Shown here in pieces: positions 1 through 64,000 of a DNA stretch of 64,000 bases. How positions within the stretch are numbered: the first letter of the stretch is position 1; each line of letters starts with the position of its first letter. The notes below the pieces were generated by a model. The model had not been told where the DNA came from. It saw only the letters and a program-made list of their open reading frames with translations, and made no database searches. Made by a program: the position numbers and the translations under genes. This DNA comes from Saururus chinensis (taxonomy: Eukaryota > Streptophyta > Magnoliopsida > Piperales > Saururaceae): positions 23,376,563 to 23,440,562 of the forward strand of contig CP141145.1 in the NCBI GenBank assembly GCA_035235625.1, in the 5' to 3' direction.

Positions 1-611
1 CACCACCATGTTGATCAAGTCAAAGCCTATCTCTTGGAGCAGCATCAACATAAAAAATTGTGTTGCTGGCACCCTACCAATTCCCCTTTTGCTTTACTTA
101 CATATACTTTTCTTTATTTCTTTGTATTTCCTTTGTTTATGTTTTGAGGTGCTACCATGTCATTACAGCCACATTGGCTGCCACTCTAGCTATATGCAAT
201 AAATTTCCTATGCCATATAGGGGGAGATGAGTTGTTAGTGTCATTGGTTGTAGTGTTGTTGCACCCATTGCTTGTAAACACATTGATAGTGAATGCAACC
301 TAAGTTCTTGCTTATGTTCATTCATTTCCTTGCAATGTTTCACTCTTATTCCCTCAACCTCTTACTTTTTATGAGCACCCGCAAGTAATTTGTGCAACGC
401 ATCCATGCAAGGCAAGTCAATTGTCCCAAACAAAGGCTTGCTTAGTGGTCTCCAAACCTGCAAGTGCCACACGGTTGGCAGGCCAGTGAGCAAGTTTGTG
501 ACACAATGTCATGTCAAGCACTAACGCATGCTAGCTTCAACACACTAATGCTAGTTTGCCGATGTTTGTAGGCATTTTTTTTTCTTTAGTAAATTTAAAA
601 TTCAAATGACC
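1..611. other. Intergenic stretch, no gene recognised
   Basis: Short open frames on both strands here resemble no family I know. A purine-rich run near 220-230 (gggggagatgag) followed by tgttag is the kind of sequence found just before a 3' LTR. I see no matching partner in the window, so I make no element call. Confidence 0.4.
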
Positions 612-616
612 ATAAC
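612..616. repeat. Target-site duplication of the solo LTR, left copy
   Basis: ATAAC lies immediately before the LTR. The identical right copy is at 5170-5174. A 5-bp duplication fits Ty3/gypsy integrases. Confidence 0.8.
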
Positions 617-3600
617 TGTAAGGACCCTCATCTTTGAACCGGTTTTGGTTTTCTTTAATTATGGATTATCGTGAGATTTACGCGTTTTCTGATCTTATTC
701 GGTGATTTCGTAAATAAATAGTGTTTGTGATAGTTTTAACCAAAATTAACTTCAACATTAGTGGTTTTAAGTGATTTTAAACCAAATGTGAATTTTTGAG
801 ATTTTTCGGAATTTTCACTATTTTCCCAAAAATTAGGGTTTTGGCGGGACCCCTGTGGGCCCCACCGTCAAAAATTTTATTTTTGTGTCAAATGAACCTA
901 GACATATACTTAAGGTCCCACAAAAATTTTCAGAATTTTATTAGGCTTAAATTGTGCTTAAATTTGCAAAATACCCACTTTTAGCCTACTTTTCATATTT
1001 ACACCCCAAAACTTACCTATGCCTACCCCAACCCTTACTATAAAAGGGCAAACCTAAGCCATTTCCATTTTTGGGAATAGGCTAAGGAAGGAGGGCTGGC
1101 CTAATCCCCACTTAGGCCCGAATTAGAAGCCGATTAAGGTAAGTTTGCTTTAATTAAGCACTAATTCATGGCTTCTCTCTTAATTTCTTCCAAATCTACC
1201 ATTTTCCCCTTGATTCAATCCATTTTTGATCATCAAAAGCTACTGATTTGTGTTTTACTACAAACCCTAACATTCAAAATTCGATTTTTACTACCAACAA
1301 ACCCTAGATCTAAGGTTTAATTAGGGATTTCTTGGGTAAATCGATTTCTATTAGAGTTTAATTCAAACTCATTGTGTTTTCAAGGATTTCAAGAAGGGTG
1401 ACTCTTCAATCCGAGCTTAATAAAGTGCTGAGGTAATGGGTCTTCAAAATCTCTGTTTATCCATGGTAAAACTCTTCATTTTTGGCTTATTTCGAAATGG
1501 TTTGCTTGATTTAGTGTGTTAATGGTAAGATTAGAAAATAGAATTATTTAATCCCGATTTCTTAGGGTTTTGCATTATTATGGTTTGGTTTGATATTCTG
1601 GAAGTCAAGGAGGACTTTTGATGATGATTAGGGTGTTAGATGTGGATTTGAAGTGTTATCTATGGTGTTTTGGTTTGATTTTGCGAAAGGAAGAAGATGA
1701 CTGTTCTGCCGTGTTGGCGATCAATCGGCCTTGCAGGGCGATCGATCGGCTGAACTAAAAATTTCAAATTTTTGCGTGTAACCGATCGAACGGCCTGAAG
1801 GGCAATCGATCGGCTACACAGGAAATTGTATGTTGTGTGTATGATGCCTATTTTGATGATTCCACTTTAGCTTGCCAATTTTATATGAATGTGGAGTGTT
1901 TTAAGCTATGTTAGGCTACTGGAAATGCATGCTATTGAGTTTATAGAGTTGAGACATATGCTTAGAGATGGTGGGATGACTTATGTTTTGTGGCATGATG
2001 TTGGAATCGTTATCTTGAAATTATGAACGGTTGGTTCCCTTTGGATAAGCATATATTTTCAGTAGGACTACAATCATTGTTGGACTGATTTGTCATGATA
2101 AATTGTGATTAATGGTGTGTGAATGTTGGTGATTGCCATGACTCAATGATGAAATGAGTGATGTTATAGGTGTTTAGCCTTTGTGGTTGAGTTTTGAATT
2201 TAACTATGATTTCAACGATTCTTCTACTATGATTTCATTGGAATTCATGTTTAGGTAGAAATTCACATGTGTAGTGTGGTAGTGAGTTGATTTTCAAGCA
2301 TGTTAATATGCATTATGTGAAAGGCTTCTACTAGTTACACACACACATGTGGGGGTTAAATGATGATGTTGAAGCTTAATATCGTGATTATGAATGATGC
2401 ATTAGGGGCTGGTGAGAGCACTTATCATGATTAGGATTCATGTATGCTTTGCCCACGCATGTACCATGCTGCACGCATCATGAAAATGGATTTCCAATTG
2501 AGGCTTCATCGTGATTAATCGAATTTGACCGATTGGATGCAATGTGATGGAATTGTGTGCCGGGTTTATCGGTCGTGGATTAATCGCAAGTTGATTGGTC
2601 TGAAAGGACATATTTTGATTTGAAGTTCATGTGTGGAACGATTTGAAGTTCCTGTGTGGAACGATTTGGAGTTCCTGTGTGGAACGAGTGCACTCCCCGG
2701 GTTGAGTCTTGTTAAATGGAAGGATGTGGGGACGAGTTGTGTACTTGTCTTGCGGATATGTGAGAATATTATTATGTGTGTCATCTGGACCTTGAGAATC
2801 CAGTGTGGTATGCCGTGTGCACCCCGCTACCACGTGTTCTAGGGTTCTTTGTGTGAGAACTCGGGTTCTTCCCTCCGCAGGAGATGTCCCTGGGCGAACA
2901 CCCCTGCTCTAGATTCTCTGTGTGAGAATGGGACATCCTTGGCCAGGATCGTCCAGGCGGCGGTATTAGGGATTGACAACCCCGATCTTTCTTGAATTCT
3001 TGTGTAGAATTTTGTACCATGACACGCCTTCGTGGCCTTGTCTATGCTCCCGTCTGTGTGACGTTAATGTGTGATTACTCCTTGATGGAGGTTGATTGTG
3101 ATGACATTATGCATGTGGGAATATGTATGTTAGAGATACATCCATGCATGTTGATTTTGATGTTATGCATGTGGAATATGTATGTTAGAGATACATCCAT
3201 GCATGTTGACTTCGATGATAAAATGCATGTGGAAATATGTATGTTAGAGATACATCCATGCAGGTTGTGATGATATTATGCATGTGGGAATATGTATGTT
3301 AGAGATACATCCATGCAGGTTGTGATGATATTACGCATGTGGAATATGTATGTTAGAGATACATCCATGCAGGTTGTGATGATATTATGCATGTGGAATA
3401 TGTATGTTAGAGATACATCCATGCAGGTTATGATGCTATTATGCATGTGGGAATATGTATGTTAGAGATACATCCATGCATGTTGATTTTGATGTTATGC
3501 ATGTGGAATATGTATGTTAGAGATACATCCATGCATGTTGACTTTGATGTTATGCATGTGGAATATGTATGTTAGAGATACATCTATGCATGTTGACTTC

Positions 3601-5169
3601 GATGATAAAATGCATGTGGAAATATGTATGTTAGAGATATATCCATGCAGGTTGTGATGATATTATGCATGTGGAATATGTATGTTAGAGATACATCCAT
3701 GCAGGTTATGATGCTATTATGCATGTGGGAATATGTATGTTAGAGATACATCCATGCATGTTGATTTTGATGTTATGCATGTGGAATATGTATGTTAGAG
3801 ATACATCCATGCATGTTGATTTTGATGTTATGCATGTGGAATATGTATGTTAGAGATACATCCATGCATGTTGACTTCGATGATAAAATGCATGTGGAAA
3901 TATGTATGTTAGAGATATATCCATGCAGGTTGTGATGATATTATGCATGTGGGAATATGTATGTTAGAGATACATCCATGCAGGTTGTGATGATATTATG
4001 CATGTGGAATATGTATGTTAGAGATACATCCATGCAGGTTATGATGTTATTATGCATGTGGGAATATGTATGTTAGAGATACATCCATGCATGTTGATTT
4101 TGATGTTATGCATGTGGAATATGTATGTTAAAGATACATCCATGCATGTTGACTTCGATGATAAAATGCATGTGGAAATATGTATGTTAGAGATATATCC
4201 ATGCAGGTTGTGATGATATTATGCATGTGGGAATATGTATGTTAGAGATACATCCATGCAGGTTGTGATGATATTATGCATGTGGAATATGTATGTTAGA
4301 GATACATCCATGCAGGTTGTGATGCTATTATGCATGTGGGAATATGTATGTTAGAGATACATCCATGCAGGTTGTGATGATATTATGCATGTGGAATATG
4401 TATGTTAGAGATACATCCATGCAGGTTGTGATGATATTATGCATGTGGGAATATGTATGTTAGAGATACATCCATGCGGGATTGGTATGATGTGAATGCA
4501 TGTGGGAATATGTATGCTAGAGATACATCTATGCAGGTTGAATTATGCATTATGATGCAGTGTTAGGTGATATGAATGTGTGATCAGAAAGTGATGCACC
4601 ATGTAAATCTTTGATCTGAACGATCTCATTTCTAAGCTATCGTATTTTCTACGTTGACAGTGATATTAAAAACCATTGCTGAGTGTTAAAACTCACCCCT
4701 CTTTTGTGTTTTGATTTGGGGCTGCGTGGTGCGACACGCAGACGGACAGGATTGCCTCTTTGAGGAAAGGTCAGAGGTAGCTTGGGTGTGATGATGGAGA
4801 TCGTTGAGTGACTTATCATCGTTTCTTTCATGCTTTATGTTCGAACCTTTGTGTAGGGTTCTTGTTTTGGATTTATGTCATGTACTACAGTTGTGATGAT
4901 TATGACTTATTTTGAGCCGGTGTGGGCTTTACTTAACTAAGTTTGTGGGTTTGAGATTGTTGTTTACTTTGTGATAAGCAACACCTTTTTCTTCCCTTTT
5001 ATTTACTCTTGCTCAAAGGATTGTGCGCACTCCGTGTTGCTGTTAATCGCCCGTGGTTAGGGTTAAGTCTTCCGCTAGATCATTTTTCAATTTTCACTTC
5101 GTCGCCCCCGCGCGCTTGACCGGCCCTGGACCGGGTTCGGCTCGGGTCGGGCATCGCCGGGGCATGACA
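617..5169 (+). mobile_element. Giant solo LTR of a Ty3/gypsy-type retrotransposon (fossil)
   Basis: The block starts TGTAAGGACCC and ends GGGGCATGACA. These ends are imperfect inverted repeats of the TG...CA kind, flanked by an identical 5-bp direct repeat ATAAC (612-616 and 5170-5174). There is no internal coding region, primer-binding site or second LTR, so this is a solo LTR left by recombination. At 4,553 bp it is very long. A TATA-like box (ctataaaagg) lies near 1040, and short GATCGATCGGC-type repeats lie at 1715-1820. Residues 3105-4545 are a minisatellite. The long LTR and TGT..GACA ends suggest Tekay/Del or Tat/Ogre relatives; the lineage is inferred because no domain is present. The perfect target duplication argues for a fairly young insertion. 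Flanking sequence (ataactctccaccctaaac) looks like part of an older repeat, so the insertion may be nested. Confidence 0.85.
3105..4545. repeat. Minisatellite, about 26 units of ~52-60 bp, inside the solo LTR
   Basis: Each unit carries gcatgtggaatatgtatg then ttagagatacatccatgc, followed by one of three linkers: ggttgtgatgatattat, ttgattttgatgttat, or ttgacttcgatgataaaat. The linkers recur in a partly regular order, which points to higher-order duplication of several-unit blocks. Every unit keeps a dyad, ATGTAT-N7-ATACAT, framed by CATG. A 92-residue open frame through the first units is a by-product of the periodicity, not a gene. Confidence 0.95.
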
Positions 5170-5174
5170 ATAAC

Positions 5175-8100
5175 TCTCCACCCTAAACTCGGATTTGAGC
5201 ATTCTTTGAACTATTGGACTTGTATCGATAAACCCCACAAAAAAAGACCAAACAAGGGTAAGTTATATCATAAGATTAGTGTAGAGCCTACCTATAATAA
5301 ATTTCTCAAAGTAGTAGCTTACAATTCTAGTTTCTGATTTATGCTTTCTTGAGTTCAATATGTTCTTCTCTTGGAACCCTAACAAAGATCTTAAAACTCA
5401 TTAAAATGAATCGAGCTCCAAAATGGTCCAAATTTTTAAAAAATTATTGGGCCCAAAAGTTCTATTTTCAAAACTTAAAAAAATTGCAAGATGTGACAAC
5501 CTGCTTGCCCTTTGAGTTATGTGCTCCATTACTTAGCTGTGAGCTTGAGCTCATAAAAATAAAAAATAAAAAATTTAAAAATATGTTGAGTCATATGTGT
5601 GTCACATGTTTATAGTGCTTTGTATGCCATCAATTTGTAATCCAACAGGGCCCTCTATGTATCATGTTCGAAGCCCTAATGGGGCAAAGGTGGCAATGGG
5701 CTGGCCAAGCCCACTAAGAAAGGGTTGAGCTTAAGCCCAACCCATTTGCAAATGGGCTTGTGCTTGGAACAGTCCCATGTTTATGACCGGGTCAGATAGT
5801 GATTTGTGGCCCATGGCTAGCAAAAAGCATGGTTGAGCCAACGACTCCTATGATCCATTTACCAATTATACCCTCAATAAAGCCATTGTTTTACTGTTAT
5901 CGGGGGTATTTTTGTTATTTAAAAGAGCTTTCTCCCTTACAAATAGGAGGGAGGGGGGAGGGATTTTTCACCCAGCTCCCTTTCACTCAATCTTTCAAGT
6001 TCTTCGAGAAGGCTCAAACTCTTTATACATCTTTCAAGTTCTTAGAATTATCTTTATGAGGTTTTAGTCATTGTGTATTTTAAATTACAATTCATGAATT
6101 TAAAATTTTAGCTTTAGTCATTGGGGATTTCGTACATGCATTGTAGAATATGGCATTAGTCATTCAGGATTTTGCTCGCGCATTACACAATGTAGTATTA
6201 GTCAATTAAGTTGTGATTTCAAGAATCAAAACTTCAAGATCTTCAAACTCTCTATCAATCAATCTCTATCCTCCAATTCTCTACACTCCAAAGGGCAATC
6301 TTCAAGTATCAACACAAATTTGAAGAAATTGATTTTTTTCATGTTATTAATTTTTTTTATAAATTAAATTCTTAATTGCTTTCATACTTTATTTATAATT
6401 TGCAACATGTGCATCATAACCTAGCTTTATAAATACAAAATTAAATGAGAGCTCACCTGGGCCACAAGGAGGGGATTTGCGAGATGCATAACATAAAAGT
6501 TTTATCTCCTAATAAATGTACCATATGCATACACATATATAAGGAAAATATAAACAAGTCTTCTTGAGCCAAACAAAAGTAATAAAATAACTTAAGATCC
6601 ACGAGTATGGTTGTAGATCATCATACGCTCATTGAAAGCTCCCATAAAGTTTTGTTCTACCTATACACAATGGCTCGTTGGGTCCTACAAGGTTTAGGGG
6701 TTGGTGAATATTTTATAATACTTAGTAAGGAAAATTATATTAACAAATATAAATTAACACATGACAATTTTTAAATCACATAATCAAAGAGATAGATAAT
6801 ATTATTTTTAAAAAAACTAAGGTCTGTCTATCTCTCGAAACCTCTCCTAGATCTTCTCCCTACATATCTAAGATGCTACTATAGTTTACAAACTCTAATA
6901 GCTTGCTACTAGTGTCTCAGACACCTACTCCATTATAAGGAGTATGTTGTAGGTACCAAGAAGTTACCTCTTACTCCTCCATAGATCATTCGTAAATAGT
7001 TATATACTTGTGGGGCCCAACAATGAAGAGAGTAGAGGGTCTTCCCATAATACTATCTACCCCATCACATATAGACTTTTTAAAAAAAATTGCTATTCAT
7101 TAGGGGTTAGCCATGCTAATATGTGTACCGTGTATCCGATTTCCCTTCGAATCATAGCCAAGGACTTTTCGATTCATGAAGGTGTGTTGGTATGTCTACC
7201 ATGTTAAAGCTCCGGATAAACAAATTAATTTTGAATTCCCTGACCCATAAAGGCAAGTTTTTTTTTTTCAAAATTTCATGTCCCAATGTTTAGTCTTTCA
7301 AAACACTAGTTTTGTCTTTACAATCCATGGACATGTTACTAATAACAACTATGAAAAGAAGGTTGGTCACTTAATCCAACAAGACAATTACCCTTTCTTT
7401 GCTTCGTCTCAGTAACTAGATCAACATGCATGTACATATTTTTAAAGTCAAAATATAGTTAATTACAATACATAACAAGACATGTCTCCTTTTCTTTGTC
7501 AACCTCCACCTCCTCAAAATCTAGCAAGACATGGCACAAACCAACATTAGAATTTTGGATTTTTTAATAAGCCCAATTATAAAAACAAACTTATAAACAC
7601 ATTCAACTACTTAAAACAAACAATAAGCTTTTTCTTGCATATAACAATGCTCAAAGTTCCATTATGGTGTACGACTTGCAATGATTGGCATGTGAGAGTC
7701 AACAACAAAAGGTTGATAGTTATCTCCTAGATTTATTGTAGTAAGAGGATAAGTAAAACAATATTCTAATTGATTGTATCTCCCTCAATACATGTACTAC
7801 ATCATCTCAACAAACTTAACAAACCAAATAGATAGATAAGAAAAATGAATTAAGTTTAAAATGCACAATTGCTTGCAACAATAGACTTGGGCACTTCTAA
7901 GTTGCCTTTCAATAAAAAAACCACCGGTGCTAAAGAAATAAGAGGCTTCCAGCCCAAAGAAGGAGATTGCTGCCAGCGGACTCCATATTCTCTAGCATAT
8001 TGGTGGCCTCCTTCGACATCAGCTGCCACATTTTTCTCCGTTACCTCCTCCACTCTTGGCATCCCTTTTATTAAGTGAACACAATCTAAACACTATGAGA

Positions 8101-8800
8101 CTAATAAACACCAGGTACCTGCGGTTGGTCAAAGCTTTACGTTGTCTTCTTGCTCCAACCTCCGATAAATAATACACTGTAAACACAATGGAACCAAAAA
8201 ACACCAGTGGCCCTCCAGCTCCATTTTGTAAGCTAGTCTCAGTTTGGTTCAAGTTCAACTCTCTTAAAGTTGATCATATTTAATTATTTCACCCATTTGG
8301 ATTCCCATACATTGTCTTGGTTCAGTTTATTTTGGGGTCTGGACAAAAGAACTTGAAGCATGGCTATAGTATATTTGCTAGATTTTGTATGTTACTTAGA
8401 ATGGGATAGTCTTGCTACTTAAGCAATTCTCCTTAGTTTTAAAGGGAACATGATTTTGAATAAAAATCTCACAGGCATTTGGTTGAATTAGTGATCAATT
8501 GAAATCCTCCCAAGACAAAAATTGAACCAAGATCAAGGTTGTGAAGAAAAAACTGTAGTAAATCCTTTTAGGAACCGTTATCGACTTGAGAGTCTCCCAA
8601 GACAAAAATGAAGACCAAATTCAGAGCCAGAAACAGTGTCGTATAATTCAACACATACAAGATCAAAAGCCTGCCGCAAATTCAAGGTCGGAATTTTTTA
8701 TAGAAACATTTCAGCAAAATCTCTATAGAACCCTATTTAACAATTTGGCATTATGTTTGTCAAAGTGAAAATCCAAAAGAAGCATCATATGTGATGGTCT
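5175..8800. other. AT-rich intergenic DNA with decayed repeats
   Basis: No gene is recognised. Around 5685-5790 a stretch rich in gggctggccaagccca and its complement resembles the ends of hAT-type non-autonomous elements, but no clean pair of ends is visible. Open frames at 7856-8258 on both strands show no family resemblance. Confidence 0.5.
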
Positions 8801-8891
8801 CTCCCTTCGTTCCACATTAATAGTTCTGTTTGGTTTTTTCAAATGAATTTAATAAAAAACAAGTAAAGCTATTAAAGTGGGATGGACATAG
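8801..8891. mobile_element. Stowaway-like MITE, decayed
   Basis: The left end ctcccttcgttccacattaa and right end gggatggacatag are imperfect inverted repeats of the plant Stowaway type (CTCCCTCCGTCCC). A TA follows the right end; the left TA is lost. Confidence 0.55.
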
Positions 8892-8929
8892 TATAAATAA
8901 AAAACACTTGGGATCATGAAACACAATGA

Positions 8930-9110
8930 ATAGGGGTGTTAACGAGCCAAGCTTGCTCAGCTTGAACTCAAACTATTGAAACTCAGCTCGAAGATTAAAC
9001 AAGTTCAAAATATTTAGCTCGAACTCCGCTCAAATTGAAAATCTAAAGCTTGGCTCAAACTCGAGCTCAAATTACAATAAGTGAATCATGACCCTAGGCT
9101 CGAACTAAAA
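8930..9110. repeat. hAT-type terminal sequence rich in GAGCTCGAAC motifs
   Basis: It begins ataggggtgttaacgagcc, a typical end of plant non-autonomous hAT elements, and is followed by repeated agctcgaac/gagctcaaa motifs. The opposite end is not visible, so this is an element fragment. Confidence 0.45.
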
Positions 9111-9584
9111 AAATAAAAAATAAATATAAATTTAAAGTACATGAAGTATCACACATACTAATATGCATCAGTATTCAATATTAATAAATGCAATTTAACA
9201 AGTATTATGACTACACCTTGAACATATGATTATAGTTTTACCATTTTTCTCTCTTTATGTGCATACAATCACTAAAAAAGATGCAAAAAAATAAAAATTA
9301 ATTAGGCAACATTATTATCTATTTCTTCGTATCTTATTTTCTTTACATGTTTATAAATCACTTATAAAAAAACTATTTTTTAGCCTTAGTATGCTTCTAA
9401 AAAATTCTTAAATACACATAAAAATAGAAACATTCTATAAGTTTAGGCTAGTCCATGTGTCATGCTTCAACTTTTGAAAGAATATTCTAATCATTCTTTT
9501 GTAAATTAACATTGGTCCGCCTAGTCTCATGCTTCTTTTAGAAGAATTTTTAGATATATTAGTGTGATATCATGTTAGCCCTCT

Positions 9585-9675
9585 ATCATATATTTATAGC
9601 TCTATTTGGTTTTTTAATTAAACTAATTTTAGTTCATCTTAAAAAACCAAATAAGGATATTAGTTTGGAACAGGA
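9585..9675. mobile_element. Stowaway-like MITE, decayed
   Basis: Two inverted arms: tagctctatttggtttttt near 9596 and aaaaaaccaaataaggatat near 9644. The arm sequence is the same as in the other small Stowaway relics of this window. Ends are worn. Confidence 0.45.
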
Positions 9676-10016
9676 GATTATTAGTGTTTGTATCTACAAT
9701 ATTTTTATTTTTAAAAATATATATCATACATATAAATTATACATCTTTTACAATTTAACGATGATATATATTATAGAAAAATTTTATATGAGTTTAAACT
9801 CACGAAGGTAAGGAAAGGGAAAACGAATATACGGGGCATAAAGGCTACACCTTTGAATGCGGTTGGTAAAAATTTTAAATTCTTATTGCATATATTTACC
9901 TCTTTACCAACCTGTAAAGTAATCGACTAAGCAGGTTTCCATTTCCCTACTTCCGAGTAGAACCCCGTGGTCACAAAACCTGGTCATGGTCACTTGTCAA
10001 GAAAAGCCCTTATATG

Positions 10017-11118
10017 TAGGGCTGCAAGAATGTGCGCCGGCCTGCAAGCCCGACCCAGCCATAAATTTACGAGCTTGGGCCATAAAATATAAATTGCGGG
10101 CCAGGCCTAAAATTTTAAAAACTATTAAATTTAGGGCTAGGTCTGGGCCTCAATGAAAAAAACTTAAAAGCCCATCCCAACCCATAAAATTCAAGGCCCG
10201 TTATGATCTGGGCAGATTTTAAGGCAGATTGTATTCAACTACTAGGGCAATTGAGAGAAAAAATTGATCAAATCCTTTCAAGTATTCTAGAAAAGCTTCA
10301 GATTAATTTTTTTTATATAAAATGCAAAAGTTCAAAAGCAGGACAGTAGTGAAAACAAAGGACTCACTCATAAAGAAGAGGTATGTGAAATCAACAAATA
10401 AGGAAAGAGGGAACTTACTTAGGACTTGCTTAGCCGAGAACCGTCAGTTGACGTCCTTGCAAATCATCTTTCTCATCAAATCCTTGGTCGATGGCAAAAC
10501 TGAGTGAAAAATCATGGTCAGGAACATCATATTTCCCTCATCACTGCCTTGACGGTCTCCACTACGGTTTCCCTGAAGAACGGTGGGACCTTGGCCAACA
10601 TTACGTACAGAATGATATCGGCACTCCAAACGTCCACCTTCTTATTGTACTCCCTCTCGAAGAGCACCTCGGGGGCTACGTAGTAAGGAGTGTTGACGAT
10701 CCCAATCATCAGGTGCCCGTCCTTGAAGAACACGGCGTAGCCAAAGTCGGTGAGCTTGAGGCAGTCTCTGGCGTCAAAGAGAGTATTGTTACGCTTGAGG
10801 TCACGATGGGCGACACCGAGGCAGTGGCAGTGGGCTACGACATCCATCAGCGGAGCCATGATGACAACAACTCGAAAAAGGGGCGGTGGAGGAGGCAGTC
10901 AAAGAGATTGAGAAAGAGGCAGAGGTCAAGGACGAGGTGGAGGGACTCATTATTAAGCCCGAAAGCCCATGACCCAGCCCGAGCCTGTCTAAATTTCAGG
11001 CCGGGCCAAATTTTTTGCCTTACCTTCGGGACCGGGCCAGGCCTTAAAATTTATTATTTTCTTTTGCGCTAGGCCCGGGCAGGGGAGCTCATAAGGGCCC
11101 GGCCCGCTTCCACCCCTA
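10017..11118. mobile_element. Non-autonomous hAT element with a captured host kinase fragment
   Basis: Left end TAGGGCTGCAAG and right end (read inward) TAGGGGTGGAAG match at 10 of 12 positions and have the hAT form. They are flanked by near-identical 8-bp sequences, CTTATATG (10009-10016) and CTTATATA (11119-11126), the target duplication length of hAT transposases. Subterminal DNA is rich in GGGCC/GGCCCG motifs on both sides. No transposase is encoded. The interior, about 10440-10935, is a piece of a protein-kinase gene in antisense orientation, so the element is of the gene-capturing (Pack) kind. It sits at the edge of the left arm of the heat-shock duplication and is absent from the matching place in the right arm near 17450. 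Confidence 0.8.
10440..10935 (-). pseudogene. PEP-carboxylase-kinase-like kinase fragment, broken
   Basis: The minus strand encodes part of a Ser/Thr kinase catalytic domain resembling phosphoenolpyruvate carboxylase kinases (PPCK, CDPK group). From hinge to C-lobe one sees LHLVLDLC near 10920, MAPLMDVVAHCHCLGVAHRDLK with the catalytic HRDLK (10788-10859), LTDFGYA, and TPYYVAPEV followed by VDVWSADIILYVMLAKVPPF. A second frame then continues with DLMRKMICKDVN, typical of the end of these domains. The ATP-binding lobe (glycine loop, VAIK lysine) is absent. At least two frame changes separate the blocks, and HRDLKPEN reads HRDLKRNN. It lies inside the hAT element and has no promoter of its own that I can see, so it is a captured, non-functional fragment. 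PPCK rather than another CDPK relative is likely but not proven. Confidence 0.75.
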
Positions 11119-11539
11119 CTTATATAACACACTTAAGCCTCTCCACGGCAATCTAACGGGCGATGTGAAGGAAGAAGCGAAAGAGATGGTGAGGCTACTC
11201 GACCGGGAAATTTATGAAATTAGCTTTGAAGTCACTCTCCTGAGAGTTTACAGGACAGACACAGACAGACAAATCTCTAAGTCTTGGGTGAAGATGGCGG
11301 ACTGTGATCTCATCATCTCTGTATCAATTAGTCGTCTTTCAATCCTTTTTTTTTTTTTGTCTACATAATCGGTTGTGTAGAAGATATGTTGACAATTCGG
11401 AACCACTTCAAAGAAAGAGTTACTGTAATTACATATTAGGGGTTGCAACTTGCAAATGAATTCGTCAAAATTCACACCCCAACTTGGTAAATAACTTCAC
11501 AATGCTACTACAGTAACAATTAACAACACATTGAATGCT

Positions 11540-12007
11540 TCAGCCGGCGATTTCAATGGCTTTGACGTCGGCCTTCTTATTCTCCTCCATCTTCTTCGGC
11601 ACTGTCACGGTGAGCACCCCGTTCTCCATGGCCGCCCTGACCTCGTCTACCTTGACGTTCTCCGGCAACTGGAACCGCCTCAGGAATGTGCCGCTGCTCC
11701 TCTCCACCCTGTGCCATCTATCGTTCTTCTCCTCCTTCTCGCGGCTTCTCTCTCCGCTGATCTGGAGGATCTTCCCCTCCTCGATCTCCACCTTCACCTC
11801 TTCCTTCTTCAGCCCCGGCAGGTCGGCCTTGAATACGTGGGCCTCCGGTGTCTCCTTCCAGTCGAGCCTCATGTTGGCGAACGAAGAGGTTTCACTTGAA
11901 AGGGAAGAGTTCTGAGCGAGGGACTGAAATGGATCCCAGACATTCAGGGAAAGGGGGTGGTCGAAGACACTGGGGCGGTGGCCGAAGAAGCTCTGGATAA
12001 GAGACAT
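11540..12007 (-). CDS. Class I cytosolic small heat-shock protein, 155 aa
   Basis: ATP-independent chaperone that forms oligomers and holds unfolding proteins in the cytosol during heat stress. The intronless frame starts [18 protein letters not shown], the typical class I start (MSLIPS-FG.R..-FDP). The alpha-crystallin domain spans about residues 45-140, with [18 protein letters not shown], the [16 protein letters not shown] strand and the GVLTVTVPK signature. The C-terminal IEI of AIEIAG is the I-x-I motif that docks into neighbouring dimers. Length is normal for 17-18 kDa members. Upstream lie a TATAAAAA box (12152-12159) and several heat-shock elements. The second copy at 16572-17039 differs at only a handful of residues. 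No odd changes are seen, so it is probably functional and heat-inducible. Confidence 0.95.
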
Positions 12008-12151
12008 TCTCTTGGTTGTATTGGACTTGGAATCAAAGAACTTGAAAGAGAGAGATTGCGTGAGTGACTGGATGGGGAAGCTGGACGCAGTTGTTTAGCG
12101 CGCGACTCAGATGTTTGTGGTTTTGCTGGATAGAGCTTACGTAGTGAGAGA

Positions 12152-12286
12152 TTTTTATAGAACAGAGAGTCGAATCGAGGAGGCGCCGTTTCTTCTGGAA
12201 TTTTCTGGTCGAGCGTTCGGGTGTTTTCCAGAAGAAACGAGTTTCATTTTCCTTTCTCCAATTTTCTGGAGGCTTCTGGAATTTTC
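12152..12286 (-). promoter_or_regulatory. Heat-shock promoter of the left small HSP gene
   Basis: TATA box TATAAAAA (complement of 12152-12159). Two perfect three-module heat-shock elements, TTCtgGAAttTTC, lie at 12193-12205 and 12274-12286, with a further TTCcaGAA at 12226-12233. nTTCnnGAAn arrays are bound by trimeric heat-shock factors. Confidence 0.85.
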
Positions 12287-12419
12287 TAGTTCGGATTTGT
12301 TTGCTTCTCTTTCCCTCAAATTTGAGTTTCTCAACTCTGGAATGAGGAAGACGAAATCGAACCCCAAGTTCAATACCTGAGCCAAAATTCTATTCTGCAT
12401 AATGAGGCAGCCCATGTGG

Positions 12420-13290
12420 AGCTTGTGAACTTTTCACCAGTTGATGCCATGAAGGGCTGAATTTGATCTAACGAAGAAAATGAGGGTTGTTAGGATTCTT
12501 AGCTCTTGACTTCTTTGGCTTTATGGGGACTATGCCAGGGGAAAAAAACACGAAGTTATGTTTGAGTCCTAACCTTGTAACCTTGTTGTTGGATACTTGA
12601 CTATAGGCATTTGCTGGTTGGTTTTCTTTGCTACTAAAGAAAATGAAGGAAACACACTCATCTTTCTGTGCAACTCATTGAACTGACTGGTTCTTTGGAT
12701 TCAACTATGCCATGAAATATTTGGCACTTATTTATATTTCTTAATTATTGACTAAGAATACGATATATTAGAGAGTTCAGTATGTGAATGGGCTTGGTTT
12801 TGATTTTTATCCTTGCAAGGTTTTATTCGATCATTAATTTTAAGAGTACTTGTTTCAGTATTTCTAACTTCTGCTTGTGTTAGGTAATTTGTTTTAATCA
12901 TTGACTTTTAGAGGATTTACTTCACCGTTTTTCGCCTTCATTGTGGCACTCTATATTGGGGTGACTGATCTATTCTTCTTATAAATATGCAGGCTGGTTT
13001 GATTCTATTTTTATTGAGCTGTTAACAAAGCAAGCTGGTTCGTCAAATAAGTTTAGCTCAGCCCTGCTCATTTTGAATCGGGCTTAGTTCGAACTCGATC
13101 TAAGCTCGAATAGGCTAGAGTTGAATTCGAGCATACCCCTCCCCGACTTTATTTGGCTTGAACTTGAGCTTGAACTCGTACTTGTGCTCGAACTTAAACC
13201 AGTATATACTTTTAAAATTATATATAAATAATATATATATAATAAATAATATATATACATATATATTAATTAAAATATAGATTTATGATG
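12420..13290. other. Spacer between the heat-shock arms, no gene
   Basis: AT-rich sequence. At 13020-13150 there are repeated agctcgaa/ttcgagc motifs of the hAT-subterminal type. Confidence 0.5.
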
Positions 13291-13292
13291 TA

Positions 13293-13377
13293 TTCCATCT
13301 ATCCAATATTAATAGCTTCATTTATTTAGTTCATTTTGAAAAAATCAAATAGAGTTATTAATTTAGGATAGAAGAAG
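13293..13377. mobile_element. Stowaway-like MITE, 85 bp
   Basis: Inverted ends ttccatctatccaatatt and (read inward) cttcttctatcctaaatt, flanked by TA on both sides (13291-13292, 13378-13379). Confidence 0.7.
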
Positions 13378-13424
13378 TATATAAAACGATATATGTGATG
13401 TACCAATGTCATGTATCAAAATTG

Positions 13425-13690
13425 GAAGTTATAAAATCAGAGTTCATATTAAATCATATGCAAAACGAAAAGTTCAAAATTATAGTTTGTATTAAATCCG
13501 ATGTTATTCATACAGAATAAAAAGTTCAAAATTATAGTTTGTATTAAATCCGATGTTATTCATACAGAACAAAAAGTTCAAAATCGGAGTTGTATGAAAT
13601 TAGATATCATGCATGCAAAACAGAGAATTCAAAATTAGAGTTCATATTAAATCTAATATAACATAGCCAAAACAAAATTTCATATGAATT
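13425..13690. repeat. Tandem repeat, about four ~62-bp units
   Basis: The motif aaaagttcaaaattatagtt and the following tattaaatccgatgttattc recur four times. The two middle units are nearly identical and the outer ones diverged. An AT microsatellite follows at about 13722-13757. Confidence 0.75.
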
Positions 13691-13720
13691 CCAATTTCAA
13701 AATTGGAATTCGAATCAAAT

Positions 13721-13760
<40 letters not shown>

Positions 13761-13814
13761 GTGTGTATCTTAAAATATTTTTCTCTCACAGAGCAAAACT
13801 GTAATACCATTTGT

Positions 13815-15790
13815 CACACTCAGGCCCGAGATCCGACCCAAACCGCGGTTCCAAAAACACAAAATTCGGGTTTAAAAATTTTAAAAATAATAAATCAGGA
13901 ACTGCGAGTTTGAGTGAGAACTGTAATGCTCTTCTACGCAACATGGAACTTAAGCGCTCCATCGTGCATAGGCCAAAATAAACCTAATTACATAACTAAT
14001 TAGATTGGGTCAACATTATCATGTCATTGGTTGCCTAAGTATGTATTAGATAACATTTATGATGTAATTCCAATATGATGTTATTCTAATTTGATCGGAT
14101 CTGAAAATAAGTTCTACTTAACGGCTAATATATGCATTAAATATTATATACATTAAAATATATATATAATTGAAGTTAAGCAAAAGCTCACAAATCAGCA
14201 AAACAACACATCTCGCTCTATCACCGAGAGGAGCAAAATACAATAAAACAAATCATATCAGATCTCATTTGACAATATCAGATCCTATTAAATTATATTG
14301 GAGCATATCATAACAAAACAGAGCATAGCATAGCTTATGAGATCATATTAGATTAAATCATATAATATATTTTAATTAGCACATGCATTCATATATTAAA
14401 TCAGCAGGTTAGAAATGCTTATTCCTCTATAGTTTTAGAAGTAATAGCGTTCGGAGTTGCTCCTTCCTTCAAGGTGTCTTCTCATTCAGGTTTAAAAGTT
14501 AGTGAGAAGAGCCTTCTCTCGTACCTAGACGTTTCTCTCATTGTATCCTACAGCGACAGATAGACACTCCCCTTTCCCATTGCTCATCTCATTCTTTATG
14601 CCTAAAGGCAACAAAGAAAATTTTCCCTTTCACAGAGACGCATCACTCTTTGCATGCTCCATGACGGCAAATTTTGCACCTGAAGGTGGCAAAAAAGCCT
14701 CCCCAGAGCCCGAGACGATTCTCACTTTTCGCACCTGTAGGCGACGCATAGAACCTCCCATTACCCGAACACACTTCTTATTTTTAAGACATATAGGTGA
14801 TAGATAGAACTTCCTTTAACCCAAAAATACTTCTTACTTTCTGCGCCTGTAGGCAACAAATAGAACCTCCCCTTACTCGGAGATACTTCTCACTTTCCGT
14901 GTTCATAGGCGACGAATAGAACCTCCCCCAAAAATACTTATCACTTTTTGCATCTATAAGCGACGAACAGAACCTTCTTTTACTCAGAGACACTTCTCTC
15001 ACTACTTAGCTTGCTTATGAAAATAGAGTCTCTCCTTACTCTGAGTCACTTTTCTCGGTGTAGCCCAATGGCAGAGGATAAAACCTCCTCTCACTTCGAG
15101 CCACCTCTCTCTTGAAGCCCGGGTGCATCGGACACAATTACTTTTTATGTTGGGCCATTTTTCTTCTCTAGTCGCTAATTCGAGGAGTGGAAGCTTTCAT
15201 TGCCTAAAACACGATTGAATTAACTAAAAACGTCTCTTAAAATGGTAAAATCCAACTCAGAATGGACCAAAAAACTCCGCCAGAAGTTTGCACATGTTTT
15301 CTATTTATAGGGGAAAACCCATAAATGTACGAAACAAATACGCTCACGCGTGCACCACATGTCAGACGCATGTTCAATGTGTGATTCGGCTGCCATGCAC
15401 AAAGCGCGTTGTGCTTAGTCGTTTCGCTTCAAAATAACATATCAACTTCAAAATTACATCCCAACTTCAAAATACGACAACTTCTTACCCCAATGTCAGA
15501 ATTACGTGTTCTTAGTACAAATAAACTCATATTAACAAATCATTATCCCATACTTTTCAAGTAAGTCTTACTTCTATAGCATATTTTACAAAGTCATAAC
15601 TTTCGCTCCCGACTTTCATTTCACGTATTTTTTAATTTAATTTACTCGTTACTTTGTGTTTTACTTATATACAAAAATTTTATCCCTTAAAATTTATTTA
15701 AAAGTTATATAATTATTTTTAACCCTTTAAGTTATGCATAATAAAAAAATAAATTATTACACTAAAAATATGCAAAACCCTGACAAACTA
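13815..15790 (+). repeat. LTR-like fossil block, uncertain ends
   Basis: It starts tgtcacactcaggcccgag, which looks like an LTR start of the TGTCAC type, contains a TATA-like ctatttatag near 15300, and could end at a ccctgaca near 15778-15785. I see no target duplication and no coding region, so the extent is tentative. It includes the degenerate array at 14540-15010. Confidence 0.3.
14540..15010. repeat. Degenerate tandem array of ~60-65-bp units
   Basis: The phrase cacctgtaggcgacg and then atagaacctccc, followed by acttctcactttt, returns about six or seven times with much divergence, for example near 14730, 14785, 14845, 14905 and 14960. Confidence 0.75.
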
Positions 15791-16327
15791 TGTCAATAAT
15801 CTCTTAATAAAAAGTCATTCAATTACTATATGTCACATGTCAAGAAGCAAAAGGTCTAATATCACTAGCATCCTCCTCATCAAGTATATCCTGCTCCTCC
15901 TGTGCCTTTGGCACCTACCGTCTTCGGTAAAACGTCATCTTTTAGACAAGAGCCGCATCTATAGGACCGCACTAAAGCTAAAGCAACAAAATATCAATTG
16001 TTGATTGGGTGTTAATTGAAAAGAAAACCAATCCCAGCAAAAAGAAACCTGTGAGGAATTTTGGCGAATAGTTTGACGAGCAAATCCGCGGCCTTCTGCA
16101 AGAAAGCCTCGCACCTCTAGAACGAGCATCTATCACGAAGCAAAACCTCTCAACGCTGTGACGAAGAAGAAGAAATTGAACTCACCAAATTCGATACGTG
16201 AGACAAAATTCGAAGTAAGAATCTGCAATAAACACTGTTACACAATTGATTACCTGTAGTTGACCTGGACGGTGTGCAATTCGTGTTGCCTGTAGAAAAT
16301 TGGAGAAAGGAAAATGAAACTCGTTTC

Positions 16328-16426
16328 TTCTGGAAAACGCCGGAACCCTCCACGGCTCCTCTTTTACCCACCAGAAAATTCCAGAAGAAAAAACGCATTC
16401 AGGCGTCCACCAGAAATCTATAAATA
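16328..16426 (+). promoter_or_regulatory. Heat-shock promoter of the right small HSP gene
   Basis: A perfect three-module element GAAaaTTCcaGAA lies at 16374-16386, and TTCtgGAA at 16328-16335. TATAAATA is at 16419-16426, about 145 bp before the ATG. The left gene has the same arrangement. Confidence 0.85.
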
Positions 16427-16571
16427 GCCACTCCCCTCCAACATTGTCTTCAGCAAAATCACAAGCATCTGAGTCGCGCGCAAAACAACTGCTTCCAACT
16501 TCCCCATTGAATCACTCACGCAATCTCTCTCTTTCAAGCTCTTTGATCCCAAGTCCAATACAACCAAGAGA

Positions 16572-17039
16572 ATGTCTCTTATCCAGAGCTTCTTAGGCCG
16601 CCGCCCCGGTGTCTTCGACCACCCCTTTTCCCTGGATGTCTGGGATCCATTTCAGTCCCTCGCTCAGAACTCTTCCCTTTCAAGTGAAACCTCTTCGTTC
16701 GCCAACATGAGGCTCGACTGGAAGGAGACCCCGGAGGCTCATGTCTTCAAGGCTGACTTGCCGGGGCTGAAGAAGGAAGAGGTGAAGGTGGAGATCGAGG
16801 AGGGGAAGATCCTCCAGATCAGCGGAGAGAGAAGACGCGAGAAGGAGGAGAAGAACGATAGATGGCACAGGGTGGAGAGGAGCAGCGGCACATTCCTGAG
16901 GCGGTTCCAGTTGCCGGAAAGCGCCAAGGTAGACGAGGTCAGGGCTGCCATGGAGAACGGGGTGCTCACCGTGACAGTGCCCAAGAAGATGGAGGAGAAT
17001 AAGAAGGCCGACGTCAAAGCCATTGAAATCGCCGACTGA
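16572..17039 (+). CDS. Class I cytosolic small heat-shock protein, 155 aa (second copy)
   Basis: Near-identical paralogue of the gene at 11540-12007, on the opposite strand. It starts [19 protein letters not shown]. It has the same alpha-crystallin domain (about residues 45-140), the signature GVLTVTVPK and the C-terminal I-x-I motif in AIEIAD. Visible differences include FFGHRPS to FLGRRPG, SLNVW to SLDVW, SREK to RREK, PENVK to PESAK, and the last residue G to D. Intronless, normal length, no disabling change. The promoter has perfect heat-shock elements and a TATA box. The function is the same: cytosolic holdase induced by heat. Both copies being intact in an inverted pair suggests a fairly recent duplication or gene conversion between arms. 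Confidence 0.95.
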
Positions 17040-17590
17040 AGCATTCAATGTGTTGTTAATTGTTACTGTAGTAGCATTGTGAAGTTGTTTACCAAGTTGG
17101 GGTGTGAATTTTGATGAATCCATTTGCAAGTTGCCTTCAGAAGTGGTTCCGTAGTTACCTTCAGAAGGCAACATATCTTCTACACAACACTAGGTATCCA
17201 AAAAAACAAACAAACAGATTGAAAGACGAGTACTTGCTAATGATACTGAGATCACAGTCCGCGCGCAGTCTTCACCCAGGAGGACTTGAGAAAATTGACG
17301 TCTGTGTCTGTCCTGTAAAGTCTGACGAGAGTGACTTCAAAGCTAATTTCAGAACTTTCCGGGTCGAGCAGACTCACCATCTCTTTCGCTTCTTCCTCAC
17401 ATCGTCTGTTAGATCACCGACCGTAGAAGAGAAGGCTCAAGTGTAGCTTTTGTACGCCAAGTACGTTGTTAGATGTAGAGTAGGGAATAACTGCGCAGCG
17501 CGGAAGCGGTGTGGGCCGGCCCTGGCCCTGGTTCATGCCTCCCGTTTCACAATAATTTACTTCGGTATAAATAAATAATATTCACTTTAT

Positions 17591-17804
17591 GGAAAAAGTT
17601 TATATGAGCCCAGGCTCATATATGTCTATGTAAGCCCGGACTCTATGGACCGTCGGATTTATATCCGATGGCCCATAATACTTACGGGTTTTATGAGTAT
17701 TATAAACCCATGAGTAATATGGGCTGCCAGATGTAAATCCGATGGCTCATAGAGCCCGGGCTCATATAGAGATATATAAGCCCGGGCTCATATAAACGGG
17801 ACTC
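17591..17804. mobile_element. Palindromic MITE with 10-bp target duplication (copy 1)
   Basis: Flanked by TTCACTTTAT at 17581-17590 and 17805-17814. Ends read inward as ggaaaaagtttatatgagccc and gagtcccgtttatatgagccc. The interior is a long imperfect palindrome centred on ttatgagtattataaaccc, with ccgtcggatttatatccga on one arm and its complement on the other. The 9-10-bp duplication points to the Mutator superfamily. Copies 2 and 3 are at 18020 and 55531. Confidence 0.75.
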
Positions 17805-17867
17805 TTCACTTTATATATAAATAACGAATAGTTAAGAAGTGCATATAAATAATACTTCGCTATTCCG

Positions 17868-17940
17868 AAATAAGTGTCTTTTATAATTTTTTAAAATAAA
17901 TTTAATTTATTTTAAAAAACTATATACTCAACGGAGGAAG
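17868..17940. mobile_element. Stowaway-like MITE relic
   Basis: Short inverted arms around taaaataaatttaatttatttta, with ccgaaataagtgtctttta on the left and actcaacggagg on the right. Confidence 0.4.
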
Positions 17941-18019
17941 AATAAGGAAAATACAAACAATCCTATAGGGGCGTCTCATTTCTTTTTTTACCAACGCCCC
18001 AATAATATATATATATATT

Positions 18020-18191
18020 AGTCCCGTTTATATAAGCCCGGGCTCTATAGGCCGTTAAATTTACACCCGGCGGCTCATAATTTTCTTAGTAATACTCATG
18101 GGTTTAAACCCATGAGTATTATGGGCCATCGGATGTAAATCCGACGGCCCATAGAGCCTGGGCTCACTTAGGTATATATAAGCCCGGGCTC

Positions 18192-18193
<2 letters not shown>
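18020..18193. mobile_element. Palindromic MITE (copy 2), right end lost in a TA run
   Basis: It starts agtcccgtttatataagccc and has the same palindromic core (catgggtttaaacccatgag). It breaks off at gggctcat, directly followed by a TA microsatellite (18194-18240); another short AT run precedes it (18004-18018). Confidence 0.7.
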
Positions 18194-18244
<51 letters not shown>

Positions 18245-18246
<2 letters not shown>

Positions 18247-18710
18247 AAATTTATGTAGAGAGCCCTCAATTCAATTTGGAGTTGTTTGAAGTGTCCTAAG
18301 CTATAGATCGCATGTTCTTTGTCGCTAATGCAGCATGTATCCTGCTAAAAAATCCCCGCCTTAAGAGACGAGCCAGTCCCCATGTAAGAGGGGCGTGGGT
18401 TGGAGAGGGCAGATTGGGGGCCCCTAAAGTTCAAAAGTGATTAGGGAACCCCTAATTACATCACTTTATATATTATTCTTTGGTGGGCTTAAGGCTTAAT
18501 GAGCCCCCTTCCTTAACTCCTCTAAAGGGTCTGCTACAGCAGGGATAGGCATAGTCAATGACAAGGTCAACCCCTCTAAAAATCCATATAGTGTATATGT
18601 CATTTCTTAACATAGTGAGTGTGCATCAATATGATCTAAGTCACATTCAAAGTGTATGTTGTAGTGCTCCACCACCCCTACTAGCATTTAATCTAATGGA
18701 CCCCTTCTGG
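18245..18710. other. Intergenic stretch, nothing recognised
   Basis: No gene or clear element is seen. There is an open frame at 18558-18779 on the + strand without family resemblance. Confidence 0.4.
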
Positions 18711-18714
18711 TTCA

Positions 18715-19057
18715 CTAGTCAGCCAAGGTCATGGTCCATCACTAGAATGTGCAATTGCCTCCACAACCTTTGGTGTTAGATCCACGAGAAGGAAGACGTG
18801 TTGGTAGAAGAAGGCTCCCCTGCTCATGCTAGTGATGCAGACGTTGTAAGGTTGAAGGCTGTGCAGGCAAAGCCAAGCTTCTGTTGAGCATCATTCTCCA
18901 TCAGCCCGACAGAGCTCGCAACGGTCACATAGGGCTTGAATGGCAAACCCCCTAACTCGGTCCGAAGAGTGTCCATCACACCTTTAAGTCTCTTCTTGAG
19001 TGGCTTCAGTACCACCACCCACGCTATTGTATCCTATGCCCCTGATTTCTCCTCCAT
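18715..19057 (-). pseudogene. Cyclic phosphodiesterase (2H family) pseudogene, truncated
   Basis: The minus strand resembles the N-terminal half of plant cyclic phosphodiesterase, which hydrolyses ADP-ribose 1'',2''-cyclic phosphate from tRNA splicing. It starts ATG at 19057 with MEEKSGA and then a stop. It continues with LKKRLKGVMDTLRTELGG and FKPYVTVASSVGLMENDAQQK; family members read RLKKLM..LRSEFGG.PEFEPHVTVVG. A later frame gives GAFFYQHVFLLVDLTPKVVEA, matching the family's GTFFYQCV-LLL--TPEV block. The first catalytic H-x-T is Y-V-T here. The second half with the other HxS/T motif is missing. No introns are visible in the aligned part. An early stop, at least one frame change and truncation make it non-functional. 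Confidence 0.65.
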
Positions 19058-19079
19058 CAAGCTTGGACCATTGGCTAGC

Positions 19080-20745
19080 TATCAATTTCCTGGTTGAGTC
19101 TCATATACCTATTTAAAAATTCCCCAAATATATCTCTAAGATTAGATTGGGATGTGGTTTTTTGAAGGGTGCATTTGTGACCCTAAGATATTGGCTTTTG
19201 ATTACAATAATAAAAAAAGGTTGCAAATTGCAACTCTATGCCTAAAAATGTGGGCTATACGACCCTAAGATGTTGGCTTTTGGGGGTATGTTCTTTAGGT
19301 TGGTTCAAATAGCCACATTCTTTTTAAAATAAGATAAAGTTAGCATAAGCCCAGCCTTATGTGCTCAGGTTCAAGTGTGTCAGCATGAGCCTAGGCTTTG
19401 AGAGCTGTCAGTTAAAGATTCTGTAGCGCAAGGGGTAGGCATGTGTAACAATCCTGAATTTTGTACTATTATAAAAGATTCAGCTCTCAAATATGGTTCA
19501 AACAAAGATTTGGATGTAGTATTCATATTATTACAATTCAACCGCACAAAGTTTATTCAACAATATGGAACTCTTACAAAATTGATTGAACTGGTTCAAT
19601 GCAAAAATTATTATAGATTATCACTTCTCTAGCTACATTTTCTGATATTCTGCAATAGGGAACTCTTAAAGAATCAATATATCTCAAAAAAATAAGCATA
19701 ATGAGCTCAAGAACTCAAGAAACGGAGATTAGGATGAAAGTTGCAACCTCAAGAAGTGTGCTGCTATATGGGTGAGTCTCACTTGAAAAGTGCAAAATAA
19801 CCTTATAGGGGGACTTATTTTGTGTAGTTGATACGAGTACAACGGTACTAATAATGCGTGAATCTGAGTTTGAGAAAACAAGTTATAATAGTTTAAAATT
19901 AGAAATTTATTTTGAATTTAAAATTATTAAAAAAAATATTGATGCAATAGCTAGCGTCAACATGCTGACGTACAGTGAGTTCACTCAGCGTGGTGCTGTG
20001 ATGCACGACATGCCTGAACTTCCTGGCTCACCTATTTAAGGGGGAGGGGGATCAAAACCTCCACACCTCTCTCTCCTCCTCCTTTCACTTCTCCACCTTT
20101 TTTTCCACGTTGTGGGGTAATTTTAAACCCATTTTGGCCTGTTTGAGTGACATTTAAAGCTAAATTGAGGGCACTCAGTGTGGTAATGAGGTTACTTTCA
20201 CAAGTTGACCTCTGCAGGGAGCAAAAATTATTGAGGAGAAGAGAAACTTTGTAGGAAGTGACCTACAAAAAGAAGAGAGGTTCTGGTTGCCATGATTCAT
20301 AACTAGGAGAGGTTCCACTTGCCATGATCCAGGACTAGGAGAGGTTCCCCTTGCCACACCCCAGGATGATGAGAGGCTTCAGATGACATGACTAAGATCC
20401 CTTCATGCTAAGATTAACAAGTTTTTCCAAAGATTCTTATGAGGTTATGCCCAAAAATTTTGTTTTGAAAATGCCATTTATCCTTTGAACGGGTTTTCTC
20501 GTGTTTTGGGTGTTCGCACTCTCTTGATAATTCCTTAGTTAGCAAACCAATAATTATTAAAGTAATGATTCTAGATACCGCCGTACTTGGCTCCAACTTG
20601 CATAGGAATTGAGATATCATGGAAAAATTCATTTCATTTTGTCTCTCGTTGCCCTATGAGTAAATGAGTAAGTCATTTGGTATCGCGACATTCTTTGACT
20701 AGTTTGTATTTTGAATTATGTCAACTTCTGAATAATTATTTTCGT
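19080..20745. other. Intergenic repeat-derived DNA
   Basis: No gene. Near 19960-20050 a promoter-like stretch (cacgacatgcctgaac, then cctatttaagggggagg) is similar to 21780-21870 (gcgacatgcctaaacc, then cctatttaaaggggag), so these are two copies of one repeat placed upstream of the hAT relics. Three short gaggttc..cttgccatgat repeats lie at 20275-20360. Confidence 0.5.
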
Positions 20746-20749
20746 AAAA

Positions 20750-21748
20750 TTACTCTTACTTCTTATATATGGCCTAATAACCAAAATTTAGGATATGTTT
20801 ATATTACTCCTCTTTATATCGATATGATTGGATTATTAATAAGAAAATTATTATATTTAATTTATTAGAATTTCCTCATTTAAATATTATGATTAGTAAG
20901 TCTATAATGATTGATGGCCGCTATACATGACTATCATATTAATAAAAAAATATTTCTATTACTCTAGATAATGCTTTAAATAATAATAATAATGTTGTAT
21001 ACCATCTTAAAACTCATTTGTGTGCTATATTAAATGACAAAAATTTTCATGTAAGATGTTGCCATATTATTAATTTATTTATTCAAGATGGCTTACATGA
21101 TGTTAATGATTATATTAAACATATTAGAGAAGCGCTAGTATTTATTAGTTATGCCCTATCTAGATATCAAGAATTTAAAGAGTTCTACAAAAGATACGGT
21201 AAAAAGTATAATGATAGTCGCAAGGTAAAAATGTAGATGGAAAGCCTAGATGTAATGATAGTCGCAAGGTAAAAATGTAGATGGAAAGTCTAGATGTAAT
21301 GATAGTCGCAAGGTAAAAATGGAAGGTGATGCTAATTATGAAATCCAAGATGATGATCTTGATAAAAACTTTGCAGAAAATGCACTAAAGGAGGCTTCAA
21401 GTTTAAGTCAACAAGAGTCTCCTTAGCAGGGCAACATTCCCAAATATCAAACACTTCAATTCAATTTTTGTTGACTAATGTGCACACATTCTTATTAGAT
21501 GGAATATTGCTCAAAACTTATATTCCCTCCATTCCAAATTAATAGCTCTATTTAGTACAAAAATTTATTCTATATAAATAGCTCTATTTTATTCGATTCA
21601 AATGATTGGGCACTTAAAGAAGCATCAAAACTTTATTTTCCCTTGTCATAAATGTAAGTTTCATCATTCAATAAAAATTATTATTTTATAAATAAAAAAT
21701 TTAACTCTTTCACAAATTTATAGAAACTTATGGGCAACATCAATTTGA
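20750..21748 (+). mobile_element. hAT transposase relic, copy A
   Basis: The plus strand encodes pieces of an Ac/RICESLEEPER-like hAT transposase. The clearest piece is at 21018-21236: HLCAILNDKNFHVRCCHIINL and FIQDGLHDVNDYIKHIREAL, then SRYQEFKEFYKRYG. This matches the family's part of the RNase-H-like fold (C.aHilNL.vqdGL....ikkIR). The frame is interrupted and both termini of the protein are missing. The segment repeats at 22147-23134 with ~1.4 kb offset. Its 3' part contains a Stowaway-like MITE start at about 21530 (attccctccattccaaatt). Confidence 0.7.
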
Positions 21749-22146
21749 AATGTTGATTCAGGGCTAATGGAGTAGCTTGTGTAAGCATGCTAATGTGAGT
21801 GCGCCAGCCTGCATTATCGTGATGGCGTGCGACATGCCTAAACCACATGGATCTCCTATTTAAAGGGGAGAAACAAGCTCAATTATGTAGCATGACATGT
21901 TCATTAAATTCTTTAAGTACTTTTACATACAACAAAAATACAAGTTGTAATGAGTTGGTCAAGTACATTGTGCATGCCGAATAAGCCTTTTCCTTCGGAG
22001 ATTGTGTACAAGTTCAAAAGATATGCAACAAAGGCCCATAACCCATCCTTTAATAAGTTTTCAAGTAATTCAGCCAAGTAAGACTATATTAAGTTTTTCA
22101 ACTAATACAAAGGTAAACTTATCATAATTCTTTTTATGTTTCTAAG

Positions 22147-23134
22147 TTACTCTTACTTCTTATATATGGCCTACTAGCCAAAATTTAGGATATGTTTATA
22201 TTACTCCTCTTTATACTGATATGATTGGATTATTAATAAGAAAATTATTACATTTAATTTATTAGAATTTCCTCATTTAAATATTATGATTAGTAAGTCT
22301 ATAATGATTGATGGCCGCTATACATGACTATTATATTAATAAAAAAATTATTTCTATTACTCTAGATAATGTTTCAAATAATAATAATGTTGTAGACCAT
22401 CTTAAAACTCATTTGTGTGCTATATTAAATGACAAAATTTTTCATGTAAGATGTTGTTGCCATATTATCAATTTATTTATTCAAGATGGCTTACATGATG
22501 TTAATAATTATATTAAACATATTAGAGAAGCACTAGTATTTATTAGTTATGCATTATCTAGATATCAAGAATTTAAAGAATTCTGCAAAAAATACGGTAA
22601 AAAGTATATTGATAGTCGCAAGGTAGAAATGCAGATGCAAAGCCTAGATGTAATGATAGTCACAAAGTAGAAATGGAAGGTGATGCTAATTGTGAAATCC
22701 AAGATGATGATCTTGATAAAAACTTTGAAGAAAATGCACTAAAGGAGGCTTCAAGTTTAAGTCGACAAGAGTCTCCTTAGTAGGACAACATTCCCAAATA
22801 TCAAACACTTCAATTCAATTTTTGTTGACCAATGTGCACACATTCTTATTAGATGGAATATTGCTCAAAAGTTATATTCCCTCCGTTCCAAATTAATAGC
22901 TCTATTTAGTACAGAAATTTATTCTATATTAATAGCTTTATTTTATTCAATTCAAGTGATTGAGCACTAAAAGAAGTATCAAAAACTTATTTTCCCTTCT
23001 CATAAATGTAAGTTTCGTCATTCAATAAAAATTATTATTTTATATATATATAGCTATTACTATAAAATGAAGAGAATGTAAAAACTTTAACTCTTCACAA
23101 ATTTATAGAAACTTACGGGCAACATCAGTTTGAG
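22147..23134 (+). mobile_element. hAT transposase relic, copy B
   Basis: Direct duplicate of 20750-21748, over 90 % alike by eye. The longest frame (22308-22670, 120 aa) includes IISITLDNVSNNNNVVDHL, containing the conserved D-N-x-S-x-N of the catalytic core, and continues to the CCCHIINLFIQDGL block and YALSRYQEFKEFCKKYG. No BED zinc finger and no C-terminal dimerisation domain are present, so it cannot encode a working transposase. The shared breakpoints of A and B suggest one relic duplicated in tandem, not two insertions. Confidence 0.7.
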
Positions 23135-23404
23135 CAATATATGAAAGATGTATTTTGAGTCATTGTTCTATTATGTTCATCATCAAATCAATATCTCTTT
23201 CCAAAATATTCCTCAATTTATATCTTATAATGCCATCATGTCCCTCTTTTTTTTTATGAGACATCATGACCCTCATTATTAACCCATATTCTACTCAATC
23301 GAATCAACTTAACACAGAATTGGGTATATCTCAACCAAAGCATATAAAGATTATGCTCATTCTGGTGTTCATGCAAGCTCATGTCTTCATGCTACAGCAA
23401 CAGA

Positions 23405-23765
23405 TGCAAACACATAAAAATAGCTATTTATAGGAGTAGGGCTGGTAGTTAGGACACACACATCCAATTTGTCAGATAGTTTGACATGTTCGGTGCAACA
23501 AGCATGAAAAATTAAAACAGAACGGATGCAAACACATGAAAGTAGCTCTTTATGGTTGGAGTGCTAAGTAGCCGGATACACACACGTCCAATTTGTCGAA
23601 TAGTTTGTTTGGTGAAACTACAAACATGAGAACAAACTCAAGCACATAGTAGTAGCACTTTAGGGCGGTATGGCCGGTAGTCGGACACGCACACCTCCAT
23701 TTTGTCGGATACTTCAACGTGTCTTGTGCAACTACAAGCATGAAGAATGAAAATCAAACGTTTCC
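23405..23765. repeat. Three ~120-bp tandem repeats
   Basis: Each unit has cacatnaaantagc, ggcnggtagtnggacacacac, tccaatttgtcggatagttt and caactacaagcatgaa. Units begin near 23407, 23527 and 23640 and are about 80-85 % alike. Confidence 0.75.
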
Positions 23766-23801
23766 ATGTTTGTGTTTATAAGACACTCAAACATGGACTT
23801 A

Positions 23802-24268
23802 AAGCATCTTCAATGAGATGTTGAGCCATTGAATGTTGAAGTGGCTTATTTGTATGCCTATATAGTAATTTAACAACTTGTGAATTTTAGTTATAAATAT
23901 TATCCAAAAGAAAATGTAGAAAGGGAAAAAATTAAAAGAATGATAAAAAAAGAAATATAAAAAAAGATTAAAAATAAAAGTAAAAAAAATAAAATGGTGT
24001 TTAATAAAGATGCCATAAATGACGCTTTTTTTAAAATAGAAAAATAATATTTTTTAAAAAAATATACAATAAAAACTCATATATAAATTTTAGTTGAGTA
24101 GATAAGTGAACCCATGTGAATTTTGTATAGGACCCACTTGTTAAATCCAATTAAAATTCATATGTAAGTTTTTATGAGTGTTATTAATGTGGGAATAAAA
24201 TCAGACATTATTTCTTTTGGTCTTTTTTGTCACATTAAATGTTATTTAAAAATAAGATGGAGATGCTT
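23802..24268. mobile_element. Tourist-like (PIF/Harbinger) MITE, 467 bp
   Basis: Inverted ends aagcatcttcaatgaga and (read inward) aagcatctccatcttat, flanked by the 3-bp duplication TTA (23799-23801, 24269-24271) used by PIF/Harbinger elements. AT-rich and non-coding inside. Confidence 0.7.
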
Positions 24269-24905
24269 TTATAAGATAAAAAAAATCAAATAATAAAGTC
24301 GTAGATGGATTAAAAAATACTTATGAAATGTGGGACGGACAACCAACTTTATATGAAAATATGAACCAAAATAACTATGTTTGTGTCCATATCCGCGTCC
24401 ATAAGCAAACAGCGTGCATAGGGTTGGATAGAAAACCAAAGGCAAATTTAGGTGCCCCATGAAACTGCCAATTCCAACGGCCAAACTATGGTGCAGCTAC
24501 TTAGTTTTTGAGACATCACATGCCATTTTATAATGCTACTCCGTATTATGTCCTTACTTTTCGCAAAAGAGTGTTTTATTTATCGAATTTTTCTCCCAAT
24601 TTATCGTCCTTTGGCTGCGAGCCGTGGGGATATCCGCGGCACGCCAGTCAAAGACCGACGACGGCCCTCACGCGCTCCCCCCGCGTTTTTCTCGCAGAGA
24701 TATATATCCGCCAGAAATTCCCGATATCTCGTGGCGAGCTGCGTTCCTATCTTACAGGCCGCACGGCCGCCACGGCGGCACTTGAAAATACAATAAGAAA
24801 GCTCCACGAATATGTTTGTGAGCAGTTGAGTAGGTGGTCAAAGGAGAGTGAACGTTGGGGTCCAATCCCAATTCTGAACCAACCCGGGTTCATCACAGTT
24901 TAAAA

Positions 24906-25490
24906 TAGTGTTTTAAAATTCGGCTCAAGACACTGACCCAGTTCCCAAAAGAGGCTCAACCACTCCTTTCAGTTTCTCCCTCTCCACCCGGACACTACAC
25001 TGACTCGGATTGATTCCCAAACCGGTTTAATTGGGTTGGTTAAACTTTCTCCCCACCCCCATCAAAAAAATAAAAGAAACCTATTTTGATCCTCACCCTC
25101 TTTGAATTTTGTAGACAGGGAGCAAATCTAGAAAAAGACCACTCTTTCTATTATCCCCCGTCCTCCTCCCTCTATCCCTCTGACCTCACCGCCCAGCACC
25201 TCTTCCCCACCCTGCCTTCATAGCATCGGTGTTACCGCTGCAAGTCTAGGAGATTGTCCTCATTGTCCCTGGCTTCGGGCAGCATGGTGGTCTCAGTCCT
25301 TCCCCCTTCTCCTCCCACTCCTCTTAACAATAAAGATATTTTTTTCATAACTTAGATTTGCCCGGTCATCCAAGTCACCTATTTGACTGGCCAGATTTGA
25401 GTGACACGCCTAGGTCAACTCCACCGAGTAACCTAGACAACTTAAACCTAAATTTTTAACCTGCCCAATGTAACCTGGTCCAGGTTTTAA
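24906..25490. mobile_element. TIR element with GTTTTAAAAC ends, ~585 bp
   Basis: The left end agtgttttaaaattcggctc and the right end (read inward) agggttttaaaacctggacc are inverted repeats. Subterminal DNA carries gacccagtt/gtaacctgg-type motifs. Similar ends recur at 47096, 47765 and, inverted, 61500. Superfamily unknown. Confidence 0.45.
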
Positions 25491-25499
25491 AACCCTCTT

Positions 25500-26317
<818 letters not shown>

Positions 26318-26499
26318 AAAGTCCCATTTATATGTGTCTCCAATTTGCCTCTAAGCTATGCTAGCCCCTGCAAAAGACCATAATACCCCCTAAAAGGGAT
26401 ACGCTACGCAGCAATCTCATTTATTTCTTTTTTTTTTGTTATATATATCCTCTCACCCTGCCTTTTGCGGACAAAAAGAGGCGGACCAACGTAGCCGCA

Positions 26500-26984
26500 A
26501 AATCTCGCGCAACGAGAGGAAATAATCGCCACGTCAGCACGGCTCTACTGCCACAAATTTTCCGCAATAATAAAATAAACCCCGTGCTTAAAATTATGCG
26601 TTTCGTACGTACTCTGAGAGTGTGGGCCGTCAGATCCGGTGGGACCTGTAGACATCGGACGGTTTACACCTCTGGGCACGTACTGGACACGCATTCCGGG
26701 GCACGAGGTTTCTCATTTTTCTTTCTCACCTGGTATTAAAATCTGAAGAATGATAAAAAGCGGAGATTTCTCAACCTCTGTCCTCTCTTTTGCGTCCAAT
26801 CTCCGCCCCTGCTTCTCGTCTTCATTTGGCCTCTCTCTCCGGAGCGCAAAAATTCGACAGATTCTGAGAAAAACGAGTGGAATTGGCAGATTCCAAGTGC
26901 GCAAGAAGACGATCTTGGATCCAGGACGTGGAGGAGGAGGAGGTCCCTGTTGTCGGATTTTGATTTGCTAGCTTGATTATCTTC
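26500..26984 (+). promoter_or_regulatory. Upstream region of the Di19 gene
   Basis: The local base composition rises sharply above the AT-rich flank. It contains gCCACGTCAg (26528-26537), an ABRE/TGACG-type bZIP core, and GGCACGTAC near 26676. Both suit a stress or ABA-responsive gene, but motif presence alone does not prove use. A tattaaaat near 26733 could serve as a weak TATA element. Confidence 0.45.
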
Positions 26985-29900
26985 ATGGATTCCGACCTCT
27001 GGACCTCCCGCCTGGCCGCCGCCAAGCGGCAATACTCGCTTCAGCACCATCAGCTCTCCCATTCAGGTTCGATTCCTCTTTCTTTTTTTTTTCCTGTTTG
27101 TTGTATGGTTTTCTTACTGTTTTTTATCCGGGTGGCTGATGGGAGCTGTAAAGACTGGTTTTTTGTGGGTTTTGACTTGCTGGGTCGGTGTGTTTTGGAT
27201 GTTTTAGATCGGTTGAGCATGGATGATTTCGAGGTGGAAGAGGAGGTCCGCCCGGATTTCCCCTGCCCGTACTGCTACGAGGATTTTGACATCGGGTCCC
27301 TCTGCTCCCACCTGGAGGATGAGCATCCTTTTGAATCTAAAGTCACGGTCAGTGTTTTGAAAATTCGATCTTTTTCGTTTTGTTCGTTGACAGATCTGTT
27401 GCATTATCTGGTCGCTGTTGATAAATGAATTTTATGTCTGGATGTCTATTTTCCTGCTGTTTTAGTCGGTAAAAATTGTTTCTTTTTCTGTGGGCAACAT
27501 GTTTTGTCCGGGGATCTTATGTTCGTGGAATTACATTTAATTTAGAGAGAATATAGAAGTTGCATATTTTTTTAACTAAAGACGATTTTCCTGTAATTGC
27601 CACGGATTGATTGCTGTTCATGCTATGGTGGAAAATTATGTAGCAGGTTAGGAGACTAATAAAAGACTTGATGGTGGTTGTGTAGGGATGTGTTGAATGA
27701 ATGCTTTCTAAATTTTTACAATAATGTCTGGTGGATACGCTTACCCTTAATTTTGCTTGTAGCAAATGGCATGAATGTATGACGTTTTCTTATCTTTGAC
27801 ATAGTTTGGGGTATATATATTGGAATCTGCAATTTTTGGATAGGCACTTCTAATTATCTTTGACATAGCAAATGGCATGAAGGGTAGGGGTTAGCATCAT
27901 TTCTGCATACTGCCGTTCTGCTTGATATTTGGAGAGTAATGGTCGGTTCTGATATGACAAGTTATAGCTGAAGAAGAGAAAAAAATGTTTTGACGAATAA
28001 GACCTACTACTGAACCTAGTATGGGATGACACTTTTCTGCTTTATAAGCTTGTGTGCCTCATATGAAAATCTGTTTGAACATCTCGGTTCTCTTATGAAG
28101 TGGTTAATGAAGAGAAATGTTTGTTAATGATGCTGCAGTCGGTTTTCTTATTTGGGAGGGTTGCATAAATTTCATTTTATATTTTTTGATCCTGGTTGCT
28201 GCTTATTGTGTTTTATTGTATGATCATGCTGTTTGTTACCATCATTATGTTTATGATGTGTTCCAAATGCAATTTGTCATTAGGATGTTTAAAAGAGATT
28301 CAAGTTGTTGAATTACCCTTTCATTCGGATTGTCAGATCTAAAGTTAATTATAGGGAATCTGAGCAATGCGCCGATAAACATGCTAATTCAATCGGAGAC
28401 TGTAACAGTGGCTTGAAGAATTCTGGAAACATGGTTAAACAAATGAGGAAAATATGGGGTGCGAAAGAACTTTGATGTAGAGTTTAAAACTCGAGAAATT
28501 CTACAAGGGAAGATGTAACAATGATTGACAGACTAAAATGTGTTATAGTACATATACTTTGAATAATGTGTTTCATTGATTAAGGTGTATCTATGCTATT
28601 TCTATGACATTTTCTAGACATACGAAAGCACTTGGTGTTTCTTTATTTTCTTCTGTTCATTTTCTTGAAGAGTGGTTTGGACGAGCACTTGGTGTTTCTT
28701 ATTTTCTTCTGTTCATTTTCTTGAAGAGTGGTTTGGACGAATTGTGTGCAATAGGGGGATATTGAAACCGTGCTTATAAATTGTCAGGTTGTTGTGAAGT
28801 AGTGAAATAGATATTTTTTGATAATGGTTGAAGGTAGAGATATGTATTCATAAAAAGGTCTAACTCTTACTTGTTATCTTCAGCTTGTAAAGAGAAAGAG
28901 GTCTTTTAATGGATTGTTAATGGCTAATTTTAAATGATCAAAACCCATATATTTTTTACCCTAATGAGTAGATCTGATCTTATGAGTCGCATGTGAGTAA
29001 AGTTTTGTTGAAGCCTTGTTCATGAAGTGAAAATTTGAACGAAAAGTGTTAGACTTGGGCCTGATAAAACATGTAGATGTTTTTTCTTCGTGAACCCCAT
29101 CAAGCTATCACGTTAGAGCTGAAGAGTGTGGTATATAAAATGCGACTAAATAATGGTCTGTTAGCAAACAGTTTGCAAGGGAAATTATGTTGTATACTAC
29201 AGGTTACTGTGCAGGCTTCTCATGTATATGTCTGATTTTGCAGGTTTGCCCCATTTGTTCTGTTAAGGTATCAAGGGACATGCTGAATCATATTACACTG
29301 CAACATGGACATCTATTCAAAATATCCTTTAATCATGTTTTTCTGGGTTATAAATGCAAAAGGTCTTATTGTTTCTTGAGTTGACTTTTCTTTTTGTCAT
29401 TACCCCCTTATTCTCCCTCTGTCCGTAAATTAGTGTCTGCATTAGTAAGTCAAAATGAACGATTCATTGTGGTTTTCTAATGCAGACACGTATTGGACGG
29501 AGGGTGTATGTTTTAATAGTACATATCACTTTACCTTTCCATACCAGCTTGGCAAAGCACATGTGACATGTCCTTTATAGAGAGATTTTTATAATATCGC
29601 GTCTTTTCTTCGGGGATGTGTTATTTCACTTCTAGTCTGCACTACATAGTAGTGATTTGCTCTGTTGGATACTAGTAAAACCAACATTTCTCGAAATTTA
29701 ACCATATTTTTCTTTAACCAAAGGGTACCTGCAGAGACGTCGAAGATTGCGCAGGGTTGCTATTCCAAACAGTCAGGCTTTGTCTTTGTTGGGTAGAGAC
29801 CTCCGTGAGGCCCACCTGCAAGTTCTTTTAGGTGGTGGTGGCTTTAGATCAAGCAACTCCACTTCCTCAAATGGGGTCACGGATCTCCTTTCTTCTCTAG

Positions 29901-30404
29901 TATTAAATTTTCCTGGCTCTGAAGCTGAAGAAATTTCAAAAGTTGCTGCTGCTTCTACTGCTGAGGAGACCTCCTCAAAGAAAGTGACTTCCACAAAGAT
30001 GTGGAGAAAAAGGTAGTAGTTTTAACTTCAACTGAATAAGGGGAAATGTGCTACTAGTTCTTCTGAATCTACCGGTTTCAGGGGACTTAATTTAATCTCC
30101 TTAAAAATTTTAGAAAGTCGTTTTATTAATTAATCGTGATAGTATGTTTGCCAGGATTGACAAGGCTACGGAGAGCATGATTGTCTTGATTTATGTAGTT
30201 TTTATTTTTAGAGTGAATACTCGTTGAGTCAAGATGTTCTGTGCTGTTGGTGCAGTTGATCCTACTGGCTTATATTTTCCTCTTTTTTTCTGCAGTATCG
30301 ATTCTTCTTTGAGTTCTGAAGAGAGAGAGCAGAAGATGAAGCAGGCAACAGGTAGAGCCAAATTTGTTCAGGACCTGCTGCTTGCCACCCTATTTAGCGA
30401 TTAG
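26985..30404 (+). CDS. Di19 (dehydration-induced 19) zinc-finger protein, 230 aa, five exons
   Basis: Nuclear zinc-finger regulator of drought and ABA responses. Exons: 26985-27066, 27208-27347, 29244-29321, 29729-30012, 30296-30404 (693 nt). The protein starts MDSDLWTSRLAAAKRQY, the usual Di19 start. Two C2H2-like fingers follow: CPYCYEDFDIGSLCSHLEDEH (about residues 46-66) and CPICSVKV..MLNHITLQH (about 76-95). Next comes a basic LQRRRRLRR, a likely nuclear signal and phosphorylation context. The Di19 C-terminal domain contains SLLGRDLREAHLQVLLGG and ends AKFVQDLLLATLFSD. Length is normal. Introns 1, 2 and 4 are GT-AG. Intron 3 (29322-29728) is AT-AC; using it restores the conserved join HGHLFK/LQRRRRLRR in frame. 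Intron 2 is 1.9 kb and holds a 57-bp tandem duplication. Confidence 0.92.
28628..28740. repeat. 57-bp tandem duplication in Di19 intron 2
   Basis: gcacttggtgtttctt through gagtggtttggacga occurs twice head to tail, at 28628-28684 and 28685-28740, differing by one T. Near identity means it is recent. Confidence 0.9.
29322..29728 (+). other. U12-type AT-AC intron (Di19 intron 3)
   Basis: The 5' end is ATATCCTTT, a full match to the minor-spliceosome donor. The branch-site-like TTCTTTAAC (29710-29718) differs from TTCCTTAAC at one place, with its adenosines 11-12 nt before the terminal AC (29727-29728). The flanking exons join HLFK to LQRRRRLRR in frame. No GT donor near 29321 gives that conserved join. 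Confidence 0.88.
29411..29506. mobile_element. Stowaway MITE inside the U12 intron
   Basis: Ends ttctccctctgtccgtaaatt and (read inward) caccctccgtccaatacgt, followed by the shared gtgtctgcattag. TA flanks both sides (29409-29410, 29507-29508). 96 bp, non-coding. Confidence 0.8.
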
Positions 30405-31723
30405 GAGGGAGGAAGTACGCCAATGGAAAACAATGAAAATTGGGCTCTTCGTTTAGTGTCTTCTTCACTGACCAGTGGCGGAGCAGAGTATCATGGTTCT
30501 CAGTGCTAGGAGCGATATTTTCCCCGAAGAATCCAATACCGTCTGCATTAGCCGATGTTCCTTTCAAGGGCGGCAACCATGATGGTTATGATGATTAGTC
30601 TTGTGACTGTTGAAGGAGATTATATGGTCCTGCCAAGATACTGGTGTTTGGCGGCCGTCATACATAATAAAAATTTAGTACTCTGTAGTAATTTATTACT
30701 TAAGCAAACCGCTCTGAAAGAATCTTATAATAATCTAGTGAAGTAATGAAAGCATTGGCCAAATGGAAAGTGCCTATCCATATCCCATATTACTCTTGCT
30801 TAAAGTACCCCAATCTTCATGTACTCTCGGCATCATTTCTGGGTACGGAGGGATTTTAGGGGGGGAGGGGAATGATAATCATATTCGGTTTTTTTTACAC
30901 CATAGGTTTTTCTTACCTATTATTTCACATTTCTTAGATTTTTAAATTCTTTTTTGTAAAATTGGGTTTACGGAATTTTAATAGAATCAAAACCAAAATA
31001 TCCCTATAGCAAAGATTTGAGGAAATCGTATAAATTCGTTGGAGAATGAGTTCTTGATGTTAGAAAAATATTGGTTCTTTTTACTGAGAAAATTTTTATT
31101 TAAAGTAAAAAAAGAGAGGAGAGATTTTATTACATATTAACCTGCCGACAATTGATGATCTGCCTCAGGAGCTGTCACCTTTAACTCGCCGTCGATCATA
31201 CCTCCTTATCCAATTTTTTTTAATGTGATAAGAACTTAGGTTTGAATTTATAAGATTAAGTATTAAAATTTTAAAAATACAAAATATTTGAATCTTAGGC
31301 CTGGTAAATATGGAAAAATCTCAAACTAAAAAAACGCAGTCCGATGATTGGGTTAGAGAAAATCGAAGTGGGCCGCCTGTATTTACAAAGAACAATTATT
31401 CCGGAGAGAATATTTTCGTCTATACTACAAAGCGAGATTTCTTACGTGCTTGCTAATTGTAAGAAGTGCGTGTATATTACAGTAGAGCTAATTGTAGGAA
31501 GTGCCTACATATTACAGTACAGCTACTTTTAAGATTCTGGTTTCCAGTTTTTCAAGGTCGGACCATCTTGACGCTTGCTCGGGCAGGAAGTTAGGGGCTG
31601 GCTGTTCTTCGTAGACATTATACCTCTTGCTTTCCATTACCATTTTCTGGCTATCCATCTCCATAGCCTGTCCAGTCATCTTCAATCAATGCCATCTTCA
31701 CAAAGAGATGCTCAGACGGCAAG
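30405..31723. other. Convergent intergenic region between the Di19 and reticulon genes
   Basis: Holds both 3' untranslated regions. No further gene is seen. The sequence is unique-looking and AT-rich in the middle. Confidence 0.5.
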
Positions 31724-34354
31724 CTAGTCCACTATCATTGTCTGTTTCTCATAATCACCTAGCCTCTTCTCTATTTCCATTGCCTGGGGCTCTCCCTCGC
31801 TTCCCTTTCCCTCTACGTCCATAGCTTGCTTCTGCACTGCTTCATTCCCGCCAACTTCTATTTCAGCTTTCACCTGTTGCCGATAGTATCCGAATATAAC
31901 TACTGACATGAATGCTGCAAAACAGACAATGCATTTCACGTAAAAAAACTGGCCTCTCATTGCATGCAAATATCAAGACCACAATATGGGGCCATAAAGT
32001 TGACAAACAAGCCTGAGAAAGTACCTGCAAATAGGCGCGTTTTAACTGCGGACAAATTCCAAAACACCGTGGCTGCTGATGCTGCCACAATTTTCTTGTG
32101 AGAGGAAGCTGCCCATGTTTCACGCACACGGCATTTCATTCCTTGAACTGCTTTGAGGAAATAACATTTTCAGTTCAGCTCTTGAGAGAATCAAATACTT
32201 AATGCCCAATTAAAATACTAACAAATCCCTGCCATACCTTGCTTATCTATCTGCTTGGAATAAGTAGAATAGAACTTGGGGATAGTGAAGCTTGCGAAAA
32301 ATGCTGCAAAGGCAAATTTTATGATTACAAAAACCACTCACGTATGGAAGACAAATAATATAAATTAAATTTAATCAGGATCTAACAAATACCAATGAAT
32401 AAAAGCCGCCACAGAGTGATCCAGTGACCGTATTCTGATGCACAAAGAAGAATCGGTGCCATCTGTAACCGTATAAGAGAAGGGGTCCTGGCCTTTAGAC
32501 AAACAGGAAAATGGTTGTCAAACATACTAGGTAAAGCTTGGTGGTTTTTTACCTTAAGAGTCATAGCAGGTTCACCAGAGAATAATTCTCTTGCTTTTCT
32601 GATTGCAGCATTAGCTACTGGCAACACATACTTAGCAGCACGAACTATGTCATCTTCATTCAGCTTAAACTCCTTTCTCGCACCTTCGTCCTTAAATCTG
32701 TAGGTTGGATGCCTGTTTTATTGCTTGGAATTCTTCAATTGAGGAAAAATGTGCAAGAAGTAGGAAAGAGAAAATACTAAATTTTACCTTTGTAAAAATG
32801 ATTTGTAGAGGTAGGATATTGCCAGAATTAGAAGTCCTAATTGAGAAACAGCTGAAACAATGCTATCAAACACAGAAAGAAATAAGTTTTCAATCTGAAT
32901 CCAAAAGCTAAGACACAGTATCCTCTGTTCAAGTGGAAAAACATAACAAACACCAAAACTAAGGAACAGAAAATTCACCTGAAATTAACGCCCCTCGAAA
33001 AGGAAGAGGAAATGAAAAAAAGAGACCCACATCCAAACCATAGGCTAGATTTTGCAACATTTTTCCACATTGTGAGCTCTGTGAACAGCTGCCTAGCGCT
33101 ATTGAGAACGCTTTGTTCATCCTCAAAAGTCTCTGTTTATGGTATTCAGATAAACAAAAAACATCAGTGACAATAGATAGTTCTAATAAGAAAATTGGAC
33201 ACCATCACAAGTAATAAACTTCCAAATTGGAAATTCCTGACCAGGTTTTCTCAAATCCGTCACTTAAAAAACAATGAACACATAATTGGCATATCAACCA
33301 GGTGTTAGTTGCTGATGAGAACGTTATTCCTCACACTTGCTAGCCTCCTTAGTAGCCCTCCTCATCTCCCACCTCGAAATGGGGTCAATGAGTCAAGGAA
33401 TCCTTGACCTCTGCCAGCATTTTTGCGGAGGGTAGGGGAGGAGGACTGATAAGGAAGGCTAAAAATAGGGGACATCTAGAATTAACCGGACAGTCTATCT
33501 GAAAAACAATTCCAATTTCCACTAATTATGCCTTGCAAATTGTCACATTCGTCCCAGAAACCAAACATTTAGTCAACTTGTAGTTTCCATGAAATCAAGG
33601 TTTTCGAGCAAAAGTTCTGTGGGTACTATTTTCTTATTCTTTTCACTCAAACATAAAACCTCTGAAAGATTTGACTTCACGAAGAACAAAAATTAAGCAC
33701 CGAGGCTGCAAATGGTAAGTTTTTAAAGTCAAGAAACTAGATGAACATATTACTCAAAACCCTAGCTAAACCCAAGATCCAAACCGAGCAAAGAAAAAGA
33801 AAAAAACACGCGTGAGAACCTTTACTTTCTGCTAGCTGCGGATTGGGGGAGGGAAGCGAGGAAGCCAAAACCATCTTTTCTCTGCGCGATCGACTCTGCT
33901 TTCTCCTACGGACCTGCAACCCATCCTCTCCCACGCCCAAATCCCTCTCCTCCTCAGCACGCCGCCTGACCCTCCTAGCATTCCTTGGCGAGGCGCAGCC
34001 GAGAACCCCGGCTGCCAGCGACTTGCTCTTACATTTCCTACGAGAACCTCCGACAAGGTCCACGAGCTCCTCCAAAGGTTCCACCTTGTCTAGGCCCCGT
34101 TGCTGCTTGGATGATCGGAGGGGCGAAGGGGAGAGAAGAAGGAGGTCCTGGAGCCTCTGGACGGGCTGTCCGGAGCTGTGGAGTGAGAGCTGAAGCGGAG
34201 ACGAGGCGGCCTGGAGGTGGGGCTTCTTGGGCGACGGGGTGAGACCGAGAGCCAGGGCCTCGGGAGAGTCGCCTCCCATCTGAGCGGCGAAACGAGCTGC
34301 GAGCTTAGTCCGGAGCCAGGAGTCGGACCGGCGAGAGGGGGGAGTGGCGTCCAT
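31724..34354 (-). CDS. Reticulon-like protein, RTNLB17/B21 type, 450 aa, eight exons
   Basis: Membrane-shaping protein of the endoplasmic reticulum. Exons in gene order: 34354-33826, 33132-32979, 32862-32788, 32697-32553, 32462-32393, 32303-32238, 32147-32025, 31914-31724 (1353 nt). The N-terminal ~175 residues are basic and serine-rich. They hold blocks shared with Arabidopsis RTNLB17: MDATPP at the start, QDLLLLSPSPLRS, and GVLGCASPRNARRVRRR. The reticulon domain begins near FTELTMWKNVAKSSLWFG. A first hydrophobic hairpin follows (GSLFFFISSSF to LGLLILAISYLY), then a conserved loop ARELFSGEPAMTLK and a second hairpin (EYGHWITLWRLLFIG to FFASFTIPKFY). The tail VFWNLSAVKTRLFAAFMSVVIF and the acidic end follow. 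I chose MDATPP as start by homology; an earlier in-frame ATG exists but its leader is unlike the family. All introns are GT-AG. Length is close to the family. Confidence 0.92.
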
Positions 34355-35032
34355 CGGTCGTCTCGGCTGGGGTTCGGAGTCCGTTCGAGGGGAATCGTTG
34401 CCGAAAAACGAAGACCTTCGCTTCGCTCTTCGCGGTGATTTTGAGGGAGGGAATCTGACCGTTGGACAAAAAGAGAGAGAGTTTGAAAATTTGGACATTG
34501 CAGAGAAGGTGGGCTCCATGCTATTCAAACGGTAAGCATGGAAGAGCCCATTAACGGCCCTGTTTCTTTTGGATGGCTTGGTCGACTTGCTGAAGATTTG
34601 CATTAAAAGAAGAAGAAACAAGAGCCAGAGATTGCAACTGGGCATCTGATGATAATTAGGGGCTGTTTGGCAACCTTTCTAAAAAGACGAGAGTAATTTT
34701 TTGTCTTTTGAGTATAAAACATCACATTATGGAAGGAAAAAACAAGAGCCAGATTGCAATTGGGCATACGATGATAATTTGGGGCTGTTTGGCAACTTTT
34801 TAAAAAATAAAATTTCACATTATTGAAGAAGAAACAAGAGCGAGATTGAAATTGGGCATATGATGATAATTAGGGGCTGTTTGGCAATTTTTTAAAAGAG
34901 AAGAGTAATTTCTTTTATGAGTATAAAATGTCACATTATGGAATAGATTCTCTGTCTCCCCTTTTCAAACAGGTTTTTAAACACCCCCTTAATAAGTGTG
35001 CCAAGGATCAGATTGTTGATTATTGATGTCTA

Positions 35033-35091
35033 CTCCCTATGTCTCCTATTAATTATCTTATTATTTAAAGAAAAACTCTTATCTTTTATTA

Positions 35092-35163
<72 letters not shown>

Positions 35164-35388
35164 TTGCCAACTAGAAAGTTTCTTATTTGCTTCTTTTTCT
35201 AAGTAGGAGGAACATAGGAAGAAATGGTTAAAGTAAAATTGTCTTATTTGCCCTACAAGAGGTAATAAGGTGGTTAGAATTTTTGTCTTTTTGGTCTAAG
35301 TTGCTTCTTACATTTTATAAATTTACACTTCTGTCCTGAGTTCATTTTGATAAAAGAGATAGAACATTTATTCTAAGGATAGAGGGAG
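35033..35388. mobile_element. Stowaway-like MITE, 356 bp, with internal (ATT)n
   Basis: Ends ctccctatgtctcctatt and (read inward) ctccctctatccttaga, with TA on both sides (35031-35032, 35389-35390). It has swollen by an ATT microsatellite at 35093-35163 (about 23 units). Confidence 0.65.
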
Positions 35389-35537
35389 TAAAATTTTCCC
35401 AAATAGGAATATAAACTTCAGACAGAGGGAGTATTAGTGGAATTTGCTCACCATAATATGCATTAAACAAAAACAATTGCTGTTAATATCATTTCTTTTT
35501 TTTTTTCTTAATCAACGGTGGGTGCTCATATCTTTAA

Positions 35538-35669
35538 AACCCGACTACAAAGGCAGCCCCAACAACATTACACACACTAGGTTTAGTGGGATTAGTCCTT
35601 AAGGTTCAAACTGGACAGCTCCGCTTGAAGCGTGGTCCTCGCCACTCCACCAACGCTCTACTGGTCTCT
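35538..35669 (-). mobile_element. tRNA-derived SINE, 132 bp, with 12-bp target duplication
   Basis: Flanked by TCATATCTTTAA at 35526-35537 and 35670-35681. On the minus strand it has a degenerate A box (agagcgttggtggagtgg) and a B box-like gtttgaacc about 40 nt later, then a short body ending ttgtagtcgggtt. The size and flanks fit a plant SINE. No poly(A) remains. Confidence 0.65.
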
Positions 35670-35942
35670 TCATATCTTTAAGGTTTAGTCTTTGCAACTT
35701 TGATGTAACATAATCACAAACCAATTACAGGAAATGAAGCCAAGAGGTGGCTTTTCATGCAACTGATTACTTTTAATTTCAATACATGACGCACACCAAC
35801 AGACATAAGAAAGATGGAAGAAAGAAGAGATGGAGGAACTCTCTCAGTTTTATTTGTTCCTGCCTAGCACTCTTTTTCAGAGTGGTACATAAATTACTAA
35901 CAGACATTCGAAGTGTTCTCCAATTCGGATTAATATCCCTCC

Positions 35943-38194
35943 TCACATGTATGGAACAGGAAGCCTCTGTGTTTCTGGGCCTGCTACCATATCTTCCCAG
36001 AGAAGATCAGAAAGCGCCAAGGTCAGCTCGCCCACAATCCCTGCCACAGATAGGCAAACAACAGATGTGTTTACTTATTTTTCCAGTTAAATAGAAATTA
36101 ACAATAATCAAATTTCACATAAAAATATCATTTTTGAAGTAGAACACAAATGGATAAAGTAGGGAGCAATCTTAGTGATTTTACCATCTCCAACCGGCTG
36201 GTCATCCCACATGATGATGGGAAGAATAGGAAGCCCACTGCCCACAAACATCATCTCAGCTGAATCTTTTGCTTGTTCCAATGTTATATTGCTGTTGCTC
36301 ACACTCTTCAGAAGACCTTTCTCAACCAACTTGGGAGCCAGAGCAAGAAGCCGATTCGCCGTGCACCCGCTGAGGATCTTATCAAAAGAAGGTAGCAGTA
36401 GCTCCTTGTTCTTACTTACAAATGCCACATTTACATTAGGTCCTTCTGCAATGAACCCCTCATCATCAACCCAGATAGAGGCAAAGCAACCCTGTTCTTC
36501 TGCCTCCATTTTCGATAAAACATTTGGGAGATAGTTCACATTCTTCATTGTGGCAAACTGGGGAGTTTTCATGGGCACAGTGGAAGTTATAACCTTCACC
36601 CCTTCTTTGCTTTGTGAGAAGTTGTCATCAATGACGACGGCATAGAATGCAGATGTGGGGCAGCCAGCAGGGGAGAGCAAGAAATCTCCGGGACCTGCAC
36701 TGAGCCAGTACCTCACTGAACCCTTCTTGCATTTTGAAGCTGCTGCCAATTGAATGAGAATTTTTCGTAAAACTGGACGAGGAAATGGAGACGATATTTT
36801 GGCTGCTGCAGCTGACCGAAGAAATCGATCGAGATGAGTGTCCAATTCATACAAGTACCTGCAGTTCATGGTGTAGTATTGATCAAGGTGATAGGTAGTT
36901 CAATTTGGCAAAATGAAAAGAAAAGATAGAACATTCAAAACCATACATGAGGCTCACCCATCCACAAGCATGGCAGTATCAAAGACACCATGGCCGCGAT
37001 GAACCATATGATCATCAATAGGAATAACCATTACAGTGGGATCGAGAGTAATCCCCCCAAAAACACTAGAATACATTGCTGGGTAAGGTTGCTTGTGTAC
37101 TGCATCCCATTTTTCTTTTAGCTTTTCAAGTACCTGCAGTTTTATGCACAAAATCATAAGTCTGTACGGTGAATGTAGGGACAATTGAACATGCTACTAT
37201 ACAAATATACAATTGCTAACGAAAATGCGTTTCATGAACCATCTCAATAAAAATGTTACCATCAGGTACAAATAGACAATTGGCCTGCAGATTTATGTCA
37301 CTCAGAATGTGTAAGCCCTGTTTGGCATAACATTCAAGTTATCGTTGTTTTTTCATATACATCACCATCAGGACTGCTGAGGGAGACTGGAATATCCCTA
37401 ATGAATCAGGCAGGGCGGCTATATATAAAATGAATTCCCAAAGGAAGCATCTCAATGTGGAAGGACATTCACTATCTAGATTACCCCACTTAAAGATAGC
37501 CAAATGTTGATAGGAAGAAAGGATCAATTAGTGTATATGTAAATAAAATATAGAATGGGGCATGGTGAGATCAATTTATAATGCATTATAAATTAAGCAT
37601 TCTACATCAGCAGAAGGCGACGCCTTAATTGTGCCTGATCTTCTGCATCCTAGGAAATATGTATGAGTCAAATACTCAAATATGTGTCACTCAGATGATA
37701 AGCCCAGTTCTTAATTGAGAGATGATGAGCCTGCAATTTGTATATCCCAACCATACCACACAAACACGGTATGTGTTAGCAAAACACTGTTAACTGTGCT
37801 CAGAAAATTAGAAATGGGGAAGAAAATATATCAAGAAGATGCAAATTTTAAAAATTTTGAGCGATCGAAGGAAAGAAACAATCAGTTTGTATATAAGAAC
37901 AGCCAATTCTCATATATAATCTAAATTAACGTAAAATCACACGATTTAGTAGCCAACGGAAGGGAACCTATATTTATACAAATAATGATAAGGAAGTTCA
38001 CCTCTGACGACGAGTAAACCGGCACAGCACAATCACTTACATGTCCTCGTCCTGAAGTAATCAGAAAACAGGGAAGTAACAAATCACTTGCAAACCAAAA
38101 AAACTGAATCGAAATGCTATATCAAGACTAATTGCAGCAGCAGTTTATAACATGATGAAGAACTAAAAGCAGAAAACTAACCAGAAGCCTCCAT
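35943..38194 (-). CDS. Class IV aminotransferase (D-amino-acid transaminase / aminodeoxychorismate-lyase-like), 336 aa, five exons
   Basis: PLP enzyme of the branched-chain/D-amino-acid aminotransferase fold. Exons: 38194-38182, 38051-38002, 37133-36958, 36858-36185, 36040-35943 (1011 nt). Diagnostic blocks: MYSSVFGG, DDHMVHRGHGVFDT, GYLYELDTHLDRFLRSA, SVRYWLSAGPGDFLLSP, then ATMKNVNYLPNVLSKMEAE with the likely PLP lysine in MKNVNYL, EGPNVNVAFV, LSGCTANRLLALA and MMFVGSGLPILPI. The end DLLWEDMVAGPETQRLPVPYM resembles plant homologues. Known members make D-alanine/D-glutamate interconversions or release p-aminobenzoate for folate; I cannot decide between them from sequence. The model has only ~40 residues before the domain and no obvious plastid transit peptide, so a cytosolic form or a missed upstream exon is possible. 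The first, 13-nt coding exon is the least certain part. Confidence 0.88.
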
Positions 38195-38970
38195 GATTAG
38201 TAGAGCTAAAGAAGCAGGAAGGGAAGAGGAGAAGAAAAAAATGAAACAGGAGACTCTAATGGGTACCCATGATTAGATTCCTCAGGTCTTAAATCAGCAA
38301 ACATTTGTTGTGTATCTAGTTGTCCAGTAGCCAGCAGTACCTTCACTTTCGGTCTAGTCTAATAGATAACTTCTCAGAGTCGAATCAAAAACTGATGTAT
38401 AACTTTTGTTGAACAAAAAATAATATAAAAAAATATTATCCGTATACAAAAAACTATGACTGAAACGTAGTTCTTCCACCCACACTCTGAGTGGAATGGG
38501 TAAAAGAGACAAGTGACAGATGAAGGCAAGTCAGCAGACAAGACAAAGACGAGCGGCCGGGAGTCAGTTGCAGTAACTCCGCATGCAAGAGATTCCAACT
38601 TTCTAAGTGGGCCATAAATAACCTGATTACTGTAAGGAGGCCCGGCTACACTTTTTTTTTGCGCTAAGAAAGGATGGCACACTTTAGGATGCACCAAAGG
38701 TTAAATTTGTTCGCTTAAAAGTAAGTCCCGTTACAATTGTTTCGGCACGATTTTGATTATGCAGCTGCCTTAAACAGTAGCACACGAGTTTTGTATAACT
38801 TGCTCACCCCTTAAAACACATGTGTTATTGATCCCAATCAAACACGCAATGCTCTTTAACACATTAACTTTTTTAAATGAAGATTATACACAATATACTT
38901 GCATAGTGCTCAACAATTGGGAAAAAACAGTAATGAACTAGTGGAAAAGATTTTTACAAGAATAATAATA
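38195..38970. other. Upstream region of the class IV aminotransferase gene
   Basis: No further gene; it presumably contains the 5' leader and promoter. I see no motif distinctive enough to call. Confidence 0.4.
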
Positions 38971-39072
38971 TTTCCTCAGTCCCACATTATTAGTTCTATT
39001 TAATTTTATAAAATAAATTAATTCTAGTTCATTTAGCAAATTAATAGAACTATTAATTTAGGACGAATGGAG
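38971..39072. mobile_element. Stowaway MITE, 102 bp
   Basis: Inverted ends tttcctcagtcccacattat and (read inward) ctccattcgtcctaaatta, flanked by TA (38969-38970, 39073-39074). A second, half-preserved relic follows at about 39130-39265. Confidence 0.75.
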
Positions 39073-39384
39073 TATTACACATGATTGCAGCACAATTGGA
39101 AATGCCTACTTGGATGCCAATATAAAATAATAATCCCTTTGCCCATACTAATTGTCCACATTTGAGAAAATAGAGTTTAGAAAAGCTACTTCATTAATCT
39201 TTTTACTTCATCCAATAATTACTATGATAAGGATAACATAAAATAGGACAATTAATATTAATCAATTTTTTTAAAATCAAAACAACTATAGAGTGAATAT
39301 TCACATCCGGTTAGTCCAAGCCCTCATGGGGCTCATTTACTATAGGGGCATGTGGCTTTTTGGTGCATCTTTTCAAGTAAAAAT

Positions 39385-41215
39385 GTGTAACACCCACGAA
39401 TTTCCATTTTTTTTTTAATCTTCTATGTGGAAAATTGTGAGTCAAGCCCATAGATTTTCTCAGTATAATGACTACTTATGAATATGAAATTTGTCTAAAA
39501 AATTGGAAATAGCAATTAAATGGAAAGTGCTTTGAAATATTACCAATAACATGTGAATCAAAGTTCCAATGAAGAAATTATAATCATTAGAAGTTGGGTG
39601 TGTCTCACTATCAACAACCCATTGACGCAACACTAATTTGTCCTTTAGACCTTCTCAATATAGTAACTTTTCTCTGGATGAAGTTTTTAGAGTTGGAAAA
39701 TAGACAAAAAAATCTTCGAAACTCCACTAAGAACATATGAATCAGAGTTAATATGAAGAAGTTATGACTAATCAAAATTTGACTTTAGGTGTTGTGGGGG
39801 GACCACAAATGTGTTGACAAGGCTACCAACAGTTGAGGCAGTTTCATCGATAAATTTATAAACCTCACAATTTGATGGTTATGTACTAAAATTGTGGCGT
39901 TGGAGAATTTCTAGGTATTTTTCTAATTTTTTTTAGAATGTTTCCATATTTTTTGGGATCATTTGATGAAAAAATATCATAGTTAGGGTTTTTAGTAAAT
40001 AGGGGTATTGAATTAGATGGAACCACCTAGGGTGACTTGGCGTAGGAATGGTTGCCAATGTTACGTACCATGCTCTACTTCTATTAAGATAGGTCAATGC
40101 TTCTCTTTTAAACCCTCTTCCTAACCCTAACCTCTGTCCTCCTTCTCAAACTCTTGAAGAAACCATTAAAACTGAGAGCTTGGAGGTTCCGGTGATTAGA
40201 AGAGAGAGTTTGTTGCTGGAAAGGGAGGTGAGGGAAAGGAGCGCGCACAAAGACATCGCCGGAAAAGAGGTAGGATCCTTGTTTATAATTGCTATCTGAG
40301 AGACTTGAATCTATGAATGCATAATTTAGTATTAAATACATCACAATTGAGATAGAGAGGCCATTTCATACAAGCTAGACAACCAGGTACTATTAACAGA
40401 CTCATAGTGGGTGGCTCACCAGCCGACGGCGGCCATGGTCATGATCCCAGTTATGAGAAATAGGGGGGTGGATGGCTAGTGAGTGACTCATCATCTAAGC
40501 ATCTCTTGGAGGCCGAAGGTAGTGGCAAACATATATTCAATATAGAACAGATCATTTTAATTCTTCTTCCCACTTACTCTGAGCCTCAATCCTAGCGACA
40601 GAGTAATCAGTCATCGGACCTCAGGAACAGTGGACTGCTGGGGCAGCTCGAGTAGACCCATAACGGGTCTGCGTATTAGTCCAAGTCACCATTGTATCAC
40701 GGGCAGTTCATGCCTTGTTTTGGTGGTAAAAAATTTTGACGAGCCTTCTATACAAAAAAAAAACTACAGCAATGGAGAATGGTTGGCCGCCTCTGCAAGC
40801 TCCGGCCAAGGTCGACGGAGGAGTCGCTTCCGACGAACTCCATCTAATCAGGGCTTAGATCGCATGTAGAGGCCACACTCTATCTCTGCCATCCAAACCG
40901 AGGTGAACTTGTGGGGAAAAGAATATAGAGGGTGTCGCCAGTGCTAGAATTCAACCTAAAGTCACCCAAGGACGGTGGAAAAAGTTTTCTGATAGCCCTG
41001 GGCTGACGGATGAGTGGCGGCTCACAGGCCGCATCTCCTCCTCCTCCTTGGGCAAGTACAGGAAGGGGAAAGCTTCAGTCTTTGAGTGAACAGAACTGTC
41101 TGGGAGGACCCACGACCTGCGGCAGGAGCTTTCCGGCATACCAGGGCGGAAAGGCCTGCAATGGCTCGCCAACCGTACCACCTCTGCCCTGGCCTGCATA
41201 GAGGATGTTGCATAC
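39385..41215. other. Repeat-like intergenic DNA
   Basis: A tgtaacacccacgaatttcc at 39385-39405 looks like the start of an LTR, but no matching end or target duplication is seen. Open frames at 40100-41260 on both strands resemble no family I know. Confidence 0.35.
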
Positions 41216-41219
41216 GCAG

Positions 41220-44200
41220 TGGGGAAGATGACTAAAGAGGATTGTTTTCCTTAACATGGACATACAAAGATGTACAATTTATAGACACAAGAGATGAATC
41301 TAGAGAGTGAGAGAGACAAAGGGTCGTCTACGAAGAAGAACAGACGTTTAGAGAAGATGAACAGTCTTCTTGAGAAGGTATGTCTTTAATATGCCCCTCC
41401 AAACTCATGGTGGGTAAAGAGCCATTAGTTTGGAAGTGAGAGTTTGAAATTGTTGTATGGGGAGCGGCTTGGTGAAGATATCAGCAAGTTGATCTTTAGA
41501 TGGAATATGATGAACTTGCTTGTTGCCAGCTAAAACTTGCTCCTGGATGTAGTGATGATCAATTTCTATATATTTGGTGCAGGCATGAAAAATTGGGTTG
41601 ACTGTGAGAGCAATGGTTGACTGGTTGTTGCACCACAAAGTAGGAGTCGCAGGAGGAGAGATGTCAAGAAACCTAAAAATCATGGATACCCAAACTATCT
41701 CGATAATAGTGGAAGAGGGCTCGATATTTGGCTTTGGTAGAGGAGCAGGCAACTGTTTCTTACTTCTTGGATTTACAGATGATAGGATTGGGATCCAAGA
41801 AGAGACAGTACCAAGTGATGGACCGACAATCAAGTGGGTCACCAGCCTAGTCGAAATCAAAGTAGGCAGTGAGAGTGAAGGGAACCGGTCTAATAAGGAT
41901 TCCGTGAGAGAGAGTGCCATGGAGATACCGGAAGATCCGTTTAACATCTACATAATGAATTATGGAGGGCTAGTGCATGTGTTGGCAACATAGTTTACAG
42001 AATAGGCAATATCCAGACGAGTATAAGTGAGGTATTGCAGGGCTCCAACAATGCTCTTATAGTGGGAGGGATCTGAGAAAAGGGGATCAGTGGGAGAGGT
42101 AGTAGGTCATTTGTAGCCAATAGGAGTAGGAGTGGATTTGCAATCGTCCATGTTAGCCTGGAGGAGAATATCCCAAGTATACTGAGCCTGTGAGAGAAAG
42201 AGACCATATGGAGTATAAGTGAATTCTATGCCAAGAAAATGATGAAGAAGACCCAAGTCATTGACATCAAAGACTCGACCAAGGAGGGTAATGATATGAT
42301 CGATGAAAGTGTGGTGAGTACGAGTAATGAGGATGTTGTCAACATAAACAACAAGAACAGTAACCTGAGAGTGGGTGTGATGGAGGAAGAGAGAGGTGTC
42401 AACATGACAAACGTAAAACCCCATGTTGAGAAGATAGGATGAGAGTCAGGCATACCACTGGTCGGGGGCTTGTTAGAGACCGTATAGGGCTTTGTGAAGC
42501 CGACACACATGATGGGGGCGAGTGGAGTAAATAAATCTAGGAGGTTGAACCATGTACCGTTCTTCCTTAATGGTGATATGAAGAAAGACATTAGAGATGT
42601 CCAGTAACCTGAGAGTGGGTGTGATAGAGGAAGAGAGAGGTGTCAACATGACAAACGTAAAACCCCATGTTGAGAAGATAGGATGAGAGTCAGGCATACC
42701 ATTGGTCGGGGGCTTGTTAGAGACCGTATAGGGCTTTGTGAAGCCGACACACATGATGGGGGCGAGTGGAGTAAATAAATCTAGGAGGTTGAACCATGTA
42801 CCGTTCTTCCTTAATGGTGATATGAAGAAAGACATTAGAGATGTCCAGCTGTTTCACGATCCAGGCTTTGGAAACAGCAAGACTTAGTATAATCTGAATG
42901 GTGTAAAGTTTCACCATGGGACTAAAGGTTTCATGATAGTCTTGTCTTTCTTCCTGAGTGAAACCTTTTGCAACAAGGCGGGCCTTATACTGAGAGATGG
43001 AGCCATCGGGACCCTACTTGATTTTATAGGCCCACCGACACCCAATGATGTTAGAGTTGAGTGGTGGAGGAACAAGAGTCCAAGTACCTTGCTTGAGAAG
43101 AGCCTCATACTCTTCACGCATAGCAACACACCACTCAGGAACTTGGGAGGCAATACGGAAGGAAGTGGGGTTCAGTTTGAGGGGAGGTTTGGGCAATGAG
43201 AGAGAATGGGTTGCGATGGAGAAAAGTACCAACTTTGCTACAGATAATCATCGGATGCAAGGGACTAGAGAGAGGTGGTGGGGTGGGCGGAAGTGATGAT
43301 GTTGGGGACAAGTGAGGGGTGGAAGGAGCAGTTGGGTTTAGAGGGGGATGAAGAGGGTGTAGGAAGCAAGGTGGAGGGAGGGTCGAGTGAGATGGTGGTG
43401 GTAGGGGAGGAGGTAGGGGGGAAGAGGTAGAGGGGGGATAAGGTGAAGAGGAGATGGGGTAGTAAGAGAGTGATGGAGAAAGAGAAATTCATTTTTGACA
43501 AAGTGGACATGGCGAGAGATGTAGATGCAATGGGTAGTGGGGTCAAGACACCAGTAACCTTTATTAGTTGGGCAATAGTCAATGAAGATATAAGGAATAG
43601 AACGAGGTTCAAGTTTATGGTGAGAGTAAGGACGGGTCCATGGGTAGCACCGACAGCCAAAAGTACGAAGGTGAGTGCAATTAGGAGGGGTGAGATGAAG
43701 TAGTTGATAGGGGGAGGCGTTGTTTAAGGTGGGAGTTGGGAGATGATTGATGAGATATGTAGCTGTGAAGAGGAGGGAGGCATGTGAGCAGCAGTAAGAA
43801 GGGTGATGGTGGTCTCAATGATGTGACGATGTTTATGTTCAGTAACACTATTTTGTTCGGGGGTGTGAGGACAGGAAAACTAATCGGTGATGCCATGGGA
43901 GGTGAAGTGATGAGTGAAGCGAGAGTTGACGTACTCACGACCGTTGTCAGAATGGAAGAAGGTGATATGATGAGGGAGAGCATTTTCAACCATGGACTGA
44001 AAGGAAAGAAAAGCTTCAAGGACATCCGATTTGAATTTGAGAGGGTAGATCCAAGTGTAGTGAGAGTAATCATCTATAAATATGACGTAGTATTGGTAAC
44101 CTAGGAAGGAGAGAATGGGTGAGGGGCCCCAGACATCAGAGTGAATAAGTTCTAGTGGGCAAGTAGATGATCGTTGTGAAAGATGAAATTGTAATTTGTA

Positions 44201-45990
44201 AGATTTACTAACATGACAACTATTACAATCAAAGTTTTTGAGCTTAGTGACATGAAAGGGAAAAGTCAATACAATGGAATTAAAAGTTACTGGGAAGGAT
44301 GACCAAGTCGATGATGCCATATGTCAGAGGAGGAAGTAGTGGGATAGAGAGCATACGAAGGAGTGGAGGAGAGAGGATAGACGCCATTCCGACAGGGGCT
44401 GCAGTATAGGATGCGCTTGAACTTATTGTCCTAAATAGACACATCAGAAGCAGTAAATATTAGTGAACAATCATTATCGTGGGCAAGTTTATGGACAAAG
44501 GGAAGATTGTGAGCAATAGTAGGTGTATGAAGAATAGTGTTAAGGAGAAGTGTGGTGGTGGGAAGAGGGAGAGTGGTGCTACCTGTAGAGGAGATAGGGA
44601 GAGAGTGATTATTACCAATGTTGACATGGTAGGGCCAGGGTGGAATGACGAGGTGGTGATGTGGTTCAAGTCTGGAGTGATATGATCACTAGCGTTGGAG
44701 TCGAGTAGCCAATCAGAGGAGTGGGGCCCACCTCCCTTGGGCACTCATGGCAAGGCCAGAACCCATGGTAGGGCCCCGGTGGGAGGCATTGAATCGCTCT
44801 TTATAGTTGATAGCAGAGTGGAGTCCTCCACATATTTGACATGAGAGACGGTAATGGCGAGAGCCCCCGCGGCCATGGTATTGGCAGCGGTCCTTACTGC
44901 CCCCACGATGCTGCGGTGGATATGGAGAAGTGGATAGACAACCAGGGGGTGGGGAGAAGGCCGAAGGAGGCATAGGCGGTAGCAGGAGGTGGCCCGGAGT
45001 GTTCGGGGGAGGGAACAATGGTAGCAATGGCTGGGAGAGAACCAAGAAGAAGTTGACCTAGGGTGGCACCAAGCGTGTTAAAGATAGTTGAAGGGATGAT
45101 AGGATCAGTTGAGGTAGTAGCAGAAGTCATGGTGCTGGCGGTGGCATGGAGGGCAGTGGGATGTGACAAGGGGGGACCGGTGGGGGCCAATTGTTGGAGA
45201 GAGAGAGTGGTCTCCTCTGCAAGAAGAAGGTTCCAAAGTTTGGCGACAGGCACGAGAGCACCCTGGGCAAGAATATCAGCAACAAATGTAGCATAATCAG
45301 ATGGGAGGCTAGCAAGATTATGGTGAAGAAGATCAACATCAGTGATGTGAACATTGACCACATCTAATTGATCCACGATGAGGTGAAGCTGATTGAGGTA
45401 GGTGGCCATGCAACCTGAACTGAGGCTACAACGGCGAAGGTCACCCATGAGTTGAATAACGACAACAAGAGAAGCAGAGAGATAGCAAGCCTCAATAGCA
45501 TACCATAGAGTAGCAATGGTGGTATAGTTAAGAAAATGTCAAACAAGGGTGGGTTCGATGGTGGCACAAAGGAAGATGAAGAGATGATGGTTAGTCATGA
45601 TCTAGTCAGAGTAGGAGGGTCGAGTGGAGGTGTCTGTCGGGGAGGGACAGTGGAGTGTACCATCAACAAATGGGAGGAGATGATAAGCCTCCAAGACAGA
45701 TCGGGTGGTTGTATGCCAAACAAGAAAATTGGTTCCATCAAGACGAACAGTTATGAGAGTAGTCATATTTGTAACCAAAAATTTAATGGAAGCCGGGACA
45801 TTGGTGCAAAAATCTAGGACAGTGGAGGACATAGGGGAAGCTAGAGTGCTACCCAAAGTAGCGGGGACAGATGGAGAAGTGGGAGGGTTCATGGAGGTGA
45901 AAGGGAGAGAGCTTGTATGGAAGGAAATGACGTGATTAAGAATAGGAGAAGAGAAAAACAAAATTAAAAACATTCACAGAGAGACAACTC
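41220..45990 (-). mobile_element. Ty1/copia retrotransposon, decayed fossil
   Basis: On the minus strand the parts follow the copia order. A gag-like region lies near 45.9-44.9 kb with a zinc-knuckle remnant. A protease remnant (WLLDS-A--H) lies near 44.7 kb. An integrase core near 44.3-43.9 kb shows HSDVWGP, FIDDYSHYTW and HSDNGREY. Reverse transcriptase (43.2-42.1 kb) shows WTLVP, GCRWAYKIK and VYVDN. RNase H ends near 41.4 kb with ADIFTKPLP. A polypurine-like tttggagggg near 41395-41405 is followed by a short LTR-like stretch with a TATA-like ctataaat down to about 41220. I find no matching 5' LTR, so that side looks lost. It is clearly broken, with roughly ten or more breaks across frames, and reads as an old copy. 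Confidence 0.85.
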
Positions 45991-46029
45991 GGTTGTGGAA
46001 AGAAGATGATATTCTTACATGTACTCAAG

Positions 46030-48900
46030 CTAGGACCTATTTGATCTATAATATGGGGTAGATTTGATATTCATATGTTCAAAAAACGAGTGGCTTATAA
46101 CATGAGATATCTTGACGAATATTATGGAAAACAAAAGTATTTTTGTTGTCATATTTTCAAAAATGTATTTGGGATATCTTGGGGTATGACAAAATGTGCA
46201 CATAATGCTCATAAAAAATCAATCTACACTTGCACATTTAAACTTTTCATAAAATTTTCCAATTGAGTAATATTGAAATTATACAAGTATCAACTTAGAA
46301 TGGGAGATGGAATGGCTGAGGAGAAGGATATGAGGTATTTGAAAAGTTTACAATTGAGTGCAATTTGCCCACCAAAACCCATTCTTCAACACCGTACTTT
46401 TTTTTAAAGTTAGTATGAGGGTCATGCACTCCAAAGTGAACTTAGACATCTTGAGTTGTTGGATCTCTGGCACAAAGGAGCAAGCAATGATTTAAACCTA
46501 GCTACCCCCTTAGTTATGTGTGCTGTCTGATTGAAATCTAACGGTCCACGATGCCCTAAGCCTGGGTTCATACAAACGACTCTCAAAAAAAAAAAAATTT
46601 AGAGCCCATTCTTCAAGTCATTGCCTTAATTAGGGCATGACAAGAAGCTGCAACAATTTTGCTGCAGCTCAAACTAATTGGCTTATATAAAGAAGTCATG
46701 GTTAAACTCCATTTTTATTTAAAAAACTCCTTAACTTTCCAAGTATAATCATGGTAAAATGATTTCATAATGGCCTCTATTAACTTCTCAAGTTTAATTC
46801 CAAAACTCAAGAAATTTCAAGAGCTAAATTGACTCAAATTGTCTAAATGGTTTTCTTTTCAAATTTATATAATATAATAATTTTTTGAATATTCAGATGT
46901 AATCTTAATCATACATTTTGTTAAGTTATATGATTTTCTTTTTAATATTAATGTAAGATTTGCATAAAATTTAAGTTTTTTACATTTAATAAGTTGAAAT
47001 TGAGTTTATGTATTTGTTTATTTTAAATGAAATATATATTCATGATACAATATATTTAAAATTTTAATCTATGTCTATTTTGACTTTATTGGTGTGTTTT
47101 AAAACCAAGCCCGAATCAACCGGACCTAGTTAAAAATATCAGCCAAGTTGTCCAAGTTACCTGGGGGATCACTCTATCCCAGTTGGTCAAAATGGTAACT
47201 CAGACAACTGAGCTATTTAGGGTTGCTAATAGAATAATATGGTTATGGTATAACCTACTACATTATCATAACTATTTCCTAAATTTTTATTTATAATCAT
47301 TCCATTAAGTAAATAGTATAGGCATTTTTATAACTGTTCTATCCACTAATAATTGACTAGTTAATCGAATAACCATTATCCATTACACTTTTGTAAATGT
47401 GCTTAAAAAGGTCAAAATAAACATTTGTTATTCACTGAATAAGATATTAATAAGTTAAAAGACTAACATCATTACTACTATTATTCATAGTTATTGCAAA
47501 TAAAATTATGAGGATTAAACACGAAACAGATATGGACGTATACAATAGGCAAATACCTAATAAAATTCCTTATTTTTTAATAATTTTTTTCCTATTATAT
47601 GAGTCCAACTCCAAAATGTCTATTTGCTACATGTTTCATAAGAATCCCCAATGTGAATGAATGACAATTGCCTTCTTGCAGCAAACTATCTTTAAAGATG
47701 TTTTGCAAGCAACAATAAGACCACATGCATTAATGCACATCATCCATTAGTGTCTCTTTGAAGCAGTGTTTTAAAACCCAGCTCAAACCCTGACTCAGAT
47801 GAGTGACTGGGCTTGGCTGGTTAACCCGGGTTGACCCGGACGATGAAATTATCACCTAAAAAAATTAAAAGAGTCCTATATTTTAGAAAATAATTCATTT
47901 AAACTTGCTCAAAACCTATTCAAAATTTCACTTAAACTTGTTTTGTCATTCAAATTTTGTTCATTCCAACCTATTTCAATAAATAAATCATTATTTCAAA
48001 TTTTCAATCTTAGATAAACAAACATGATTTGTAATATAATCATAATTCTAATAAACATATATTAAATCTCAAAATAAACCAAATACACCACTTATTCAAA
48101 GTTAAACCTAGCTAACACTCAAACTAAGTCAATTTAAAATGGGTCACGCAAGAGTTGGTTCCATTAGCCCAAATTCAATTTTGATTTGAGTTAACTTGAG
48201 TTTAGCCTCAAGTAGAGTGAAGCTAGCTCAAGAATCATTTTCCAAACCTACCAATTATTTCTTTACACAAACAAACGTTCTATAAGTTTAATAATAACAA
48301 CAACAAAAACTCATAAATTTGAGTTATCAAAACAAAATCTAAACTAACCATAGGGATGCAAAAATATTTTATAATATATATCTAGCGAGTTAAGATTCCA
48401 ACACATATAATTAAAGATGAACTTTGACCTAATATGATGAAAGAAATTAGACAAAAACAAAGTGAGTTTAAGTAAATTATATATAAATATTTTTTTATCA
48501 AAAAATTATAAATTAATATGAAATATTAGAAAGAGAAATCATCTTTTAAGTAGCCATTTTTAACAACTATAATAAACGGTTATAAGTAGTTAAATTAATT
48601 AAATAAATATTTAAAATTTATATAATATTTTTGTTAAGTAAATTATTGATAAATCATAACATAAAAATTATTTTAAAAAATTATAACTTAATCTTTTTTT
48701 AAGTTAAACCACACTAATGAGAATAATATATTTATAATTTTTAAATAATAAATAAAATAATATAAAATAATTTTTTTATTACCTTTTAAATAAATAACAA
48801 TTAAATATTTTTTTAAATTTATTTAAATAAATTTAATTATATTATTTAACTTCTTAACTGTGCGATATAATAGAAAACCGGCACCGTTTATAGCCGTAGA
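46030..48900. other. AT-rich intergenic DNA with dispersed repeat ends
   Basis: No gene. Near 46530-46585 (aaatctaacggtccacgatg, then cctgggttcatacaaacgac) is a worn end of the palindromic MITE family. Lone GTTTTAAAAC ends lie at 47096 and 47765. A Tn..TA-rich tract covers 48400-48850. Confidence 0.5.
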
Positions 48901-49640
48901 GATGATCATTTGAGAAAAAAAAAAACCCTAAAATGTCATGCCACATGAGAACCACATGAGAGGGAGGGGGAGGAGAAGATGTATGGCCACTGGTGTTAGG
49001 GATGGACCGCCTGGGAGGAGAGGGAGGGGAAGGGGGGAGGTGCGGAATACGAAAATCCAGGCTTCGTCGGAGCCCAAGTAGCTCCTAGATGAAGACGCGG
49101 TGTGGGAAGAAAATGCGCGACCACCTATCCTCCTTCCGGGCGCAGCAAGAGCCGAGAAGGGGTTGTAGGTCAGAAGAGCCCCGATCAAAATCGTGGCGAG
49201 CACGGGCTTCTACAGGGATTTCAGGGTCCTAAATAGTGCTTCAATGGCTATTGTTTCTTTTGAAATTATTCGATACCTTGCATAGAACCCTTTCTGGGTC
49301 TGCGCAAATACGAGGTGGAGAAGCTAGAATCAGAGCACTTGATAGTGAATTTGGAGAGGAGGTGGCGAGTCGGATTGGAGACCCAGAAGGATGGGGTGGG
49401 GAAGCTGAGGGACAATGGATTCCATATGAGTAGGTGGCACTTGGGCTCCCAACAGAACAGAAGGGAAGGCCATCGGGTCATGGCCAGGCCGCAGGGGAAG
49501 GGGTAAGGCCACCAGGTTAGCCATCGAGGCTAGGCTGTCGGGAAGGAGATGAAGGGGGAGCCATAACTACTGTCGTTAAGGAATAGGGCTGGATGGGTTG
49601 GATGCAGTAAGGAAAGAGACCTTTTATATCAACCATGAGA
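48900..49640. other. Locally GC-rich non-coding block, unrecognised
   Basis: Gene-like composition (gggaggaggggaggggaagg) and several overlapping frames on both strands, none with family resemblance. It is probably part of an unidentified repeat; a related purine/pyrimidine-rich block is at 59880-60300. Confidence 0.35.
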
Positions 49641-50371
49641 CTCCTTTACCCATTTTTTTTTTAAAGAATTAATAAAAAATATAATATTTATAATTATTTT
49701 AAATAAATAAGTACCATTTATGTTAAGTATGCTATTCATAAACTAGCGTCAGGCACATCTTGTAGGGTAAGTGCATCTGGTAAGGTGTAGGCCGGGCACA
49801 ATCCATTGGTGCATGTTATTCCGGGTGCAAGCATGTTTGAATCACCTGCCTGCCGTTTATAAAAAAAATGCCACGGCTCCCGATAATTTACAAAATGTTT
49901 TTATAATATTCATATATTTTTAAGAATTTGAGAATAAAATAACAGTAAAAAAATTGAAGATACACCGATCGAAGTGAAGCTTGATTTTCAGCTCCATCAA
50001 GCGAGCTTGAACATCTTCAAGTCGAGAGCATCATTAATTAAATCGAGCTAAACTCAAACTTGCAGAATCTCGTCCTTCACTCAGCTCCTTGGTACCCCCA
50101 ATCTTATCAACTTTGTCACTCAAGACTTACAAAGCACCTTTGTGTGGGAGCCCAGTAAAGGGCTAAAGAGACAATTAAGAAGACTGTAATCCCTTTTCAA
50201 CAAATACTTGAAAGCAAAAACAGGAACTAGAACAACGAGTTGAGAGCATATCCAACGCGAAGTTGCTGATCACCATTACATTTTAGTCTCTGACAACAAC
50301 ACTCTCTAATCTGGACTATCCAGAAGAGAACCCTAAATATCAATTTCAAAGACTGAAATCGATCATTTTCT

Positions 50372-53300
50372 TCAGAATTTCTTCCGGTGCCTCTCGCAGA
50401 AGGACTTCAATCTCCCCAGACCGTCTTCAAGCGAAGCTGGATCTATTGCAAATGTTACCCGAAGCCAACCTTTCAGTCCCACAGCACTTCCTGCAACATA
50501 CAGAGGGTCTAATATTAGTTTTCCTATTGCTTCAAAACAAGGCATCTACACTGATGGAATACTAATAAAGATGAAAGGTAGTAAAGGCTTGGTGCAGGAT
50601 ACTTGGGCCTACTTTGTGAACTGGCTAGTGCTGGCGCAGCTAAACATTTAGTTGGTTTAGCTTGAGGCAACAACAGATGATAAATTAAAAAATTATATAG
50701 CTAGCTGATAAAAAGGAATAGCGTACATGGCATTCTCATGGAATGTGAAATAAGCTGGACCTCATATCTCAATTAATACTCCCTCTGTCCTAGATTAATA
50801 GTCCTAGATTAATAGTTCCATTTGGCCAAAAAGTTTGTTTCATATTAATTGCTCCATTTTGTTGTTGAGTACAAATAGTAGCATAAGCTTAGTTTCCCTT
50901 CTTTTAGATGTGACCACTATTTTTTTTAATGTAGCTATAAATATTAGACAGAGGGAGTATAACTCAGTGGTTAAACTTATTGTTGGCCTAATTGTATGTC
51001 TTTCCTTCAAGGTAATAAGTTTATAACACAAAGAAAATGAGAATAAAGAAAGATAAAAAGCATTATGATCTCGTAAATGTCACATGTCTAACTAACCTGG
51101 AAGAATGATCGTCTTTTCCTCTTTGGCTAGCTTGCAGCAGAAGTCAAAATCATCACTGATATCCTCAAAAAGTGAAAGATTCAGCTTAACCTGCAGCCAA
51201 TAATATATTAAATCGTGACTTCAAATAAGTTAAAAGGCTTTTAGTAGTGACATTCATAAGCGAACTTCCTCCTTCCCCACCATTACAAACATGGATCCCT
51301 CTGGTTTCTGAGGACAAGTCAGACAGTTGATCTCCTTCGTATTGTTATAACATATGTCGGCTGCTATGCGTAGTTTTTCCATTACTTTATTGAAAAACTC
51401 CTTCTTCGTGTGCTCCAGAATTTGAGGAATTGCCCCCTGAGAGTTGCAACGCAATTCAAAGGGACGTCTAAAGCAGGTGGCAGACAAATAATACAATAAT
51501 CTCACAAGACCACCATATTTGAGAAATAAATAATATATCTAATCATGGAATTTATAATAGTTTTCTGAAAATTATATTTGGTGTAATAGAATATCTTCCA
51601 TTTAAAGCATCTTATTTCAATTGACAAGGCATGTTTGTTATAAATATAAAGATCAACAATCGACAATTCCTATACAACAATAGTAAGTTCTTACACAATT
51701 TCGCAGGCACTCATCCCAGCTCCCTAGAAAAACATAAAAAAGAATACATACATGATACATGTTTGAGTGGAAGTGCAACAAATAATATGCTTAATCCATA
51801 TTACACATGCGTGGTAACTTGGCTGTGACCAAGAAAAAAGATACATTTTTTTACCACCTTTGGTATTCAAGCTATCTAATTTATTGGATAGACCAGTAGA
51901 CATTGATACAAATAGAGTAAACAAAGAAAAATATGATTAGCACACATCTTTTACCAAATAAATTCCAGGTTATTGCTCAAAATCTCAGCATTGAAGAAGC
52001 ATACCTGGATAAAAGTCACAGGATCGGCACTAATGTTTAAAATGCTCTTTATTGAATCAACAACCTGTAGAAAAAAATAATAATTGTGGTCAATCATAAG
52101 TAGATGTCAGATCACCTGAAATCAATTTTCATTATTCTTTTTTTCCTTTTAAATCCTAAAATCAAACTCCATAACATTACACATAAGAAAATGTCTTACC
52201 ATAAGCATGTGTCAACTGGAAAGCAAACTATTAGTAGCACAAAATACAAGATTCAAGAGAGCATAGTATCAAAGAACAAATGGCATCATCTTACTGTACA
52301 TTTCTATTAAGTTTCCACACCCAATATCTATAACTTTTTTATTTTAATTTATTTATGTATCTCTTTTTCTTAATTTTATTTTTCCGTCAATGGTAGCTAT
52401 AGTAAAACTTGAGATACTAAATTCAAATGACACCCTTTACCATTGTGGCAAATTAACAAGTATATACCACAGTTATTGTCCTCAAATAGGTTGATTAAGC
52501 TGTAACAAAAAAATGGCAAACGGGCAACAGACCATGGAAATAAAACTAAAGAAAGAAAAAGGGATTGAGACAAAATGTGTGGTTCAAATTGCAAGCCTCC
52601 AACTTCGTTTTTTTCAGAAGTACTTTGAGACAAATGCTTTCTTTGACTAGTATGAAGAACAACATGAACATCATATATCAACATGGGTAATAGCAACTAT
52701 ACAAAGGCAAATATTCCCTGAATGTGCAACTCCCACCAGTTTCTACGTACAGTAGAATCTTTGAATGATAACTGATAAAGAATTACTAATAACATGACCA
52801 CATCAATATATGACGGATATGGTCCAATTAAGTTGCCCAAATGATTCACCTTGAAAGCACACATATTCCTCTGCATAAAGATGTATTACCGTTGTAAAAC
52901 ATTGAAAACTAACAATGTTTTCAAGATGAAGAAAATTTTAAGTAATCTAATGCTCCCACCATTCTAAATTAATAGCTCTATTTGATTTTTCAAAATGAAC
53001 TAATTTACTTAAAATGTTCTTTATATATAATGAATTTCTGGCCATCTCGTGTAGAATTTTAGACCGATTAAAAAAAATACTAATGCCATTTGTACCAAGA
53101 GTGAAGGACTTCTAGTACTAGAATAAAGAAACAACATGATCAACCAGACACCTTAGTTTTCTTCAAAATGCCATTTGGGTCGCTTGTCACAAGCCAACCA
53201 ATACGCCAACCAGGTACCACCCATCTCTTTGATATCGACCCAAGTGTCAAAACTGGAACAACTGATCCAAAAGTCCCCATTGGCACGAACGGGTTGCTCC

Positions 53301-55027
53301 CAAATGCAAGATGGCCATACACTTCATCTGCAATGACAAGAATGCCAAGCCTTCTTGCAGTCTCTGCAATCTTTAAGTTTTTAATACGCTTACTTAGTAC
53401 ATAGTTTTTCATTATTAAAAACAGTACCAAACTATTGCTTAGCATAAGAACAAACCTTGGCCATATGCTCATAAGTAAAGACATTCCCGCAAGGGTTTCC
53501 TGGGTTTATAATGACCATTGCAACGGTGTTTTCATCAGCCAAATCTTCGACAGCATGGAGGTCCACCTCCCAATTTTTTTCTGGGAGAAGATCAAAGTGC
53601 CGAGCTTCAAACCCGGTATAAGCACAGCGGGCTTCATAATAGGGGAATCCAGGTCTTGGGAGTAGAATATTGGCATTAGGCCGAGCAAGCACAGACAAAG
53701 CAACCTCAATGGCTTGAGTGCAACCCAAAGTCATGTAGACGTCATCGGCAGAAAGCTTGTAAGGAAGATCCCGATTGAGGTATTCAGCCACCGCCCTGCA
53801 GTGAAACAAGGGAGCAAATACATGAATTAGAACCGTAATCACCCCACTCCAAATGAACCACTATAATAATGCAACCAAATCGATGTTAATCACATGCTCT
53901 CAAATTAAAACCTATACAGGAAAATTTCATAATCAAACAATAAAGTAACCGTTGTATAAGATTCAATTTAACAGAACAACTGAATATGAATAAGAAAAAT
54001 AACAACTTCAGCCATATACCCTGCAAGAGATGTTTTATTTTAGGAATTGGGACACCAGCGAGAAAAATCGATGCAAGGAGAGGTTTAATGATAATAGAAG
54101 CAGAAAGTGCACAGATTACACAAAATAAAAAGGATGGGAAATACAGCTGAATGCTTTAAGCGCTTTAGGATGTTAGAGACCCATAAAGAAGATCACTAGC
54201 AGGAGGCTCAAAATATGTTGAAAATAACATCTAACACCCCAAGTAATCCGTAACTCATGTGGGGACAAGTTAAATAGTTGTCGGAAAAGGTAAACATTAT
54301 CGAACAAATAAAAGAGTTGTAAGACCCAAAGAGTTGGGAAGTTAAGTCTATGCGGAATCTATCAAGTCAAACCTCTCCAGTTCGGTCCGAAGCTACAGAA
54401 AAAGAACAAAACGAAAACCAAAAGCAGAAATTTACCAAAATTCTAACAAGCAATATAAATTCGCAATAACCCAGATCATTAATCGCCAGGTTGAATGTAA
54501 AAATTACAAAAATTAACATTTTTTAAACTACAAGTGAAATAAGAAGTGTAAAATCCAAGTCAAAGAGGATGAAAAAGAGGCAGGAGCTTGCCCCGCGCAT
54601 GAAATAGCTCCATAGCCACGCATAACACCGACACATACGACAGACAGGATCCAGAGAATTCAGACAAATTGGGATATAAAGTGTCAACGCAGAATCAAAT
54701 CGAGTCCACCCAGCAGTGTCGAAAATGAACATTCCTAGATTTCCTCTCTTACTTTCGCGCAGGGAGAAGGCCGGCAGTGGGAGCGTAGGAGTTGTACTTG
54801 GAGGACCTGACTGCCTCAGCCACGGCCTCCGCGGCCACAGGGGTGGTGCGGAAGCAGGGGAAGGCCGACGGGTCGCCGTGGCCCAGGGGCAGCACGGGCC
54901 GGGGGTCGGCCTCGTCGAGGTTGGACATGACGGCCATGAGGACGCCCCGGATGGACACCCGCCCGGCCACATCCACCGCCAAGTTGGGCCCGAACTTCCA
55001 CCCCTCCCCGCCATTTCCAATCTCCAT
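50372..55027 (-). CDS. Tyrosine/nicotianamine aminotransferase family protein, 420 aa, seven exons
   Basis: PLP-dependent class I aminotransferase of the plant TAT/NAAT group, transferring the amino group of tyrosine or related amino acids to 2-oxo acids. Exons: 55027-54753, 53795-53456, 53370-53152, 52064-52005, 51436-51281, 51190-51097, 50490-50372 (1263 nt). Blocks: WKFGPN near the start, [99 protein letters not shown] with the PLP-binding lysine, [10 protein letters not shown] and [16 protein letters not shown]. The C terminus CERHRKKF is normal. No transit peptide, so likely cytosolic. Intron 2 is only 85 nt and ends in an unusual TTAAAG. Family homology gives TAT/NAAT, but substrate cannot be told. 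Confidence 0.92.
50779..50957. mobile_element. Stowaway MITE downstream in aminotransferase intron 6
   Basis: Ends ctccctctgtcctagatt and (read inward) ctccctctgtctaatattt, flanked by TA (50777-50778, 50958-50959). 179 bp, inside the intron between exons 6 and 7. Confidence 0.85.
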
Positions 55028-55444
55028 CCCTCCCTCCCTCCCTCTCTTCAGCTCCGGCCCCAGTTTGTCACGGAGGGGGAACTGGGAAGGAAGTTACTGG
55101 GTCCCTCTTTCTTCCTCTCATTATAATAGTGGAAGAAAGGCCTTGCATGGCAAACACTCGTCCCCGAAGGAAGCAAACAAAGCACAGGATGGCTCTTTTG
55201 TCTCAACTGAGTCGGGTTTAACGTGGCTTTGGCTGTTTTCGTACGTCTTCACGCGCACTCAGCTTCATTGGCCGAGCATCTCCAACGCTATATATGGAGA
55301 GACTACAGATGCGGCTCAGGAAGCCATTTTAATGCTATTATAAAACGAGCGCAAGGGACGTAATGGAATTGTTTATTTAAAAGATTCTGTATATATATAT
55401 ATGCTATATGTATATTATTATAAGTTAGTACTATTAACGTGTGG

Positions 55445-55446
<2 letters not shown>
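55028..55446 (-). promoter_or_regulatory. Upstream region of the TAT/NAAT-like gene
   Basis: A TATATATA-like box (tatatatgg reversed, about 55288-55296) lies ~260 bp before the ATG. The segment near 55115-55180 (gaaggccttgcatg, then cactcgtcc) resembles the 5' region of the orphan exon at 58040-58115, so the duplication included the leader. Confidence 0.45.
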
Positions 55447-55535
<89 letters not shown>

Positions 55536-55698
55536 TTATATGAGCCCGAGTTTTATGAGCTGTTGAATTTATATCTGATGACGCATAATATTCATGAGTT
55601 TTATGAGTATTATAAACACATGAGTAATATGAGCCATCAGATGTAAATCTAACGGCCCGCTCACAGAGAGATATATGAGCCCGGGCTCATATAAACGG

Positions 55699-55768
<70 letters not shown>
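55447..55768. repeat. (AT)n microsatellite interrupted by a palindromic MITE
   Basis: AT runs at 55447-55530 and 55703-55768 flank the element at 55531-55702 directly on both sides. Confidence 0.9.
55531..55702. mobile_element. Palindromic MITE (copy 3) inside an AT microsatellite
   Basis: Left end aaagtttatatgagcccgag, right end gggctcatataaacgggact. The palindromic interior (catgagttttatgagtattataaac) is the same as in copies 1 and 2. Any target duplication is hidden by the AT repeat. Confidence 0.75.
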
Positions 55769-55769
<1 letters not shown>

Positions 55770-55773
<4 letters not shown>

Positions 55774-57740
55774 ATCTCATATGTTAAAGGTTTATATGCT
55801 TTTCTTCGCTCATTGTCAGCATAAAAAACTCTTTTTCATATTGATATCTCTACCTAATCAATTTGATAATAGGTAAATTTTAATTATAGATATTAAATAT
55901 ATTTTTAATATTATTTTTATTTTATATAAAATTAACTTAAAATATAATTTTTAAAATATTTAATAACATTAAAATATAAAGATATAAACAATAAATAAAA
56001 GAAAAAATGCATAATTACTTAACTAAAAAATTTATAAAATATAAACAACAAATAATATTAAAATTAAAATACATAAAAATATTTATAAAAAATTTTGATT
56101 GGATTTAACAAATGAGCTCTACATAAAGTTCACATGGGCTCATTTATCCAAATCAATTAAAATTTATATATTTTAAATTTTAATTATTTTAGATAAATGA
56201 GTTAATATAAACTTTATATGAGCCTTATTTGTTAGTCCAATTAAAACTTTTGTATAAATTTTTGCTAGTATATTTTTTAGGTGGGAATATCACTATCCAT
56301 TTAGCTGAAACCATTCACACCTTGTTTGTCCTATCACCCTTCTTTTTTGGTACAATTGTTTATCCTAACTTAGTTATACGGAGGCATTGACAGGCCAACC
56401 CTCATTTGTCTATTTTTGGGTCCGGTGTCCTACCACCCCTTTTTTCGTACAATTGTTTGTCCTACTTTAATTATATGGAGGCATAAGGCATTGACAAGCC
56501 AACCCTCATTCGTCTATTTTTGGGTCCGAGTATTATTTGGCAAGGCTAAATATGTTGGTAACGATGTACTACCATTGATGCACAGTTAATCTCTCCACAA
56601 AACCCTTACGACTAGATAGAGAAAAGTAAGTCTAATTGAACATTGTCTTACCTGATAACAAATAGGTTTAGGTTTTGGTATAGATATTATACGAAAATAA
56701 TATTTTTATTCTATTTTTTAACACTAAAAGGCTACTCTACTTATGATTAATTAGATGCAAAAAAAGTGAATTTTCATGCTATGTCACACCTTCTCTGTGC
56801 AATCAGTAAACTTTTAACATAGAAAAATAAAATAAAAATATCAGCTTTAATATTTTATATAAAAACAGTATCCTAAGTTTTAGTTGAACATAGAAAAAAT
56901 TGGCCATGTGAGGCCCACTCTTCTAATGTAAAATGCGCCACGCCACAAATGAAAAAAATTATTGGACAGATTCCTTAAACATGCATGTATCAGCCCGTGC
57001 ACATAGGCATGCCGCATGCTAACGCAAAATCACTAGTCAAAGTATAGTAGTAGGTTAGTTGCTTGATAATGAAAAGTGGAACGTTAAGGCATCAACTAAG
57101 CCCTTTTATCAAGAACAGCTAAGCCTAAGACCTAAACCGAATATTTCTCCTCCCTGTTTTAGTTTACCGGGCTCTCTTCTTCACGCCTTACATGAAAATT
57201 TCTACCATGAAACAAGGAGGCGGAACTCATATTCTTCCTCCTAAGTTAGAAAAAAAAGAGATATGTAAGCAAGCTAATTAATAACCTTTTTAGTCTATTT
57301 GCCAACTATTTTTGCTCCATTCAGTAAGTATTATCAGAAGGATAAAATGAAATATTACTATTGATATGGGATATTTTTTTTCTGAAATGAAACTATTAAA
57401 ATGAGAAGAAGGGAGTATATAACACTAAATTTGGCAAAATAAAAGCAATCATAAATTCAACCAAAAACCCTACAAGAAAGGAGGTTCATAAGAAGGCATG
57501 CCCCTTATAAGATGCAATCATGTAAATAGTAACTCAGATGACTCTTGTTGAAGAACAGTAAAAGGAAGTACGTACCAAAAAAATGTAAACTTGGAGAACA
57601 TGTGAAAGTAGTGGAATAGACAAAGAATTCTGAAATATATTGAGTTCTCTGTGTATGCTATAACACATTAAAGGCAAGATATAGCCGCAAACAAACGAAG
57701 CAGAGGAGTCAAGATGCAGAAATGAACTGAAGATAGTCTT
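55770..57740. other. Gap between the functional aminotransferase and the orphan exon
   Basis: AT-rich. Two near-repeats of a ~110-bp phrase (cctatcacccttcttttttgg / cctaccaccccttttttcg) lie at 56320-56530. I looked for aminotransferase exons 2-7 downstream of the orphan exon (minus strand) and found none. Confidence 0.5.
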
Positions 57741-57742
57741 AC

Positions 57743-58020
57743 TTTCTTGCGGGAGGAACTCCAACACTACTGGGAGCGTAGGAGTTGTAGTTGCCCGACC
57801 TCACGGCCTCGGCGATGGCCTCTGTCGCCGCCGGGGCGGTGCTGAAGCAGGGGAAGTGGGATGGGTCGCCGTGGCCCAGCGGCACCATGGGCCGCGTGTC
57901 CCCCTCCTCCATGTTGGCCTTCACGGCCAGCACGGTGCGCCTTACGGACAGCAGCCCCGCCGCCTCGGCCATAGTGTTTGGCCCGAACTTCCAGTCTTCC
58001 TTACCTTCTCCGTTCTCCAT
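57743..58020 (-). pseudogene. Orphan exon 1 of a second TAT/NAAT-like gene
   Basis: An open 278-nt frame with ATG at 58020 encodes a paralogue of exon 1 of the gene at 50372-55027: [53 protein letters not shown] and SGNYNSYAPSSVGVPPARK, about 60-65 % identical. It ends at the same point with the same splice donor (AA/GTAAGA) and in the same phase. The PLP-lysine domain and all later exons are missing from the 2.7 kb before the next gene, so it cannot make an enzyme. Its frame is unbroken and its 5' flank still resembles that of the complete gene. It is either a truncated tandem copy or a first exon that could splice to the exons of the downstream gene. Confidence 0.75.
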
Positions 58021-58209
58021 CTCTCTCCAACTTCTCTTTCCGGGTATTATGGAGAGAAGGATGTTATTTTGTCCTTCTTATAGAAGAAGGCCTTGTATGC
58101 ATGACCACACGTCCGAGTCAATATGGGGAAGTGAACAAGACGTATGAGGGGAGAGTGGCATGAATCCTGGGGGCTGGGGACGGATTTTTGTGTGTGCCAT
58201 GAGACTTCA

Positions 58210-58815
58210 GAGGTCTGCCACTTAACAGCGACTCATGAGTTATCTTTCTGGGTCTTGATCTGCATTATCAGTTGATGAGGGACCATTTGCTTGCTGAACT
58301 GCTTTCTGGAGTCGACACTCTGACGACATTGTTCATTAGTCTTTTTAGACAGTTTATTTTCTACCAAAAGTAAGATATTTATCTTGAAAGGTATATTACC
58401 ATCCCTGAGCTTGAATTGCAAGTTATTTGTTAACAACTTTTTGCCAAAAATTATAGAGCAGAAGGGGAAAAAATGCTGCAGTTTTTTTTGGCTCCTTGAA
58501 GAAAAAAGGGAACACCGTAATTGCTACTGTGCAGTGGATTACGAAGAGTTACGTTGCTGATATGTTTCCTAAGTAATTGGTCAATGTATAAATCTTGATT
58601 GAGGTGTCTAATAGAAAATGATTTGCATAAGATAGTAGGGCATTGGATACTTAATTCTAACTGGTCCCCTTAAATGACTTCAATAGTTTGTCTTATTGGG
58701 GTTCTTCCCGATGACTCCTAATTCCACGCCTTGGACAGCATTTAATGCTGTGTCAGCTTTTGAGTTACCACTTTTTTTTCAAAAATTTAAATATAATTTT
58801 ATAATTATTTTAAAA
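58210..58815. other. Intergenic stretch, no gene
   Basis: No recognisable gene or element. Confidence 0.45.
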
Positions 58816-58970
58816 ATTGGACCGGCCGGTTGACCCGGTTCAACTGCAACCGGCACCTAAAACGGGCCAGTTCATGCAATTTTTCGGGTCTGTGACTCGG
58901 CCGGTTGAACCGATACCCAGCATACCGGGCCGGTCCAGTTTGATACACATTTATACAAAATTTTTAAGAT

Positions 58971-59733
58971 GTACATCCATGGAAGGCCGTATCGGTCGAT
59001 ACAGCCTCGTATCGACCAATACATATTTGTATCGGTGGAGACCGATATAAGTATGGGGGTGGCACGCCCCCCATAGTGAATCGCGATACGTATCGGCCGT
59101 ATCGCCCGTACTGTATCGATACGGCCAATACGTATCAATATTGTATTAAAAAAATATTTTTTATTTAAAAAATTATTTTTAAATTAAAAAAAAATTTTAA
59201 AAAAGATTTTTTTTTGATTTTTTTTCTTAAAAATGAAAACACAATTTGAACCCAAATTTTTAAAAATTCAAAATTTTTTTATATTAAAAATAATATTTTT
59301 AAAGTTATATGAGATCAATACGGTATGTTCATGCAATTTATATAATTATTTTTTTTACATATAGTGCTCCACAAATATATATTTATTTGAACGACTCATA
59401 TTAAGTATATTATTTATTTTTAAAATAAATTAATTTTGAAGCACTTAATAGGGAAAGAATGACAAAAAATTTGTATAAGACGAAGAACATAATAGTGTAT
59501 GGTTCTGAATGAACTAATTTTAGAATACCCGTATCGATTGATACGACATTATACAGTTTTATTATACTCTAAAAGAAATATTATAATAATATATTATTCG
59601 TTATAATATTTTTTTATGTTTATAAAAGGGTTCATGCTCGTTTCGGCGCGTACCAAGTGTATCATCAGTGCATACCCATATCTATAGTCATCGATACTCT
59701 CGTGCGTATCGATACGGCCTTCCATGTGTACAC
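58971..59733. mobile_element. TIR element with GTATCGATAC subterminal repeats (E1)
   Basis: Ends tgtacatccatggaaggccg and (read inward) tgtacacatggaaggccg are inverted repeats. Next to both ends are clusters of cgtatcg/gtatcgatac motifs, at least eight in all. The middle is AT-rich without coding. The arrangement, clustered short motifs inside the ends, resembles transposase-binding arrays. Superfamily not assigned. Confidence 0.5.
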
Positions 59734-59879
59734 CATGGGATTCGAATCAATGTTTGAAAAACTGGCCTTATACCGACCCAGATTGGCATCCAGACCGGTT
59801 CAACCGGGGGTCAAACGTGGTGGTTGAACTGGCTGATGTAAATGTTTCTTCCCCAAAGCCCTAACATTAAAGCTAGATT

Positions 59880-60300
59880 GAAACAGAAGAGTAGAGATGC
59901 GGTAGCTCTTCCCCTCCGATCTTCTTCTTTCCCTCTTCCCCTCCCTTTCCTCCTTGGCACACTAGCCACGACCATGATCGACCGGTGACCCCTTCCTCCT
60001 TCTCTTCCCTTTTCTCCCTAGCAGCTTGACCCAATCCCGATGGTCCCCGGTCCCTTCCTCCTTCCCCATTCCCCTTTCTTGTCCCTCTCTTGCCCAGTGG
60101 CCCAGTCTGACGACCCTTTCCTCCTTCCCCTCTTCCCAATCTCTCTTCCCCTTCATCTTCTCCTTGGCTGCTTGACCATGATCCCAATTGTGGAGCCCCC
60201 CCCCCCCCCCCCCCCCCAGCCCTAACTTCCCCTCCCTCTCCTCCCCGATAGCCCAGACCCGACCTTTCCTTCTCCCTTCCCCTTTCCCCATTTTAGTGTG
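59880..60300. repeat. Pyrimidine-rich tandem-like block with a C22 run
   Basis: Repeated ccttcctccttcccc-type phrases. The homopolymer of 22 C is at 60196-60217. Long frames on the minus strand are low-complexity Gly/Glu/Arg artefacts. Confidence 0.75.
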
Positions 60301-60620
60301 AAATTCATTTGATGTTTTGCCACAAACTAATATATACTACCATATATGATTGTGTCTTCTTAAGGCCACCCATTTTCCTCCTTGGCACCGGTGTTGTCAC
60401 TTTTCCCTTCTCTTTTTCCCCTTCTTGATTTTTTTCTTTTTCTTCTAAAGCCCGGACTAGCCCGTTCATCTCTATCACTGGTTCAACTGGTCAGGCTAAA
60501 TTGACCCACCTTGGTTAATGTCGCCAGGTAACCCGGATAACTCAGCCTGGATTTTTGACCAAGTCCGATTGAACTCAACACCTAAATAGTTCTTTTATGG
60601 GCCTATGCCAATGGGCTGTG

Positions 60621-61227
60621 ATCATGGAAGATAGTATCGATGATCATGGATACAGGTAGCGCCGATGATACGCTTATTACGTGCCAAAACAGTAGTAAAC
60701 CCTTTAATATACATAAAAAAATTATAACTAATGATATATCATTATAATACTTAATTTAGAGCATGATAATACAACAAAAGGTCATATTAACTGATATGAG
60801 TGGTCTAAAATTATTTCATTTTATAACCATACATTTTTCTCCTTCTGTCATCTATAAACTATTATTCCCTCCGTCCCATATTAAGTGCTCTGAAATTAAT
60901 TTATTTTGGAACCAAATAAGATATTTAATACGAATTACATGAATGTTATAGAGAAACTCATACGGTAGAAGTTTAAGTAAATAAATAATTGTGGAGCACT
61001 ATATTAAAAAAAAAAAGTAAACTATATAGCCCACATATATTGATCTCATATAATTTTTTTAAAAATATTTTCAATATAATAAAACATCATCATCTTTAAA
61101 CCTTCAAAGAAGTTGAATTTGAATTATGTTTTTACTTTTAAGAAAATAATTAATTAATAAAATATTAGAATATGGATACGTGTGGGGGGCGTATAGCCTC
61201 CCATACCGTATATTTTTGTTCCATGAT
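60621..61227. mobile_element. TIR element related to E1 (E2)
   Basis: Ends atcatggaagatagtatcg and (read inward) atcatggaacaaaaatatac share CATGGAA and a gtatcgat motif with E1. Both elements contain a gtggggggcgtatagcc/gggggtggcacgcc block near one end. A Stowaway-like start (attccctccgtcccatatt) is at 60866. Confidence 0.45.
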
Positions 61228-61259
61228 TGTAATATGTCTAATATACAAACAAAATTGCT

Positions 61260-61335
61260 GCTTATTGGAGGGATTCGAACCTCTCTTCTCAAGAGATACA
61301 CACAATGCGTCTTAACCAACTACGCTATCGCGATT
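61260..61335 (-). repeat. tRNA-like sequence with A and B boxes (tRNA relic or SINE head)
   Basis: On the minus strand, TAGCGTAGTTGG (61316-61327) fits the pol III A box at every position, and GGTTCGAATCC (61271-61281) is an exact B box, 34 nt apart. Acceptor and T stems do not pair well and no clear anticodon arm forms, so it is not a working tRNA. Confidence 0.55.
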
Positions 61336-61519
61336 TTATGGCATATTTAATATCAAAATTTTATTAAATTATAAATTTTATAAAAAAATAATTTATTTTA
61401 CTAAATAAGATTATAAAATGGGTCAACTACAGTTGATCCACATTTAGAGCGAGTTAACCCGGCCCGGCAACCAATTTGGGTTGGTGGCGGGGCTAGGTTT
61501 TAAAACACTGATTTTATAC

Positions 61520-62690
61520 CTTAAAATTTTACTTTTAAAAATCACATAAGGTGACAAAAATAAGACTTACTTAAGAAAAAAATAAATAAAATGGTCTATA
61601 TGCATCCCAAGGGGGTTTATGGGGTTATTAGGGTGCGTATAGACCCATTTATAAAAATATTAATGCCATGCCGGCCCATTGCAAGAGCAGTGATGGCGCA
61701 GGGTAATTAAGAGGAATTGCACCAAAAATAATTTAAGGAAGATATTTAAACCCAAAATAAGCCCCGTTTTGCAACCTTGCACGAGGGTGTGTGCCAATCA
61801 AAATGGTGGCAACTCATTACAGCAATATGAGACTTATTGTAGGCTCATCACATGTGCGCACATTTAAAAAAATTCCCACTAAGATAGGGGTTAAGTTAGT
61901 TTTGTCAAACCCGAATAAATTATCATTTAAGAAATGCTAACTTAAACCCAATTGAACCCAAATATCTCAAACTTGTTCCTAACGAGGCCCGACCTATTTA
62001 TCATAAAAAGTTATTATTTATATATATTTTAAAATTTATTAAAAAATTACTTAATTATGAAAAATATAATATCATAAATTTTATTTAGTTTTTATCTCAT
62101 ACCTATCAAACAAATTTTAAATATTATTATCAAAATACAAAAAAAAATTTATAGCTTTCAGTCTAGTCAGGTTAAGTTGGATCACTTGAAGTCAAAACCC
62201 GATTTGAATATCAAATAGTTGTTTGGGTTGAATTTGAAAACTTAAACCTAACCCTAATAGGTAAGGTTTTCCTACTTATGGTGACATTCTAGCTACGAGG
62301 CTCAAATGATTGAACAAGTAAAATCATATATGCTCCTCCGTTATATTTTGCCCTCTACAATGCTACCATTGCACTCCAAATCCACCGATCGAGACCTTCA
62401 TTCCCTCTAGCCCTTTGCCCCTCCGACAAGCCCTCCAACCCTATTCCCCTTTGACAAGCCCTCCACACACATGCGAAGCCCCTTCACCTTTAGTTGGATA
62501 TTCTAACCTCTTTGTGATGCCTTTCCGCTTTGCTCCTATGTCAGGTTCTTTGCCAACCTTCTAGCCAATCGGTGATTGGTGGACACCTTCAACTGTAGCT
62601 AGCCATGGCCACTATAATCACATTCTGGCTATTGCCAACCATACTCTTGGGCATAAGATTTGGCTTGACTGGGATTAGTGCCATGGCCAA
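61520..62690. other. AT-rich intergenic DNA, no gene
   Basis: Contains only worn repeat sequence. At 62395-62470 there is a short ccctttgacaagccctcc repeat. Confidence 0.45.
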
Positions 62691-62697
62691 TATTGAC

Positions 62698-62795
62698 TAG
62701 GGGTGGCCATAATGAGGGCATAGTGGCCAGCTTGCAGCCCACCTCATGAGGGGACCACAACGGGGCCAGGCCAGCCTGGCCCACTGCCACCCCTA
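62698..62795. mobile_element. Miniature hAT-like element, 98 bp
   Basis: Ends taggggtggccat and (read inward) taggggtggcagt. The flanking 8-mers atattgac and tcaatgac match at 5 of 8, as a worn hAT target duplication would. Confidence 0.6.
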
Positions 62796-62799
62796 TCAA

Positions 62800-64000
62800 T
62801 GACCATCAATCACCATAACAATGGCCGTTTACAATTGTGGTTGCCAAGGGTGGGGCAACACTCAGACTATTTTCGCCACCATGGCCCAAGAGAGGCTAGG
62901 TCGTACCATCATAGAGTTGTTGAAGAAAATGGAGAAAAGAGTAAAATTATAAGTATGTTGTCTACGTATATTTAATAGATAACTCTACCTAAGTTTGGTG
63001 GTAATGAAGGTGGCAAAGAGATAGGAGCAAATTGCTAGCCAAAACTACAATATAAGTTTAATGTATAGACTATAGTTAAAATTATATTGTGAACAACTCG
63101 TTGAAGCTCGGCAGTGATGGTGGGAATGGGGTGGTAGCACGGTGGTGGAGGTGGTACTATTAAGCGTACTTATGGTGGGTGCAAGGCAGAAGAAAGGCGA
63201 CAAGAAGAGCACAAATTAAAAAAAGAAGGTAATTTAGGCATTTTAAAAATACTATGTTAGTCTTGCAAAAATAGAAGACTTGAATAGGGAAACAAAAATA
63301 CGTCAGTAGTGGGTGGTGCAGTCCCATTGAGTAAAAATGATGTTAATATTCCTACTTGACTTTCTGTCCTACAAAACCATATGCCACTTTTTTATTTGAA
63401 TGAGTCTCACCTGAGGTTGGAGAAATTTACTTTTCAGGATCCAAGCAAAACCTGATGTAATTTGTTTGACTTAGAGTTGAGTAGGAAAATTCTTATCCAG
63501 TAAAAAGGGTTGGTCTAAGCGAAAATTTTATCTGCCAAAAATAAAAGAGAATTTTCTCGCCCTTATTTTATTCAATCAGTCTAGCCTGATTGAGCTCCAT
63601 TGCTAATGATTATGACTATGCTATATAGGGTTTGTAATAGGATAATAATTTTCTTATACTACTTTTTATCCAAAGAAACTTTACACCAAGTTCTATTTAC
63701 ACCAAGTTCTATTTAAAGAGAGAACTATTTGAGACTCGCTTTTATCTCTCCAATCAAAATTTGGTATAATGTTTAGTTAGATAGTGGTGTAGGGTAAATT
63801 TGGTATAAGTGGTGTAGGCTTATCAATATCCTTCTTAATGTGGTACATAAAAAAATAAAGCAATATACTATGTTAGATCTAATTGCTATGTATATATGGT
63901 TACGCGTTTGTTAGTCAATTTTCATTTTAATAACAACGGATGGGGTAGTGTGGCATTTTTGGGCTCTTCTCTCATCCAATAGCCTAATTATATGCGATTT
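62800..64000. other. Intergenic DNA to the end of the window
   Basis: No gene recognised. There is a small tandem repeat (tttacaccaagttctatttacaccaagttctattta) near 63680-63715. Confidence 0.45.

Follow-up and report, generated by a model that had tools for sequence, protein, structure and literature searches.

A very probable U12-type AT-AC intron in a Di19 zinc-finger gene of Saururus chinensis

U12-type introns and the Di19 family

Among U12-type introns there is an AT-AC subtype whose consensus consists of the 5' splice site ATATCCTT, the branch site TCCTTAAC and an AC acceptor (PMC2831892). The subtype makes up 26% of the U12 introns in Arabidopsis, 23% in soybean, 22% in rice and 13% in maize (PMC7367187, Table 2), and thus an earlier sequence-only reading of the DNA considered here, which called such introns a small minority even within the U12 class, overstated their rarity. 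AT-AC ends alone do not settle the U12 class, because AT-AC introns lacking U12 signals also exist, and one from a plant has been ascribed to the U2 spliceosome (PMC6283158).

U12 introns are already known in the Di19 family. Arabidopsis Di19-2 was chosen from U12DB as a gene with such an intron and was tested by RT-PCR (PMC4892727; also PMC3422263 and PMC5853960), and its U12 intron is mis-spliced in u11-48k plants (PMC4892727). Di19 is also named in the discussion of PMC3422263 among the U12-intron genes that need U11/U12-31K, and the same report describes a rice gene that restored U12 intron splicing. Accounts of how Di19-2 is spliced in minor-spliceosome mutants are not in full agreement. 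The sequence-only reading had left open whether an intron of this kind is catalogued for the family. A U12 intron is indeed on record for Di19-2, and neither the AT-AC subtype nor a position within Di19 is stated in the published accounts found. The intron described below is a sound identification and an ordinary finding.

The gene model and the signals of intron 3

The window, by which we mean the whole 64,000-nucleotide stretch of S. chinensis DNA that was analysed, carries a gene with five exons and four introns. This is the usual structure of the family, in which 31 of 36 Di19 genes from seven species have four introns (PMC8954995). The features of the gene are as follows.

26985-30404, + strand: the Di19 gene, coding parts of five exons, and four introns (gene model)
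26985..27066, + strand: exon 1, coding part from the ATG, 82 nt (gene model)
27208..27347, + strand: exon 2, 140 nt (gene model; zf-Di19 match of the spliced product)
29244..29321, + strand: exon 3, 78 nt, ending ...HLFK (gene model, paralogue comparison)
29322..29728, + strand: intron 3, AT-AC, 407 nt, phase 0 (motifs, frame, paralogue L008)
29322..29330, + strand: U12-type 5' splice site ATATCCTTT (motif search; same in L008)
29710..29718, + strand: U12-type branch-site-like TTCTTTAAC, candidate branch A at 29716 or 29717 (motif search)
29727..29728, + strand: terminal AC of intron 3 (sequence)
29729..30012, + strand: exon 4, 284 nt, starting LQRRRRLRR (gene model)
29735..29755, + strand: basic stretch RRRRLRR just past the intron 3 junction (sequence from the gene model)
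30296..30404, + strand: exon 5 with the stop codon TAG (gene model; the Di19_C match spans exons 4 and 5)

Removal of intron 3 in this model leaves an open frame of 230 amino acids. A Pfam search of the spliced product finds zf-Di19 at amino acids 44-96 (85.5 bits, cut-off 27.5) and Di19_C at amino acids 118-227 (99.2 bits, cut-off 29). Both domains of the family are therefore present, and the assignment to the drought-response Di19 genes that had been made from the letters alone is upheld. The basic stretch may function as a nuclear localisation signal. A long run of (AT)n lies at about 26216-26314, some 670 bases upstream of the start codon.

Introns 1, 2 and 4 have GT-AG ends. The boundaries of intron 3 read AAA/ATATCCTTT...TTCTTTAACCAAAGGGTAC/CTG, so that the exon end is followed directly by the ATATCCTT(T) donor of the AT-AC subtype. 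An exact match to RTATCCTTT occurs once in the window, counting both strands, and this occurrence is the one at the end of exon 3. The branch site is close to TTCCTTRAY and carries one mismatch against TTCCTTAAC, a C to T change that possibly forms a G-U pair. The last base of the intron lies 11 or 12 nt past the candidate branch adenosines at 29717 and 29716, respectively. Thus, donor, branch-site motif and terminal AC are all found where the sequence-only reading had placed them, and at the spacing it gave. Excision of 29322-29728 joins HLFK to LQRRRRLRR between amino acids 100 and 101. The junction is in phase 0, which is under-represented among U12 introns (PMC7367187). Folding of the RNA around the 5' splice site (29300-29345) gives a structure no better than those of shuffled sequences (z -0.18), and there are no Rfam families at gathering score in the window.

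Matches to minor spliceosomal snRNAs are present in the genome for all three families searched at E<=0.001. There is one match to U12 (91.9 bits, model positions 1-151 of 151), and it holds GAGTAAGGAAAA, a sequence that could base-pair with the branch site. There are nine matches to U6atac (best 94 bits) and three to U11 (best 73.6 bits). Two of the U6atac matches have equal scores of 94 bits and lie 7.8 kb apart on one strand (C5:13289872-13289998 and C5:13297660-13297786).

These observations, together with the paralogue L008 described below, favour the following explanation. By what is established for U12 introns, U11, then U6atac, would recognise ATATCCTTT, U12 would pair with TTCTTTAAC a short distance before the 3' end of the intron, and the minor spliceosome would then join HLFK to LQRRRRLRR. 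Routine removal would yield the full-length protein with its zinc fingers and Di19_C domain, and the intron would be an inherited one that this genome has in two or more of its Di19 genes. Intron 3 is very probably removed by the minor spliceosome. We have high confidence in the reading as a whole, which includes the U12-type AT-AC class, inheritance of the intron in two or more Di19 genes and its normal removal in this way.

Chance expectation, paralogues and alternative junctions

When donors with at most one mismatch, branch sites with at most one mismatch and acceptors are combined without an anchor, there are 18 such triples on the + strand of the window and 16 on the - strand, whereas 60 order-1 Markov sequences have 33.7 per strand on average. 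If the donor must be exact, two triples remain in all, and the mean of the Markov sequences is 2.0 per strand. The unanchored search over the window thus yields triples no commoner than chance, and this result is not significant; therefore, the weight rests on the coding-frame anchor and on the relatives of the gene. At a given point, the probability of an exact ATATCCTTT is 5.5e-6, and that of a branch site with at most one mismatch whose A lies 9-13 nt before the point is 0.0029. The significance of the intron 3 signals lies in that anchor and in their recurrence at the equivalent codon boundary of a diverged paralogue.

A profile search of the 516-Mb genome (11 contigs) yielded six matches to zf-Di19 (13 candidates scored) and five to Di19_C (six scored). 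Both sets fall in the same three genes, namely the window gene, L008 (C1, about 2.195 Mb) and L009 (C6, about 40.01 Mb); these are the genes found by profile search, and more are possible. Exon 3 is 78 nt long in all three. Intron 3 of L008 is 343 nt long, reads TTTAAG/ATATCCTTTCTA...TCCCTTAACCTTGAAATAC/ATGCATCGT and lies in phase 0 after F-K, and its removal joins FFK to MHRRRRLKK. The first nine bases of its donor are identical to those of the window intron. It also has TCCCTTAAC and a terminal AC, and the branch site in each of the two introns is one base off TTCCTTAAC. In both introns the last base of the AC lies 11 nt past the second branch-site A. The bodies of the 407-nt and 343-nt introns are not alignable, the longest blastn pieces being 12 nt at 92% (E 0.70) and 23 nt at 74% (E 2.4).

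The third gene has a different intron at the same place, with the boundaries ATAAAG/GTATGATCTTTC...CATCTGTTCAG/AGGAAG.

L009:4159-4243: GT-AG intron, 85 nt, GTATGATC, with G at +5, GTATGA...CAG (own genome, C6, about 40.01 Mb)

This intron is U2-looking and has no U12 donor. Thus, the U12 signals at the homologous position are kept in one of the two paralogues found, and a change of intron type at this position, in one direction or the other, is likely to separate L009 from the other two genes. Among metazoan U12 introns, those of the AT-AC subtype convert to the U2 type less often than expected, and a switch to GT-AG is the presumed intermediate step (PMC2831892). The sequence-only reading had called for intron positions to be compared in orthologues. 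The comparison was run in the paralogues, with the outcome just given. A scan of prokaryote genomes gave 117 pattern matches, none of them a Di19 orthologue of another species, and conservation of the intron between species rests on the literature. In the Arabidopsis Di19 proteins F-K is followed directly by a basic stretch, which agrees with the AT-AC join; we do not count this as evidence.

The choice of junction needs to be weighed against other in-frame possibilities, of which 198 were enumerated from the dinucleotide pairs tried, 35 of them GT-AG. The sequence-only reading had held that only the AT-AC excision gives the conserved join. This stands for the exact HLFK/LQRRRRLRR sequence and fails for a looser one, since HLFK and RRRRLRR both survive in five of the 35 GT-AG combinations, whose products are 3 to 21 residues longer overall. 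Pfam was tried as a judge of the junction and rejected. Four alternative products score 98.9-99.2 bits for Di19_C and 85.4-85.5 bits for zf-Di19, and the search cannot tell the splice choices apart because its matches leave amino acids 97-117 uncovered and the junction lies at 100/101. The GT-AG alternative with the shortest gain, which is also the best of those with nearby boundaries, would be a U2-type intron at 29337-29734 (CAT/GTTTTT ... CCTGCAG/AG). It is in frame, gives 233 amino acids and uses a good-looking acceptor, CTGCAG. However, its donor, CAT/GTTTTT, looks poor when judged by eye, and its product reads HLFK-ISFNH-RRRRLRR, with ISFNH in place of LQ. In addition, L008 offers 10 in-frame GT/GC-AG options (donors from -30 to +60, acceptors from -30 to +40), all of which lose FFK, RRRRLKK or both, and the conserved U12 signals would be left without explanation. 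We therefore regard a GT-AG intron here as very improbable.

Another possibility is that the intron is U12-type and ends at an AG, at 29322-29734, giving HLFK/RRRRLRR. This AT-AG form is also in frame (228 amino acids), and U12 introns with other termini do exist (PMC7367187, Table 2, column 'Other'). However, the AG lies 17-18 nt from the candidate branch adenosines, compared with 11-12 nt for the AC. In L008 the 11-nt distance to the AC is in keeping with this, and AT rather than AG stands 6 nt farther on. We regard this form as extremely improbable. Intron 3 also has both the donor and the branch site, unlike the U2-type AT-AC introns of PMC6283158. The minor-spliceosome AT-AC class proposed from the letters alone is thus supported by the motifs, the frame, L008 and the snRNA matches in the genome.

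Intron retention, the hairpin and comparison with known systems

If the AT-AC intron 3 were retained, translation would meet an early stop.

29382..29384, + strand: in-frame stop met on retention of intron 3, giving a 120-aa product (translation of the retained form)

The 120-aa product would include the zinc fingers but lack both the basic stretch and the Di19_C domain, and the stop lies 630 nt before the last exon junction. As for many introns, retention may lead to nonsense-mediated decay or to a truncated protein. The sequence-only reading had gone further and suggested, as an inference of its own, that splicing could be a control point under stress, a step that the analysis does not support. 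In such a scheme, intron 3 would be a regulated switch in which slow minor splicing, or retention, leads to a zinc-finger-only protein of 120 amino acids or to nonsense-mediated decay. The retention stop in the window gene is matched by an early in-frame stop on retention in L008, u11-48k plants have a defect in the splicing of Di19-2 (PMC4892727), and At-Di19-5 is among the genes affected by alternative splicing coupled to nonsense-mediated decay, with the intron unspecified (PMC3591102). However, a stop codon is a common consequence of intron retention and therefore not a specific feature. Stress control would add to routine removal by the minor spliceosome and does not exclude it, and we consider it unlikely.

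Intron 3 also contains a second conspicuous feature.

29413..29504, strand not assigned: 92-bp inverted-repeat hairpin with Stowaway-like ends, inside intron 3 (repeat search, fold)

The ends of the hairpin read CTCCCTCTGTCC and GGACGGAGGG, and the RNA fold of 29408-29510 has an energy of -47.6 kcal/mol (z -9.24, 200 shuffles). Terminal inverted repeats like CTCCCTCCGTCC together with the hairpin are features of Stowaway MITEs, which this element resembles. Its flanks are TTATT and TGTATG, with TA two bases out from the ends, and the duplication is not clean. A search of the same genome with a 97-base query gave five matches, a lower bound, of which two come from the element itself, one per strand, and three are dispersed relatives that align with 79 to 92 bases of the query at 74-76% identity. 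An extended form of the control scheme would make the AT-AC intron a regulatory gate of the Di19 family, in which slow splicing gives a zinc-finger-only protein or decay, the Stowaway-like hairpin tunes the process and the third gene escaped by conversion to the U2 type; we think this quite unlikely.

Other features of the window include two nearly identical HSP20 small heat-shock proteins of 155 amino acids, encoded about 4.6 kb apart in opposite orientation (11540-12007 on the - strand and 16572-17039 on the + strand), and retrotransposon-like ORF pieces at 41405-45448 (- strand), within which 43880-44320 matches an integrase core (rve).

A minor-spliceosome intron is thus supported in two diverged Di19 genes from the same genome, in each case where the zinc fingers give way to the basic-Di19_C part. 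An annotation pipeline that allows only GT-AG introns would misplace the intron 3 junction. The three Di19 genes also offer a natural comparison, both for the AT-AC to GT-AG change and for whether minor splicing limits a stress regulator.

Compared with the AT-AC subtype of U12-type introns (PMC2831892), intron 3, which is known here from its sequence, has the exact donor, a branch site one base off and an AC at 11-12 nt; it differs by the Stowaway-like hairpin. Stowaway MITEs insert at TA and are amplified with primers beginning tactccctccgtccc (PMC3660474). The window element likewise has such ends and forms a hairpin over nearly its whole length, and it differs in having no clean TA duplication, with at least three dispersed relatives in its own genome. 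A further close counterpart is the U12 intron of Arabidopsis Di19-2, for which the accounts found give neither termini nor position. Like intron 3, it is a U12-class intron in a Di19 gene, it is mis-spliced in at least the u11-48k mutant, and the two are likely to be the same intron.
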